Below are positions 1 through 35,334 of a stretch of 35,334 nt of DNA, in pieces. The notes beneath the pieces were generated by a model. The model searched no databases. It saw only the letters and a list, made by a program, of their open reading frames with translations, and was not told the origin of the DNA. Each line of letters starts with the position of its first letter. Positions within the stretch are counted from its first letter, which is position 1. The DNA is from Planctomycetia bacterium (GTDB taxonomy: Bacteria; Planctomycetota; MHYJ01; WSZJ01), in assembly GCA_020849035.1 (NCBI GenBank), contig JADLHC010000105.1, forward strand, positions 1 to 35,334, read 5' to 3'. The position numbers and the translations under genes were made by a program.

Positions 1-781
1 CCTCGTTGGGCTCGATCGACGAGAGCCGGACGCGGTCGACGGGCGCTTCGAGGACGGCGGCCGCCGCGTCGGCGAGCGCCGGCGAATCCGGCAGGTCCCG
101 GCCCCACGCGCCGACGTGGACGCCGGTCAGGACGATCTCCCGATGACCCGCCGCCGCGAGGCCCGCCGCTTCACGGCGCAGCACCTCCAGCGGCTTCGAC
201 CGCGGCAGGCCGCGCGTGTACGGGATGATGCAGAACGAGCAGAACAGGTCGCAGCCGTTCTGGATCTTCAGGAACGCCCGCGTGTGCCCCTCGAACGCGC
301 GGATCGTCATGAGCTCCGTCGACGTCGCTTCCTCCGCCGTCGCGACGGCAGGGGCCATGCGTTTGCGGCCGGCGAACCGGGAGCCCTGCCAGAAGAGCGG
401 GCCGACCTGCCCGCCGGCGAGCGGCGCGCCGGCGTCCCGCGCGGCGACGGCGCGTTCCACGACCTCCGCGAGGCGGCCCTTGGCCGCGTTCGGCACGACC
501 GCATCCGCCCGGCCGGCGCCCGCGCCGGCGGGGTCGCTGTCGGCGAAGCAGCCCGTGACGACGATCACGGCGCGCGGGTTCCGGTGCCGCGCCTGCCGGA
601 CCGCCTTGCGCGACTTGGCGTCGGCCGAACCCGTGACCGAGCACGAGTTGATGACGACGACGTCGGCGGGCGCCCCCCAGCCCACCTCGCGCATTCCGCG
701 CCCGCGCAGCGCCTCGCGGATCGCCTGCGTCTCGTACTGGTTGACCTTGCACCCGAGGGTCAGGAAGGCGACGGATCTCAT
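1..781 (-). CDS. mtaB: tRNA threonylcarbamoyladenosine (t6A37) methylthiotransferase MtaB, 3' end outside window
   Basis: MiaB-family radical SAM enzyme; MtaB adds a methylthio group to t6A37 in ANN-decoding tRNAs, using two [4Fe-4S] clusters. The 260 visible residues start with the MtaB-type N-terminus MRSVAFLTLGCKVNQYET, which carries the first cluster cysteine at residue 11. NSCSVTG and a later GCF supply the other two. The radical SAM triad CDLFCSFC is at C177, C181 and C184, followed by IIPYTRG. The fragment ends in RVRLSSIEP, typical of MtaB; the C-terminal TRAM-type end lies beyond base 1. ATG 781 gives the family N-terminus exactly. There is no Shine-Dalgarno, but a perfect TATAAT ends 9 nt upstream. 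It follows the DUF4912 gene by 31 bp on the same strand. MtaB is preferred over MiaB because of the GCKVNQYET motif. Confidence 0.93.
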   Translation of the reverse strand, partial: MRSVAFLTLGCKVNQYETQAIREALRGRGMREVGWGAPADVVVINSCSVTGSADAKSRKAVRQARHRNPRAVIVVTGCFADSDPAGAGAGRADAVVPNAAKGRLAEVVERAVAARDAGAPLAGGQVGPLFWQGSRFAGRKRMAPAVATAEEATSTELMTIRAFEGHTRAFLKIQNGCDLFCSFCIIPYTRGLPRSKPLEVLRREAAGLAAAGHREIVLTGVHVGAWGRDLPDSPALADAAAAVLEAPVDRVRLSSIEPNE

Positions 782-790
782 GGAAGAGCG

Positions 791-796
791 ATTATA
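791..796 (-). promoter_or_regulatory. -10 hexamer TATAAT for mtaB
   Basis: A perfect minus-strand TATAAT lies 9 nt before the mtaB ATG, so the predicted transcript would have only about 3 nt of leader. No good -35 is visible at 16-18 bp spacing. Confidence 0.45.
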
Positions 797-812
797 GGGC
801 CCGCGCCACGGG

Positions 813-1433
813 CTACCGGGAGCTCGATCCGGGCGAGGGCAGGAACTCCCCCGCCTCGCCCCCCGCGCTCGCGCCCCAGAGCTGCACCCAGCGCGCCCGC
901 CGGGCGGTCTCGTCACCTGCGAATCCCAGCTGCTCCATCAGCGCTTCTTCCGAAACCGGCCAGTCGTCGTCGCTCACCGGCGCCACCCAGGTTCGCGCGG
1001 TGCGCACGGCGGGGGAGGCGGCCACCCGGACCCACTCGCCGGAGGGCAGGCGGAGCCCGGCCTCGGCGCGGTAGACCGCGTCCGCTTCGACGCCGAAGTA
1101 CTGGCTCCCGAGCGGGTGGGAGGCGACGATTTCGGCGACGGGGTCGTCGCCGCGGAAGAGGCGGACGTGCCAGCGGCCCGTGGCGAAGGCGCCGGGGCCG
1201 TGCCGCGCCGGGATCCACGCGGCGTGGGGGCCCGTCAGCTCCCAGTACGCGAACACGCAGCGCGGGTCGCGCACCAGGAGGGCGATGCGGTCCTGGGCGT
1301 ATTCCTGCGGGAGCGAGGGGCCCCAGTCGATCCAGACGCCTCCGGGGTGAGGGACCGGCTCGAGCCGGCGCTCCTCGTGCGCAGGCTCCTGCGAGGAGGG
1401 GAGTTCGAAGCCGTGGCGGGCCGCGTTGCTCAT
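813..1433 (-). CDS. DUF4912 domain-containing protein
   Basis: A 206-residue protein. Residues around 35-110 match the DUF4912 pattern: a tyrosine/aspartate-rich lead-in (LPQEYAQDRIALLVRDPRC) followed by VFAYWELTG, then an immunoglobulin/carbohydrate-module-like beta region with WHVRLF and EWVRVAASP. No catalytic motif is visible. The ATG overlaps the glgA stop (ATGA at 1430-1433), so translation is probably coupled to glycogen synthase; a longer frame upstream would run into glgA and is rejected. From context I infer a role linked to glycogen or alpha-glucan metabolism, perhaps a binding accessory. The C-terminal 30 residues are low-complexity (Gly/Ser/Pro). Family assignment is by motif recognition only. 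Confidence 0.8.
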   Translation of the reverse strand: MSNAARHGFELPSSQEPAHEERRLEPVPHPGGVWIDWGPSLPQEYAQDRIALLVRDPRCVFAYWELTGPHAAWIPARHGPGAFATGRWHVRLFRGDDPVAEIVASHPLGSQYFGVEADAVYRAEAGLRLPSGEWVRVAASPAVRTARTWVAPVSDDDWPVSEEALMEQLGFAGDETARRARWVQLWGASAGGEAGEFLPSPGSSSR

Positions 1434-2875
1434 GCCCCAGGGGCCTCCGGGCCTGCGGGAGCGACGAGCTTCGCGTAGAGCGCCGCGTATTCCCGCGCGC
1501 TCCGGTCCCACGACCAGTCCAGCTTCATCGCCGCCTGGACGATCGCCGCCCACGCGGGCGGATTCCGCCACGCCTCGATGGCGCGGCGCACGCCGAGGAT
1601 CAGCCCGGCGGGCGAGGCCTCGTCAAACACGAATCCCGTCGCCCGGTCCTCGACCGAGTCCGCCAGCCCGCCCGTGCGGCGCACCACCGGGAGCGTCCCG
1701 TAGAGCTGTGCGTACATCTGCGACAGCCCGCACGGCTCCCACCGCGAGGGCATCAGCAGCGCGTCGGCGCCCGCCGTGATCTCGTGCGCCAGGCGGTCGT
1801 CGAAGCCGATCTGCACCGCCACCTGGCGCGGCCACCGCTGCGCCGCCGCCACAAGCGCCCGCTGCAGCCCGTCGTCCCCCGACCCCAGCACCGCGAACTG
1901 CGCCTCCGTCCCCACCAGCTCCGCCAGCGCGTCCACCAGCAGGTCGATTCCCTTCTGCGCCGCCAGCCGCGTCACCACCCCGAACAGCGGCGCGGGCGAC
2001 TCCGGAAGCCCCATCCGCCGGCGCAGGTGCGCCCGGCAGGCCGCCTTCCCGCGCATGTCCCCCGCGGAGAACCGCTGCGGGATCAGCTTGTCCTTCCCCG
2101 GGTTCCACTCCTCCGTGTCCACCCCGTTCAGGATCCCCGACAGGTCCGCCGCGCGGTCCTTCAGCACCCCCTCCAGCCCGCACCCGTGCTCCCGCGACTG
2201 GATCTCCTGCGCGTACCGCGGCGACACCGTCGTGATCCGGTCCGCGAACACCAGCCCGCCCTTCATGAAGTTGATCGACCCCCAGAACTCGAGCTGCTTC
2301 CAGTTGAAGAGGGACCAGTCGAGGGCGGCGACGTGCATGAAGTGGGACGGGAACAGCCCCTGGTAGGCGAGGTTGTGGATGGTGAAGAGGGTGCGGATGC
2401 GCGCGAGGGCGGGGTCGGCCGCGTGGGAGGTGCGCAGGTACACGGGAAGGAGCGCGGTCTGCCAGTCGTGCGCGTGGACGATGTCCACGGGCAGGCGCAG
2501 GTCCGTGACGATCCGGAGCACCGCGCGGCAGAACAGCGAGAACCGCTCCGCGTTGTCCGGGTAGTCGCCGAGCCCGCCGCCGTAGAGGCCCTCGCGGTCG
2601 AACAGGTCGTTCTGCTCGACGAAGAACACCTCGGCGCCGGGCATCTCCCCGCGGTGGACCTTCACGCGCCGCGTCGCCTCGCCGCACTTCACGTCGAACT
2701 CCGCCGCCGCCTTCATCGGGACCCGCGCATCGCGGACGCGCCGGTACAGGGGCATCACCGCCGCGACGCGATGGCCGAGCTTCGCCAGCGGACGGGCGAT
2801 CCCGCCGACGACGTCGCCCAGGCCGCCGGTCTTCGCGAACGGCGCGATCTCGCTCGAGGCATGGAGGATGAACAT
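1430..2875 (-). CDS. glgA: glycogen synthase (ADP-glucose type, GT5)
   Basis: Transfers glucose from ADP-glucose to the growing alpha-1,4-glucan. At 481 residues it is the normal size for bacterial GlgA. The N-terminal Rossmann half begins MFILHASSEIAPFAKTGGLGD, with the ADP-glucose-binding KTGGL at residues 15-19. HDWQTALLPVYL and TIHNLAYQG follow, and the C-terminal half has SRWEPCGLSQMYA plus the second glycine-rich loop RRTGGLADSV. ATG 2875 places KTGGL where the family has it. galT lies 43 bp upstream on the same strand, and the stop codon overlaps the DUF4912 start. The galT-glgA pairing suggests galactose/glucose-1-phosphate flow into storage glycogen (inference). No glgC or glgB lies in the window. 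Confidence 0.96.
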   Translation of the reverse strand: MFILHASSEIAPFAKTGGLGDVVGGIARPLAKLGHRVAAVMPLYRRVRDARVPMKAAAEFDVKCGEATRRVKVHRGEMPGAEVFFVEQNDLFDREGLYGGGLGDYPDNAERFSLFCRAVLRIVTDLRLPVDIVHAHDWQTALLPVYLRTSHAADPALARIRTLFTIHNLAYQGLFPSHFMHVAALDWSLFNWKQLEFWGSINFMKGGLVFADRITTVSPRYAQEIQSREHGCGLEGVLKDRAADLSGILNGVDTEEWNPGKDKLIPQRFSAGDMRGKAACRAHLRRRMGLPESPAPLFGVVTRLAAQKGIDLLVDALAELVGTEAQFAVLGSGDDGLQRALVAAAQRWPRQVAVQIGFDDRLAHEITAGADALLMPSRWEPCGLSQMYAQLYGTLPVVRRTGGLADSVEDRATGFVFDEASPAGLILGVRRAIEAWRNPPAWAAIVQAAMKLDWSWDRSAREYAALYAKLVAPAGPEAPGA

Positions 2876-2918
2876 GGTGGTTTCGGCGTCCCCGCGACGC
2901 CGCGCGCGGCCGGCCCGG

Positions 2919-3920
2919 TCAGCTCTCCTGCACTTCCCTCAGGAACTTCGCCGCCTCCTCGGGAGGCACCGTGTTGATGTAGAACCCGCTTCCCCACTCG
3001 AACCCCGCGACCCGCGTGACCCTCGGGATGATCTCGATGTGCCAGTGGTACCACGGGGCGTGCGGCGTTGAGAAGGGCGTCGTGTGGAGGACCATATTGT
3101 ATGCCGGGGAGGAGAGGGCGGTCTCGATCCGTCTCAGGGTGGCGCGGAGGATCTGCGCCAGCTCGCCGAGGAGGTCGTCGGGGGTGTCCTCGAAGCGGCC
3201 GAGGTGGGGGCGCGGGAGGATCCAGGTCTCGAAGGCGAACCTGCTGGCGAAGGGCTCGAGGGAGACGAAGCTGCCGTTCTCGAGGACGACGCGCTCCTGC
3301 AGGCGGATCTCCTGGTCGACGATGTCGCAGAACAGGCACCGCTCGCGGAATTCGTGGTAGCGCTGCGCGCCGCGCATCTCCTCCTCGACGAGCAGGGGGA
3401 CGATCGGCGTGACGATGATCTGCGAGTGGGCGTGCTCCATGGTCGCCCCCGCGGCCTCGCCCTGGTTCTTGAAAACCATGGCGTAGGCGAAGCGCGAGTC
3501 GCGTTTGAGGTCCGCCATGCGTTCGCGGAAGAGCCAGAGGACGTTGCGGAGGCCGGCGACGGGGAGCTCGGTGACGGAGAGGAGGTGCTGGGGGGCCTCG
3601 ATGACGACCTCGTGGGCGCCGACGCCGTTCATCAGGTCGTAGAGGCCCTGGCCGCGGCGCTCGAGGCCGCCCTCGATGCGGAGCGCGGGGAACTTGTTGG
3701 GGACGACGCGGGCGAGCCAGCCGCGCGAGTTGGGGGCGCCGCCGCGCGGCCGCACGGCGAGGATCTCGCCGGGGGTGGCGTCCTCGCGGCCTTCGCAGAA
3801 CGCGCAGGGTCCGCCGCGCGGCGCGGTGGAGGCGGCCTTGTAGTCGTTGGGGCGTTGCGCCCGCTCGCTGGCGACGATGACCCAGCGGCCGACGACGGGG
3901 TCCTTACGGAGTTCGGGCAT
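2919..3920 (-). CDS. galT: galactose-1-phosphate uridylyltransferase
   Basis: Leloir-pathway enzyme that exchanges UMP between UDP-glucose and galactose-1-phosphate. The 333-residue HIT-superfamily protein has the active-site sequence MEHAHSQI with H163 and H165, aligning with the E. coli His-Pro-His-Gly-Gln nucleophile motif (H166). Here the motif is His-Ala-His-Ser-Gln. Two CxxC pairs, CAFCEGRE and CLFCDIVDQE, can bind zinc, and the C-terminus has HAPWYHWHIEIIPR. The N-terminus MPELRKDPVVGRWVIVASER is typical, supporting ATG 3920. No strong Shine-Dalgarno precedes it. It is the first gene of the galT-glgA-DUF4912 run. Archaeal/thermophile-type GalTs share the HAHSQ variant. An ADP-glucose/ADP-sulfurylase-like specificity within this superfamily cannot be excluded. 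Confidence 0.92.
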   Translation of the reverse strand: MPELRKDPVVGRWVIVASERAQRPNDYKAASTAPRGGPCAFCEGREDATPGEILAVRPRGGAPNSRGWLARVVPNKFPALRIEGGLERRGQGLYDLMNGVGAHEVVIEAPQHLLSVTELPVAGLRNVLWLFRERMADLKRDSRFAYAMVFKNQGEAAGATMEHAHSQIIVTPIVPLLVEEEMRGAQRYHEFRERCLFCDIVDQEIRLQERVVLENGSFVSLEPFASRFAFETWILPRPHLGRFEDTPDDLLGELAQILRATLRRIETALSSPAYNMVLHTTPFSTPHAPWYHWHIEIIPRVTRVAGFEWGSGFYINTVPPEEAAKFLREVQES

Positions 3921-3980
3921 CGAAGCGATGGATCATGGAGTTCCGGTGATGTTATCAGGCGATCATGCCGTCCGCCCGAT

Positions 3981-5276
3981 TCACTCCGACTGCTCGAAAC
4001 CCGGCAGGACAGCCTGCGATCCGTCCCGGCGAGACTGCCGGAGGATGAACGGACCCAGGAGCGGCACTGCGAAGGAGTACTTGCCGTGGCGGTTCTTGTA
4101 GATCAGGCCGGCTTCGGCGAGTTTCGCGAGCATCTGATTGACGAGGCTGCTGCTGAAGGGCTTTGGCTGCGCGGAATTCGACGCATGCTCCACGATCTCC
4201 TGGACGGTGAACTCCGCCTCGCTGTTCTTCAACCTGGCAGCGATTCGGAGCAGATCTCGTTGACGGTCCGTTGCGCGCGCCCAGCGTCCCGCGAAGAAGT
4301 CGGAGTCCAGTTTCCGGGTAATCTCCTCGAGAGGGATGCTCTTCGGGGTAGACCCGGATTCGAGGTGCTGCATCCAGACGTCAAAGACCTCCCGACAAAC
4401 GTACTGGATGAAATACGGGTAGCCTGCCGAGACCTTCCAGACAGCGTCCACAGAGAGATCCGTGAAGCTGACGGGACACTTCCCGTCCGAGATCGGTCTC
4501 AGGATGGCCTCCCGGGATTCCGAACGGGACAGCGGCTCGAGGAAGACGACTCGGAACATCCGCTCGGCGAAAGTCCGTGCTTCGACGAGCTTGGGGAAGA
4601 GGGTCGGGAGGCCGGTGAGGACGAGCATGAAGGGGACTCCCTTTCGCTGGATGGACTGAAAAACGTCCAGGAGAAGGGAGAGGGGGTACTGTTCCTTGGC
4701 CTTGTGGTCGCTGAGGGTCTGGGCCTCGTCATAGGCGAAGACGATGCCCCGGTGACCGGACTTGCGGATGTGGCCGGCGACGAGCTCGAGGACGCGTTTC
4801 AACTTGTCTGCGACGAGTCCTGGCGTTTCGTCATAGACCGCTCGAAGGGTCGGATAAGAGAGCGAGATTCGAATCTCGTCGGGTTTCGACTTCAGGCCGA
4901 TTCTCGGGATTTCCGCCTGGCCGATCACGATGTTCGAGGTGAGGATGGCGAGATCCGTGAGCAGGCGTGTCGCCAGGTTGTCTTCGGAAACACTCATAGA
5001 CTCGGAAAGGTCGGTGCCCGCCCACAGCCAGCCGGACTGTATTGCGATGGGGTTGAAGGTCTCGAGGAGGACTGTCTTTCCGAGCCCGCGAAGACCCGTG
5101 AGGATCATGTTCTCGAGGATGTGGTCCTGCCTGAGCAAACGCTGGAATTCGCGGATCTCGTCGACTCGGCCGGCCAGATAGGGCGGCATGTGCCCCGCGC
5201 CGGGCCGGAACGGGTTCTTGAACACATCCGGGCGGGGGCCCGGGTGGTCTGAGGAACGATCGCCCTTGTTATGCAT
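3981..5276 (-). CDS. AAA+ ATPase (Orc1/Cdc6-like P-loop) with C-terminal winged helix
   Basis: A 431-residue P-loop ATPase. NPFRPGAGHMPPYLAGR (residues 21-37) precedes Walker A GLRGLGKT (61-68). Walker B-like GIVFAYDEAQ lies near residue 180, LVLTGLP is a likely sensor region, and YPYFIQYVCREVFDVW follows. The last about 100 residues look like a winged helix (VQEIVEHA...VNQMLAKLAEAGLIYKNRHGKYSF). The architecture resembles stand-alone ATP-binding proteins often found in mobile or accessory regions. The coding sequence looks less GC-rich than its neighbours (tca, gat, att and aag codons are frequent), and the gene has its own AT-rich promoter, so recent transfer is likely (inference). The transported or remodelled partner is unknown, and no toxin, nuclease or transposase gene adjoins it. 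Confidence 0.85.
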   Translation of the reverse strand: MHNKGDRSSDHPGPRPDVFKNPFRPGAGHMPPYLAGRVDEIREFQRLLRQDHILENMILTGLRGLGKTVLLETFNPIAIQSGWLWAGTDLSESMSVSEDNLATRLLTDLAILTSNIVIGQAEIPRIGLKSKPDEIRISLSYPTLRAVYDETPGLVADKLKRVLELVAGHIRKSGHRGIVFAYDEAQTLSDHKAKEQYPLSLLLDVFQSIQRKGVPFMLVLTGLPTLFPKLVEARTFAERMFRVVFLEPLSRSESREAILRPISDGKCPVSFTDLSVDAVWKVSAGYPYFIQYVCREVFDVWMQHLESGSTPKSIPLEEITRKLDSDFFAGRWARATDRQRDLLRIAARLKNSEAEFTVQEIVEHASNSAQPKPFSSSLVNQMLAKLAEAGLIYKNRHGKYSFAVPLLGPFILRQSRRDGSQAVLPGFEQSE

Positions 5277-5283
5277 TGAAGTA

Positions 5284-5313
5284 AATTTACTACGTAGACT
5301 AAATTTCTGTCAA
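5284..5313 (-). promoter_or_regulatory. sigma70-type promoter TTGACA-N18-TAAATT, with paired TAAATTT sites
   Basis: On the minus strand TTGACA (5313-5308) is followed after 18 nt by TAAATT (5289-5284), 7 nt before the AAA+ ATPase ATG. The predicted start site is at or next to the ATG, so the message would be leaderless. TAAATTT occurs twice on the plus strand (5282-5288 and 5300-5306), 18 bp apart with TACGTA between them, as a tandem operator might. Confidence 0.6.
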
Positions 5314-5336
5314 CGACTAAGTCGCACTTGCTTTCC

Positions 5337-6557
5337 CTACTCTGTCGTCAGCCGGTAGATCTTCCCGTCGAAGCAGCACACGAACAGCTCCCCGTCGCGG
5401 TCTTCGCCGAAGCTCGCGATGTTCTTCGGCTGCCGCAGGATCTCGCGCCAGGCGGTGACGCCCTTCCCGTCGTGCCGCAGGGCCCAGACGGTTCCCGTGA
5501 CGTAGTCGGCGTAGACGTAGGCGCCCGCCAGCGCGGGGATCGACTTGCCGCGGTAGACGTAGCCCCCCGTGATCGAGGCGCCGTCCTTGCGCCCGTAGTC
5601 GACCACGGGGTCGACCAGGGTTCCCGCGGGCTTCTCGCTCGAGAACGCGTGCAGCCCCTCGCGGATCCGCCAGCCGTAATTGCCGCCCTTCGCGATCCGG
5701 TCCACTTCCTCGTACTTGTCCTGCCCGACGTCGCCGGCCCAGAGGTCGCCCGTCTCGCGGTCGAAGCTCATGCGCCAGACGTTGCGCAGCCCCCAGGCCC
5801 ACGTTTCCGGGCGCGCGCCGGCGGCGTCCACATACGGGTTGTCCTTCGGCACCGAGTACGGCTTCGACCCGTCCTCGCGGTCCACGTCGATCCGGTGAAT
5901 CTTCGCGAACCAGCTCCCCAGGTCCTGCCCGGCGCGTTTCGGATCCCCCGCCGCCCCGCCGTCCCCCACGGAGAAGTACAGGAATCCGTCCTTCCCGAAC
6001 AGCAGCGTCGAGCCGTTGTGGTTGCCGTAGATCTTGGGGATCTCCAGGAACACCTTCTCGCTCGCGGCGTCCGCCGGGCCGTCGGCGGGATTCGGGGCCC
6101 TGAAGCGCGAGAGGACGTGCCTGTGTGGTTTGGTGGCCGAGTACCAGACGAAGAAGAGGCCGTTTTCGGCGAATTTCGGGTGGAACGCGAGGCAGAGGAG
6201 GCCTTCCTCGTTGTGGCCGCGGAACGCCTTTCCCCGGATGTCGAGGAAGGTCTCCGTCCTCGAAGGCGCGGGGTCCGGGCGGAACCACGAGACTCGGCCG
6301 TCCTGTTCGACGACGAAAAGGCGGCCGGTGTCGTCGGGGGACGGCAGGATCCAGACGGGCCGCTCGAAGGAGAGCCGGGGAAAGGCGTCGACGAGGCGGA
6401 CCTTCGGGATCTCGGGCTGATCCGGACCTCCCGCGGGCGGGGCCGGCGGCTTCTCGCGGAAGGCGTCGTGGGAGGATCCGTCGCCGCGGGAGTCGCACGC
6501 GGCGAGTGCGGCGATGAGCAGGGGGAGGGCGAGGCGGCGCATGGAGGCGGGCTGCAT
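5337..6557 (-). CDS. PQQ-dependent sugar dehydrogenase (GSDH family), secreted lipoprotein
   Basis: A 406-residue soluble-glucose/sorbosone-dehydrogenase family beta-propeller that oxidises aldoses or related sugars with PQQ in the periplasm. The N-terminus has a signal peptide with lipobox LAAC (MRRLALPLLIAALAAC). Propeller motifs include GLLCLAFHPKF, GNHNGSTLLFGKDGFLYFSVGDGG with the expected catalytic His, AWGLRNVWRMSFD, GDVGQDKYEEVD, GGNYGWRIREG, GGYVYRG and ADYVTGTVWAL. ATG 6557 follows the GH57 stop after 1 nt (TAG-G-ATG), which favours coupling; ATG 6542, right before the signal peptide, is the alternative. It is the last gene of the HEAT-GH57 run. Substrate is unknown, and no PQQ biosynthesis genes lie in the window. 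Confidence 0.88.
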   Translation of the reverse strand: MQPASMRRLALPLLIAALAACDSRGDGSSHDAFREKPPAPPAGGPDQPEIPKVRLVDAFPRLSFERPVWILPSPDDTGRLFVVEQDGRVSWFRPDPAPSRTETFLDIRGKAFRGHNEEGLLCLAFHPKFAENGLFFVWYSATKPHRHVLSRFRAPNPADGPADAASEKVFLEIPKIYGNHNGSTLLFGKDGFLYFSVGDGGAAGDPKRAGQDLGSWFAKIHRIDVDREDGSKPYSVPKDNPYVDAAGARPETWAWGLRNVWRMSFDRETGDLWAGDVGQDKYEEVDRIAKGGNYGWRIREGLHAFSSEKPAGTLVDPVVDYGRKDGASITGGYVYRGKSIPALAGAYVYADYVTGTVWALRHDGKGVTAWREILRQPKNIASFGEDRDGELFVCCFDGKIYRLTTE

Positions 6558-6558
6558 C

Positions 6559-8712
6559 CTACACGAGCCACCGGACGCGGTCGTCGTCCTCGGAGGGGAC
6601 CTGAACCGAGATGGGCTCGCGCGCGGGAACGCGCTGCGACGCCGGGCCGCTGGCCGCCTCGACGAAGAACTCGATCCGCTCTCCCGGCACCACGTCGAGC
6701 CCTCCCAGGGGCACGCAGACCTCGACGATCTCCGCCGCCGCCGCGGCGGCGCCGCACCCCTCCGCCCTCCCGTCCGCCCCCACGGTGACCGTCTTCCCCG
6801 ACGGCGACACGAACGCGATCGCCAGCTTGCGCGAACCGAGTCCGTCCTTCGCACGCCCCTGCGTGTCCACCCGCACCAGCAGGCTCTTCCGGTCGAATCC
6901 GAAGTACACGTCGCGGATCCACGCGGAACTCCGGTCCATCACGTCCACGTCCTTCGCCGAGGCGTAGTGCCCCGCGCTGATCCACTCGTAGTAGTCCGAC
7001 CGGCGCCCGTCGATTCGCACTTCGAGAAGCGCCCACGGCGACGTCCACGCCGGCGCGCGCGCCGCCCCCGCCTTGATCGGCCGCAGCAGCGCCGGCGGCA
7101 CCGGAAGGCCCAGCGCCGCCCAGACGTTCTGCAGGTGCCCGCGGAACAGCGCGTCGAACGTCCCCGCGACGGGGCTGAAGTGCTCCTCGCCGTACCACCA
7201 GAACCAGTCGCTTCCCTCCGCCGCAAACATCGACTCCCACGCGGCGTCGAGGCCCGTCTTCGGAAGCGAGAGCAGCGACTTCGGGGGCGGCCCCGTCCTC
7301 GGGTCGGCTCCCGCGGCCTTCGTCGCGGCCAGGAGCGAGGAACGGGCCTGCCCGAGCAGCTCCCAGCCGGCGTTGTCCTCCGGGTGCCCGACCCAGATCT
7401 GGAAATTCCGGTGGATCCAGGACCCGGACCAGAGGCGCTCGAGGCGCCGCGGGGGCGGGCCGTCCTGCAGCTCCTGCCCGAGGTGCACGGTGCTGATGTC
7501 CTTCGCCTCCTGGAGCCGGCGGTAGAACGCCCGCAGGAAAGGGACGCCGAGCCCGGGGAAATGTTCCCACGCGTTCTCGCCGTCGAGGGCGAGGGTGACG
7601 AGCGCGTCCGGCCCCGCCGCACGGCCGGCAGCGCGGATGCGCGCCACGAGGTCCTCCGCCGCCGCTTCGGCCTCCGCGCGCTTGTACTCAAACCCGACGA
7701 GGTCGGAGAGCGTGTGGTCTCGGAAGACGATCGAAAGCCTCTCCCCCGCGCGCCACGGCGCGTAGAGATCGGAAGCCTGCGAGGCGACGCCGCGCCCGTC
7801 GCGGCGGAAGTCGGCGCCGAGCGACGACTCCAGCACGCCCTCGTCCGTCGCCATCCAGCGGAACCCGGCCTCCTCCACCAGCGCCACCATCTCGGGCGAC
7901 ACCGATCCCTCGCTCGGCCACAGCCCCTTCGGATTCCTCCCGAATCGCTCCCGATGGATCGCCACGGCCCTCGCGAGCTGGGCGCGCGCGTCGTCCTCCA
8001 TGTCGAGCGCCGGGGCCCTGGGCAGCTGCACGTTCGGCATCGCGACGCGGGCGCTCTCCATGCGGCAGAGCAGCGGGAGGATGGGGTGCCAGCACGGCGT
8101 CGTCGTGATCTCGATCTGCCCCGCCTCCTGCAGCTCCCGGTGGAGCGGGACGAGCCCCGCGAGCGTCCCGCGCTGCGCCGCGAGCACGACCTCCTTGTCC
8201 CCCTCCGTGAACCCGCGCTGCTTCCGGAACAGCTCCTTCACCGCCGCGTTCTCCTCCCGCAGCAGCGGGTGGAACCACGCGAGGTTGTGCCACACCTGCA
8301 GGTCGCGCCAGTCCCCCGTGGCGAGCGCTTCGGGCCGCCACCGGTCCGCCCCGCGCGCCTTCGCCAGCAGCTCCCCGTAGCGCGGATTCGCGCGGACCAG
8401 GTTGTCCTCGTGCGCCATGAAGAACGTCCCGAGGATCGCCTGCTTCGCCTCCCCCGTGAGGTCTTCCGCCGGGATCCGCGCCAGCCGCAGCCACGGGTCC
8501 TGGAGTCCCGCCGCGGCGGCTTCGACCTGCAGGATCAACCCGGGCACGAGGTTCACGTGCGCCTTCACCCCCGGGAACTCCCGCAGGATCGACGGCATCC
8601 CCCAGTAGTCCTTCACGCCGTGAAGCCGGACCCAGGGCATGGCCGCCTCGCCGCGCCGCAGGTCCACGTAGCACGGCTGGTGCTGGTGCCACAGAAGCGC
8701 CAGCCGCGTCAC
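6559..8712 (-). CDS. glycoside hydrolase family 57 protein (alpha-glucan active)
   Basis: A 717-residue GH57 enzyme; the family includes alpha-amylases, 4-alpha-glucanotransferases and branching enzymes. The N-terminus after the start is TRLALLWHQHQPCYVDL (GH57 motif 1, HQHQP), followed by MPWVRLHGVKDYWGM. The predicted nucleophile is E268 in GLWPSEGSVS and the acid/base is D377 in LALDGENAWEHF. The C-terminal roughly 180 residues form a beta-rich appendix. A GTG start at 8712 overlaps the HEAT gene stop (GTGA); an ATG 30 nt further upstream lies inside that gene and adds only a non-conserved tail. The cytosolic location (no signal peptide) fits glycogen or maltodextrin turnover alongside the nearby glgA (inference). 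Exact activity cannot be told from motifs. Confidence 0.92.
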   Translation of the reverse strand: MTRLALLWHQHQPCYVDLRRGEAAMPWVRLHGVKDYWGMPSILREFPGVKAHVNLVPGLILQVEAAAAGLQDPWLRLARIPAEDLTGEAKQAILGTFFMAHEDNLVRANPRYGELLAKARGADRWRPEALATGDWRDLQVWHNLAWFHPLLREENAAVKELFRKQRGFTEGDKEVVLAAQRGTLAGLVPLHRELQEAGQIEITTTPCWHPILPLLCRMESARVAMPNVQLPRAPALDMEDDARAQLARAVAIHRERFGRNPKGLWPSEGSVSPEMVALVEEAGFRWMATDEGVLESSLGADFRRDGRGVASQASDLYAPWRAGERLSIVFRDHTLSDLVGFEYKRAEAEAAAEDLVARIRAAGRAAGPDALVTLALDGENAWEHFPGLGVPFLRAFYRRLQEAKDISTVHLGQELQDGPPPRRLERLWSGSWIHRNFQIWVGHPEDNAGWELLGQARSSLLAATKAAGADPRTGPPPKSLLSLPKTGLDAAWESMFAAEGSDWFWWYGEEHFSPVAGTFDALFRGHLQNVWAALGLPVPPALLRPIKAGAARAPAWTSPWALLEVRIDGRRSDYYEWISAGHYASAKDVDVMDRSSAWIRDVYFGFDRKSLLVRVDTQGRAKDGLGSRKLAIAFVSPSGKTVTVGADGRAEGCGAAAAAAEIVEVCVPLGGLDVVPGERIEFFVEAASGPASQRVPAREPISVQVPSEDDDRVRWLV

Positions 8713-10820
8713 CGCTGCCGCCTCTCCACGAGCTCCTCCCATTTGCGCAGGTCCAGCTCCCCCGGGTCGAGCCGGCCCGGCATGATGCCTGCGAGGGCCT
8801 GGAAGGAGTGAAGCGCGGACTGCTGGACGACGGGGCTGGGGTCCTGGAAGAAGCGGACGAGGGGGCGGACGGAGGCCTTCGTGCCGCAGCGTCCGAGGAG
8901 GAGGATGCAGGAGAGGCGGAGGTCTTCGTTCGGGGAGGAGAGGCCGCGCAGGAGATCGGGCTCGACGGCGGGATCGGCGAGCTCGGCCAGGGCGTCGCGG
9001 GCGGCGACGGCGACCGGATTCGACTCGTCCTGGAGCAGGGGCACGAGCGCTGCGGAGGCTTTCCGGTTGCGGAGCAGCCCGAGAGCGGACGCGGCCTCAC
9101 GGCGGACGGCAGCGGTCGTCGAGCGCAGGGCGTCGACGAGGGCGTCCAGCGACTCCGCGTCGCCCCGTCTTCCGAGGAGGCGCGCCGCCCGCGACACCTG
9201 GCGGGGCGTTCCCGCCGCCAGCATCTCGCGGAGCATCCGGTGTCCCGCCGGCGTTCCCCCGGCGGACAGCGCTTCCTGCAGCCGCGTCCAGACGCCCTCG
9301 TCCGGGTCGTCCAGCATCGGCACGAGGCGCGACTCGAGGTCGCCGGGAGCGACGCGCATGAGCCTCGTGATGGCCGCGGCGCGATCCGACGCGCGGCGCG
9401 ATCGCAACCCGTCCTCCGCTTCGCGTTGCGCAAGCTCCTGCCACTCGAGCGTGGTGCGCTCCCGGTTCGTCTCCCACCACCCGGTCCACTCGCGATGGAC
9501 GGAGTCGCGTTCCTGGCGGAACTCCTCCGCCGTGCGCCAGGCGACCGAGAGCCGCGACTCGTGGCCCGTGATTGTCCGAAGCTCCTGGTCGATCCAGATC
9601 AGCCCGTTGGGCTGCGCGTCCGCCAGCTCCCCGAGCAGCACCGGAACGCCCGCCCGCGGGTCGCGGAGCAGGACGGCCCGAAGCGCGTCGCGCAGGGACG
9701 GGGCGTCCCAGGACCGGAGAAGCGCAACCATGCGGGGGATCAGCGTCCCGTCTCCCGCCCCGGCGATGGCCCGCAGGAACGCCTCCTTGCCGACCGCGTC
9801 GAGAGTCCGGCCCTCCACCTGCGTCATCCAGCGCTCGGCGTCGGCCGCCGTGGAGGACCCGCCCAGCGCTTCCCCCGCCGCCAGCCGCAGTTCGGTGAAG
9901 CCCTTCTGCACCAGCCGCTCCAGCGTCGCCACGACTTCGGGACTTCTGCGTCCCGCCAGGCGCGCGATCGCCTCGCGGCGCACGGCGAAGTGATGGTTCT
10001 GGGACGAGGCGATGTCGCACAGGGCCCTCTGGGCTTCCGGTCCCGGGAGCGACGCCAGCACCTCCAGCGCGAGCACCTGCGCCCCGGGCTCGAGTCGCCG
10101 GAGCGTCGCCGCGATGGCCGAACTGAGCGTCGCCTCCTTCTCGGCCCCCGGGGGGTAGCCGGGGAAGACGGCGCGGGCGAGATTGAGGGCGTTATAGATG
10201 CGGATCGCGTCGCCGCTCATGAATCCGTCCGCCACGGGGTCGACGGCGGCGCCGACGCGGCCTTCGCTCACCAGGACCGCCGCGACGAACTCCGGCGCGA
10301 ACGTCGGCTCGCCCATCGCCTGCCGCACCGCCGCCACCAGCACCGCCTCGGAGTGCCCCCGCAGCGCGCCCCGCGCCGCCTCGCGCACGTCCGGCGCCGG
10401 GTCCGCAAGCCCCTTCCCCGCCGCCATCGCCGCCGGCTCCGTCCCGATCCGCCCCAGCGCCTCGATCGCCTCCCGGCGGCGCTTCACAGGCGTCCCCATC
10501 ACGCTCGCCGCGAGCAGGTCGGTCTCAGGTTCGCCGGCCCAGCGGGCGAGGAGGGAGAAGAGTTCGTCGGGGATGGCGCCCTCGCGGGCGCGGGCGGCGA
10601 TTGCGGGGACCGCCAGCGGGCCGAGCTTCCCGAGGTACGCCGCGGCGTCGTCGCGGACCTGCTCGGAGGGCGCGCGCGTGACCTGGATCACGGCGAGGCG
10701 CGCGTAGAGCCCGGGGCCCCGGCGCGCGATGTGCGCCGCCGCCGCGACGCCGAACGACGCGAACGTGATCGCCGCGCCCGCGACCAGCGGGCGGGAGCGG
10801 CGCGGAAAACGCTGCCTCAT
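8709..10820 (-). CDS. HEAT-repeat protein with N-terminal membrane anchor
   Basis: A 703-residue protein. Residues about 12-31 (LVAGAAITFASFGVAAAAHI) form one hydrophobic segment, read as a membrane anchor with a basic MRQRFPRRSR lead. The rest consists of alpha-helical HEAT-type repeats such as RDDAAAYLGKLGPLAVPAI, RREAIEALGRIG and RREAASALGLLRNRKASAALVPLL. A charged insert around residues 440-490 (WTGWWETNRERTTLEWQEL) divides two repeat arrays. No catalytic residues are evident, so a protein-interaction scaffold is inferred. Its start overlaps the stop of the small coiled-coil gene (ATGA) and its stop overlaps the GH57 start (GTGA), so it is made in step with both. The repeat count was not computed. 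Confidence 0.85.
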   Translation of the reverse strand: MRQRFPRRSRPLVAGAAITFASFGVAAAAHIARRGPGLYARLAVIQVTRAPSEQVRDDAAAYLGKLGPLAVPAIAARAREGAIPDELFSLLARWAGEPETDLLAASVMGTPVKRRREAIEALGRIGTEPAAMAAGKGLADPAPDVREAARGALRGHSEAVLVAAVRQAMGEPTFAPEFVAAVLVSEGRVGAAVDPVADGFMSGDAIRIYNALNLARAVFPGYPPGAEKEATLSSAIAATLRRLEPGAQVLALEVLASLPGPEAQRALCDIASSQNHHFAVRREAIARLAGRRSPEVVATLERLVQKGFTELRLAAGEALGGSSTAADAERWMTQVEGRTLDAVGKEAFLRAIAGAGDGTLIPRMVALLRSWDAPSLRDALRAVLLRDPRAGVPVLLGELADAQPNGLIWIDQELRTITGHESRLSVAWRTAEEFRQERDSVHREWTGWWETNRERTTLEWQELAQREAEDGLRSRRASDRAAAITRLMRVAPGDLESRLVPMLDDPDEGVWTRLQEALSAGGTPAGHRMLREMLAAGTPRQVSRAARLLGRRGDAESLDALVDALRSTTAAVRREAASALGLLRNRKASAALVPLLQDESNPVAVAARDALAELADPAVEPDLLRGLSSPNEDLRLSCILLLGRCGTKASVRPLVRFFQDPSPVVQQSALHSFQALAGIMPGRLDPGELDLRKWEELVERRQR

Positions 10821-10993
10821 CGGGCCGGGGCGGCCTGCCGCGCGCGCTCGATCCGCGCGTTCAGGCGCTCGATCTCCACCGTGAGCCGGTAGATCTGGTC
10901 GTTGGTCTTCTCGGCCAGTTCCTGCAGCTCAAGGAAGCGGGCGATGAGGCCGGCTTTCTCCTTCTCCAGGGTGTCCAGGGCGGGTTCGCGCAT
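10817..10993 (-). CDS. small coiled-coil protein (58 aa)
   Basis: A 58-residue, highly charged helical protein with a heptad-like pattern over most of its length (LEKEKAGLIARFLELQELAEK, then IYRLTVEIERLNARIERA). ATG 10993 is preceded by GGAG at 7 nt spacing and by a TACAAT -10 candidate (11015-11010). The stop overlaps the HEAT gene ATG, so it heads a four-gene coupled operon. No family is recognised; a small dimeric adaptor, or partner of the HEAT protein, is inferred. A longer frame upstream lacks a start signal. Confidence 0.72.
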   Translation of the reverse strand: MREPALDTLEKEKAGLIARFLELQELAEKTNDQIYRLTVEIERLNARIERARQAAPAR

Positions 10994-11055
10994 GGCGTTT
11001 CTCCGGCGGTATTGTACGACGAGCCGGGCGCCCCGGAGCGCGAAACGTCGCCCGC

Positions 11056-11748
11056 CTACGCGGTCGCCGCGGGCCCTTCCCCGGCCGGTGCGGCCACCAC
11101 GAGCCTGTCGAACCACTCGTGGTCCTGGTCGAAGATCAGCCCGACGTGGCGCACCTTCTGGTCGGGCGTGTGCTCCGAGTACGCGGCGCGGGCGCGGAAG
11201 GCCTCCTCGCCCCCGGGGAACTCGATGCGGCCCTCGAATTCGCGATCGAGCCGGGCGTGGAAGAAGTCATGGAAGCGCCGCATGGCCTCGAAGTCGTGGC
11301 GCGGGGCGGCGAGGACGCCGTGGCGCGAGAGGGCGGAGACGCGGATCTCGGTGAACTCGGCGCCGACCTGGACGAGCGCCGGGACGTCGATGTTGTGGCG
11401 ATTCCAGTCGGCGGGCGAGCGGCCGAGGGCCTGGCGGAGGGCGTCGGACATCGGGCCGACGCGGACGGGCTTGCGCAGGCTCACGAACGGGCCCGAGGCC
11501 GATTCATCGCGGAAGAGCGCGACGACGGGGAAGCCGGGGAGGATCTGGTGGGCTTCCTCGATCAGCGGCAACTCCTGTTCCGGCTCGCCGACGTCGAGGA
11601 CGAGGGCGTCGAAGAGGCCGGTGTGCAGCTTGGCGCGTGCGTCCTTGAGGGTCGGGCTGATCGAGACGTTGCATCCGCGGCCGAGCAGGATGGACTTGAT
11701 GAGGAACCCGGAGGTTCGCTCGCGATCGACGATGAGGACGTTGTCCAT
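11056..11748 (-). CDS. response-regulator receiver protein with degenerate PilZ-like domain
   Basis: A 230-residue two-domain protein. Residues 1-115 look like a receiver: MDNVLIVDRERTSGFLIKSI, a phospho-acceptor candidate Asp in ALVLDVGEPE, then VVALFRDES and LRKPV with the conserved Lys. The C-terminal half resembles PilZ (VPALVQVG, SALSRHGVL, RHVGLIFDQ). The c-di-GMP signature is eroded: RxxxR is absent and (D/N)xSxxG reads AxSxxG. The two homologues at 16559-18157 keep both motifs. An AAGGG sequence 7 nt before ATG 11748 can serve as ribosome site. It is divergent from parA across 146 bp. The domain pair is visible; loss of c-di-GMP binding is an inference. Confidence 0.72.
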   Translation of the reverse strand: MDNVLIVDRERTSGFLIKSILLGRGCNVSISPTLKDARAKLHTGLFDALVLDVGEPEQELPLIEEAHQILPGFPVVALFRDESASGPFVSLRKPVRVGPMSDALRQALGRSPADWNRHNIDVPALVQVGAEFTEIRVSALSRHGVLAAPRHDFEAMRRFHDFFHARLDREFEGRIEFPGGEEAFRARAAYSEHTPDQKVRHVGLIFDQDHEWFDRLVVAAPAGEGPAATA

Positions 11749-11833
11749 GGGGAGACCCTTTCCTGGGAGCCGCGCCACGCCGGGCGCATTGACGGAAATC
11801 CTCTTCCCATATCGGCTTCCGGAAGACCAGACC

Positions 11834-11861
11834 TTGACTGAACTTTTGTATGTGCTAAAAT
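11834..11861 (+). promoter_or_regulatory. sigma70-type promoter TTGACT-N16-TAAAAT for parA
   Basis: TTGACT (11834-11839) and TAAAAT (11856-11861) are separated by 16 nt. They precede a roughly 27-nt leader with GAGAGGGGA and the parA GTG at 11895. This is one of few leadered promoters in the window with both hexamers recognisable. Confidence 0.65.
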
Positions 11862-11894
11862 TACCCGATCTTGTCCCGCTGAGAGGGGATCCCC

Positions 11895-12692
11895 GTGCGC
11901 ACGATCGCGCTGACGAACCAGAAGGGCGGCGTCGGGAAGACCACGACCGCCGTCAACCTCGCCGCGTCCCTCGCCCACTACGGCCGCCGCGTGCTGATCG
12001 TGGACTGCGACGCGCAGACCAACGCGACCCTCAGCTTCGGGATCAACCCCGCGAAGCTCGAGGCCACCGTCTACGACATCTTCACGGGGGAAGCGCGCGC
12101 CGAGGAGGTCATCGTGCGGTACTCGGACCGGATCCACGTGATCCCGTCCACGCCCGATCTCGCCGGCGGCGAGGCGGAGAAGGCGCCCGCCGCGTCGCGC
12201 GGCCAGGCGCTCAAGCAGGCCCTCGCGGGGCTGACCGGCTACGACTTCGTCCTCGTCGACTGCCCGCCGACGCTCGGGCTCATCAACGTCAACGTCCTCG
12301 TCTTCGTCGAGGAGATCATCATCCCCATGCAGTGCCAGTTCTTCGCGCTCCAGGGGATTTCGCTGCTGCTGAAGACGATCGACCTGGTGCAGAAGCGTGT
12401 GAACCCCCGCCTGAAGATCACGGGCGTCCTGCCGTGCATGTTCGACGGGCGCACGACGCTGTCCCGCGAGGTCCTCGAGGAGATCGGGCGGCATTTCGGC
12501 GACAAGGTCTACCGCACGCGCATCCGCTCGAACGTCCGGCTCGCCGAGGCGCCGAGCTTCGGAAAGCCCGCGATCGAGTACGCGCCGGAGTCGAACGGCG
12601 CCCAGGACTACCTCTCGCTGGCGCGCGAGGTTCTCGGGATGCCCGACGACGCCAAGGTCCCCGCGGAGTTGCCGAAGCAGGAGACGGCGTAA
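11895..12692 (+). CDS. parA: ParA/Soj-family ATPase
   Basis: A 265-residue deviant-Walker ATPase of the ParA/MinD superfamily, used to segregate or position chromosomes, plasmids or protein complexes on the nucleoid. It starts MRTIALTNQKGGVGKTTTAVNLA with the deviant Walker A KGGVGKTT at 10-17. Other motifs are LIVDCDAQTNAT, DFVLVDCPPTLG, PMQCQFFALQG and the closing RIRSNVRLAEAPSFGKPAIEY, typical of Soj. The GTG start has a GAGAGGGGA ribosome site. No parB or parS-like repeat is visible beside it; the chromosomal partner may lie elsewhere, or this may be an orphan that positions another complex. It converges with the frameshifted gene, whose stop is 1 nt past the parA stop. Confidence 0.93.
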   Translation: MRTIALTNQKGGVGKTTTAVNLAASLAHYGRRVLIVDCDAQTNATLSFGINPAKLEATVYDIFTGEARAEEVIVRYSDRIHVIPSTPDLAGGEAEKAPAASRGQALKQALAGLTGYDFVLVDCPPTLGLINVNVLVFVEEIIIPMQCQFFALQGISLLLKTIDLVQKRVNPRLKITGVLPCMFDGRTTLSREVLEEIGRHFGDKVYRTRIRSNVRLAEAPSFGKPAIEYAPESNGAQDYLSLAREVLGMPDDAKVPAELPKQETA

Positions 12693-12693
12693 G

Positions 12694-13051
12694 TCAGTGG
12701 CGGCAGGCAGTCGCGGGCAGCGGGAAGGGCGTGCTCCGCGTCGTCGCCGCATCGAGCCGCGCGTGCCGCAGGACCTCGTCGAGCGCGCGACGACAGCGGG
12801 CAACGGGATGATCCGGCAAACGCCAGCTCGACGAGCTTCCCCGGGGAGCCGGCAAGACCGTCCTCGTAGAACTTCCGAAGCGTGCAAGCGCAGCCAGGAC
12901 CCGCCGGGAGGTCCGGGGGGACTTCGAAGAAAAACAACCCGACGCCATCCCCCGCCGGAGTGCTCCAGACGCGCGGGGATGCCGACTCGCCGGGCGGCCG
13001 GAGATTCCACCCGGGGACGACGAGCGAGAGCGAGTCCAGGGATGGCCGCAT
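12694..13051 (-). pseudogene. hypothetical protein gene with a one-base frameshift
   Basis: From ATG 13051 the frame reads a plausible protein (MRPSLDSLSLVVPGWNLR, later GLFFFEVPPDLPAG and RKFYEDGLAGSPGKLVEL). Beyond position about 12820 it turns into an Arg/Ser-rich stretch with poor third-position GC that runs into parA. Dropping one T from the TTT at 12820-12818 (minus strand) restores a coding-like frame, ALPDHPVARCRRALDEVL, with high third-position GC. That frame ends at a TGA (12696-12694) just after the convergent parA stop. The reconstructed product would be about 118 residues. I do not recognise the family. A sequencing or assembly error in a short T run is as likely as a real mutation. 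Confidence 0.55.
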
Positions 13052-13059
13052 GCGGTGCT

Positions 13060-13094
13060 ATTGTGCCTTCCGGGCGAACCGCCCCTCATACAAT
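13060..13094. promoter_or_regulatory. divergent -10 hexamers for the small gene (minus) and kinase (plus)
   Basis: Minus-strand CACAAT (13065-13060) ends 8 nt before ATG 13051. Plus-strand TACAAT (13089-13094) ends 8 nt before ATG 13103. Neither start has a strong Shine-Dalgarno, so both transcripts may be almost leaderless. No clear -35 is seen. Confidence 0.35.
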
Positions 13095-13102
13095 CCGGGA
13101 CC

Positions 13103-16048
13103 ATGACGTCGGCCCCGCGCCACCGCAAATCCGATCTCCTGTACGCCCTGCTCGCGCAGCAGATGTCGTTCATCTCGCGCGACCAGCTCCTCGAGGCTGC
13201 GAACCTCTGGATCGAGGATCCCGCGCGCTCCATGGGCGACCTCCTCCAGGAACTCGGGCACGTCGGCCCCGACGAGCACTCCCTTCTCCAGGACGCCGTC
13301 GAGATGCACCGCTCCCCCGACGGCACCGACACCGCCATGGAGAAAGCCACCGCCGTCGATCCCGACATCCGCGAGTCGATCAACGCCCTTCGCCCGCCGG
13401 TCGAGATCCGCCAGTGGCTCAACCGGCTCCAGAACCGCCGCGTCTCGCGCGTCGAGGCGCCGAAGGCGGCGGCGCGCGGCGAACGCTACGTCCTCGGCGC
13501 CGAGATCGCCCGCGGCGGCCTCGGGCAGGTCCTCGAGGCGAAGGACCGCGACCTCGATCGGGAAGTCGCCGTCAAGCTCGTGCTCGACGACCTCGCCCCC
13601 GAGGCCGCCGCACGCTTCGAACGCGAAGCCAAACTCACCGCGCGGCTCGACCACCCCGCCGTCGTCCCCATCCACGACTTCGGCACCCTTCCCGGACCGG
13701 ACGGGAAGGCGAAGCTGTTCCTCTGCATGAAACGGATCCGCGGCCGAGACCTGGGCGAGATCCTGGAGGCGATGGCGGCGGGAGACGAGGAACTGCGGAG
13801 GAAATGGTCGCGGGCGCGGCTGCTCGGGGTGTTCCAGGACATCTGCCTCGGGATGGCGTACGCGCACGCCAAGGGCGTGATCCACCGCGACCTGAAGCCC
13901 TCGAACGTCATGATCGGAGACTTCGGCGAGACGCTGATCGTGGACTGGGGGCTGGCCAAGGAGGTGTCCGAAAAGCCGGGCGGCGACGAGACGCGGCGCA
14001 TGAAACGACCGCAGGAGGGCTCCGGGCAGAGCGCGCGCATCACCCTCGACGGCGACGTCGTCGGCACGCCGGCCTACATGGCCCCCGAGCAGGCCGAGGG
14101 ACGGACCGCGCAGGTCGACGAGCGCAGCGACATCTTCGCGCTCGGCGCCATCCTCTACGCGATGCTCACGCTTCAGCCTCCCTGGGAAGGCGACACCGCC
14201 ACCGCCGTCCTCGAGACCATCCGCTCCGGCCGCATCGCCGCGCCGTCCACGCGCCTCGCCGCCGCACGCGCGCCCGGCGCCGTCGTCACCGCCCCGTCGG
14301 CCGTCTCCGCCGAGCCCATCCCCCCCGAACTCGACGCCATCTGCCTCCGCGCCCTCGCCCTCCGCCCCGACGACCGCTTCCCCTCCGCCCTCGACCTCCA
14401 CCACGAAATCCAGCTCTTCCTCGAGGGCGTCAAGGAGCGCGAGCGCCGGCAGCGCGAAGCGGAGGAGCGGCTGGGGGAGGGGAAGCGCTGGCAGGCGCGG
14501 CTGGGGGATGTGACGAGGGAGATCGCGGAGCAGGGGCGGGTGGTGGAGCAGCTTGCGGACCGGATCGAGTCGTGGAGGGCGGCGGCGGAGAAGAAGGCGC
14601 TGTGGGACGCCGAGACGCGGCTGCGGGCGCTGGAGGACGAGAAGGTGGACGTGGAGGCGCGGGCGCTGGCGGCGTTCGGGCAGGCGATGGTTGCGGACCC
14701 TGCGTGCGGGGCGGCGGCGGACGGGACCTGCGAGTTGCTGTACGCGCGGTGCCTCGAGGCGGAGGCGGCGCGCGACCGCAAGGGGCTGCTGCGGGCCCGG
14801 AAGGCGTTGCTGCAGAACGACCGGCGGGGCGAATTCGCGGCGCGCCTGGACGCGCAGGGGAAGCTGTTCCTGTCGGCATTCGTCTACCGGTGCGACTGCC
14901 TGCGTCCCGTCCGGGCCGCGGGCTGGAAGGTCGAGTACGGGGAGAAGGCGGATCATCCCTGGGAGAACGGCGGACCGGCGCTGGGCCGCGACCTGCGCGA
15001 CGCGGACCGCGCCGTGCCCTGGGTCCGCACGTCGCCCGCCGGCGCGGTGTTCGGCCACGGGCCGGACTGCGTCCGGGCGGACGCTCCCGGGGTGCCGGTG
15101 TACATCGCCCGGTACGAGGAGCGTGACAAGCGGCTGCAGCTCGGCGAGGAGCGCCTGCTCGGGACGACGCCGATCCGGGGCGCCACCCTTCCCATCGGAT
15201 CCTATCGCTGCATCCTGAGGCCGGAGGGGCGCCCGGAGGTCGTCCTTCCCGTGAAGATCGAGCGCGCGGGCCGCTGGGACCAGGGCGTCCAACTTCCCGC
15301 CGCCGCCGACGTCCCCCCGGGATTCGTGTTCGTGCCGGCCGGACCGTTCACGTTCGGAGGCGAAGCCGCCGGAGGCGGACAGGCCGAAACGCTCCTCGCG
15401 CGCGACTTCTTCGTCGCGCGCTTCCCCGTCACCTGCGACGAGTACCTCGCGTTCCTCCGGACACTCCCGCGCGAAGAGGCCCTGGCCCGGTCGCCGCGGG
15501 AGGGAGACCGCCGGTTCTGGATCATGGACGACGCCGGCATCCGCCTCCCGCGGCCCGGCGAGGACGCGCGGTTCGACTGGGCCCCGACGTGGCCCGTCCT
15601 CGGAATCTCGTGGCTCGACGCCCTGGCATATGCAGGCTGGGCCTCCGCCCGCGACGGCCGCGCCTACGTCCTTCTCCACGAAGAGCAGTTCGAAAAGGCG
15701 GCGCGCGGCGTCGACGGTCGGGCCTTCTCCTTCGGCGACGAGGGCGACGCCTCGTACCTGCACTGCAGCGCCTCGCTCAAGGGGCGGATCACGCCGCTCC
15801 CCGTCGGCTCGTTCCCCGCGGACGAGTCGCCCTACGGCGTGCGCGACATGTCGGGCGGCGTGGGGACGTGGTGCATGAATTCGGCTCCCGTCCCTTACCG
15901 CGAGTGGCGCGCCCTCCGCGGCGGCTCCTGGTCCAACAACGTCCAGGGCGGACGCGCCGGGCTCCGCATCGGGAACGTCATCCAGCGGACCTCGTGGGCG
16001 CTCGGGATCCGGCTCTGCGTCAACGCCGACCGGTGGCCCGCCCCCTGA
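13103..16048 (+). CDS. Ser/Thr protein kinase fused to a formylglycine-generating-enzyme-like domain
   Basis: A 981-residue Hanks-type kinase. Residues 1-110 are a helical lead (SDLLYALLAQQMSFISRDQLLEAANLW) of the kind common before planctomycete kinases. The kinase domain spans about 125-455: glycine loop ARGGLGQV, K158 in VAVKLV, HRDLKPSN with catalytic D263, DWG (D281, in place of DFG) and GTPAYMAPEQ. A coiled coil covers about 460-600 (ERERRQREAEERLGEGKRW), and a beta-rich linker follows. Residues from about 738 form an FGE/SUMF1-like domain: GFVFVPAGPFTFGG, PVTCDEYLAFL, PVLGISWLDALAYAGW, YGVRDMSGG and RALRGGSW. The usual FGE catalytic cysteine pair is not evident, so this domain is probably a binding module. 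No transmembrane segment is seen. ATG 13103 is chosen because a TACAAT lies 8 nt upstream. Confidence 0.93.
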   Translation: MTSAPRHRKSDLLYALLAQQMSFISRDQLLEAANLWIEDPARSMGDLLQELGHVGPDEHSLLQDAVEMHRSPDGTDTAMEKATAVDPDIRESINALRPPVEIRQWLNRLQNRRVSRVEAPKAAARGERYVLGAEIARGGLGQVLEAKDRDLDREVAVKLVLDDLAPEAAARFEREAKLTARLDHPAVVPIHDFGTLPGPDGKAKLFLCMKRIRGRDLGEILEAMAAGDEELRRKWSRARLLGVFQDICLGMAYAHAKGVIHRDLKPSNVMIGDFGETLIVDWGLAKEVSEKPGGDETRRMKRPQEGSGQSARITLDGDVVGTPAYMAPEQAEGRTAQVDERSDIFALGAILYAMLTLQPPWEGDTATAVLETIRSGRIAAPSTRLAAARAPGAVVTAPSAVSAEPIPPELDAICLRALALRPDDRFPSALDLHHEIQLFLEGVKERERRQREAEERLGEGKRWQARLGDVTREIAEQGRVVEQLADRIESWRAAAEKKALWDAETRLRALEDEKVDVEARALAAFGQAMVADPACGAAADGTCELLYARCLEAEAARDRKGLLRARKALLQNDRRGEFAARLDAQGKLFLSAFVYRCDCLRPVRAAGWKVEYGEKADHPWENGGPALGRDLRDADRAVPWVRTSPAGAVFGHGPDCVRADAPGVPVYIARYEERDKRLQLGEERLLGTTPIRGATLPIGSYRCILRPEGRPEVVLPVKIERAGRWDQGVQLPAAADVPPGFVFVPAGPFTFGGEAAGGGQAETLLARDFFVARFPVTCDEYLAFLRTLPREEALARSPREGDRRFWIMDDAGIRLPRPGEDARFDWAPTWPVLGISWLDALAYAGWASARDGRAYVLLHEEQFEKAARGVDGRAFSFGDEGDASYLHCSASLKGRITPLPVGSFPADESPYGVRDMSGGVGTWCMNSAPVPYREWRALRGGSWSNNVQGGRAGLRIGNVIQRTSWALGIRLCVNADRWPAP

Positions 16049-16051
16049 CGG

Positions 16052-16495
16052 CTACATCTCCGGCGAGAGCCCTTTCACGAGCCGCTGCAGCAGCTCCATG
16101 TGCTCGGTCTCGTCCGTGATCAGCTCCTCCAGCTTCACCTGCAGCGCCGTCTCCCCCAGCTCGTTCGCCTCGTCCACCCGCTCCGTGTAGGCCTTCACCG
16201 CCTCGCGCTCGATCGACAGCGCGTACTCCAGCATCTCGCGCAGGGTCGTCGGGCGCTTCCACGGCGGAACCGAGAACGACGGCGTCCCGCCCATCGCGAT
16301 GATCTTGTCGGCGAGGAACTCCACGTGCTTCACCTCCGCGTGGATCTCCGGTTCGAGGATCTCGCGCAGCTCGTGGCCGCGGATGCCGAACGCCATGGAG
16401 CGGCACCAGAGGTACAGCAGGATCGCCTGCAGCTCGCGGCCGAGGTCCTGGTCGAGGTGCTCGATGAGCTTCTGCTTGGTGATCGCGCGGCGCAT
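16052..16495 (-). CDS. ferritin-like / bacterioferritin-family protein
   Basis: A 147-residue four-helix protein with di-iron-type carboxylates. The first helix has HLDQDLGRELQAILLY, the second EIHAEVKHVEFLADKI (an ExxH), the third ALSIEREAVKAYTE, and the fourth LITDETEHMELL (a second ExxH). Length and motif spacing fit bacterioferritin/Dps-like proteins that oxidise and store iron. The methionine that ligates haem in true Bfr is not clearly placed, so I leave the symbol empty. ATG 16495 has GGGAG at 8 nt spacing. A TATCAT hexamer further upstream could be a -10. The gene converges with the kinase, with the two stops about 3 bp apart and no terminator between them. Confidence 0.88.
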   Translation of the reverse strand: MRRAITKQKLIEHLDQDLGRELQAILLYLWCRSMAFGIRGHELREILEPEIHAEVKHVEFLADKIIAMGGTPSFSVPPWKRPTTLREMLEYALSIEREAVKAYTERVDEANELGETALQVKLEELITDETEHMELLQRLVKGLSPEM

Positions 16496-16558
16496 CCGTC
16501 CGTCTCCCGGAATGTGGGGGCGGCCATGATACCGGGGCGGGCGGGGATGGGAAGGGGG

Positions 16559-17347
16559 CTACCGCGGGGCCGGGAGGGCGTGCTCTGCGGACGCCCGGAT
16601 CTCGGGCGCTGCGCCGTCCGCCGCCAGCGTGCGGTCGATGAACTCGCGGAGCCGGACGCGGTTCGCGGCATCCATCTCGAACAGCGCGACCCCGCGGTCC
16701 CACGCCGCGCCCGCCGAAGCGCCGGCGTCCCGCACGACCTGCCCGCGCCCGCGGACCGTCGCGCGATTCGGAAGCTCCAGCTCGAGATGGACGACGCTGC
16801 GGAGCGGAAGCGGCTCGGTGGTGCTCGCCAGGATCCCGGTTTCGCTGATGTTCCGCGAGACCCCGACACGCGTTACCGAGGTCTGCCCGCCGGACGCGAG
16901 GCGGTAGCGGAGCTGGAGCGGCCTCGGGATGCGGCGCGCCCGCGCGTGGTACTTCAGCGGCGGCGCGTCGGCCGCCGCGTGCCGCAGCCCCGCCAGCACT
17001 TCTTCCTTCAGGTACGGTTTCTCCGCGAACGCGCGTGCGCCGGACCGGAGGGCGCCGGGGACGAGCCCGGCGTGCTCGGGCCGGAAAGTCACGAGGGTCC
17101 GGACCTGCGGAGCGAGCTCGCGCAGCTGGTGGACGGTGGCGACCCAGCCGACGTTCGGGGCCGCGGGGTGGTCTGGAAGCGCGAGATCGAGGGCGACGGC
17201 CCAGGGGGAATAGGCGAAAAGCGCGTCAAGGAGCGCCTTGCCGTGGGAGACACGTCCGGCGAAGGCGAACTCGGTGCCGCGGAGGGCGGCCCCGAGGGAG
17301 ACCGCGGCCCGGTCATCGGGATCGGCGACCAGGACGCTCAGGGGCAT
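16559..17347 (-). CDS. response-regulator receiver-PilZ protein (copy A)
   Basis: A 262-residue protein with an N-terminal receiver and C-terminal PilZ domain. Receiver features are VLVADPDDRAAV, the phospho-acceptor candidate in ALDLALPDHP, LVTFRPE and the conserved Lys in AEKPY. PilZ features are RRIPR (the RxxxR c-di-GMP motif) and NISETG (the NxSxxG motif), followed by VHLELELP and RGRGQVV, closing DRGVALFEMD. It probably couples phosphorylation to c-di-GMP-dependent output without a DNA-binding domain. It is a clear paralogue of the gene just upstream (17408-18157), sharing SHGKAL-DA, PWAVALDL-LPDHP and GWVA. GGAG lies 7 nt before ATG 17347. The partner kinase is not in the window. Confidence 0.85.
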   Translation of the reverse strand: MPLSVLVADPDDRAAVSLGAALRGTEFAFAGRVSHGKALLDALFAYSPWAVALDLALPDHPAAPNVGWVATVHQLRELAPQVRTLVTFRPEHAGLVPGALRSGARAFAEKPYLKEEVLAGLRHAAADAPPLKYHARARRIPRPLQLRYRLASGGQTSVTRVGVSRNISETGILASTTEPLPLRSVVHLELELPNRATVRGRGQVVRDAGASAGAAWDRGVALFEMDAANRVRLREFIDRTLAADGAAPEIRASAEHALPAPR

Positions 17348-17407
17348 GCGCCGTCTCCAGGGGGTTGCTCTTGGCCGTGCCTGTGGCGGGCTGGCGGCGT
17401 TCTGGGA

Positions 17408-18157
17408 CTAGCTGACTGCCGTCGAGTACTGCTCCGACGCCAGGGCCCGCGCGATGAACTGCTTCAGCCGGTCGCGCGATCCCCCGTCGAGGTCCACGAA
17501 CGCCAGGCCGTGCTCGGTCTGGCCGTCGTTGTTCCGCGCGGAGCGCACGATCTGGGCGCGGCCGCGGATCGCCACGCGGTCCGGCAGGTCGATCTCCAGG
17601 GCCACGACGCTCCGCAGGGGCATTTCGTCCGCGCTCTTGAGGCAGACGCCCGTTTCGCTCAGGTTCTGGACCAGGCCGATCCGCCGCGTCGGCGGATTCT
17701 CGTTCGAGGCGCTGTAGCGCGCGGGGAGCTTGCGCGAAAGGCGGCGCGCGCGGACGTAGAACGTCATCGGCGGCGCGTCGGCGTGCAGGTGATTCAGGGC
17801 CTGCAGGATCTCGCCGCGGGCGAAGGGCTTTTCGATGTAGGCCGAAGCGCCTGCGGCGAGGGCGGCGGGCACGAGGTTGCGGGTCTCGGGCGTGCACGTC
17901 ACGGCGATCTTGAGCCACGGGGCGATCTCGCGAAGGTGCGCGGTGGCCGCGACCCAGCCGACGCCCGGAGTGTCGGGATGATCGGGAAGCGAGAGGTCGA
18001 GTGCGACGGCCCAGGGGGTCAGCCGCCAGACGGCGTCGACGAGCGCCTTGCCGTGGGCGACGGAGCCCTGGAAGGAGTAGGGCGTGCCGCGGAGAAGCGT
18101 GGCGAAGGAGACGGCGGCGACGGAGTTGGGATCGGCGACGAGGACGGTCCGGGCCAT
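17408..18157 (-). CDS. response-regulator receiver-PilZ protein (copy B)
   Basis: A 249-residue paralogue of the downstream gene, on the same strand and 60 bp away, so the pair looks like a tandem duplication. The receiver shows TVLVADPNSVAAV, ALDLSLPDHP with the phospho-acceptor candidate, VTCTPE and IEKPF. The PilZ part has RRLSR (RxxxR) and NLSETG (NxSxxG), then ALEIDLPDRVAIRGRAQIV and HGLAFVDLDGG. Both c-di-GMP-contact motifs are intact. ATG 18157 is preceded by GGGAG at 7 nt spacing. It is first in its transcription unit and is read away from the AT-rich intergenic region 18158-18492. Likely roles are motility, surface attachment or secretion control (inference from PilZ function). Confidence 0.85.
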   Translation of the reverse strand: MARTVLVADPNSVAAVSFATLLRGTPYSFQGSVAHGKALVDAVWRLTPWAVALDLSLPDHPDTPGVGWVAATAHLREIAPWLKIAVTCTPETRNLVPAALAAGASAYIEKPFARGEILQALNHLHADAPPMTFYVRARRLSRKLPARYSASNENPPTRRIGLVQNLSETGVCLKSADEMPLRSVVALEIDLPDRVAIRGRAQIVRSARNNDGQTEHGLAFVDLDGGSRDRLKQFIARALASEQYSTAVS

Positions 18158-18314
18158 TTCGGCACTCCCTGAAGCAGGAATCTAGGGTCAACTGTGGCAA
18201 GTGGCAGGCGAAAACACCATGAAAATCTGTGGATATCGCCGAAAAAAACCGGAATTTCGCTGACGACGCAAAGCATGAGTCTAAAAGAACTTACGCAATT
18301 ATTACTCGAGAAGT

Positions 18315-18335
18315 CGTGCACATTCGCACGTTTTT
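18315..18335 (+). terminator. short hairpin plus T5, intrinsic-terminator-like
   Basis: CGTGC (18315-18319), loop ACATTC, GCACG (18326-18330), then TTTTT. The stem is only 5 bp, so strength is uncertain. On the minus strand there is no T-run. Confidence 0.4.
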
Positions 18336-18456
18336 AACGCAGGCTTCCTTGCGGCTGCCGTCGTCCGCTCTCCCACGAAGAACGGCCCGACCTGAAGCAT
18401 AACCCATTCCGTCTGCGGCGTTTTGCCGCCCCCGGTCCCGCGCGCCCCGCTTCAAT

Positions 18457-18485
18457 CTGGCATTTTCCATCGGCCCGCGTAGAGT
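18457..18485 (+). promoter_or_regulatory. promoter CTGGCA-N17-TAGAGT for the fRMsr gene
   Basis: CTGGCA (18457-18462) and TAGAGT (18480-18485) each match the consensus at four of six positions with ideal 17-nt spacing. The -10 ends 7 nt before the GTG at 18493, predicting a leaderless transcript. No Shine-Dalgarno is seen. Confidence 0.45.
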
Positions 18486-18492
18486 TTCTCCT

Positions 18493-18972
18493 GTGAGCCA
18501 CGAACTCGCCAACCGCTACACCCGGGTCAACGTCTCGATCGCCAACGCCATCCCAGACGGCGCTTCCTTGCCCGCCCGCATGCGAATCGTCACCGACGAA
18601 CTCTGGCGCGAGTTCGGGAATCACCGCCCCGTCAGCTGGGTCGGCTTTTACTTTCTCGGCGACGGCGAGATGACGCTCGGCCCCCGCCGCGACAAGCCCG
18701 CCTGCAGCCCGATCGGGCTCCACGGCGCGTGCGGACAGGCCGCGACCACGGGCCGGACGCTGGTCGTGCGGGACGTGAAGGACCTGGGCGACAACTACAT
18801 CGCCTGTGACCCGCGCGACCGCTCCGAGATCGTCGTCCCCGTGCGCGGCGCGGACGGCGGCGTGGTCGGGGTGCTCGACGTCGACTCGCACGCGGTCGGG
18901 GCCTTCTCCGACGCGGACCGCCGCGCGCTCGAGAAGATCGTCGCCGAGCACCTCGACGGCGCGGCGCGCTGA
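18493..18972 (+). CDS. msrC: GAF-domain protein, free methionine-(R)-sulfoxide reductase (fRMsr) type
   Basis: A 159-residue single GAF domain matching the fRMsr family, which reduces free Met-(R)-sulfoxide using cysteine chemistry and thioredoxin. All three family cysteines are present: C71 (KPACSPI), C80 (GACGQAA) and C105 (NYIACDPRDRSEIVVPV). WVGFYF and GVLDVDS are also diagnostic. Spacing is unusual: C71 to C80 is nine residues and C80 to C105 is 25, each one off from my recollection of the E. coli enzyme. The GTG start gives the family-length N-terminus. The gene converges with lgt (4 bp between stops). A plain sensory GAF protein is the alternative, but the three cysteines argue for fRMsr. 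Confidence 0.82.
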   Translation: MSHELANRYTRVNVSIANAIPDGASLPARMRIVTDELWREFGNHRPVSWVGFYFLGDGEMTLGPRRDKPACSPIGLHGACGQAATTGRTLVVRDVKDLGDNYIACDPRDRSEIVVPVRGADGGVVGVLDVDSHAVGAFSDADRRALEKIVAEHLDGAAR

Positions 18973-18976
18973 CCCC

Positions 18977-19747
18977 TCACGCCGCCGCCGCTTCCGGATC
19001 CCGCCTGTTCACCCGGCGCAGCCACGGCCACAGCCCGCCCGCGATCAGGGCGATCCCGATTGCCACCCACTGCGACGTCGAAAGCGGACCCAGCCCGCCG
19101 CGGTCCGGGTCGCCGCGCGTGATCTCGATGAGGAAGCGCGAGACCGCATAGAGCAGGAGGTACGAGAGCATGGTCTGGCCCTGGAATCGCCGGCGCGGAT
19201 GCAGGCGCGAGAGGAGGGCGAAGAGGGCCACGCCGACCGCGGACTCGTACAACTGGCTCGGCTGCCGCGCGACGCCGTCCACGGCGGGCATCACGATCCC
19301 CCAGGCGGCGGGCTTGCCGTAGCAGCAGCCGTTCATGAAGCAGCCGAAGCGGACGAAGCCGTGGCCCAGCGCGAGGGACGGGGCGAAGCAGTCCGCGACG
19401 GGCCAGAACGGCATCTTGTGGCGCCTGAAGACGAAGGGAACGGTGAGGAAGCACGCGATCAGGCCGCCGTAGAACGTCAGGCCGCCCTCCCAGATCTTCA
19501 CGATGTCGCCCGGGTGACGGCTGTAGTGCGAGTTCCATTCGTCGGGCTGGAAGACGAAGAACAGCCGCGCTCCGACGATGGCGGAGATCATCCCGACCAC
19601 GGCCGCGTCGAGGACGTGGTCCCTCTTGATTCCCTCCTTCTCCGCGAGCTTGCGGATGTGCCAGGCGGCGAAGCAGAACGCGACGGCGATGGCCGTGCCG
19701 TACGAGAAGATGGGGATGCCGAAGAGGTGAAAGAGGATCGGGCGCAT
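18977..19747 (-). CDS. lgt: prolipoprotein diacylglyceryl transferase
   Basis: Inner-membrane enzyme that transfers diacylglycerol from phosphatidylglycerol to the lipobox cysteine of prolipoproteins, the first step of lipoprotein maturation. The 256 residues contain about seven hydrophobic segments. Signature motifs are WEGGLTFYGGL, GHGFVRFGCFMNGCCYG (conserved Arg and Asn), RQPSQLYES and SRFLIEITRGD. ATG 19747 gives the usual short periplasmic start MRPILFHLFGIPIFSYG. There is no Shine-Dalgarno; CATAAT ends 8 nt upstream. Its substrates would include the predicted lipoprotein dehydrogenase at 5337-6557. Confidence 0.95.
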   Translation of the reverse strand: MRPILFHLFGIPIFSYGTAIAVAFCFAAWHIRKLAEKEGIKRDHVLDAAVVGMISAIVGARLFFVFQPDEWNSHYSRHPGDIVKIWEGGLTFYGGLIACFLTVPFVFRRHKMPFWPVADCFAPSLALGHGFVRFGCFMNGCCYGKPAAWGIVMPAVDGVARQPSQLYESAVGVALFALLSRLHPRRRFQGQTMLSYLLLYAVSRFLIEITRGDPDRGGLGPLSTSQWVAIGIALIAGGLWPWLRRVNRRDPEAAAA

Positions 19748-19755
19748 GGGCGGGC

Positions 19756-19761
19756 ATTATG
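19756..19761 (-). promoter_or_regulatory. -10 hexamer CATAAT for lgt
   Basis: Minus-strand CATAAT (five of six consensus) ends 8 nt before the lgt ATG. No -35 is recognisable at normal spacing. It belongs to the group of very short-leader starts in this window. Confidence 0.35.
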
Positions 19762-19796
19762 ACGCGGCCACGACCGGCGCGCCCCCACGAACCGTC

Positions 19797-20864
19797 CTAC
19801 CGGCTCCGGACGTGCCAGCGGCGGCCGTCGCCGAGTTTCATCCGCTCCCAGCGCCCGAAAATCGGGTGGCCGCAGTCGGGGCACTTCGAGTCGCGAATGC
19901 GGATCTTTGCGATCGCGTACCCCGACCGGTCGACGAGGAGCGCGGAGCAGCGCGGGCAGTACGTGTTCTCGAGGGGGTGGCCGTGGACGTTGCCGACGTA
20001 GACGTACTCGAGGCCGTGCTTCTTCCCGATCGCGTGAGCCTCCTCGAGCCGATTCACCGTCGTCGCCGGCAGGTGGGCGAGGTCGAGGTAGGGGATGAAG
20101 CGCGTGACGTGCCAGGGGGTCTCGCGGCCCATGCGGGTGGCGATCCAGTCCGCCATGCCGTTGAGCTGGGCGTCGTCGTCGTTCACGGTCGGGGTGACGT
20201 TCGTGACGACCTCGACGTGCATTCCGTAGCGGTGTTTCGCCATCTCCGCCACGGTGAGGATCTCGTCGAACCGCGCGAGCCCGCCGCTGATCCTGTGGTA
20301 CGCCTTGCGGTTGAACGCCTTGAGGTCGAGGCGGTAGATGTCGAGGACGGGCGCGATCATGTCGAGCGCCTCGGGCGTGATGTAGCCGTTCGTGATGTAG
20401 GCGGTGTAGAGGCCGCGCTTCTTCGCCTCCGTTGCCGCCTCGAGCGTGTGCTCGAACCAGATCGTCGGCTCGTTGTAGGTCCAGCAGATGCCGTCGCATC
20501 CCTCGCGCACCGCCATCTCGACGGACTCCAGCGGCGACATCTTCTCGAGATTCGAGCCGTCCTCGCTCGGCCTGTCGTGCGAGATCTCCCAGTTCTGGCA
20601 TCCGGGGCAGTGGAAGTTGCAGCCGCGCGTGCCGGCGGAGAGGATTTTCGTCCCCGGGTAGGCGTGGTTGATCGGCTTCTTCTCGATCGGGTCCACGGCG
20701 ATCGCGCTGGTCACGCCGTAGATGAGCGACCAGAGCCTGCCGTCCCGGTTCAGCCGCGTGTTGCAGAAACCGGCCTTTCCCGGGCGCACCGTGCAGCGCA
20801 CCTGGCACAGGTTGCACTTGATGTTGCCCTGCGGCAGCGGGGCGTAGAGGACGCACTCTTTCAC
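19797..20864 (-). CDS. amrS: AmmeMemoRadiSam-system radical SAM enzyme (AmrS)
   Basis: A 355-residue radical SAM protein related to pyruvate-formate-lyase activases. An N-terminal cysteine cluster (IKCNLCQVRCTVRPGKAGFC) precedes the radical SAM triad in GTRGCNFHCPGCQNWEIS. TYNEPTIWFEH, YITNGYI, YRLDLKAF and HVTRFIPYLDL follow in family order. The C-terminus has a zinc-ribbon pair (TYCPRC, KCPDCG). A GTG start at 20864 gives VKECVLYAPLPQG, matching the family's MKEA-type N-terminus, with GGGAG 10 nt away. The in-frame ATG at 20873 sits only 1 nt from that site. The usual partners AmrA (AMMECR1) and AmrB (Memo) are absent from the window. The true substrate of this family is still unsettled. 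Confidence 0.87.
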   Translation of the reverse strand: MKECVLYAPLPQGNIKCNLCQVRCTVRPGKAGFCNTRLNRDGRLWSLIYGVTSAIAVDPIEKKPINHAYPGTKILSAGTRGCNFHCPGCQNWEISHDRPSEDGSNLEKMSPLESVEMAVREGCDGICWTYNEPTIWFEHTLEAATEAKKRGLYTAYITNGYITPEALDMIAPVLDIYRLDLKAFNRKAYHRISGGLARFDEILTVAEMAKHRYGMHVEVVTNVTPTVNDDDAQLNGMADWIATRMGRETPWHVTRFIPYLDLAHLPATTVNRLEEAHAIGKKHGLEYVYVGNVHGHPLENTYCPRCSALLVDRSGYAIAKIRIRDSKCPDCGHPIFGRWERMKLGDGRRWHVRSR

Positions 20865-20911
20865 GGCCGGCATTCTCCCGTCATGCAGGAACAACGCGCG
20901 GGGACGTCCGG

Positions 20912-21970
20912 TTAGTCGAGGAACTCGACCAGCAGCCCGGACTTCGGGCGCACCTCCCCGATGACCGCCGAGTGCGGGAACCCCTGTTTCCCCAGGTCCC
21001 GCACCAGCGCGTCGGCCTGGCCCGCGGGGAGGGTGAACAGGAGTCCGCCCGACGTCTGCGGGTCGAACAGGACGTCCTCGAGCGACTTCCGGATCCCGGC
21101 CGCGGTCCGGTACTTCGCGCCGAGGAACTCGCGGTTCGTGACGTCGCCGCGGGTCTTCTGGCCTTTCGACGCGAACTTCTCCGCGTCCGGGAGGACGGGA
21201 ACCTTCGAGGCGCGGATCGCCAGGGTCACGCCGGACGCCTCGGCCATCCCGGCGCCGTGCCCCGCGAGCGCGAACCCCGTGATGTCGGTCGCGGCGTGTA
21301 TCTCCTTTCCCTCCGCCGCAGCCACGCCGCCTGCGTTCAGCTGCTCCATCTGCGCGATGAGCTCCCCGGCGTCCTTCTCCGGGAACTTCCTCGCCTTCAT
21401 CGCCGTCGTCAGGATCCCCGTCCCCAGCCGCTTCGACAGCACCAGCGCGTCCCCCGGCTTCGCCTTCGCGTTCGTCCAGATCCGGTCCGGGTGCACGAGC
21501 CCCGTGATCGCCGCACCGAACTTCAACTCGTCGTCCGTCACGCTGTGCCCGCCCAGGAGCGCGCACTTTGCCTCGGCGTACTTGTCGTTGCCGCCCGCGA
21601 GGATCTCGTGGAGCACCTCGGGGCCGAGGGCGTCCATCGGGTAGCAGAGGATGTTGAGGCCGTTGATCGGCCGGCCGCCCATCGCGTAGACGTCCGACAG
21701 GGCGTTGGCGATCGCGATCCGCCCGAAGGTCCGGGGGTCGTCCACGATCGGAGTGAAGAAGTCGACCGTCTGCACGAGGGCCCGCTCGGCGTCCAGCCGG
21801 TAGACACCGGCATCGTCGAACGTCCCCGCGTTCACGAGGACGTTCGCGTCGGTCGGCGCCGTCAGCCCCTCCAGGGCCTTATGCAGGTCGGCCGGACCCA
21901 GCTTGCTCGCTCAACCGGCGCAGCTCGACATGTCCGTCAGCCGCGGCCGGCCCTTGCCGAAGATGCCCAT
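20912..21970 (-). CDS. selD: selenide, water dikinase with UGA-encoded selenocysteine (Sec20)
   Basis: Makes selenophosphate from selenide and ATP, the selenium donor for Sec and selenouridine. The true gene starts at ATG 21970 (GGAG 8 nt upstream) and reads through TGA at 21913-21911. The N-terminus is MGIFGKGRPRLTDMSSCAGU, followed by ASKLGPADLHKAL, putting Sec20 at the position of E. coli Cys17. The essential Lys follows as K23. The second Cys of the usual C/U-G-C-K motif is Ser here (U-A-S-K). Downstream motifs are intact: DFFTPIVDDP, ANALSDVYAMGG, DITGFALAGHG and DPQTSGGLLF. Total 352 residues. Without recoding, a caller would begin at GTG 21835 and lose the active site. A hairpin just after the TGA fits a bacterial SECIS. 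Confidence 0.93.
21884..21913 (-). promoter_or_regulatory. candidate bacterial SECIS hairpin in selD
   Basis: On the minus strand the Sec TGA (21913-21911) is followed by TGGGTC (21900-21895), loop CGGCC and GACCTG (21889-21884). This is a 6-bp stem with two G-U pairs. The apical loop begins 16 nt after the TGA and has a G among its first two bases, which fits the bacterial SECIS model as I know it. Confidence 0.5.
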
Positions 21971-22100
21971 CGCGTGTGCTCCAATTCGGGGAGGACGACT
22001 CTAGCGGACGCCGCCGCGGCGGGGAAGGCGGATCGGGCTCAAGCCGCGGCTGTGCGGGCGTCGAAAGACGGGCAGGGAACCGGTGTACCCGGAGGGAGCG

Positions 22101-23453
22101 ATGAACCGATTCGCGGCGGGGGCGGTGTGTCTGCTCGGGATCGCGGCGGCGGCGCGGGCGGAGAGCCCGCTGGAGGAGCGGATCCGCGCCCTCGAGATCC
22201 GGACGCCCGCGGCCCCCGGGACCGGGCTCGGCGTCTCCTTCAAGGAGGGCCTCCACGTCCGCGCGGCGGGCAACGACCTCGACTTCCGCATCGGCGGCCA
22301 CGTCGTCGCCCACGGCGTCTTCCACCAGCACGGCGAACGCCACGGGACCGACACGCTGGTCGTCCGCGAGGCCCAGCTCGAGCTCGACGGGAGGGTGTTC
22401 GAGCGGTTCTCCCTCCACGCCGCGGTGGACCTCGCCCCAGGCGTCGCCGGGCGGCTGTTCGAAGGCTACGCGGAGTTCAACGCCTGGGACGTCGTGCGGC
22501 TCAGGGCGGGGCTGTTCCTCGTGCCTTACTCGCCGGAAGCGCTCGAGCCGCTGATCTGGCAGGACTTCCCGGAGAACGGCCTGACCGACCTGCACGCGCC
22601 TTTCCGCGACATGGGCGTGCTGGCGTACAGCACCCTGTTCGACGGGATCCTCGATTTCTCCCTCGGCGTCACGAACGGCAACGGCGCGGACGGCGCCGAC
22701 GACAACGGCGACAAGGACGTCGTGGGTTACTTCGGCGTCAGCCCCCTCGCCTGGACCGGGTGGGACTGGCTGCGCGGCTTCCGGATCGGCTTCGGCGGCA
22801 CGACCGGACGGCACGAGGCGCTGCCGGACCGGATGCCCGTCCCCGCCGTGATGCCCCAGTCCGGCTCCGAGATCCAGACCGGCCGCGCCGGCAAGCTCCC
22901 CGGCGACCAGGTCGTCCGCGAGGACGGCCGCCGCACCCGCGCCACCGCCGACCTCTCGCTCTCCCTCGGCCCCGTCGACTTCGGCACCCAGATCTCCCGC
23001 TTCAAGACCGGCCTCCGCTCCGACGGACACCGCTCCGACTACCGCAGCTGGGCCAACCGCTGGCAGCTCGGGTTCTGGATCTTCGGCTACCGCAACACCG
23101 GCCAGCGCCCCACCATCGAGAACCCCCTCTTCGCCGGCGGCCCCGGCGGCCTCCAGGTCGCCGCCCGCTACTCCACCGGGACCTTCGACGACGACTTCAT
23201 CAGGCGCGGGGGCTTCGCCGGCGCCGAGACCGCCCGCGAGTACTCCCTCGTGGTCAACTGGTACCCCAACCCTCACGTCCGCGTCTCCCTCATGCTCTCC
23301 GACATCCGCTACAGCCGCCGCGGCATCCCCGTCGGCGAGCCCCTCCCCCCGCAGGCCGGCCGCGGCGCGGCCTCGGTCCCCGGCAACGACCGCTGGGCCC
23401 ACCACACCGACAGGGAGAAGATCCTCCTCCTCCGCGTCCAGGTCGATTTCTAG
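22101..23453 (+). CDS. OprO/OprP-like phosphate-selective porin family protein (copy 1)
   Basis: A 450-residue outer-membrane beta-barrel with a signal peptide (MNRFAAGAVCLLGIAAAARA). A short helical stretch, SPLEERIRALEIRT, resembles the N-terminal coiled coil of trimeric porins. Barrel-type alternation follows, with motifs shared with the next gene: EFNAWDVVRLRAGLFLVPYSPE, DMGVLAYS, LGVTNGNG and REYSLVVNWYPNPHVRVSLM. It ends with a terminal Phe (VQVDF) as outer-membrane proteins usually do. ATG 22101 has GGAGGGAG close upstream. It is divergent from selD across 130 bp in which I see no clear promoter. Anion or phosphate selectivity is inferred from family only. Confidence 0.85.
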   Translation: MNRFAAGAVCLLGIAAAARAESPLEERIRALEIRTPAAPGTGLGVSFKEGLHVRAAGNDLDFRIGGHVVAHGVFHQHGERHGTDTLVVREAQLELDGRVFERFSLHAAVDLAPGVAGRLFEGYAEFNAWDVVRLRAGLFLVPYSPEALEPLIWQDFPENGLTDLHAPFRDMGVLAYSTLFDGILDFSLGVTNGNGADGADDNGDKDVVGYFGVSPLAWTGWDWLRGFRIGFGGTTGRHEALPDRMPVPAVMPQSGSEIQTGRAGKLPGDQVVREDGRRTRATADLSLSLGPVDFGTQISRFKTGLRSDGHRSDYRSWANRWQLGFWIFGYRNTGQRPTIENPLFAGGPGGLQVAARYSTGTFDDDFIRRGGFAGAETAREYSLVVNWYPNPHVRVSLMLSDIRYSRRGIPVGEPLPPQAGRGAASVPGNDRWAHHTDREKILLLRVQVDF

Positions 23454-23620
23454 CCCCACGCAGGCGCCCGGACTTCCACTCAACTTCCCCCCGCGGCCGC
23501 GCCGATAGTCCGATCAGGCGGTTTGGGGAAGGGAGACTCCGTCCCAATCCGGGAGCCTCCATGCGGCAACGGCCGCGCGCCGCCTGTCCAATCGGTGGAT
23601 TGGCATTCAGGGAGGAGTCC

Positions 23621-24949
23621 ATGCGACTTCTGTCCTGGCCTGCCGCGGCGCTCGCTCTTGCGATTGGCGCCTCGCAGGCCGCTGCCCAGGCGGGCAGCCC
23701 GAGTCTCGAGGAGCGCGTCAAGGAGCTCGAGATGAAGGCGTCGGCGAAGGGCAAGTCCGGCGGAGGAGGCGATGCGGTCGGCGCCTATTTCGACGACGGG
23801 CTGCGCTTCAAGTCCGACAACGGCTCCTTTGAGGGCCGTATCGGCGCGTACGTGATCACGCACTACACGACGTTCCTGTGGGCCAACGAGGCGGACGGCT
23901 ACAACGACGGGTTCAGCCTGCGTGAAGCGGGCGCGGACCTGTACGGCCGCCTGTGGGGCGCGTGGGAGGTCTATGTGCGGCCGCGGGTGATGCCCGGCGG
24001 GACGGACCTGTACTACGGGTGGGTGGAGTTCAACAAGTGGGACGCGTTCAAGGTTCGGGCGGGCGTCTTCAAGGAGCCGTACTCGCCGGAGCGGCTCGAG
24101 GACGTGAAGTGGATGGACCTGCCGGAGGATTCGATGGTGAGCATCACGACGCCGGGCCGCGACCTGGGCGCGATGATCCACGGGGCGCCCCTGGACGGGA
24201 TGGTGAACTACGCGGTCGGCGTGTTCAACGGCAACGGCGTGGGCGGCGACGAGAACAGCGACAAGGACCTGGCGCTGCGCCTTGCGATCCGGCCGGGTGC
24301 GAAGATGGAAAGCGACGTGATCAAGCACCTGACGATCGGCGGCAGCTTCACCCGCGGCATCTCGGACCGGAACAACGTGACGCCGTTCGCGTTCCGTGCG
24401 CCGGCGACGGGCACGACCTGGCACGGCGGCGTGCCGTCGATGGGCTGGGAGCTGGACTCGATGGTGACCCGCGCGGGAGCGGACATCGTCTGGGTCTGGG
24501 GGCCGTTCTCGCTGAAGACGGAGTACTCGTACTTCAAGCAGAAGCTGGAGTTCGCGGACACGGACCATGAGACGTTCCGGGCGCACGCCTGGTACGCGCA
24601 GGCCGGGTTCTGGCTCCTCGGCAGCACGCGGCTGAACAACCACCGGCCCGACATCAAGAAGCCGATCTTCGGCGACAAGGGCGGGTTCGGCGACATCCAG
24701 GTCGTGGGCCGGTTCTCGCAGATCCGGATCGGCGACACGTTCGAGGAGCACGCGGGCCTCGGCGGGAGCCGCAGCGTCCAGGAGATCGCCCTCGGCGTGA
24801 ACTACTACCCGAACGCCTACGTCCGGGTTTCCGTGATGTACGTCAATTACCGGTACGACCACGAGGACACCCGCGAGATCCGCACGGCCAACGGCCGGCT
24901 GCTCGACGAGGACAATTGCATCGTCATCCGTGGCCAGATCGACTTCTAG
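23621..24949 (+). CDS. OprO/OprP-like porin family protein (copy 2)
   Basis: A 442-residue paralogue of the preceding porin. It has a signal peptide ending ASQAAAQA, the coiled-coil start SLEERVKELEMKA, and barrel motifs DGLRFKSDNGSFEGRIGAY, VEFNKWDAFKVRAGVFKEPYSPE, DLGAMIHG, YAVGVFNGNG and NYYPNAYVRVSVMYVNY. The C-terminus RGQIDF ends in the aromatic residue needed for outer-membrane assembly. ATG 23621 has an excellent ribosome site (GGAGGAG). The 167 bp between the porins show no convincing promoter or terminator, so co-transcription is possible. Codon use differs from copy 1 (more aag and gag runs, fewer cgc), hinting that the copies are old rather than a fresh duplication. A strong terminator follows. 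Confidence 0.88.
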   Translation: MRLLSWPAAALALAIGASQAAAQAGSPSLEERVKELEMKASAKGKSGGGGDAVGAYFDDGLRFKSDNGSFEGRIGAYVITHYTTFLWANEADGYNDGFSLREAGADLYGRLWGAWEVYVRPRVMPGGTDLYYGWVEFNKWDAFKVRAGVFKEPYSPERLEDVKWMDLPEDSMVSITTPGRDLGAMIHGAPLDGMVNYAVGVFNGNGVGGDENSDKDLALRLAIRPGAKMESDVIKHLTIGGSFTRGISDRNNVTPFAFRAPATGTTWHGGVPSMGWELDSMVTRAGADIVWVWGPFSLKTEYSYFKQKLEFADTDHETFRAHAWYAQAGFWLLGSTRLNNHRPDIKKPIFGDKGGFGDIQVVGRFSQIRIGDTFEEHAGLGGSRSVQEIALGVNYYPNAYVRVSVMYVNYRYDHEDTREIRTANGRLLDEDNCIVIRGQIDF

Positions 24950-24969
24950 TCCGCCAATGGCCGTCCAGG

Positions 24970-24995
24970 GGCCGCCCTTCGGGGCGGCCTTTTTT
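24970..24995 (+). terminator. Rho-independent terminator after the second porin
   Basis: GGCCGCCC (24970-24977), tetraloop TTCG, GGGCGGCC (24982-24989), then six T. A perfect 8-bp stem with a UUCG loop lies 20 bp past the porin stop. On the minus strand no T-run follows, so it should not stop transcription of the convergent sixA gene. Confidence 0.92.
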
Positions 24996-25003
24996 GTTGG
25001 TCC

Positions 25004-25498
25004 TCAGCGCGCCAGGCCGCGGAGAACCGCGGGCGTGAGCAGCAGCAGAAGAGTCCCGCGCGGGCGCGGCTTCAGCGCGTCCACCGCCGCGAAGGCCATA
25101 CCGGCCTTCTTGAGCTGAAGGGCGAGCGGCCGGGGAGCGCCGGCGAGCAGCGATACGGCGGCCGACAGGGACGGCTCGTGGCCGACCAGGACCGGGGCTT
25201 CGCCCCCCGCTTCCCGAATCGCGCCCAGGAGCCGCTCCGCAGGGGAACCCGGGAGAAGGAGCTCGCTGGTCCGCGGGCGCGGGAGCCCGAGCGCCTTCGC
25301 GAGGATTTCCGCCGTCTGGAGAGCCCGGGGAAGAGGGCTGGAGAGGATGCCGTCCAGCCCGAGGCGGAGCGACGCGAGGCCGCGCGCCGCGGCGCGCGTC
25401 CTGCGGCGCCCGTCCGGCGTGAGCGGCCGAGCGTCGTCGGGGATTCCCGGCGTCCCGGGCTCGACGGCGGGGCCGTGGCGGAAGAAGCAGACGTTCAT
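25004..25498 (-). CDS. sixA: SixA-family phosphohistidine phosphatase
   Basis: A 164-residue histidine phosphatase superfamily protein. The catalytic RHG lies in CFFRHGPAVEPG near the N-terminus, the second conserved Arg in SSPLPRALQTAEIL, and the second His in VLVGHEPSLS. The size fits SixA, which removes phosphate from phosphohistidine proteins. ATG 25498 overlaps the stop of the CHAD gene (ATGA), so the pair is translationally coupled. The C-terminus (MAFAAVDALKPRPRGTLLLLLTP) is typical of the group. Together with the CHAD and Ppx genes it forms a polyphosphate/phosphate module. The protein substrate is unknown. Confidence 0.9.
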   Translation of the reverse strand: MNVCFFRHGPAVEPGTPGIPDDARPLTPDGRRRTRAAARGLASLRLGLDGILSSPLPRALQTAEILAKALGLPRPRTSELLLPGSPAERLLGAIREAGGEAPVLVGHEPSLSAAVSLLAGAPRPLALQLKKAGMAFAAVDALKPRPRGTLLLLLTPAVLRGLAR

Positions 25499-26343
25499 GG
25501 GCGGTTGGCCGCGTCCGTCCCGGCGAGTTCGCTGCTGCGACGGAGCAGCCCGGCGAGCTCCCGTTCGAACCGCGTCGCCCGGGCGCGCATCTCCACGGCG
25601 AGGCGCCGCCGCAGGGCCGCCAGGCCCTTCACGCCGCCGCGCTTCCGCGCGAATCTCACCGCGGCCCGGTCGATCGCGAACCGGTCGTGCCACTCGCCGG
25701 CTGCGTCCTGGAGCCGCACGAACATCGCCCGGAACGCGGCGTCCGCGGCCGCGGGGTAGCAGCCCGCGATGGACTCCTGCTGGTACCGCAGGAAGCGGAT
25801 CTGGCGGCGCAGCTCGTGGGCGCGCTCGGGGTCGTCCATCGGGCGCCCCTGCGCGGCGAGACGCATCACCGCACCCAGGCGCGGCGCGAGCGAAATGCGA
25901 CCGGGTTCGGGGGCAGCCGGACCGGCCAGTGCTCGCGCCACAGCCTCCTTGACCCGGCGGATCCTCCCCGGCGTCAGCCAGCTTCCCAGCCGCCGGCGCG
26001 CCTTCTTCGCCTGCCGGCGCAGCTTCTCCGCCAGCGCCCGGCGCGCCGCCGCCTCCGCGGCAGGACCCCTCCGCAGGAACCTCTCCGCCACATCCAGGTT
26101 CCTCACCCGCCCCAGCCGCCTGACGCACTTGTCCAGCCGCCCTCGCAGCTCCTCGCCTGCTTCCGACTCCGGCAGCCGGATCTCCAGCGCCGCGAGGAGC
26201 CTTCGCGCGGAGACGCGCGCGTCGTGCACCGCGTCGGCGTCCGAGGGGTCCTTCATCACGCCGCGCAGCTCGGAAAGCAGCCGGGACGCGTGAGGCGTCA
26301 GCGCAGCCCGCTGGGGGAAGGGGGTTTTCGCGTGCTCGCCCAT
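25495..26343 (-). CDS. CHAD domain-containing protein
   Basis: A 282-residue all-helical protein with the CHAD hallmark VHDARVSARRLLAALEI near residue 40. It continues with the basic, histidine-containing helices CVRRLGRVRNLDVAERFL, HELRRQIRFLRYQQESI and LQDAAGEWHDRFAIDR. CHAD domains bind polyphosphate through basic surfaces. It lies between ppx (3 bp upstream) and sixA (overlapping start), so all three are probably one operon. No CYTH domain is fused. The first about 20 residues are not conserved; ATG 26343 follows the ppx stop directly, which decides the start. Confidence 0.9.
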   Translation of the reverse strand: MGEHAKTPFPQRAALTPHASRLLSELRGVMKDPSDADAVHDARVSARRLLAALEIRLPESEAGEELRGRLDKCVRRLGRVRNLDVAERFLRRGPAAEAAARRALAEKLRRQAKKARRRLGSWLTPGRIRRVKEAVARALAGPAAPEPGRISLAPRLGAVMRLAAQGRPMDDPERAHELRRQIRFLRYQQESIAGCYPAAADAAFRAMFVRLQDAAGEWHDRFAIDRAAVRFARKRGGVKGLAALRRRLAVEMRARATRFERELAGLLRRSSELAGTDAANRP

Positions 26344-26346
26344 CGC

Positions 26347-27864
26347 CTACCCCTGCCGGCCCTCTTTCCGTGCCGCCACGAGCTTCAGGTCCCGCCCGAA
26401 CGCGACGCGGAACAGATCGGCCCGGCGGTCGGCCGTGTAGAGCTCGAGCTCCGGGTCGGCGGAAGCGCGAACTTCGACCGTGACGTCGCCGCCCTCGGGA
26501 GTGATGCGGAGGTCGTCCACGAGCGCCGCATGGCTGCGGTCGAGCCCGTCGGCGACGCGCAGGATGGCCCCGAGCAGATTCACGCGGCGGCGCTGCCCCT
26601 TCGAGAGCTCTCCGTACCCCTCGTGGTCCTCGTGCGGGAGCGCGCCGCGGTGGTAGCGGGCGACGAGGGCGATGATGAGGCGCTCCTCGTCCGTGAATCC
26701 CTCGATCGCGCCGTTCATGATGAGGTAGTAGGCGTGCTTGTGGTGCTTCTCCGCGCTGATCCAGTACCCCGCGTCGTGCAGCAGCGCGGCGTACTCAAGG
26801 AGCTCGCGGTCGGAGGCGTGGAGGCGGTGGAGCGGCGCGAGGTCGTCGAACATGCGCAGGGACAGGCGTGCGGTCTGCGTCGCGTGGAGGTCGAGCGCGC
26901 CGAGGCGCCGGGCGAGGACGTGGACGCTGCGGCGCCGCGGGTCGGCGATCTCGTCGTCGCGGATCGTGAGGCGCGCCGCGTTGCGCGCGGCGTAGTCGGC
27001 GACGACCCCCTCGCGGAGCGCGCGGTCGCAGGGAACCAGCTCGTCGAGGTCCGCCTCCTCCATGAACACCCGCACCACCACGGACCCGGGGCCGATCGTG
27101 TCCGCGCGGGCCTCGCCCACCGGCCCGAGCGACGCCAGCTCCTTCCGCGACGACGCCATCAGGCGGTGCGACAGGTCCTCCAGCGGCCCCCGGCGGATCG
27201 CCTCTTCCTCCCCGCGCGCTCCCAGCAGCTTCGCCAGCGCCAGGATCGTTCCGCTCGTCCCGAAAAAGGTCCCGGGCGCACGGCGCTTCACCTCGCGCGC
27301 CACCGGGAGGATCTCCTCGCGGATGTGGTCCTCCATCGCATCGCGATCCTTCGACCGCGGGAATCCCTCCGCCATCCGCAGCACGCCCAGCTTCAGGCTC
27401 CGCACGTACGACGGTCGCTCCCCCTCGCCGACGATCACCTCCGCGCTCCCGCCCCCGATGTCGATCACGCCGATCCGCCCCGCCGTCGGCGGCAGCCCTT
27501 CCCGCACGCCGGCGTAAATCAGCCGACCCTCCTCCTCCCCGCTCACCACCCGCACCGCCAGCCGCGCTTCCTTCTCCGCGCGCCGCACGAACTCCCCGCG
27601 GTTCTTCGCGTCCCTCACCGCCGACGTCGCCACCGCCAGCACCGCCTCGACGCCCTGCGCCTCCGCGATGGCGCGGAAGCGCCGCAGGACGCCGATGGCG
27701 CGGTCCATGTCCGCCAGAGGGATCGCGCCGTTGCGGAACGTCGCGCGCCCGAGCTGGAGCATCTCCTTGGAGCGGTCGAGGATCTCCCGGACGCCCGGGG
27801 CGAAAAGGCGGGAGACGACGAGGTGGACGCTGTTCGCGCCGATGTCGATCGCGGCGACTTTCAT
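26347..27864 (-). CDS. ppx: exopolyphosphatase / guanosine-pentaphosphate phosphohydrolase (Ppx/GppA)
   Basis: A 505-residue ASKHA-fold phosphatase that trims inorganic polyphosphate or converts pppGpp. The N-terminus KVAAIDIGANSVHLVVSR and the second phosphate loop VIDIGGGSAEVIVG are diagnostic, with GTSGTILALAKLLG and the SLKLGVLRM segment between domains. The C-terminal third is the HD-like domain (LEYAALLHDAGYWI, HHKHAYYLI, ILRVADGLDRSHAA). ATG 27864 is chosen for the family N-terminus; longer frames upstream run through the palindromic repeat. No Shine-Dalgarno is seen. It heads the ppx-CHAD-sixA operon. Ppx versus GppA specificity cannot be decided from sequence alone. Confidence 0.92.
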   Translation of the reverse strand: MKVAAIDIGANSVHLVVSRLFAPGVREILDRSKEMLQLGRATFRNGAIPLADMDRAIGVLRRFRAIAEAQGVEAVLAVATSAVRDAKNRGEFVRRAEKEARLAVRVVSGEEEGRLIYAGVREGLPPTAGRIGVIDIGGGSAEVIVGEGERPSYVRSLKLGVLRMAEGFPRSKDRDAMEDHIREEILPVAREVKRRAPGTFFGTSGTILALAKLLGARGEEEAIRRGPLEDLSHRLMASSRKELASLGPVGEARADTIGPGSVVVRVFMEEADLDELVPCDRALREGVVADYAARNAARLTIRDDEIADPRRRSVHVLARRLGALDLHATQTARLSLRMFDDLAPLHRLHASDRELLEYAALLHDAGYWISAEKHHKHAYYLIMNGAIEGFTDEERLIIALVARYHRGALPHEDHEGYGELSKGQRRRVNLLGAILRVADGLDRSHAALVDDLRITPEGGDVTVEVRASADPELELYTADRRADLFRVAFGRDLKLVAARKEGRQG

Positions 27865-27974
27865 GGGGCGGGGAGGGTATCCGGGAAGTGTTGGGGGGAT
27901 GTGAAGGCGGGGACAAGACGCCGCTAAGGAGGACCATCTTAGGCGCGGACGATGTCGGGGGCAAACGCGGGGGA

Positions 27975-28063
27975 CATCGGCCGCCGTTTCCGCGTCATCC
28001 GCCACATCCGCGAATTCCGTTCTTGAAATGAATTCGCGGATGTGGCGGAAACAGCCGCGGATG
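27975..28063. repeat. GAATTC-centred palindromic repeat, copy 1
   Basis: A long imperfect inverted repeat. Inner arms CCACATCCGCGAATTC and GAATTCGCGGATGTGG flank a 12-nt loop (28018-28029). Outer parts carry the GTTTCCG/CGGAAAC and ATCCGC/GCGGAT units, with a 9-nt insertion in the left arm. It lies 15 bp past the ABC-F stop and upstream of ppx. A related copy is at 35107-35208. Confidence 0.8.
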
Positions 28064-28078
28064 CACGGCTCCGGCGAG

Positions 28079-29476
28079 CTACTTCTGCGCCTCCAGCTTC
28101 TCCCACTCCGCGTACAGCTCCTCGCACTTCTTCTGCAGCGCCTTCTTCTCCTTCTCCAGCTCGTTCAGCTTGCGGCGGTTCGTCGCCACGTCCGGCGCGC
28201 ACTGCTTCGCCGTCACGTCCTCCACCTGCCGCTCCAGCGACGTGATCTCCTCCTGGATCCGCTCGATCCGCTTCCAGCGCCGCCGCTGCTCCTTCGCGTC
28301 CTCGTGCGCCACGGCCTGCGGCGGCGGCGCGGCCGGCTTGTGCGACGCCGGCGCCGCGGCGCGCTGCTCGCGCTTCTCCATCACGCCCGAGTAGTCCGTC
28401 GCGTAGCTCACGATCCGTCCGTCCTCGATCGCGAGGATGCGGTCGCAGACGCGGTCGAGGAAGTAGCGGTCGTGGGAGATGGTGACGATGGTGCCGGGGT
28501 AGCCGTCGAGCGCCTCCTCGATCGCCTGGCGCGAGGAGATGTCGAGGTGGTTGGTGGGTTCGTCGAGGAAGAGCGTGTTGGGCCGGGAGAGGAGGAGTTT
28601 CGCGAGGACGACGCGCGCCTTCTCGCCGCCGGAGAGCGTGCCGACGATGCGGTGGACGTCCTCGCCGGGGAAGAGGAAGAGCGCGAGCCAGGTCTGGAGC
28701 TGCTCGCGGGACATGGAGAGGTCCACGGACCAGACCTCGTCCATGACCGCCTTCTGGAGGTTCAGGCCCTCGAGATTCTGGTCGTAGTAGCCGGGGTCCA
28801 CGGACGCGCCGAGCACGGCCTCGCCCGTCGTGGGCTTGTCGCGGCCGAGCATGATCTTGAAGAGCGTCGTCTTGCCGGACCCGTTTGGGCCGATGAGCCC
28901 GACGCGCTCGCCGCGCTCGATCACGAAGTTCACGTCGCGGAACAGCTCGCGCTCCCCGAACCGCTTCGAGACGTTCTTCACGACGATCGCCGACATCGCA
29001 CTCTTGTGCACCGGCCCGAACCGGACGCGCAGCGGGTGCGCCGGCCCGCCGGGGCGGTCCAGCCGCTCGAGCCGCTCGAGGCGCCGCTTGCGGCCCTTGG
29101 CCTGCCGCGCGCGCTGCCCCGCCCCGAACCGCCGGATGTACTCCTCGGTCTTCGCGATGTGCTCCTGCTGCCGCTGGAAGGCGATGCGCGCCGCCTCGCG
29201 GCGCTCCTCCTTGAGCTCGACGAAGTCGCTGTAGCTCCCGTCGTAGTGGGAGCATTTCCCGCCCTCGACCTCGACCGTGTGCGTCGTGACGCGGTCGAGG
29301 AAGTAGCGGTCGTGCGAGACGACGATGACGGCGCCCTGGAACGCGTTGAGGTAGTCCTCGAGCCACTCGAGGCCGGCGATGTCGAGGTGGTTCGTGGGCT
29401 CGTCGAGGAGCAGCAGGCTCGGTTTCACGAGCAGTTCGCGCGCCAGCGCCGCGCGGCTCCGCTCGCCGCCGCTCAT
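28079..29476 (-). CDS. ABC-F family ATPase, C-terminal part (gene interrupted by in-frame TAG)
   Basis: This 465-residue frame starts inside the first ATPase domain at the signature MSGGERSRAALARELL. It goes on to Walker B SLLLLDEPTNHLDIAG, the charged linker typical of ABC-F proteins, and a complete second cassette: Walker A GPNGSGKTTL, signature LSGGEKARVVLAKLL, Walker B NTLFLDEPTNHLD. The C-terminal coiled coil has EEITSLERQVEDV. ABC-F proteins act on the ribosome. The first half of the same gene lies directly upstream in the same frame and ends at TAG 29503-29501, eight codons before this ATG. Read through, the product would be about 624 residues, the normal ABC-F size. It is most likely one gene with a nonsense change or a base error, not two genes. 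Confidence 0.88.
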   Translation of the reverse strand: MSGGERSRAALARELLVKPSLLLLDEPTNHLDIAGLEWLEDYLNAFQGAVIVVSHDRYFLDRVTTHTVEVEGGKCSHYDGSYSDFVELKEERREAARIAFQRQQEHIAKTEEYIRRFGAGQRARQAKGRKRRLERLERLDRPGGPAHPLRVRFGPVHKSAMSAIVVKNVSKRFGERELFRDVNFVIERGERVGLIGPNGSGKTTLFKIMLGRDKPTTGEAVLGASVDPGYYDQNLEGLNLQKAVMDEVWSVDLSMSREQLQTWLALFLFPGEDVHRIVGTLSGGEKARVVLAKLLLSRPNTLFLDEPTNHLDISSRQAIEEALDGYPGTIVTISHDRYFLDRVCDRILAIEDGRIVSYATDYSGVMEKREQRAAAPASHKPAAPPPQAVAHEDAKEQRRRWKRIERIQEEITSLERQVEDVTAKQCAPDVATNRRKLNELEKEKKALQKKCEELYAEWEKLEAQK

Positions 29477-29500
29477 CGTCGCGACGGGTTTCTTCAGCTC

Positions 29501-29953
29501 CTAGTCGCCGAAGCCGAGGCCGTGCGCGACGACCTTCAGCTCCGTCTCGAACGCGTAGCCGCCCCCGGACTCGTACGCGTGCTGCAGGTCGCCCCACTCC
29601 TCCAGCAGCTCGGGCGTCGAGGCCGTCTCCATCTCGTGCGCGACCTTCTCCATCTTCTCGTGCAGCTTGAGCAGATTCTCGAACGGCTCGAGAAGGGCTT
29701 CCTCGAGAGTGTGCGCGCCGCCCAGCTGGTCCGTCTGCCGCACGTACCCCATCCGAGATCCGCGCGCGAGCTGCACTTCCCCCGAATCCGCCTCGATCTC
29801 CTTCGCCAGGATCTTCAGCAGCGTCGTCTTCCCGGCCCCGTTCGCGCCGACGAGCCCGATGCGCTGCCCCGCGTCGACCTGGAAGTCGACGGCGTCGAGG
29901 ACCACCTTTCCGGGGTAGGCCTTCGTGACGGCGTTCATGACGGCGACGGGCAT
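29501..29953 (-). CDS. ABC-F family ATPase, N-terminal part ending at in-frame TAG
   Basis: 150 residues covering the start of the ABC-F protein: MPVAVMNAVTKAYPGKVVLDAV, Walker A GLVGANGAGKTTLLKIL, and the helical arm region up to GLGFGD. The expected continuation GD-x-ELKKPVATMSGGE follows in frame after a TAG, one substitution away from GAG, AAG or CAG. TAG is used as a normal stop by several neighbours (the DUF4912, GH57, sugar dehydrogenase and ferritin genes), so general recoding is unlikely. ATG 29953 has no Shine-Dalgarno; TAGAAT (29968-29963) ends 9 nt upstream. Confidence 0.85.
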   Translation of the reverse strand: MPVAVMNAVTKAYPGKVVLDAVDFQVDAGQRIGLVGANGAGKTTLLKILAKEIEADSGEVQLARGSRMGYVRQTDQLGGAHTLEEALLEPFENLLKLHEKMEKVAHEMETASTPELLEEWGDLQHAYESGGGYAFETELKVVAHGLGFGD

Positions 29954-29962
29954 GGGGCGGGG

Positions 29963-30005
29963 ATTCTATGCGCATTCGCGCGGCGCGCCAGCACCGTCGT
30001 AAAAT
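29963..30005. promoter_or_regulatory. divergent -10 hexamers for ABC-F (minus) and PEBP gene (plus)
   Basis: Minus-strand TAGAAT (29968-29963) ends 9 nt before ATG 29953. Plus-strand TAAAAT (30000-30005) ends 6 nt before ATG 30012. Neither gene has a Shine-Dalgarno, so both messages may be leaderless. No convincing -35 was found on either strand. Confidence 0.42.
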
Positions 30006-30011
30006 GAGCGC

Positions 30012-30476
30012 ATGTCCTTCGCCCTCCTCTGCTCCGCGTTCAAGTCCGGCGACGAAATCCCCGCGCGCTTCACCAGCGAGGACAAGAACCTCCCGCCGCC
30101 CCTCGACTTCCGCAACCCGCCGCCGGGGACGAAGACGATGGCGCTCACGATGACGGACCTGAGTGCGGGAAAGGGCGAGCCCGTCGTGCACTGGGTCGTG
30201 ATCGACATCCCGCCCGCGTCCCGCGGCATCGGCCCCAGTGGCCTCCCGCCCCCCGGCTCGAGCGAGGGCGAAAACGACTTCGGCCACGCCTGCTACACCG
30301 GCCCGAACCCCGCCAGCGGCCGCCACAAGTACGAGTTCCGCCTCTACGCGCTCGACATCGCGCTCGCCGGGCTCAGGAAACCGACGCTCGCCCAGGTCGA
30401 GGGCGCGATGAAAGGGCACGTCCTGGCGCACGCGTCGCTGGTCGGGTGGTACGAGAGGAAGCGGAAGCTGCTCTGA
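30012..30476 (+). CDS. YbhB/YbcL-family (PEBP / Raf-kinase-inhibitor-like) protein
   Basis: A 154-residue PEBP-fold protein. Motifs in order are FKSGDEIPARFTSEDKNLPP, MALTMTD, VVHWVVIDIPP (the DxxxP/HW pocket region), YTGPNPASGRHKYEFRLYALD (the GP-G-H-Y-F signature) and a C-terminal helix with HVLAHASLVGWYER. Bacterial members bind small anionic ligands and their role is poorly known. No signal peptide, so cytosolic. ATG 30012 gives the standard N-terminus; no ribosome site, and a TAAAAT lies 6 nt upstream. It converges with vapC, with about 10 bp between stops. Confidence 0.92.
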   Translation: MSFALLCSAFKSGDEIPARFTSEDKNLPPPLDFRNPPPGTKTMALTMTDLSAGKGEPVVHWVVIDIPPASRGIGPSGLPPPGSSEGENDFGHACYTGPNPASGRHKYEFRLYALDIALAGLRKPTLAQVEGAMKGHVLAHASLVGWYERKRKLL

Positions 30477-30486
30477 AGCCCGCGCC

Positions 30487-30909
30487 TCACGCCTTCGGCG
30501 GGCGGATGAGCTCGAGCGGCTGCCGGCCGTGCTTGCGATAGACGGCGAAATCGGAATCGAGCGTCAGGATGCCGTGGCCGGCGTGAATCTCGGCCATGCG
30601 CACGACGCAGGCGTCGGCAAGCGACATCGGCTGGTCGCGGTACTTTCTCTGCAGCGCGCGGACTTCCGCCAGGTTTCGGTCCAGATGAAGCGCGAGCCGC
30701 AGCGCACCCTTGTCGAGGAGCCGGTAGATCTCATCGATCCCGTCCGGAAGTCCGGACAGCAGGTACATCGCCTCAGTCAGCACCGGTTCGCACACCAGCA
30801 GCGGGGACGCAAGTCCGCCAAGCGCGCCGACCGCCCACGCGTGATGGCTCTCGTCGCGGTCCAGCAGCGCGACGAGCGGCCCCGTGTCAACGATGGCGGC
30901 GCGCGTCAC
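30487..30909 (-). CDS. vapC: PIN-domain ribonuclease toxin, VapC type
   Basis: A 140-residue PIN-domain protein; VapC toxins cleave tRNA or rRNA with Mg2+ held by acidic residues. The expected acidic positions are present: D8 in AAIVDTGPLVALLD, Glu in VLTEAMYLL, Asp in SLADACVVRMAE and Asp in ILTLDSDF. The GTG start (30909) lies inside the end of the upstream antitoxin gene (23-bp overlap), as is usual for vapBC. It ends near the PEBP gene in a convergent arrangement. Intact motifs suggest an active toxin. Confidence 0.9.
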   Translation of the reverse strand: MTRAAIVDTGPLVALLDRDESHHAWAVGALGGLASPLLVCEPVLTEAMYLLSGLPDGIDEIYRLLDKGALRLALHLDRNLAEVRALQRKYRDQPMSLADACVVRMAEIHAGHGILTLDSDFAVYRKHGRQPLELIRPPKA

Positions 30910-31147
30910 GCCCGAATCCCTTCAGGTGCCGCGGATTCGACCCGAGGTCTGAAACCCCGGACCGCACGATGCCGATCGAGTCCTTCATCAGCTCCGCCAG
31001 CGTCGGTTTCCGCACTTCCTCGTGCGGCGACTCGAGAACCAGCCGGAGCCCCGTCTCCACCAGCTCGCGAAGCTTCCGGCCGCGCAGTGCGGCCTCGGCC
31101 TTGGCGCGGCGGAAGAGGTCGTCGGGGAGGTCAATCGTGGTCTTCAT
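30887..31147 (-). CDS. vapB: VapB-type antitoxin, ribbon-helix-helix
   Basis: An 86-residue protein. The N-terminal half (MKTTIDLPDDLFRRAKAEAA then LRELVETGLRLVLE) is a ribbon-helix-helix DNA-binding unit: a beta strand MKTTIDLP and two helices. The charged C-terminal tail with PTLAELMKDSIGIV would wrap the VapC toxin. It overlaps vapC by 23 bp and is upstream of it, the standard order. A promoter and inverted-repeat operator candidate lies immediately upstream (31155-31189), consistent with autoregulation. No Shine-Dalgarno is seen; TATTAT ends 7 nt before the ATG. Confidence 0.88.
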   Translation of the reverse strand: MKTTIDLPDDLFRRAKAEAALRGRKLRELVETGLRLVLESPHEEVRKPTLAELMKDSIGIVRSGVSDLGSNPRHLKGFGRDARRHR

Positions 31148-31154
31148 GGCCGGG

Positions 31155-31189
31155 ATAATACGGGTTTATGGGTTTCCATACAACCATAA
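31155..31189 (-). promoter_or_regulatory. vapBC promoter TTGTAT-N17-TATTAT with overlapping inverted repeat
   Basis: Minus-strand TTGTAT (31183-31178) and TATTAT (31160-31155) are 17 nt apart. TTATGG (31166-31171) and CCATAA (31184-31189) form an inverted repeat with a 12-nt spacer across the -35 and spacer region. It is a likely VapBC operator. Confidence 0.55.
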
Positions 31190-31259
31190 GTTCCTGCCCG
31201 CACAGTGTCGGCACGCCTTATCCCACCCCGAGAGACCGGGCACTCGACCAGGAGGCTGA

Positions 31260-32630
31260 CTATGCTCCGAGCCACCGAATCACGGCTTGGACCGTCGCCT
31301 TCAAGTCCCCCGCGAATTGACGATCAGGGATCTCCTTTCCGTCGGCGCCTTCCAGGCTCGCGCTGATCTGTTCCCCGAGTCCTCCGCCGTGGAGGCGGCA
31401 CCTGGTTCCTCCGCTGGCCGAGACCAGGATCTCCAGCCACTGTTGCCGCTGCACCGGAACGGCACGCAAGGTGCTCCCGCAGGCGGCGAACTCGCGGTTG
31501 ATGCGCCCTGGGAGCGGATCATCGACGTTTCCGAAGTACGGGGTCTCCGTTTCCTTGGCGAGTGCCGCCTCGACGACTTTGAACACGTCCCCATCAGTTC
31601 CGGCCAAGGACTCGCCACTTCTCCCGCGGAATTGGACCGTGTAGGGTTTCTCCTTCGCCTCTTGGCCAGCAGTCGGAGAAATGATCGGAAGACCGGACGT
31701 GTCGAATGGGTAGAGCGAACAGCGGCTGAAACAAAGCCGGTCGAGGCTGGTGAATGAGAAGAATCGCGAGACAACCTCACTCTTCACCACTCTATCGAGC
31801 AGGGGCCGGTAGAACTTCAGAACCGAATCCGTCTGCGCCTGGCACAACACGTTGCCCCAGTGCCAGGCGGCGTAGATCCCTTCCTCCAGCGCTCCTCCAA
31901 GCGGGTGGCGCTCGACTTCAGGCGCCGCCTCGTGAATTGCGGTAGTCGTCGCTGCTTCGTCGATCCACTTCCTGACCACGAGTGCCGCGCGGTCCTCGGC
32001 GAGACCGTCTCCCGTCGCCACCTGGGTTCGATGCAGTAGCAGAGCGATGCTGATCGAGTCGCCGGTGCCGGCCGTCAGTCGAGCGGAACGCGGGGCTGAG
32101 TAGACCCAGAGCTCGGCGCTCTCTCGGCTCAGCATCCTCTCATCGAGTCCGACGCGTGCGACGCCTCCCTGTTGCGAGAGACGGGCATTGACTCGGGCGG
32201 CGATGTCCATCAGCCGCCGACGCTCCGCATCGACGAAGGGGTGCCTTGCCTGCAGAGCCTCGGTTGAGACTCCTTCGACCAGCCAGTCTCGAACGGCCGC
32301 GAGAACCGGCGCCAGCTCTGGAACTCGGCCGGTTGGTCGCTCGGGCGTCTCGTCCTTGAACTCGACAAGATACTCAGGCCCCCGTCGGACGGCCGGGGGA
32401 GGTCCAACGTTGACCTTCGAGAGGTGCGCGTTGCCTCGAACGCCGAGGTAAAGGACGGCTGAGTTCTCCCCGCAGAAGAAGCAGTTCATCCGGCAGGAGC
32501 GGGGCCCATGGCTCGCATCGACGTGCCAGTGAACGCCTGCTCCTTCCGTCGCGACCCGTACTCCAGACGGTCCGAGAGCTGTCTGAAGCCTCGTCTGGAG
32601 ATCTCGTGCCAGCTTCTCCCCTGGGTGCAT
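31260..32630 (-). CDS. protein of unknown function (456 aa)
   Basis: I do not recognise this family. It is predicted cytosolic, with no signal peptide or membrane segment. Visible features are an N-terminal helical stretch, a CxxC in SCRMNCFFCGENSAVLYLG (around residue 50), and KVNVGPPPAV. A helical middle carries VDAERRRLMDIAARVNARL, and a His/Trp-rich segment reads ERHPLGGALEEGIYAAWHWG. A second cysteine-rich segment is SLDRLCFSRCSLYPFDTSG. ATG 32630 has a strong ribosome site (GGAGG at 6 nt), supporting a real gene. Its base use looks less GC-rich than neighbours, hinting at transfer. It lies 83 bp downstream of the selenocysteine thioredoxin-like gene on the same strand, so the two could be co-transcribed. 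Confidence 0.7.
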   Translation of the reverse strand: MHPGEKLARDLQTRLQTALGPSGVRVATEGAGVHWHVDASHGPRSCRMNCFFCGENSAVLYLGVRGNAHLSKVNVGPPPAVRRGPEYLVEFKDETPERPTGRVPELAPVLAAVRDWLVEGVSTEALQARHPFVDAERRRLMDIAARVNARLSQQGGVARVGLDERMLSRESAELWVYSAPRSARLTAGTGDSISIALLLHRTQVATGDGLAEDRAALVVRKWIDEAATTTAIHEAAPEVERHPLGGALEEGIYAAWHWGNVLCQAQTDSVLKFYRPLLDRVVKSEVVSRFFSFTSLDRLCFSRCSLYPFDTSGLPIISPTAGQEAKEKPYTVQFRGRSGESLAGTDGDVFKVVEAALAKETETPYFGNVDDPLPGRINREFAACGSTLRAVPVQRQQWLEILVSASGGTRCRLHGGGLGEQISASLEGADGKEIPDRQFAGDLKATVQAVIRWLGA

Positions 32631-32713
32631 GGAGGTCCTCCGCAGCAGAGGATGCCACCCTGGGACTCGGCGTGCTTTCCGAGCGGACGACGGCGTCGAC
32701 TGCCCTCACCCGG

Positions 32714-33271
32714 TTACGTCACCAGCCACCTCACCCGCGTCGCCCACGTCGACGCCGGCCAGCCGTCCGCGAGTTCCTTCCACGCGAGCTTGGCCGCCTC
32801 GATGCCGCCGGTGCGGCGGAACTCGCTGACGCCGAGCCAGTACATCGCCTCGGGTGTGCGGTCGTGCCGCGGCGAGCGGGCGACGAGGTCGCGGAGGCGG
32901 CGGGAGGCGGTGTCGAAGTCGCGGGCGTCGAGGGAGGCGCGGGCGAGGCCGTAGGCGGCTTCGGCGAGGAAGTCGGCGGGGGGCATCCAGCCGATGGTCT
33001 GGTGGAGGATGGTGCCGTCGGGGAGGGCGGCGAGGATGGTCGGCGTCCAGACGATGCGGAGCTTCTTCGCGACCTCGCGGTGCTCCTTGACGTTGACCTT
33101 CACGGCGACGAAGTTCGTTTCCACGAACGCGGCGACGTCAGGCGATGGATACGTATCCGCATCCAGTTTGGCGCAGGCGGGTCACTGGGGGGAGAAGGCG
33201 TCGATGAGGAGGGGGCGGTTGGTGGCGGTGGACTGCTGGAGGGCGGAGGACCAGGTGGCGGACCAGATCAT
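32714..33271 (-). CDS. thioredoxin-fold protein with selenocysteine (Sec30, UPAC motif) and TPR-like C-terminus
   Basis: From ATG 33271 (GGAG 6 nt upstream) the frame runs through TGA 33184-33182 to a TAA at 32714, 185 residues in all. Around the TGA it reads LLIDAFSPQ-U-PACAKLDADTY. This is a thioredoxin active site in which Sec30 replaces the first Cys of CxxC, the resolving Cys33 being kept. The fold continues with FVETNFVAVKVNVKEH, IVWTPTILAALPDGT (cis-Pro region) and the helix PADFLAEAAYGL. It ends in a TPR-like pair of helices (FDTASRRLRDLVARSP, EAMYWLGVSEFRRTGG, WKELADGWPASTWATRVRW). Similar Cys-type proteins with this C-terminus are known among bacterial thioredoxin-family proteins. 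Without recoding the gene would start at GTG 33124 with no redox centre. A SECIS-like hairpin follows the TGA. Confidence 0.86.
33146..33184 (-). promoter_or_regulatory. candidate bacterial SECIS hairpin in the thioredoxin-like gene
   Basis: After TGA 33184-33182 the minus strand has TGGAT (33165-33161), a 10-nt loop starting GC, and ATCCA (33150-33146). The loop begins 21 nt past the TGA. An alternative inner pairing is GGAT-ACGT-ATCC (33158-33147). Both fit the spacing rule for bacterial SECIS. Confidence 0.5.
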
Positions 33272-33289
33272 GGGGGGCTCCGATGCAAC

Positions 33290-33329
33290 TTGAGGGGGGT
33301 TGAGGGGTTGATGGGTTGAGGGGTTGAGA
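33290..33329 (+). repeat. five-unit G-rich octamer tandem repeat (TTGAGGGG)
   Basis: Five imperfect TTGAGGGG units (33290-33299 with two extra G, 33300-33307, 33308-33315 as TTGATGGG, 33316-33323, and a decayed 33324-33329). Four runs of three or more G separated by short loops could form a G-quadruplex on the plus strand. It lies between the Sec-thioredoxin gene (minus) and the hydrolase (plus), in the upstream region of both. Confidence 0.75.
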
Positions 33330-33362
33330 TGGTAACGGGGGTTTTCGCGGAGGTGTTGCGTG

Positions 33363-35099
33363 ATGAGCGCTGAAATCAGGCACTTGCCCTTGCCCACCGT
33401 GCGGCTGTCACGAGGCCGGGCGCGTTCCTGGGTGTGGAGTGGGCAAGGGCGAGGGAGAGCGAGCCGTGGGCTTGCGGTGGTGTTGTTCCTTGCGATGGCG
33501 CTTCCCTGCCTGGCAGAAGATTGGAAGGCGGAGCAGAAGAACGTCGCGATCCCGATGAGGGACGGGCAGGCGCTCGCGGCGGACGTGTACCTGCCGGAGA
33601 AGGAAGGCCGGTACCCGTGCGTGCTGATCCAGACGCCGTACAACAAGCGCAACATGGGCGCGGTGATGGCGCTCGAGGGGACGGCGATCGGCGAGACGGG
33701 GCGCGGCGCGGCGAGCGACATGAAGGTGCTGATGGACCGCGAGCACTACGCGTACGTCATCGTGGACTGGCGCGGCTTCTACGGCTCGAAGGCCGCCGCG
33801 AAGCCGCTGGCGAAACGCGGCCCGGACGGCTACGACTGCGTCGAGTGGATCGCGGCGCAGCCGTGGAGCGACGGGAAAGTGGGGACGTGGGGCGGCAGCG
33901 CGCTCGGGAAGCAGCAGCTCGACACCGCCGCGGAGCACCCGCCGCATCTCGTGTGCTGCGTGCCGCTCATCGCTGCGATGGGGCAGGAGTACGCGATGTA
34001 CTACGAGGGCGGCGTCATGCTGGAAGGTCACGTCAAGCGCCTCGACCAGCTCGGCTTCGGCGTCGGGACGGCGGTGTCGGCCGCGCCGAACCCGTGGGCG
34101 CCGGTGTGGAAGCTCGCGGAGTCGCGGTCGTACAAGCCGGAGCTGATCGAGGTTCCGTGCCTGATGATCACGGGGTGGTGGGACAACTATCCGGACCTCG
34201 TCGTGAAGACGTTCGAGGGGATCGTGGCGAAGGGCGGGGACGCGGCGAAGTCGGGCTCGCGGCTGCTGATCGGGCCGTGGGACCACGTCGGCGTCGGCGT
34301 GGCGAAGCAGGCGGACATGACGTTCGAGAAGGCGTCGCTGGAGTCGGCGCGCGCCGCGAAGGCGTTCCTGGACTACTGGCTGCGCGGGGTGAAGGACAAC
34401 GGGTGGGACAAGACGCCGCGCGTGCGCTACTGGGTCGTGAACGAGGAGGAGTGGCGGACGTGCGAAGCGTGGACGGCGGTGCCGCGCGAGACGAAGGCGC
34501 TCTTCCTCACCGCGGACGGCCGGCTCGCGGCGGAGAAGCCGCAGAAGGACGAAACAAAGACGTGGACGTTCGACCCGGTGGATCCCTCGCCCACGCTCGG
34601 CGGCGCGAACCTCCCGCCGATGCCGCACGGCCCGACCGACCACTCGGCGCTCTCGCAGCGCAAGGACGGCGCGTGGTACGCGACCGGCAAGCTCGAGAAA
34701 CCGATCCGCCTGAACGGCAACGCCGAGCTCACCATCGCCTTCGAGGCCAATGCTCCCGACTGCGACTTCACCGCCCGCCTGTGCGACGTCGCCCCCGACG
34801 GCAAATCCCTCCTCATCGTCGAGACCGCCGCGCGGGCGAAATTCCGCGACGGCGGCAACGAGGCCCATCCGCTCGAGGTCGGCAAGCGCGTCACGCTGAC
34901 GCTGCGCTTCCCCTCGACCGCCACGACCTTCCCCGCGGGCCACGAGCTGCGCGTCTACGTCTCCAACACGAACTGGCCGCGCTACGAGCGGAACACCGGC
35001 ACCGGCGCCGACCACTGGGACGAAAAGGCCGCGCAGCCGGTGAAGGTGAACGTGCATCACGACGAGAGCGTGCTGCGGTTGCCGATCGTGAAGGAATGA
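33363..35099 (+). CDS. S15 / CocE-NonD family alpha/beta hydrolase, secreted
   Basis: A 578-residue hydrolase of the X-Pro dipeptidyl-peptidase/cocaine-esterase family, acting on an ester or amide bond. After a basic lead of about 36 residues comes a hydrophobic signal segment (GLAVVLFLAMALPCLA). The catalytic domain has VPMRDG-type IPMRDGQALAADVYLP, IVDWRGFYGS, the nucleophile elbow WGGSALG (S179), PCLMITGWWDNYPD and GPWDHVG with the likely catalytic His. The C-terminal jelly-roll has GELTIA-like NAELTIAFEANAPDCDF, VTLTLRFPSTAT and ELRVYVSNTNWPRY. ATG 33363 has GGAGG 9 nt upstream; GTG 33360 is also possible. A 12-bp inverted repeat lies in the first 30 codons. The palindromic repeat starts 8 bp after the stop. 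Substrate is unknown. Confidence 0.9.
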   Translation: MSAEIRHLPLPTVRLSRGRARSWVWSGQGRGRASRGLAVVLFLAMALPCLAEDWKAEQKNVAIPMRDGQALAADVYLPEKEGRYPCVLIQTPYNKRNMGAVMALEGTAIGETGRGAASDMKVLMDREHYAYVIVDWRGFYGSKAAAKPLAKRGPDGYDCVEWIAAQPWSDGKVGTWGGSALGKQQLDTAAEHPPHLVCCVPLIAAMGQEYAMYYEGGVMLEGHVKRLDQLGFGVGTAVSAAPNPWAPVWKLAESRSYKPELIEVPCLMITGWWDNYPDLVVKTFEGIVAKGGDAAKSGSRLLIGPWDHVGVGVAKQADMTFEKASLESARAAKAFLDYWLRGVKDNGWDKTPRVRYWVVNEEEWRTCEAWTAVPRETKALFLTADGRLAAEKPQKDETKTWTFDPVDPSPTLGGANLPPMPHGPTDHSALSQRKDGAWYATGKLEKPIRLNGNAELTIAFEANAPDCDFTARLCDVAPDGKSLLIVETAARAKFRDGGNEAHPLEVGKRVTLTLRFPSTATTFPAGHELRVYVSNTNWPRYERNTGTGADHWDEKAAQPVKVNVHHDESVLRLPIVKE

Positions 35100-35106
35100 A
35101 AGTTGT

Positions 35107-35208
35107 CATCCGCCGTCGTTTCCGCCCGATCCTCCTTCATCCGCGAATTCTGTTTGGAGGGAAAGGAATTCGCGGATCAGGCGAATGGAGCGGAAACGGC
35201 AGCGGATA
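35107..35208. repeat. GAATTC-centred palindromic repeat, copy 2
   Basis: A long imperfect inverted repeat. ATCCGCGAATTC and GAATTCGCGGAT flank a 15-nt loop (35151-35165); the outer arms pair CGTTTCCGC with GCGGAAACG and ATCCGC with GCGGAT. It begins 8 bp past the hydrolase stop. The inner arms are shared with copy 1, but most of the outer sequence has drifted with partly matching changes, so pairing is kept better than sequence. Confidence 0.8.
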
Positions 35209-35240
35209 AGGCAACCAGGCGCGGATAGCATCCGCCCATG

Positions 35241-35334
35241 GTGCGTCCCGAAACCGATCGAGTCGGAAACGACACGATCCGCCGCTGTGCCAAGCTAGCG
35301 GGTGAAAGTCCCGCCGCGGAAAGCGCCGGTGCGC
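35241..35334 (+). mobile_element. 5' end of a group II intron, truncated by window end
   Basis: GTGCG at 35241 matches the conserved group II 5' start. It is followed by a nested hairpin (GATCG, then GTCG-GAAA-CGAC, then CGATC) and by AGCGGGTGAAAGTCCCGC, the stem-loop usual in domain I. Just upstream is GCGGAT-AGC-ATCCGC (35221-35235), a hairpin ending 5 nt before the intron, like the terminator-stem targets of bacterial class C introns. The reverse transcriptase would lie beyond the window. Confidence 0.62.

Follow-up and report, generated by a model that had tools for sequence, protein, structure and literature searches.

A selD gene with an in-frame TGA codon at the catalytic site in a Planctomycetia bacterium

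Selenophosphate synthetases (SelD) that carry selenocysteine (Sec) have long been known. The Sec-type enzymes of Pasteurellales, Clostridia and Deltaproteobacteria as well as animal SPS2 share Sec at one and the same catalytic site, and the known Sec-type forms are encoded together with the Sec machinery in the same genome and need their own product. The SelD proteins of Escherichia coli and Aquifex aeolicus use a catalytic Cys at this site, and in the E. coli enzyme Lys20 has a role in selenide handling, while Cys19 is dispensable. The substitution of E. coli Cys17 by Ser yields a catalytically inactive protein (PMC3956282). Along with FdhA, SelD ranks as the most widespread bacterial selenoprotein (PMC1794560); Sec-type genes make up 19% of the SelD genes in 223 reference genomes, always with Sec at this position (PMC4561486), and the use of Sec has been reported in Planctomycetes (PMC4807772).

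Here we describe a selD gene of a Planctomycetia bacterium, located in a stretch of 35,334 nucleotides (contig JADLHC010000105.1, termed “the window”), and compare it with these systems. The source genome is a fragmented MAG of 5.42 Mb in 349 contigs, 89.5% complete and 3.4% contaminated. With a probability of about 96%, the gene product would be a functional Sec-type selenophosphate synthetase, into which SelB inserts Sec20 and which takes part in a feedback loop through its own product.

The selD gene and its active site

The gene and the critical codons of its active site are located as follows:

20912-21970, minus strand: selD, selenide, water dikinase, 352 amino acids with putative Sec20 (TGA translated as U; TIGR00476, E=3e-108; 79-84% identical to same-genus orthologues)
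21911-21913, minus strand: TGA codon of putative Sec20, at the position of E. coli SelD Cys17 (translation and structure alignments; five of five genus members)
21902-21904, minus strand: Lys23, the conserved motif Lys, equivalent to Lys20 in E. coli (translation and structure alignments)
21920-21922, minus strand: Cys17, at -3 from Sec in C-A-G-U (translation; shared by the genus members and by many Planctomycetota)

The minus-strand frame of 352 residues extends from an ATG at 21970 to a TAA stop ending at 20912 and is interrupted by a single in-frame TGA at 21913-21911. The translated protein matches the NCBIfam model TIGR00476 over its whole length with 361.6 bits, the curated cut-off being 125 bits. 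Alignments with solved structures pair U20 with Cys17 in the E. coli enzyme (3u0o) and with the catalytic Cys in the Aquifex one (2yye); both proteins belong to the same fold family over the whole length and likewise have a Lys past the catalytic residue. The active-site context reads SSCAG-U-ASKLGP, where the putative Sec of the N-terminal loop precedes the conserved Lys within the motif U20-A21-S22-K23. Judged by its sequence, the gene is a Sec-type selD, whose product would incorporate Sec. Where the E. coli and Aquifex enzymes have a catalytic Cys, the planctomycete frame has putative Sec, and the +2 position is occupied by Cys, Ala and Ser in the E. coli, Aquifex and planctomycete proteins, respectively. 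From the E. coli-like Sec-type form (G-A-G-U-G-C-K) it differs in the flanks only (C-A-G-U-A-S-K).

The initial annotation had assigned the TGA to the catalytic Cys/Sec position of SelD, with the conserved Lys three residues further on and Ser in place of the second Cys. Translation and alignments agree with this reading in every coordinate, yet the Cys at -3 (C-A-G-U) had been overlooked. It had also placed the true start 135 nt upstream of the standard call, which proved correct: a mechanical open reading frame call begins the gene at GTG 21835 instead of ATG 21970, and a product begun there contains neither the catalytic residue nor the conserved Lys. A mis-called gene is thereby set right, the catalytic residue of which would be dropped by ordinary annotation.

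Conservation of the TGA codon, Sec machinery and proposed self-dependence

Four other genomes of the same genus carry TGA at the identical selD codon, and their proteins are 79-84% identical to the one encoded in the window. Among named relatives, the Planctomycetota MAG WSZJ01000005.1 is the nearest (83% identity across the compared stretch). Compared with genus relatives, the differences are mostly synonymous on either side of the TGA; relative to genome G004, for instance, codons 1-19 show 8 synonymous and 2 non-synonymous differences, and codons 21-60 show 13 and 1, respectively. This pattern argues that the region 5' of the TGA is translated and that translation continues past it. On these comparative grounds, the TGA is no chance event and the gene is under purifying selection.

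The prediction that the organism makes Sec is supported by selA, selB and tRNA-Sec (selC), all of which are present elsewhere in the source genome. SelA scores 531.7 bits; the main piece of SelB alone reaches 307.3 bits, or 342.6 bits when joined with in-frame neighbouring pieces. Two tRNA-Sec(UCA) genes were found (77.2 and 73.4 bits), one of which shares a 97-kb contig with selA at a distance of approximately 20 kb:

C207:368-459 of the source genome (G000): tRNA-Sec (L031)
C85:90747-90838 of the source genome (G000): tRNA-Sec (L032)

Contig C207 is only 4.5 kb long and may be contamination. In at least four further genes of the source genome, a TGA lies in frame where Sec is likely. These include one for a molybdopterin oxidoreductase, with the TGA in NRT-U-HAPSVAGL, the FdhA Sec site, and genes for AhpD-like proteins, three of which were read. 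A further tRNA-Sec-like stretch of 79 nt with a UCA anticodon, yet without a D arm, lies beside a restriction-enzyme-like open reading frame (C110:51733-51811, L033) and is probably a remnant attachment site left by an integrated element. In the same-genus genome G002, a tRNA-Sec-like sequence of 53.2 bits with a long variable arm and a GCA (Cys) anticodon (L051, C10:4768-4858, minus strand) might be a recoded tRNA-Sec relative.

The TGA could in principle mark a sequencing error or a decaying pseudogene translated from GTG 21835, the start that standard calling selects, and G002 does possess a truly decayed 5' selD copy with its TGA, 10 kb from the intact gene. Such an origin is very unlikely for the gene in the window, considering that TGA occupies the identical codon throughout the genus, in five genomes assembled independently, and recurs in most SelD genes of Planctomycetota, that purifying selection acts on the codons on both sides, and that a product from 21835 lacks the catalytic motif and the Lys; the conservation of the TGA rules this reading out. 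The probability that TGA encodes another amino acid under a different genetic code is smaller still and practically negligible. A frame that stays open through TGA is what such a code would produce, but at least nine neighbouring genes stop at TGA (e.g., lgt, galT, glgA and cocE), in-frame TGA occurs only at known Sec sites among the genes checked, and the genome encodes a full Sec machinery. The TGA stops of conserved genes thus rule out an altered code, and since TGA serves as an ordinary stop in the neighbourhood, the selD codon points to local Sec recoding with the code unchanged.

Under Sec recoding, SelB and Sec-tRNA-Sec, guided by an mRNA hairpin past the UGA, would insert Sec at residue 20. 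Sec20 and Lys23, both in the flexible N-terminal loop, would then handle selenide during ATP cleavage to yield selenophosphate. SelA would use selenophosphate to form Sec-tRNA-Sec, which is needed for SelD synthesis, and a positive feedback loop would result. That Sec is inserted in the cell, that Sec20 is catalytic, that this gene has a SECIS and that the feedback loop operates are inferences.

That SelD depends on its own product, as the initial annotation proposed, is likewise suggested by the pathway and by the finding of no other SelD in an assembly that is approximately 89% complete. Self-dependence would not be genuine if selD were read with Sec while a second, Cys-type SelD supplied selenophosphate. 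Precedents exist: some planctomycete genomes have one Sec-type and one Cys-type SelD (e.g., G040 and G013), and fusions of an NADH dehydrogenase-like oxidoreductase with SelD, which have the SelD domain in common with the present protein but are fused and Cys-type, include one in same-genus G002. This arrangement appears quite unlikely for the source genome, in which (at approximately 89% completeness) no such fusion was found and the sole other match is a thiL-like open reading frame fragment (E=2e-4).

A SECIS in this selD is expected from the mechanism, and the candidate is as follows:

21885-21899, minus strand: possible SECIS stem-loop, weak; predicted hairpin 14 nt past the TGA, z=+0.72

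Starting at the TGA, a stretch of 51 nt folds with -17.1 kcal/mol, which is not better than shuffled sequences (z=+0.72). The gene does not stand out either when synonymous codons are redrawn with the protein sequence kept (three windows, z between -0.2 and +1.7). As a group, Sec-type selD genes show extra downstream structure, with mean z values of -1.33 in Planctomycetota and -1.49 in others, compared to -0.34 in Cys-type genes (Mann-Whitney p 0.0003 to 0.0015 over the three windows). When the starts of 28, 66 and 94 Sec-type selD genes were aligned without gaps, RNAalifold found no common hairpin, because the position of the hairpin varies between lineages.

Motif distribution and flanking cysteines

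The motif U-A-S-K had been regarded as a variant, a view that the comparison does not sustain. Among 143 distinct Sec-type SelD proteins, a non-random sample skewed to relatives of this gene, U-A-S-K is the second commonest form (41), preceded by U-A-A-K (60) and followed by U-A-G-K (16), U-A-C-K (14) and U-G-C-K (12); Aquifex SelD has C-A-A-K. The motif is found in all genus relatives and also in Bacillota, Desulfobacterota, Chloroflexota, Acidobacteriota, Armatimonadota, Myxococcota and others. Of 149 genomes sampled evenly across Planctomycetota, 106 encode SelD, 89 of these 106 with one in-frame TGA, and the planctomycete selD copies that were read have the TGA at the active site. Sec-type SelD is therefore the usual form in the sampled Planctomycetota, above the 19% of the prokaryote reference set (PMC4561486). 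Cys-type homologues exist among the sequences read, and the one relative found on viral contigs has Cys. A planctomycete selD with a TGA is thus a true but ordinary case of a common and well-known enzyme form.

The Cys at -3 provides a lead. Across 172 distinct SelD proteins, 59 have a Cys at -3/-2 and 34 at +2. Approximately 12 would be expected to combine the two if the traits were independent, but none does. The two traits change at least 12 and at least 10 times on a FastTree tree. A simple count gives a Fisher p of 0.0003 (111 sequences), and a tree-based test finds 0-1 informative independent pairs and hence has no power; for this reason, the count by itself is no evidence. Conceivably, the partner thiol of SelD is movable, residing either at +2 (U-x-C, the E. 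coli type) or at -3/-2 (C-x-x-U or C-x-U, the type of the present protein) and never at both, since two thiols, if present together, might compete in one selenenyl-sulfide or selenide-transfer step. This idea is doubtful. Many SelD proteins have neither flanking Cys, which argues that a second thiol is not required. If upheld by a proper phylogenetic test, the never-both pattern would point to a role of the second thiol beyond what the E. coli mutants on their own had shown.

Genomic neighbourhood

Downstream of selD follows a neighbour on the same strand:

19797-20873, minus strand: amrS, AmmeMemoRadiSam radical SAM enzyme, the gene that follows selD (TIGR04337, E=3e-88)

The genes selD, amrS and lgt adjoin on one strand (window positions 18977-21970). 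The adjacency of selD and amrS also occurs in the genomes G001 and G003, and G002 keeps the order selD, amrS and lgt around an insert; amrS is regarded as no more than a neighbour of selD. In G002 (L234, C243), the insert of 12 kb separates selD from amrS at approximately 11154-23635 and holds the decayed 5' selD copy with its TGA (20931-21053). Divergent from selD, two adjoining Porin_O_P-type outer-membrane proteins are encoded at 22083-23453 and 23651-24949 of the window.

Follow-up and report, generated by a model that had tools for sequence, protein, structure and literature searches.

A gene at positions 32714–33271 on the minus strand of the window very probably encodes a cytoplasmic selenoprotein, judging from its sequence and that of its relatives. 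The protein is predicted to be a disulfide oxidoreductase of the thioredoxin (Trx) fold with the active site UPAC, in which selenocysteine (Sec) would be placed at codon 30 under the direction of a hairpin and a TPR tail would target clients. The window, the whole stretch of DNA that was analysed, has a length of 35,334 nucleotides and constitutes one entire contig (C105) of a 5.4 Mb draft genome from the Planctomycetota that is 89% complete. We infer Sec insertion because the TGA is conserved, the hairpin that follows it covaries and the selenium machinery of the genome is complete. Since gene finders either end the gene at the TGA or begin it past that codon, proteins of this Trx-TPR type are easily split or missed in annotation.

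Gene structure and conservation of the TGA codon

The frame runs from the ATG at 33271 to the TAA at 32714 and comprises 185 codons in addition to the stop. As the original prediction stated, it is broken only by a single internal TGA (codon 30, 33184–33182). The start codon is backed by a probable Shine-Dalgarno sequence, GGAG, 6 nt upstream on the same strand (33281–33278), and a stronger GGAGG is found at the homologous start in two other genomes (G001 and G003). The TGA takes the place of the first cysteine of the redox motif (Q-U-P-A-C, within SPQUPAC), which corresponds to the N-terminal, attacking position, and the resolving Cys33 is retained as a TGC at 33175–33173 that is invariant among the aligned Sec forms in both alignments (A1 and A2). 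Trx-type sequence was expected on either side of the TGA, and the Pfam family Thioredoxin_2 indeed matches residues 16–103 over the curated cut-off (3.8e-11) and spans the codon; Thioredoxin_7 is likewise placed across it over the first 103 residues. PF13098 scores 43.7 bits against a cut-off of 27, and its UxxC motif is present. The Trx-fold domain occupies residues 1–103 (33271–32963) according to Pfam, the AF2 model and Foldseek, and includes Pro77 of a WTP motif (33043–33041), which is invariant in alignments of 18 and of 42 sequences and which we take to be the cis-Pro of the Trx active site. The remaining residues, 104–185 (32962–32717), form a TPR-like helical tail with the motif APEAxYWxGV and a glutamate, E141, that does not vary across the homologue alignment. 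Pfam TPR_16 matches residues 107–153 of the tail weakly and under its cut-off, and the fusion itself, another point of the original prediction, is seen in the AF2 model and conserved across the Trx-TPR family.

Within the genus, purifying selection acts on the frame downstream of the TGA, with dN/dS values of 0.19–0.40 by Nei-Gojobori counting, which are rough owing to the large distances. To avoid favouring TGA, 99 genomes were searched with a query in which Cys stood in for Sec; full-length homologues were found at 75% and 58% identity within the genus and at approximately 24–38% elsewhere, with TGA at the same codon. Chance is excluded, because this codon remains TGA in homologues with 75% and 58% identity and down to about 25–35%. 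Among 392 Planctomycetota genomes, a profile census detected 65 full-length genes (E < 1e-42), of which 64 have TGA at this codon; in 395 genomes from the phylum that surrounds a Desulfomonile genome, 95 genes were recovered, 84 with the TGA and 11 lacking it. The profiles behind both sets of counts were built from Sec forms only, so that diverged Cys forms may be under-collected. Named homologues occur in metagenome-assembled genomes (MAGs) of the Desulfobacterota, Nitrospirota, Nitrospinota, Chloroflexota and Planctomycetota. The window protein, used as query, found no match in the named genome collection; when a relative's protein was used, the search patterns included the SECIS-coded peptide MDAVTYPD, which biases the resulting all-TGA outcome, and the TGA counts are therefore those of the two censuses.

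Some relatives depart from the simple pattern. One homologue (L146, G154:C1:23925-24458) has an extra in-frame TAA about 30 codons past the Sec TGA, through error or early decay, and two C-terminal remnants that lack the Trx half (L145, G227:C1:790298-790561; L144, G327:C34:13455-13736) resemble decayed copies. Two Trx paralogues (L045, G009:C236:2286-2588; L046, G016:C40:9198-9503) contain two in-frame TGAs, the second of which lies in the sequence IPDTUILGPDG just past the cis-Pro loop, at a position occupied by Arg in some relatives; it may be a further Sec, be read in an unusual way or reflect decay.

The SECIS hairpin and the selenium machinery

A hairpin with six base pairs and a hexaloop, GGAUGC-GGAUAC-GUAUCC, is located at 33164–33147 on the minus strand. 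The original prediction of a SECIS-like element 3' of the TGA thus holds for its presence but not for its spacing, which is 17 nt, counted from the final base of the TGA, instead of 21. Bacterial SECIS elements are recognised as stem-loops just downstream of the codon with a small apical loop containing a guanosine (PMC1088965), and the hairpin has these features. Its folding energy is unremarkable relative to shuffled sequences (z of −0.8 to −1.4, not significant) and was discarded as evidence on its own, and an Rfam search of the window returned nothing over threshold. The hairpin is significant by comparison across homologues. In a gapless alignment of 90 homologous sequences with seven proposed pairs, standard pairing is found in 99.4% of cells as compared to a shuffled mean of 91.0, and the covariation score is 0.276 versus 0.124 after shuffling; none of 500 shuffles reached either value. 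Sliding the two strands against each other abolishes the covariation signal.

The compensatory changes are found along the stem and into the loop. Of the 90 sequences, 77 have A-U and 11 have G-C at pair 23-36; pair 24-35 switches once to C-G, and pair 27-30 takes on five standard types (36 CG, 30 AU, 15 GU, 4 GC and 1 UA of 90). Columns 27, 30 and 33 each fall on the third base of a codon (Ala, Val and Thr codons in most members). The Thr at the SECIS site is encoded by ACG in all 90 sequences, as opposed to 127 of the 514 Thr codons elsewhere in 64 genes of the genome collection, which derive from contigs with 37–75% G+C. Covariation at third positions together with the fixed ACG indicates that the RNA is under selection in addition to the peptide. 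Most sequences have the loop N-G-U-N, the outer bases of which can pair. G23 and U24 are named as conserved apical-loop sites of prokaryotic SECIS elements (PMC8659212), and third-position covariation flanking a G-U loop is as in the SECIS loops that SelB recognises. The genus of the window departs from the canonical GU with the loop GGAU (G-A rather than G-U). The loop covariation amounts to a natural experiment on what SelB reads, with GGAU as a variant loop.

The genome encodes SelA, a SelB with the winged-helix domains SelB-wing_2 and SelB-wing_3, and selC, all three genes having been named beforehand as those whose absence would count against Sec. There are two tRNA-Sec genes with the anticodon TCA (G000:C207:368-459 and G000:C85:90747-90838). 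They are about 80% identical and could reflect a true duplication or a contaminating contig, C207 being only 4.5 kb long. The Sec-type selD that had been reported from the window is present on its minus strand at 21970–20912, where the selenophosphate synthetase is identified by TIGR00476 (355 bits, over the cut-off) and by AIRS domains; it carries its own in-frame TGA at 21913–21911 within the motif SSCAGUASK. Among the 49 planctomycete genomes that carry the TGA form, 46 have SelA over its cut-off, compared to 262 of the 392 overall; the three remaining genomes (G272, G269 and G327) have SelB over the cut-off, and SelA is also present in 25 of the 26 carrier genomes reached via named MAG loci. 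One TGA carrier, G760, has no SelB over the cut-off, which is probably due to a gap in the draft genome.

When the host genome was scanned with a purpose-built SECIS model, five sites were recovered (on contigs C105, C15, C33, C16 and C44), each of them in frame after the TGA of a Trx-fold gene. The host lineage is rich in Trx-like selenoproteins. Five further Trx-fold genes (C15:22763-23044, C33:64-345, C16:24006-24053, C295:19958-20269 and C44:8614-8925) have an in-frame TGA at the position of the first Cys; most come with a SECIS of this kind and several have longer tails, and the gene on C15 adjoins a Cys-only paralogue.

Two readings of the TGA compete with Sec. The codon is one base away from TGC and TGT and is seen here in a single draft MAG of 89% completeness, so that it could be a wrong base call, or a damaged Cys codon in a dead gene. 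The chance of this is practically negligible given that the same TGA recurs in well over 100 separately assembled genomes of several phyla, that selection acts on the sequence past it and that the hairpin covaries. The residue inserted cannot be read from DNA alone, and the TGA might be decoded as Trp or Cys under a changed code or simply be read through. This too is very unlikely: a dedicated, covarying hairpin follows the TGA; SelA, SelB, SelD and tRNA-Sec are all encoded in the genome; and in those forms that keep the xxC partner, the alternative at codon 30 is Cys. A neighbouring hydrolase gene moreover ends at TGA (table 11), and hence the codon is still a stop in this genome.

Fold, relatives and proposed function

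The AF2 model, built with 42 homologues (pLDDT 96.9, pTM 0.90), shows a Trx fold and, from residue 98 onwards, five helices. Profile searches place the Trx part nearest to 2kuc and DsbD-gamma and the tail nearest to YbgF/CpoB, and the top Foldseek match is E. coli YbbN (3qou) in a mixed alignment. No NCBIfam family scores over its cut-off with the window protein. The gamma domain of DsbD (1uc7, 2fwe) is among the best Trx matches by both profile (7e-12) and fold, but the window protein is free-standing, without a membrane or alpha domain, and has a TPR tail and Sec; it was rejected as DsbD since PRK00293 scores 28.1 versus 330 bits and covers the gamma domain only. The tail helices match the TPR repeats of YbgF/CpoB and BamD (2xev, rmsd 1.4 over 84 columns), which, unlike the window protein, are envelope proteins without a Trx domain. 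Classical Sec-thioredoxins (PF00085, UxxC) share the UxxC Trx fold but not the tail, and provide a precedent for Sec working at the attacking position (Kim et al. 2015, as cited in PMC13188914). Among the NCBIfam seleno models, TsoB was rejected with 30.5 of 805 bits over the Trx part only, while at the threshold applied trx7_PDZ and VPGUxxT match only a few members of the family, the window protein not among them.

The original prediction had favoured a dedicated redox enzyme over a housekeeping thioredoxin. The protein lacks WCGPC, and classical thioredoxin was rejected at 30.2 versus 96.8 bits for the equivalog TIGR01068; this makes the suggestion plausible, the dedicated role itself being only inferred. 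The window protein is probably cytoplasmic, as it begins directly at the Trx domain in the same manner as the Desulfobacterota members. The members of one family (f50) and the G377 protein have an apparent signal peptide, and some lineages such as f50 therefore seem to use the same module outside the cytoplasm.

On present sequence evidence, the protein most likely acts in the cytoplasm as a selenolate disulfide reductase, with clients selected by its tail. It is proposed that SelB, bound to the hairpin just 3' of the UGA, delivers Sec-tRNA-Sec to codon 30. Sec30 would attack a disulfide (or other oxidised sulfur) of the client, Cys33 would resolve the mixed selenenylsulfide, and the enzyme would be re-reduced, possibly by the canonical thioredoxin reductase that is encoded in the genome. 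By binding a client or partner the TPR-like tail would create a targeted reductase, which from its fold and conservation may have the layout of a short CnoX/YbbN with a DsbD-gamma-like Trx domain.

CnoX/YbbN is cytoplasmic and likewise joins an N-terminal Trx fold to C-terminal TPR helices, and Caulobacter CnoX combines chaperone and redox activities (PMC6282202). The tail could by analogy be a holdase or GroEL-docking surface, as in CnoX, with Sec guarding clients from over-oxidation, and the Trx-TPR layout and the top rank of YbbN in Foldseek agree with such a chaperedoxin. It is nevertheless unlikely: CnoX proteins carry WCGPC, WCXPC or SxxC (PMC6282202), all absent here, and are longer (about 282 versus 185 residues), and the window protein has a Trx domain closer to DsbD-gamma and a short tail closer to YbgF/CpoB. 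Identity with CnoX/YbbN was rejected on the alignment to 3qou (query TM 0.41, target TM 0.28, rmsd 11.4, 16% identity). It is quite possible, if somewhat short of probable, that the gene is merely a new occurrence of the catalogued 'thiol:disulfide interchange protein' selenoprotein (PF13098/cd02953, UxxC), which has the same type of Trx domain, Sec at the attacking position and a bacterial SECIS, and also occurs in deltaproteobacterial lineages. The window protein passes the PF13098 cut-off with the same UxxC motif; a list from 2006 places the catalogued protein in Syntrophus (S. aciditrophicus) and Geobacter, and the Trx-TPR family has members in the Syntrophaceae. The 'Trx-like 2' group of the marine GOS set has been assigned to the DsbD-gamma domain cd02953 (PMC2398784), and UxxC selenoproteins of the DsbD-gamma/PF13098 type have been known for about two decades. 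Nothing decisive stands against this identification; a TPR tail is mentioned in no catalogue entry, the comparison being with the description of the catalogued protein (reference WP_011366075.1).

The unusual points of the Trx-TPR family are its near-exclusive use of Sec and its wide distribution. The DsbD-gamma-like proteins of the GOS set are by contrast mostly Cys forms, with 22 Sec versus 2,098 Cys forms or about 95 Cys to 1 Sec (PMC2398784). A 2026 inventory of 119 selenoprotein families has no Trx-TPR entry, and the subfamily is not named separately in NCBIfam either. That this is an unrecognised, almost obligately Sec family of the five phyla listed above, acting as a selenium-dependent chaperedoxin or as a targeted reductase with clients of its own, is a tentative and rather unlikely proposal. 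Being nearly all Sec, the family lends itself well to asking why certain enzymes retain selenocysteine.

Cys forms at the Sec position and genomic neighbourhood

Cysteine homologues at position 30, by which the Sec reading was to be judged, were found in four genomes: G377 (CSGC), G432 and G704 (both CVGC) and G536 (CGGC). G377 contains the sole planctomycete form without the TGA, in the context HHPLCSGCKK. The hairpin has disappeared from this gene (AAGATTATAACAGATACTCTTCC versus ATGGATGCNGTNACGTATCC in Sec forms), and its sequence is also absent from the Cys forms of G432, G704 and G536. SelA was not detected in the G377 genome, and its best SelB-like matches (204 bits) are under the cut-off. 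Although its branch is long and uncertain, the G377 form groups within the Sec family in the tree, a placement that favours replacement of Sec by Cys over an ancestral Cys.

The 11 non-TGA genes of the second phylum comprise three with CxxC (G432, G704 and one of those in G536), six with CxxS, in which the resolving Cys is lost, and two without either residue; SelB is over the cut-off in five of the nine genomes that carry them and not in the other four. The members of one sub-lineage of the family on the Desulfobacterota side (L169 and L171–L177), some in genomes without SelB over the cut-off, have Cys in place of Sec and Ser in place of Cys33 (CEGS, CAGS) or have lost both residues, and yet keep the TPR tail. 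That most of the non-Sec lineages are degenerate (CxxS or neither residue) suggests that the redox function tends to decay after the loss of Sec. As most of these rare lineages lack the resolving Cys or the whole redox centre, the function may be selenium-dependent.

The hydrolase gene mentioned above is the divergent neighbour of the Trx-TPR gene (33360–35099, plus strand); it belongs to the CocE/NonD family, is conserved in the genus and has no known functional link. An all-against-all comparison of the flanking ORFs at 64 loci revealed no conserved operon partner, only one broad cluster with scattered positions and otherwise sparse clusters of 4–5 loci. Downstream of the Trx-TPR gene, the minus strand of the window contains a 456-residue ORF (31260–32630) with a weak match to DUF6193 of 20 bits, which is below the cut-off.
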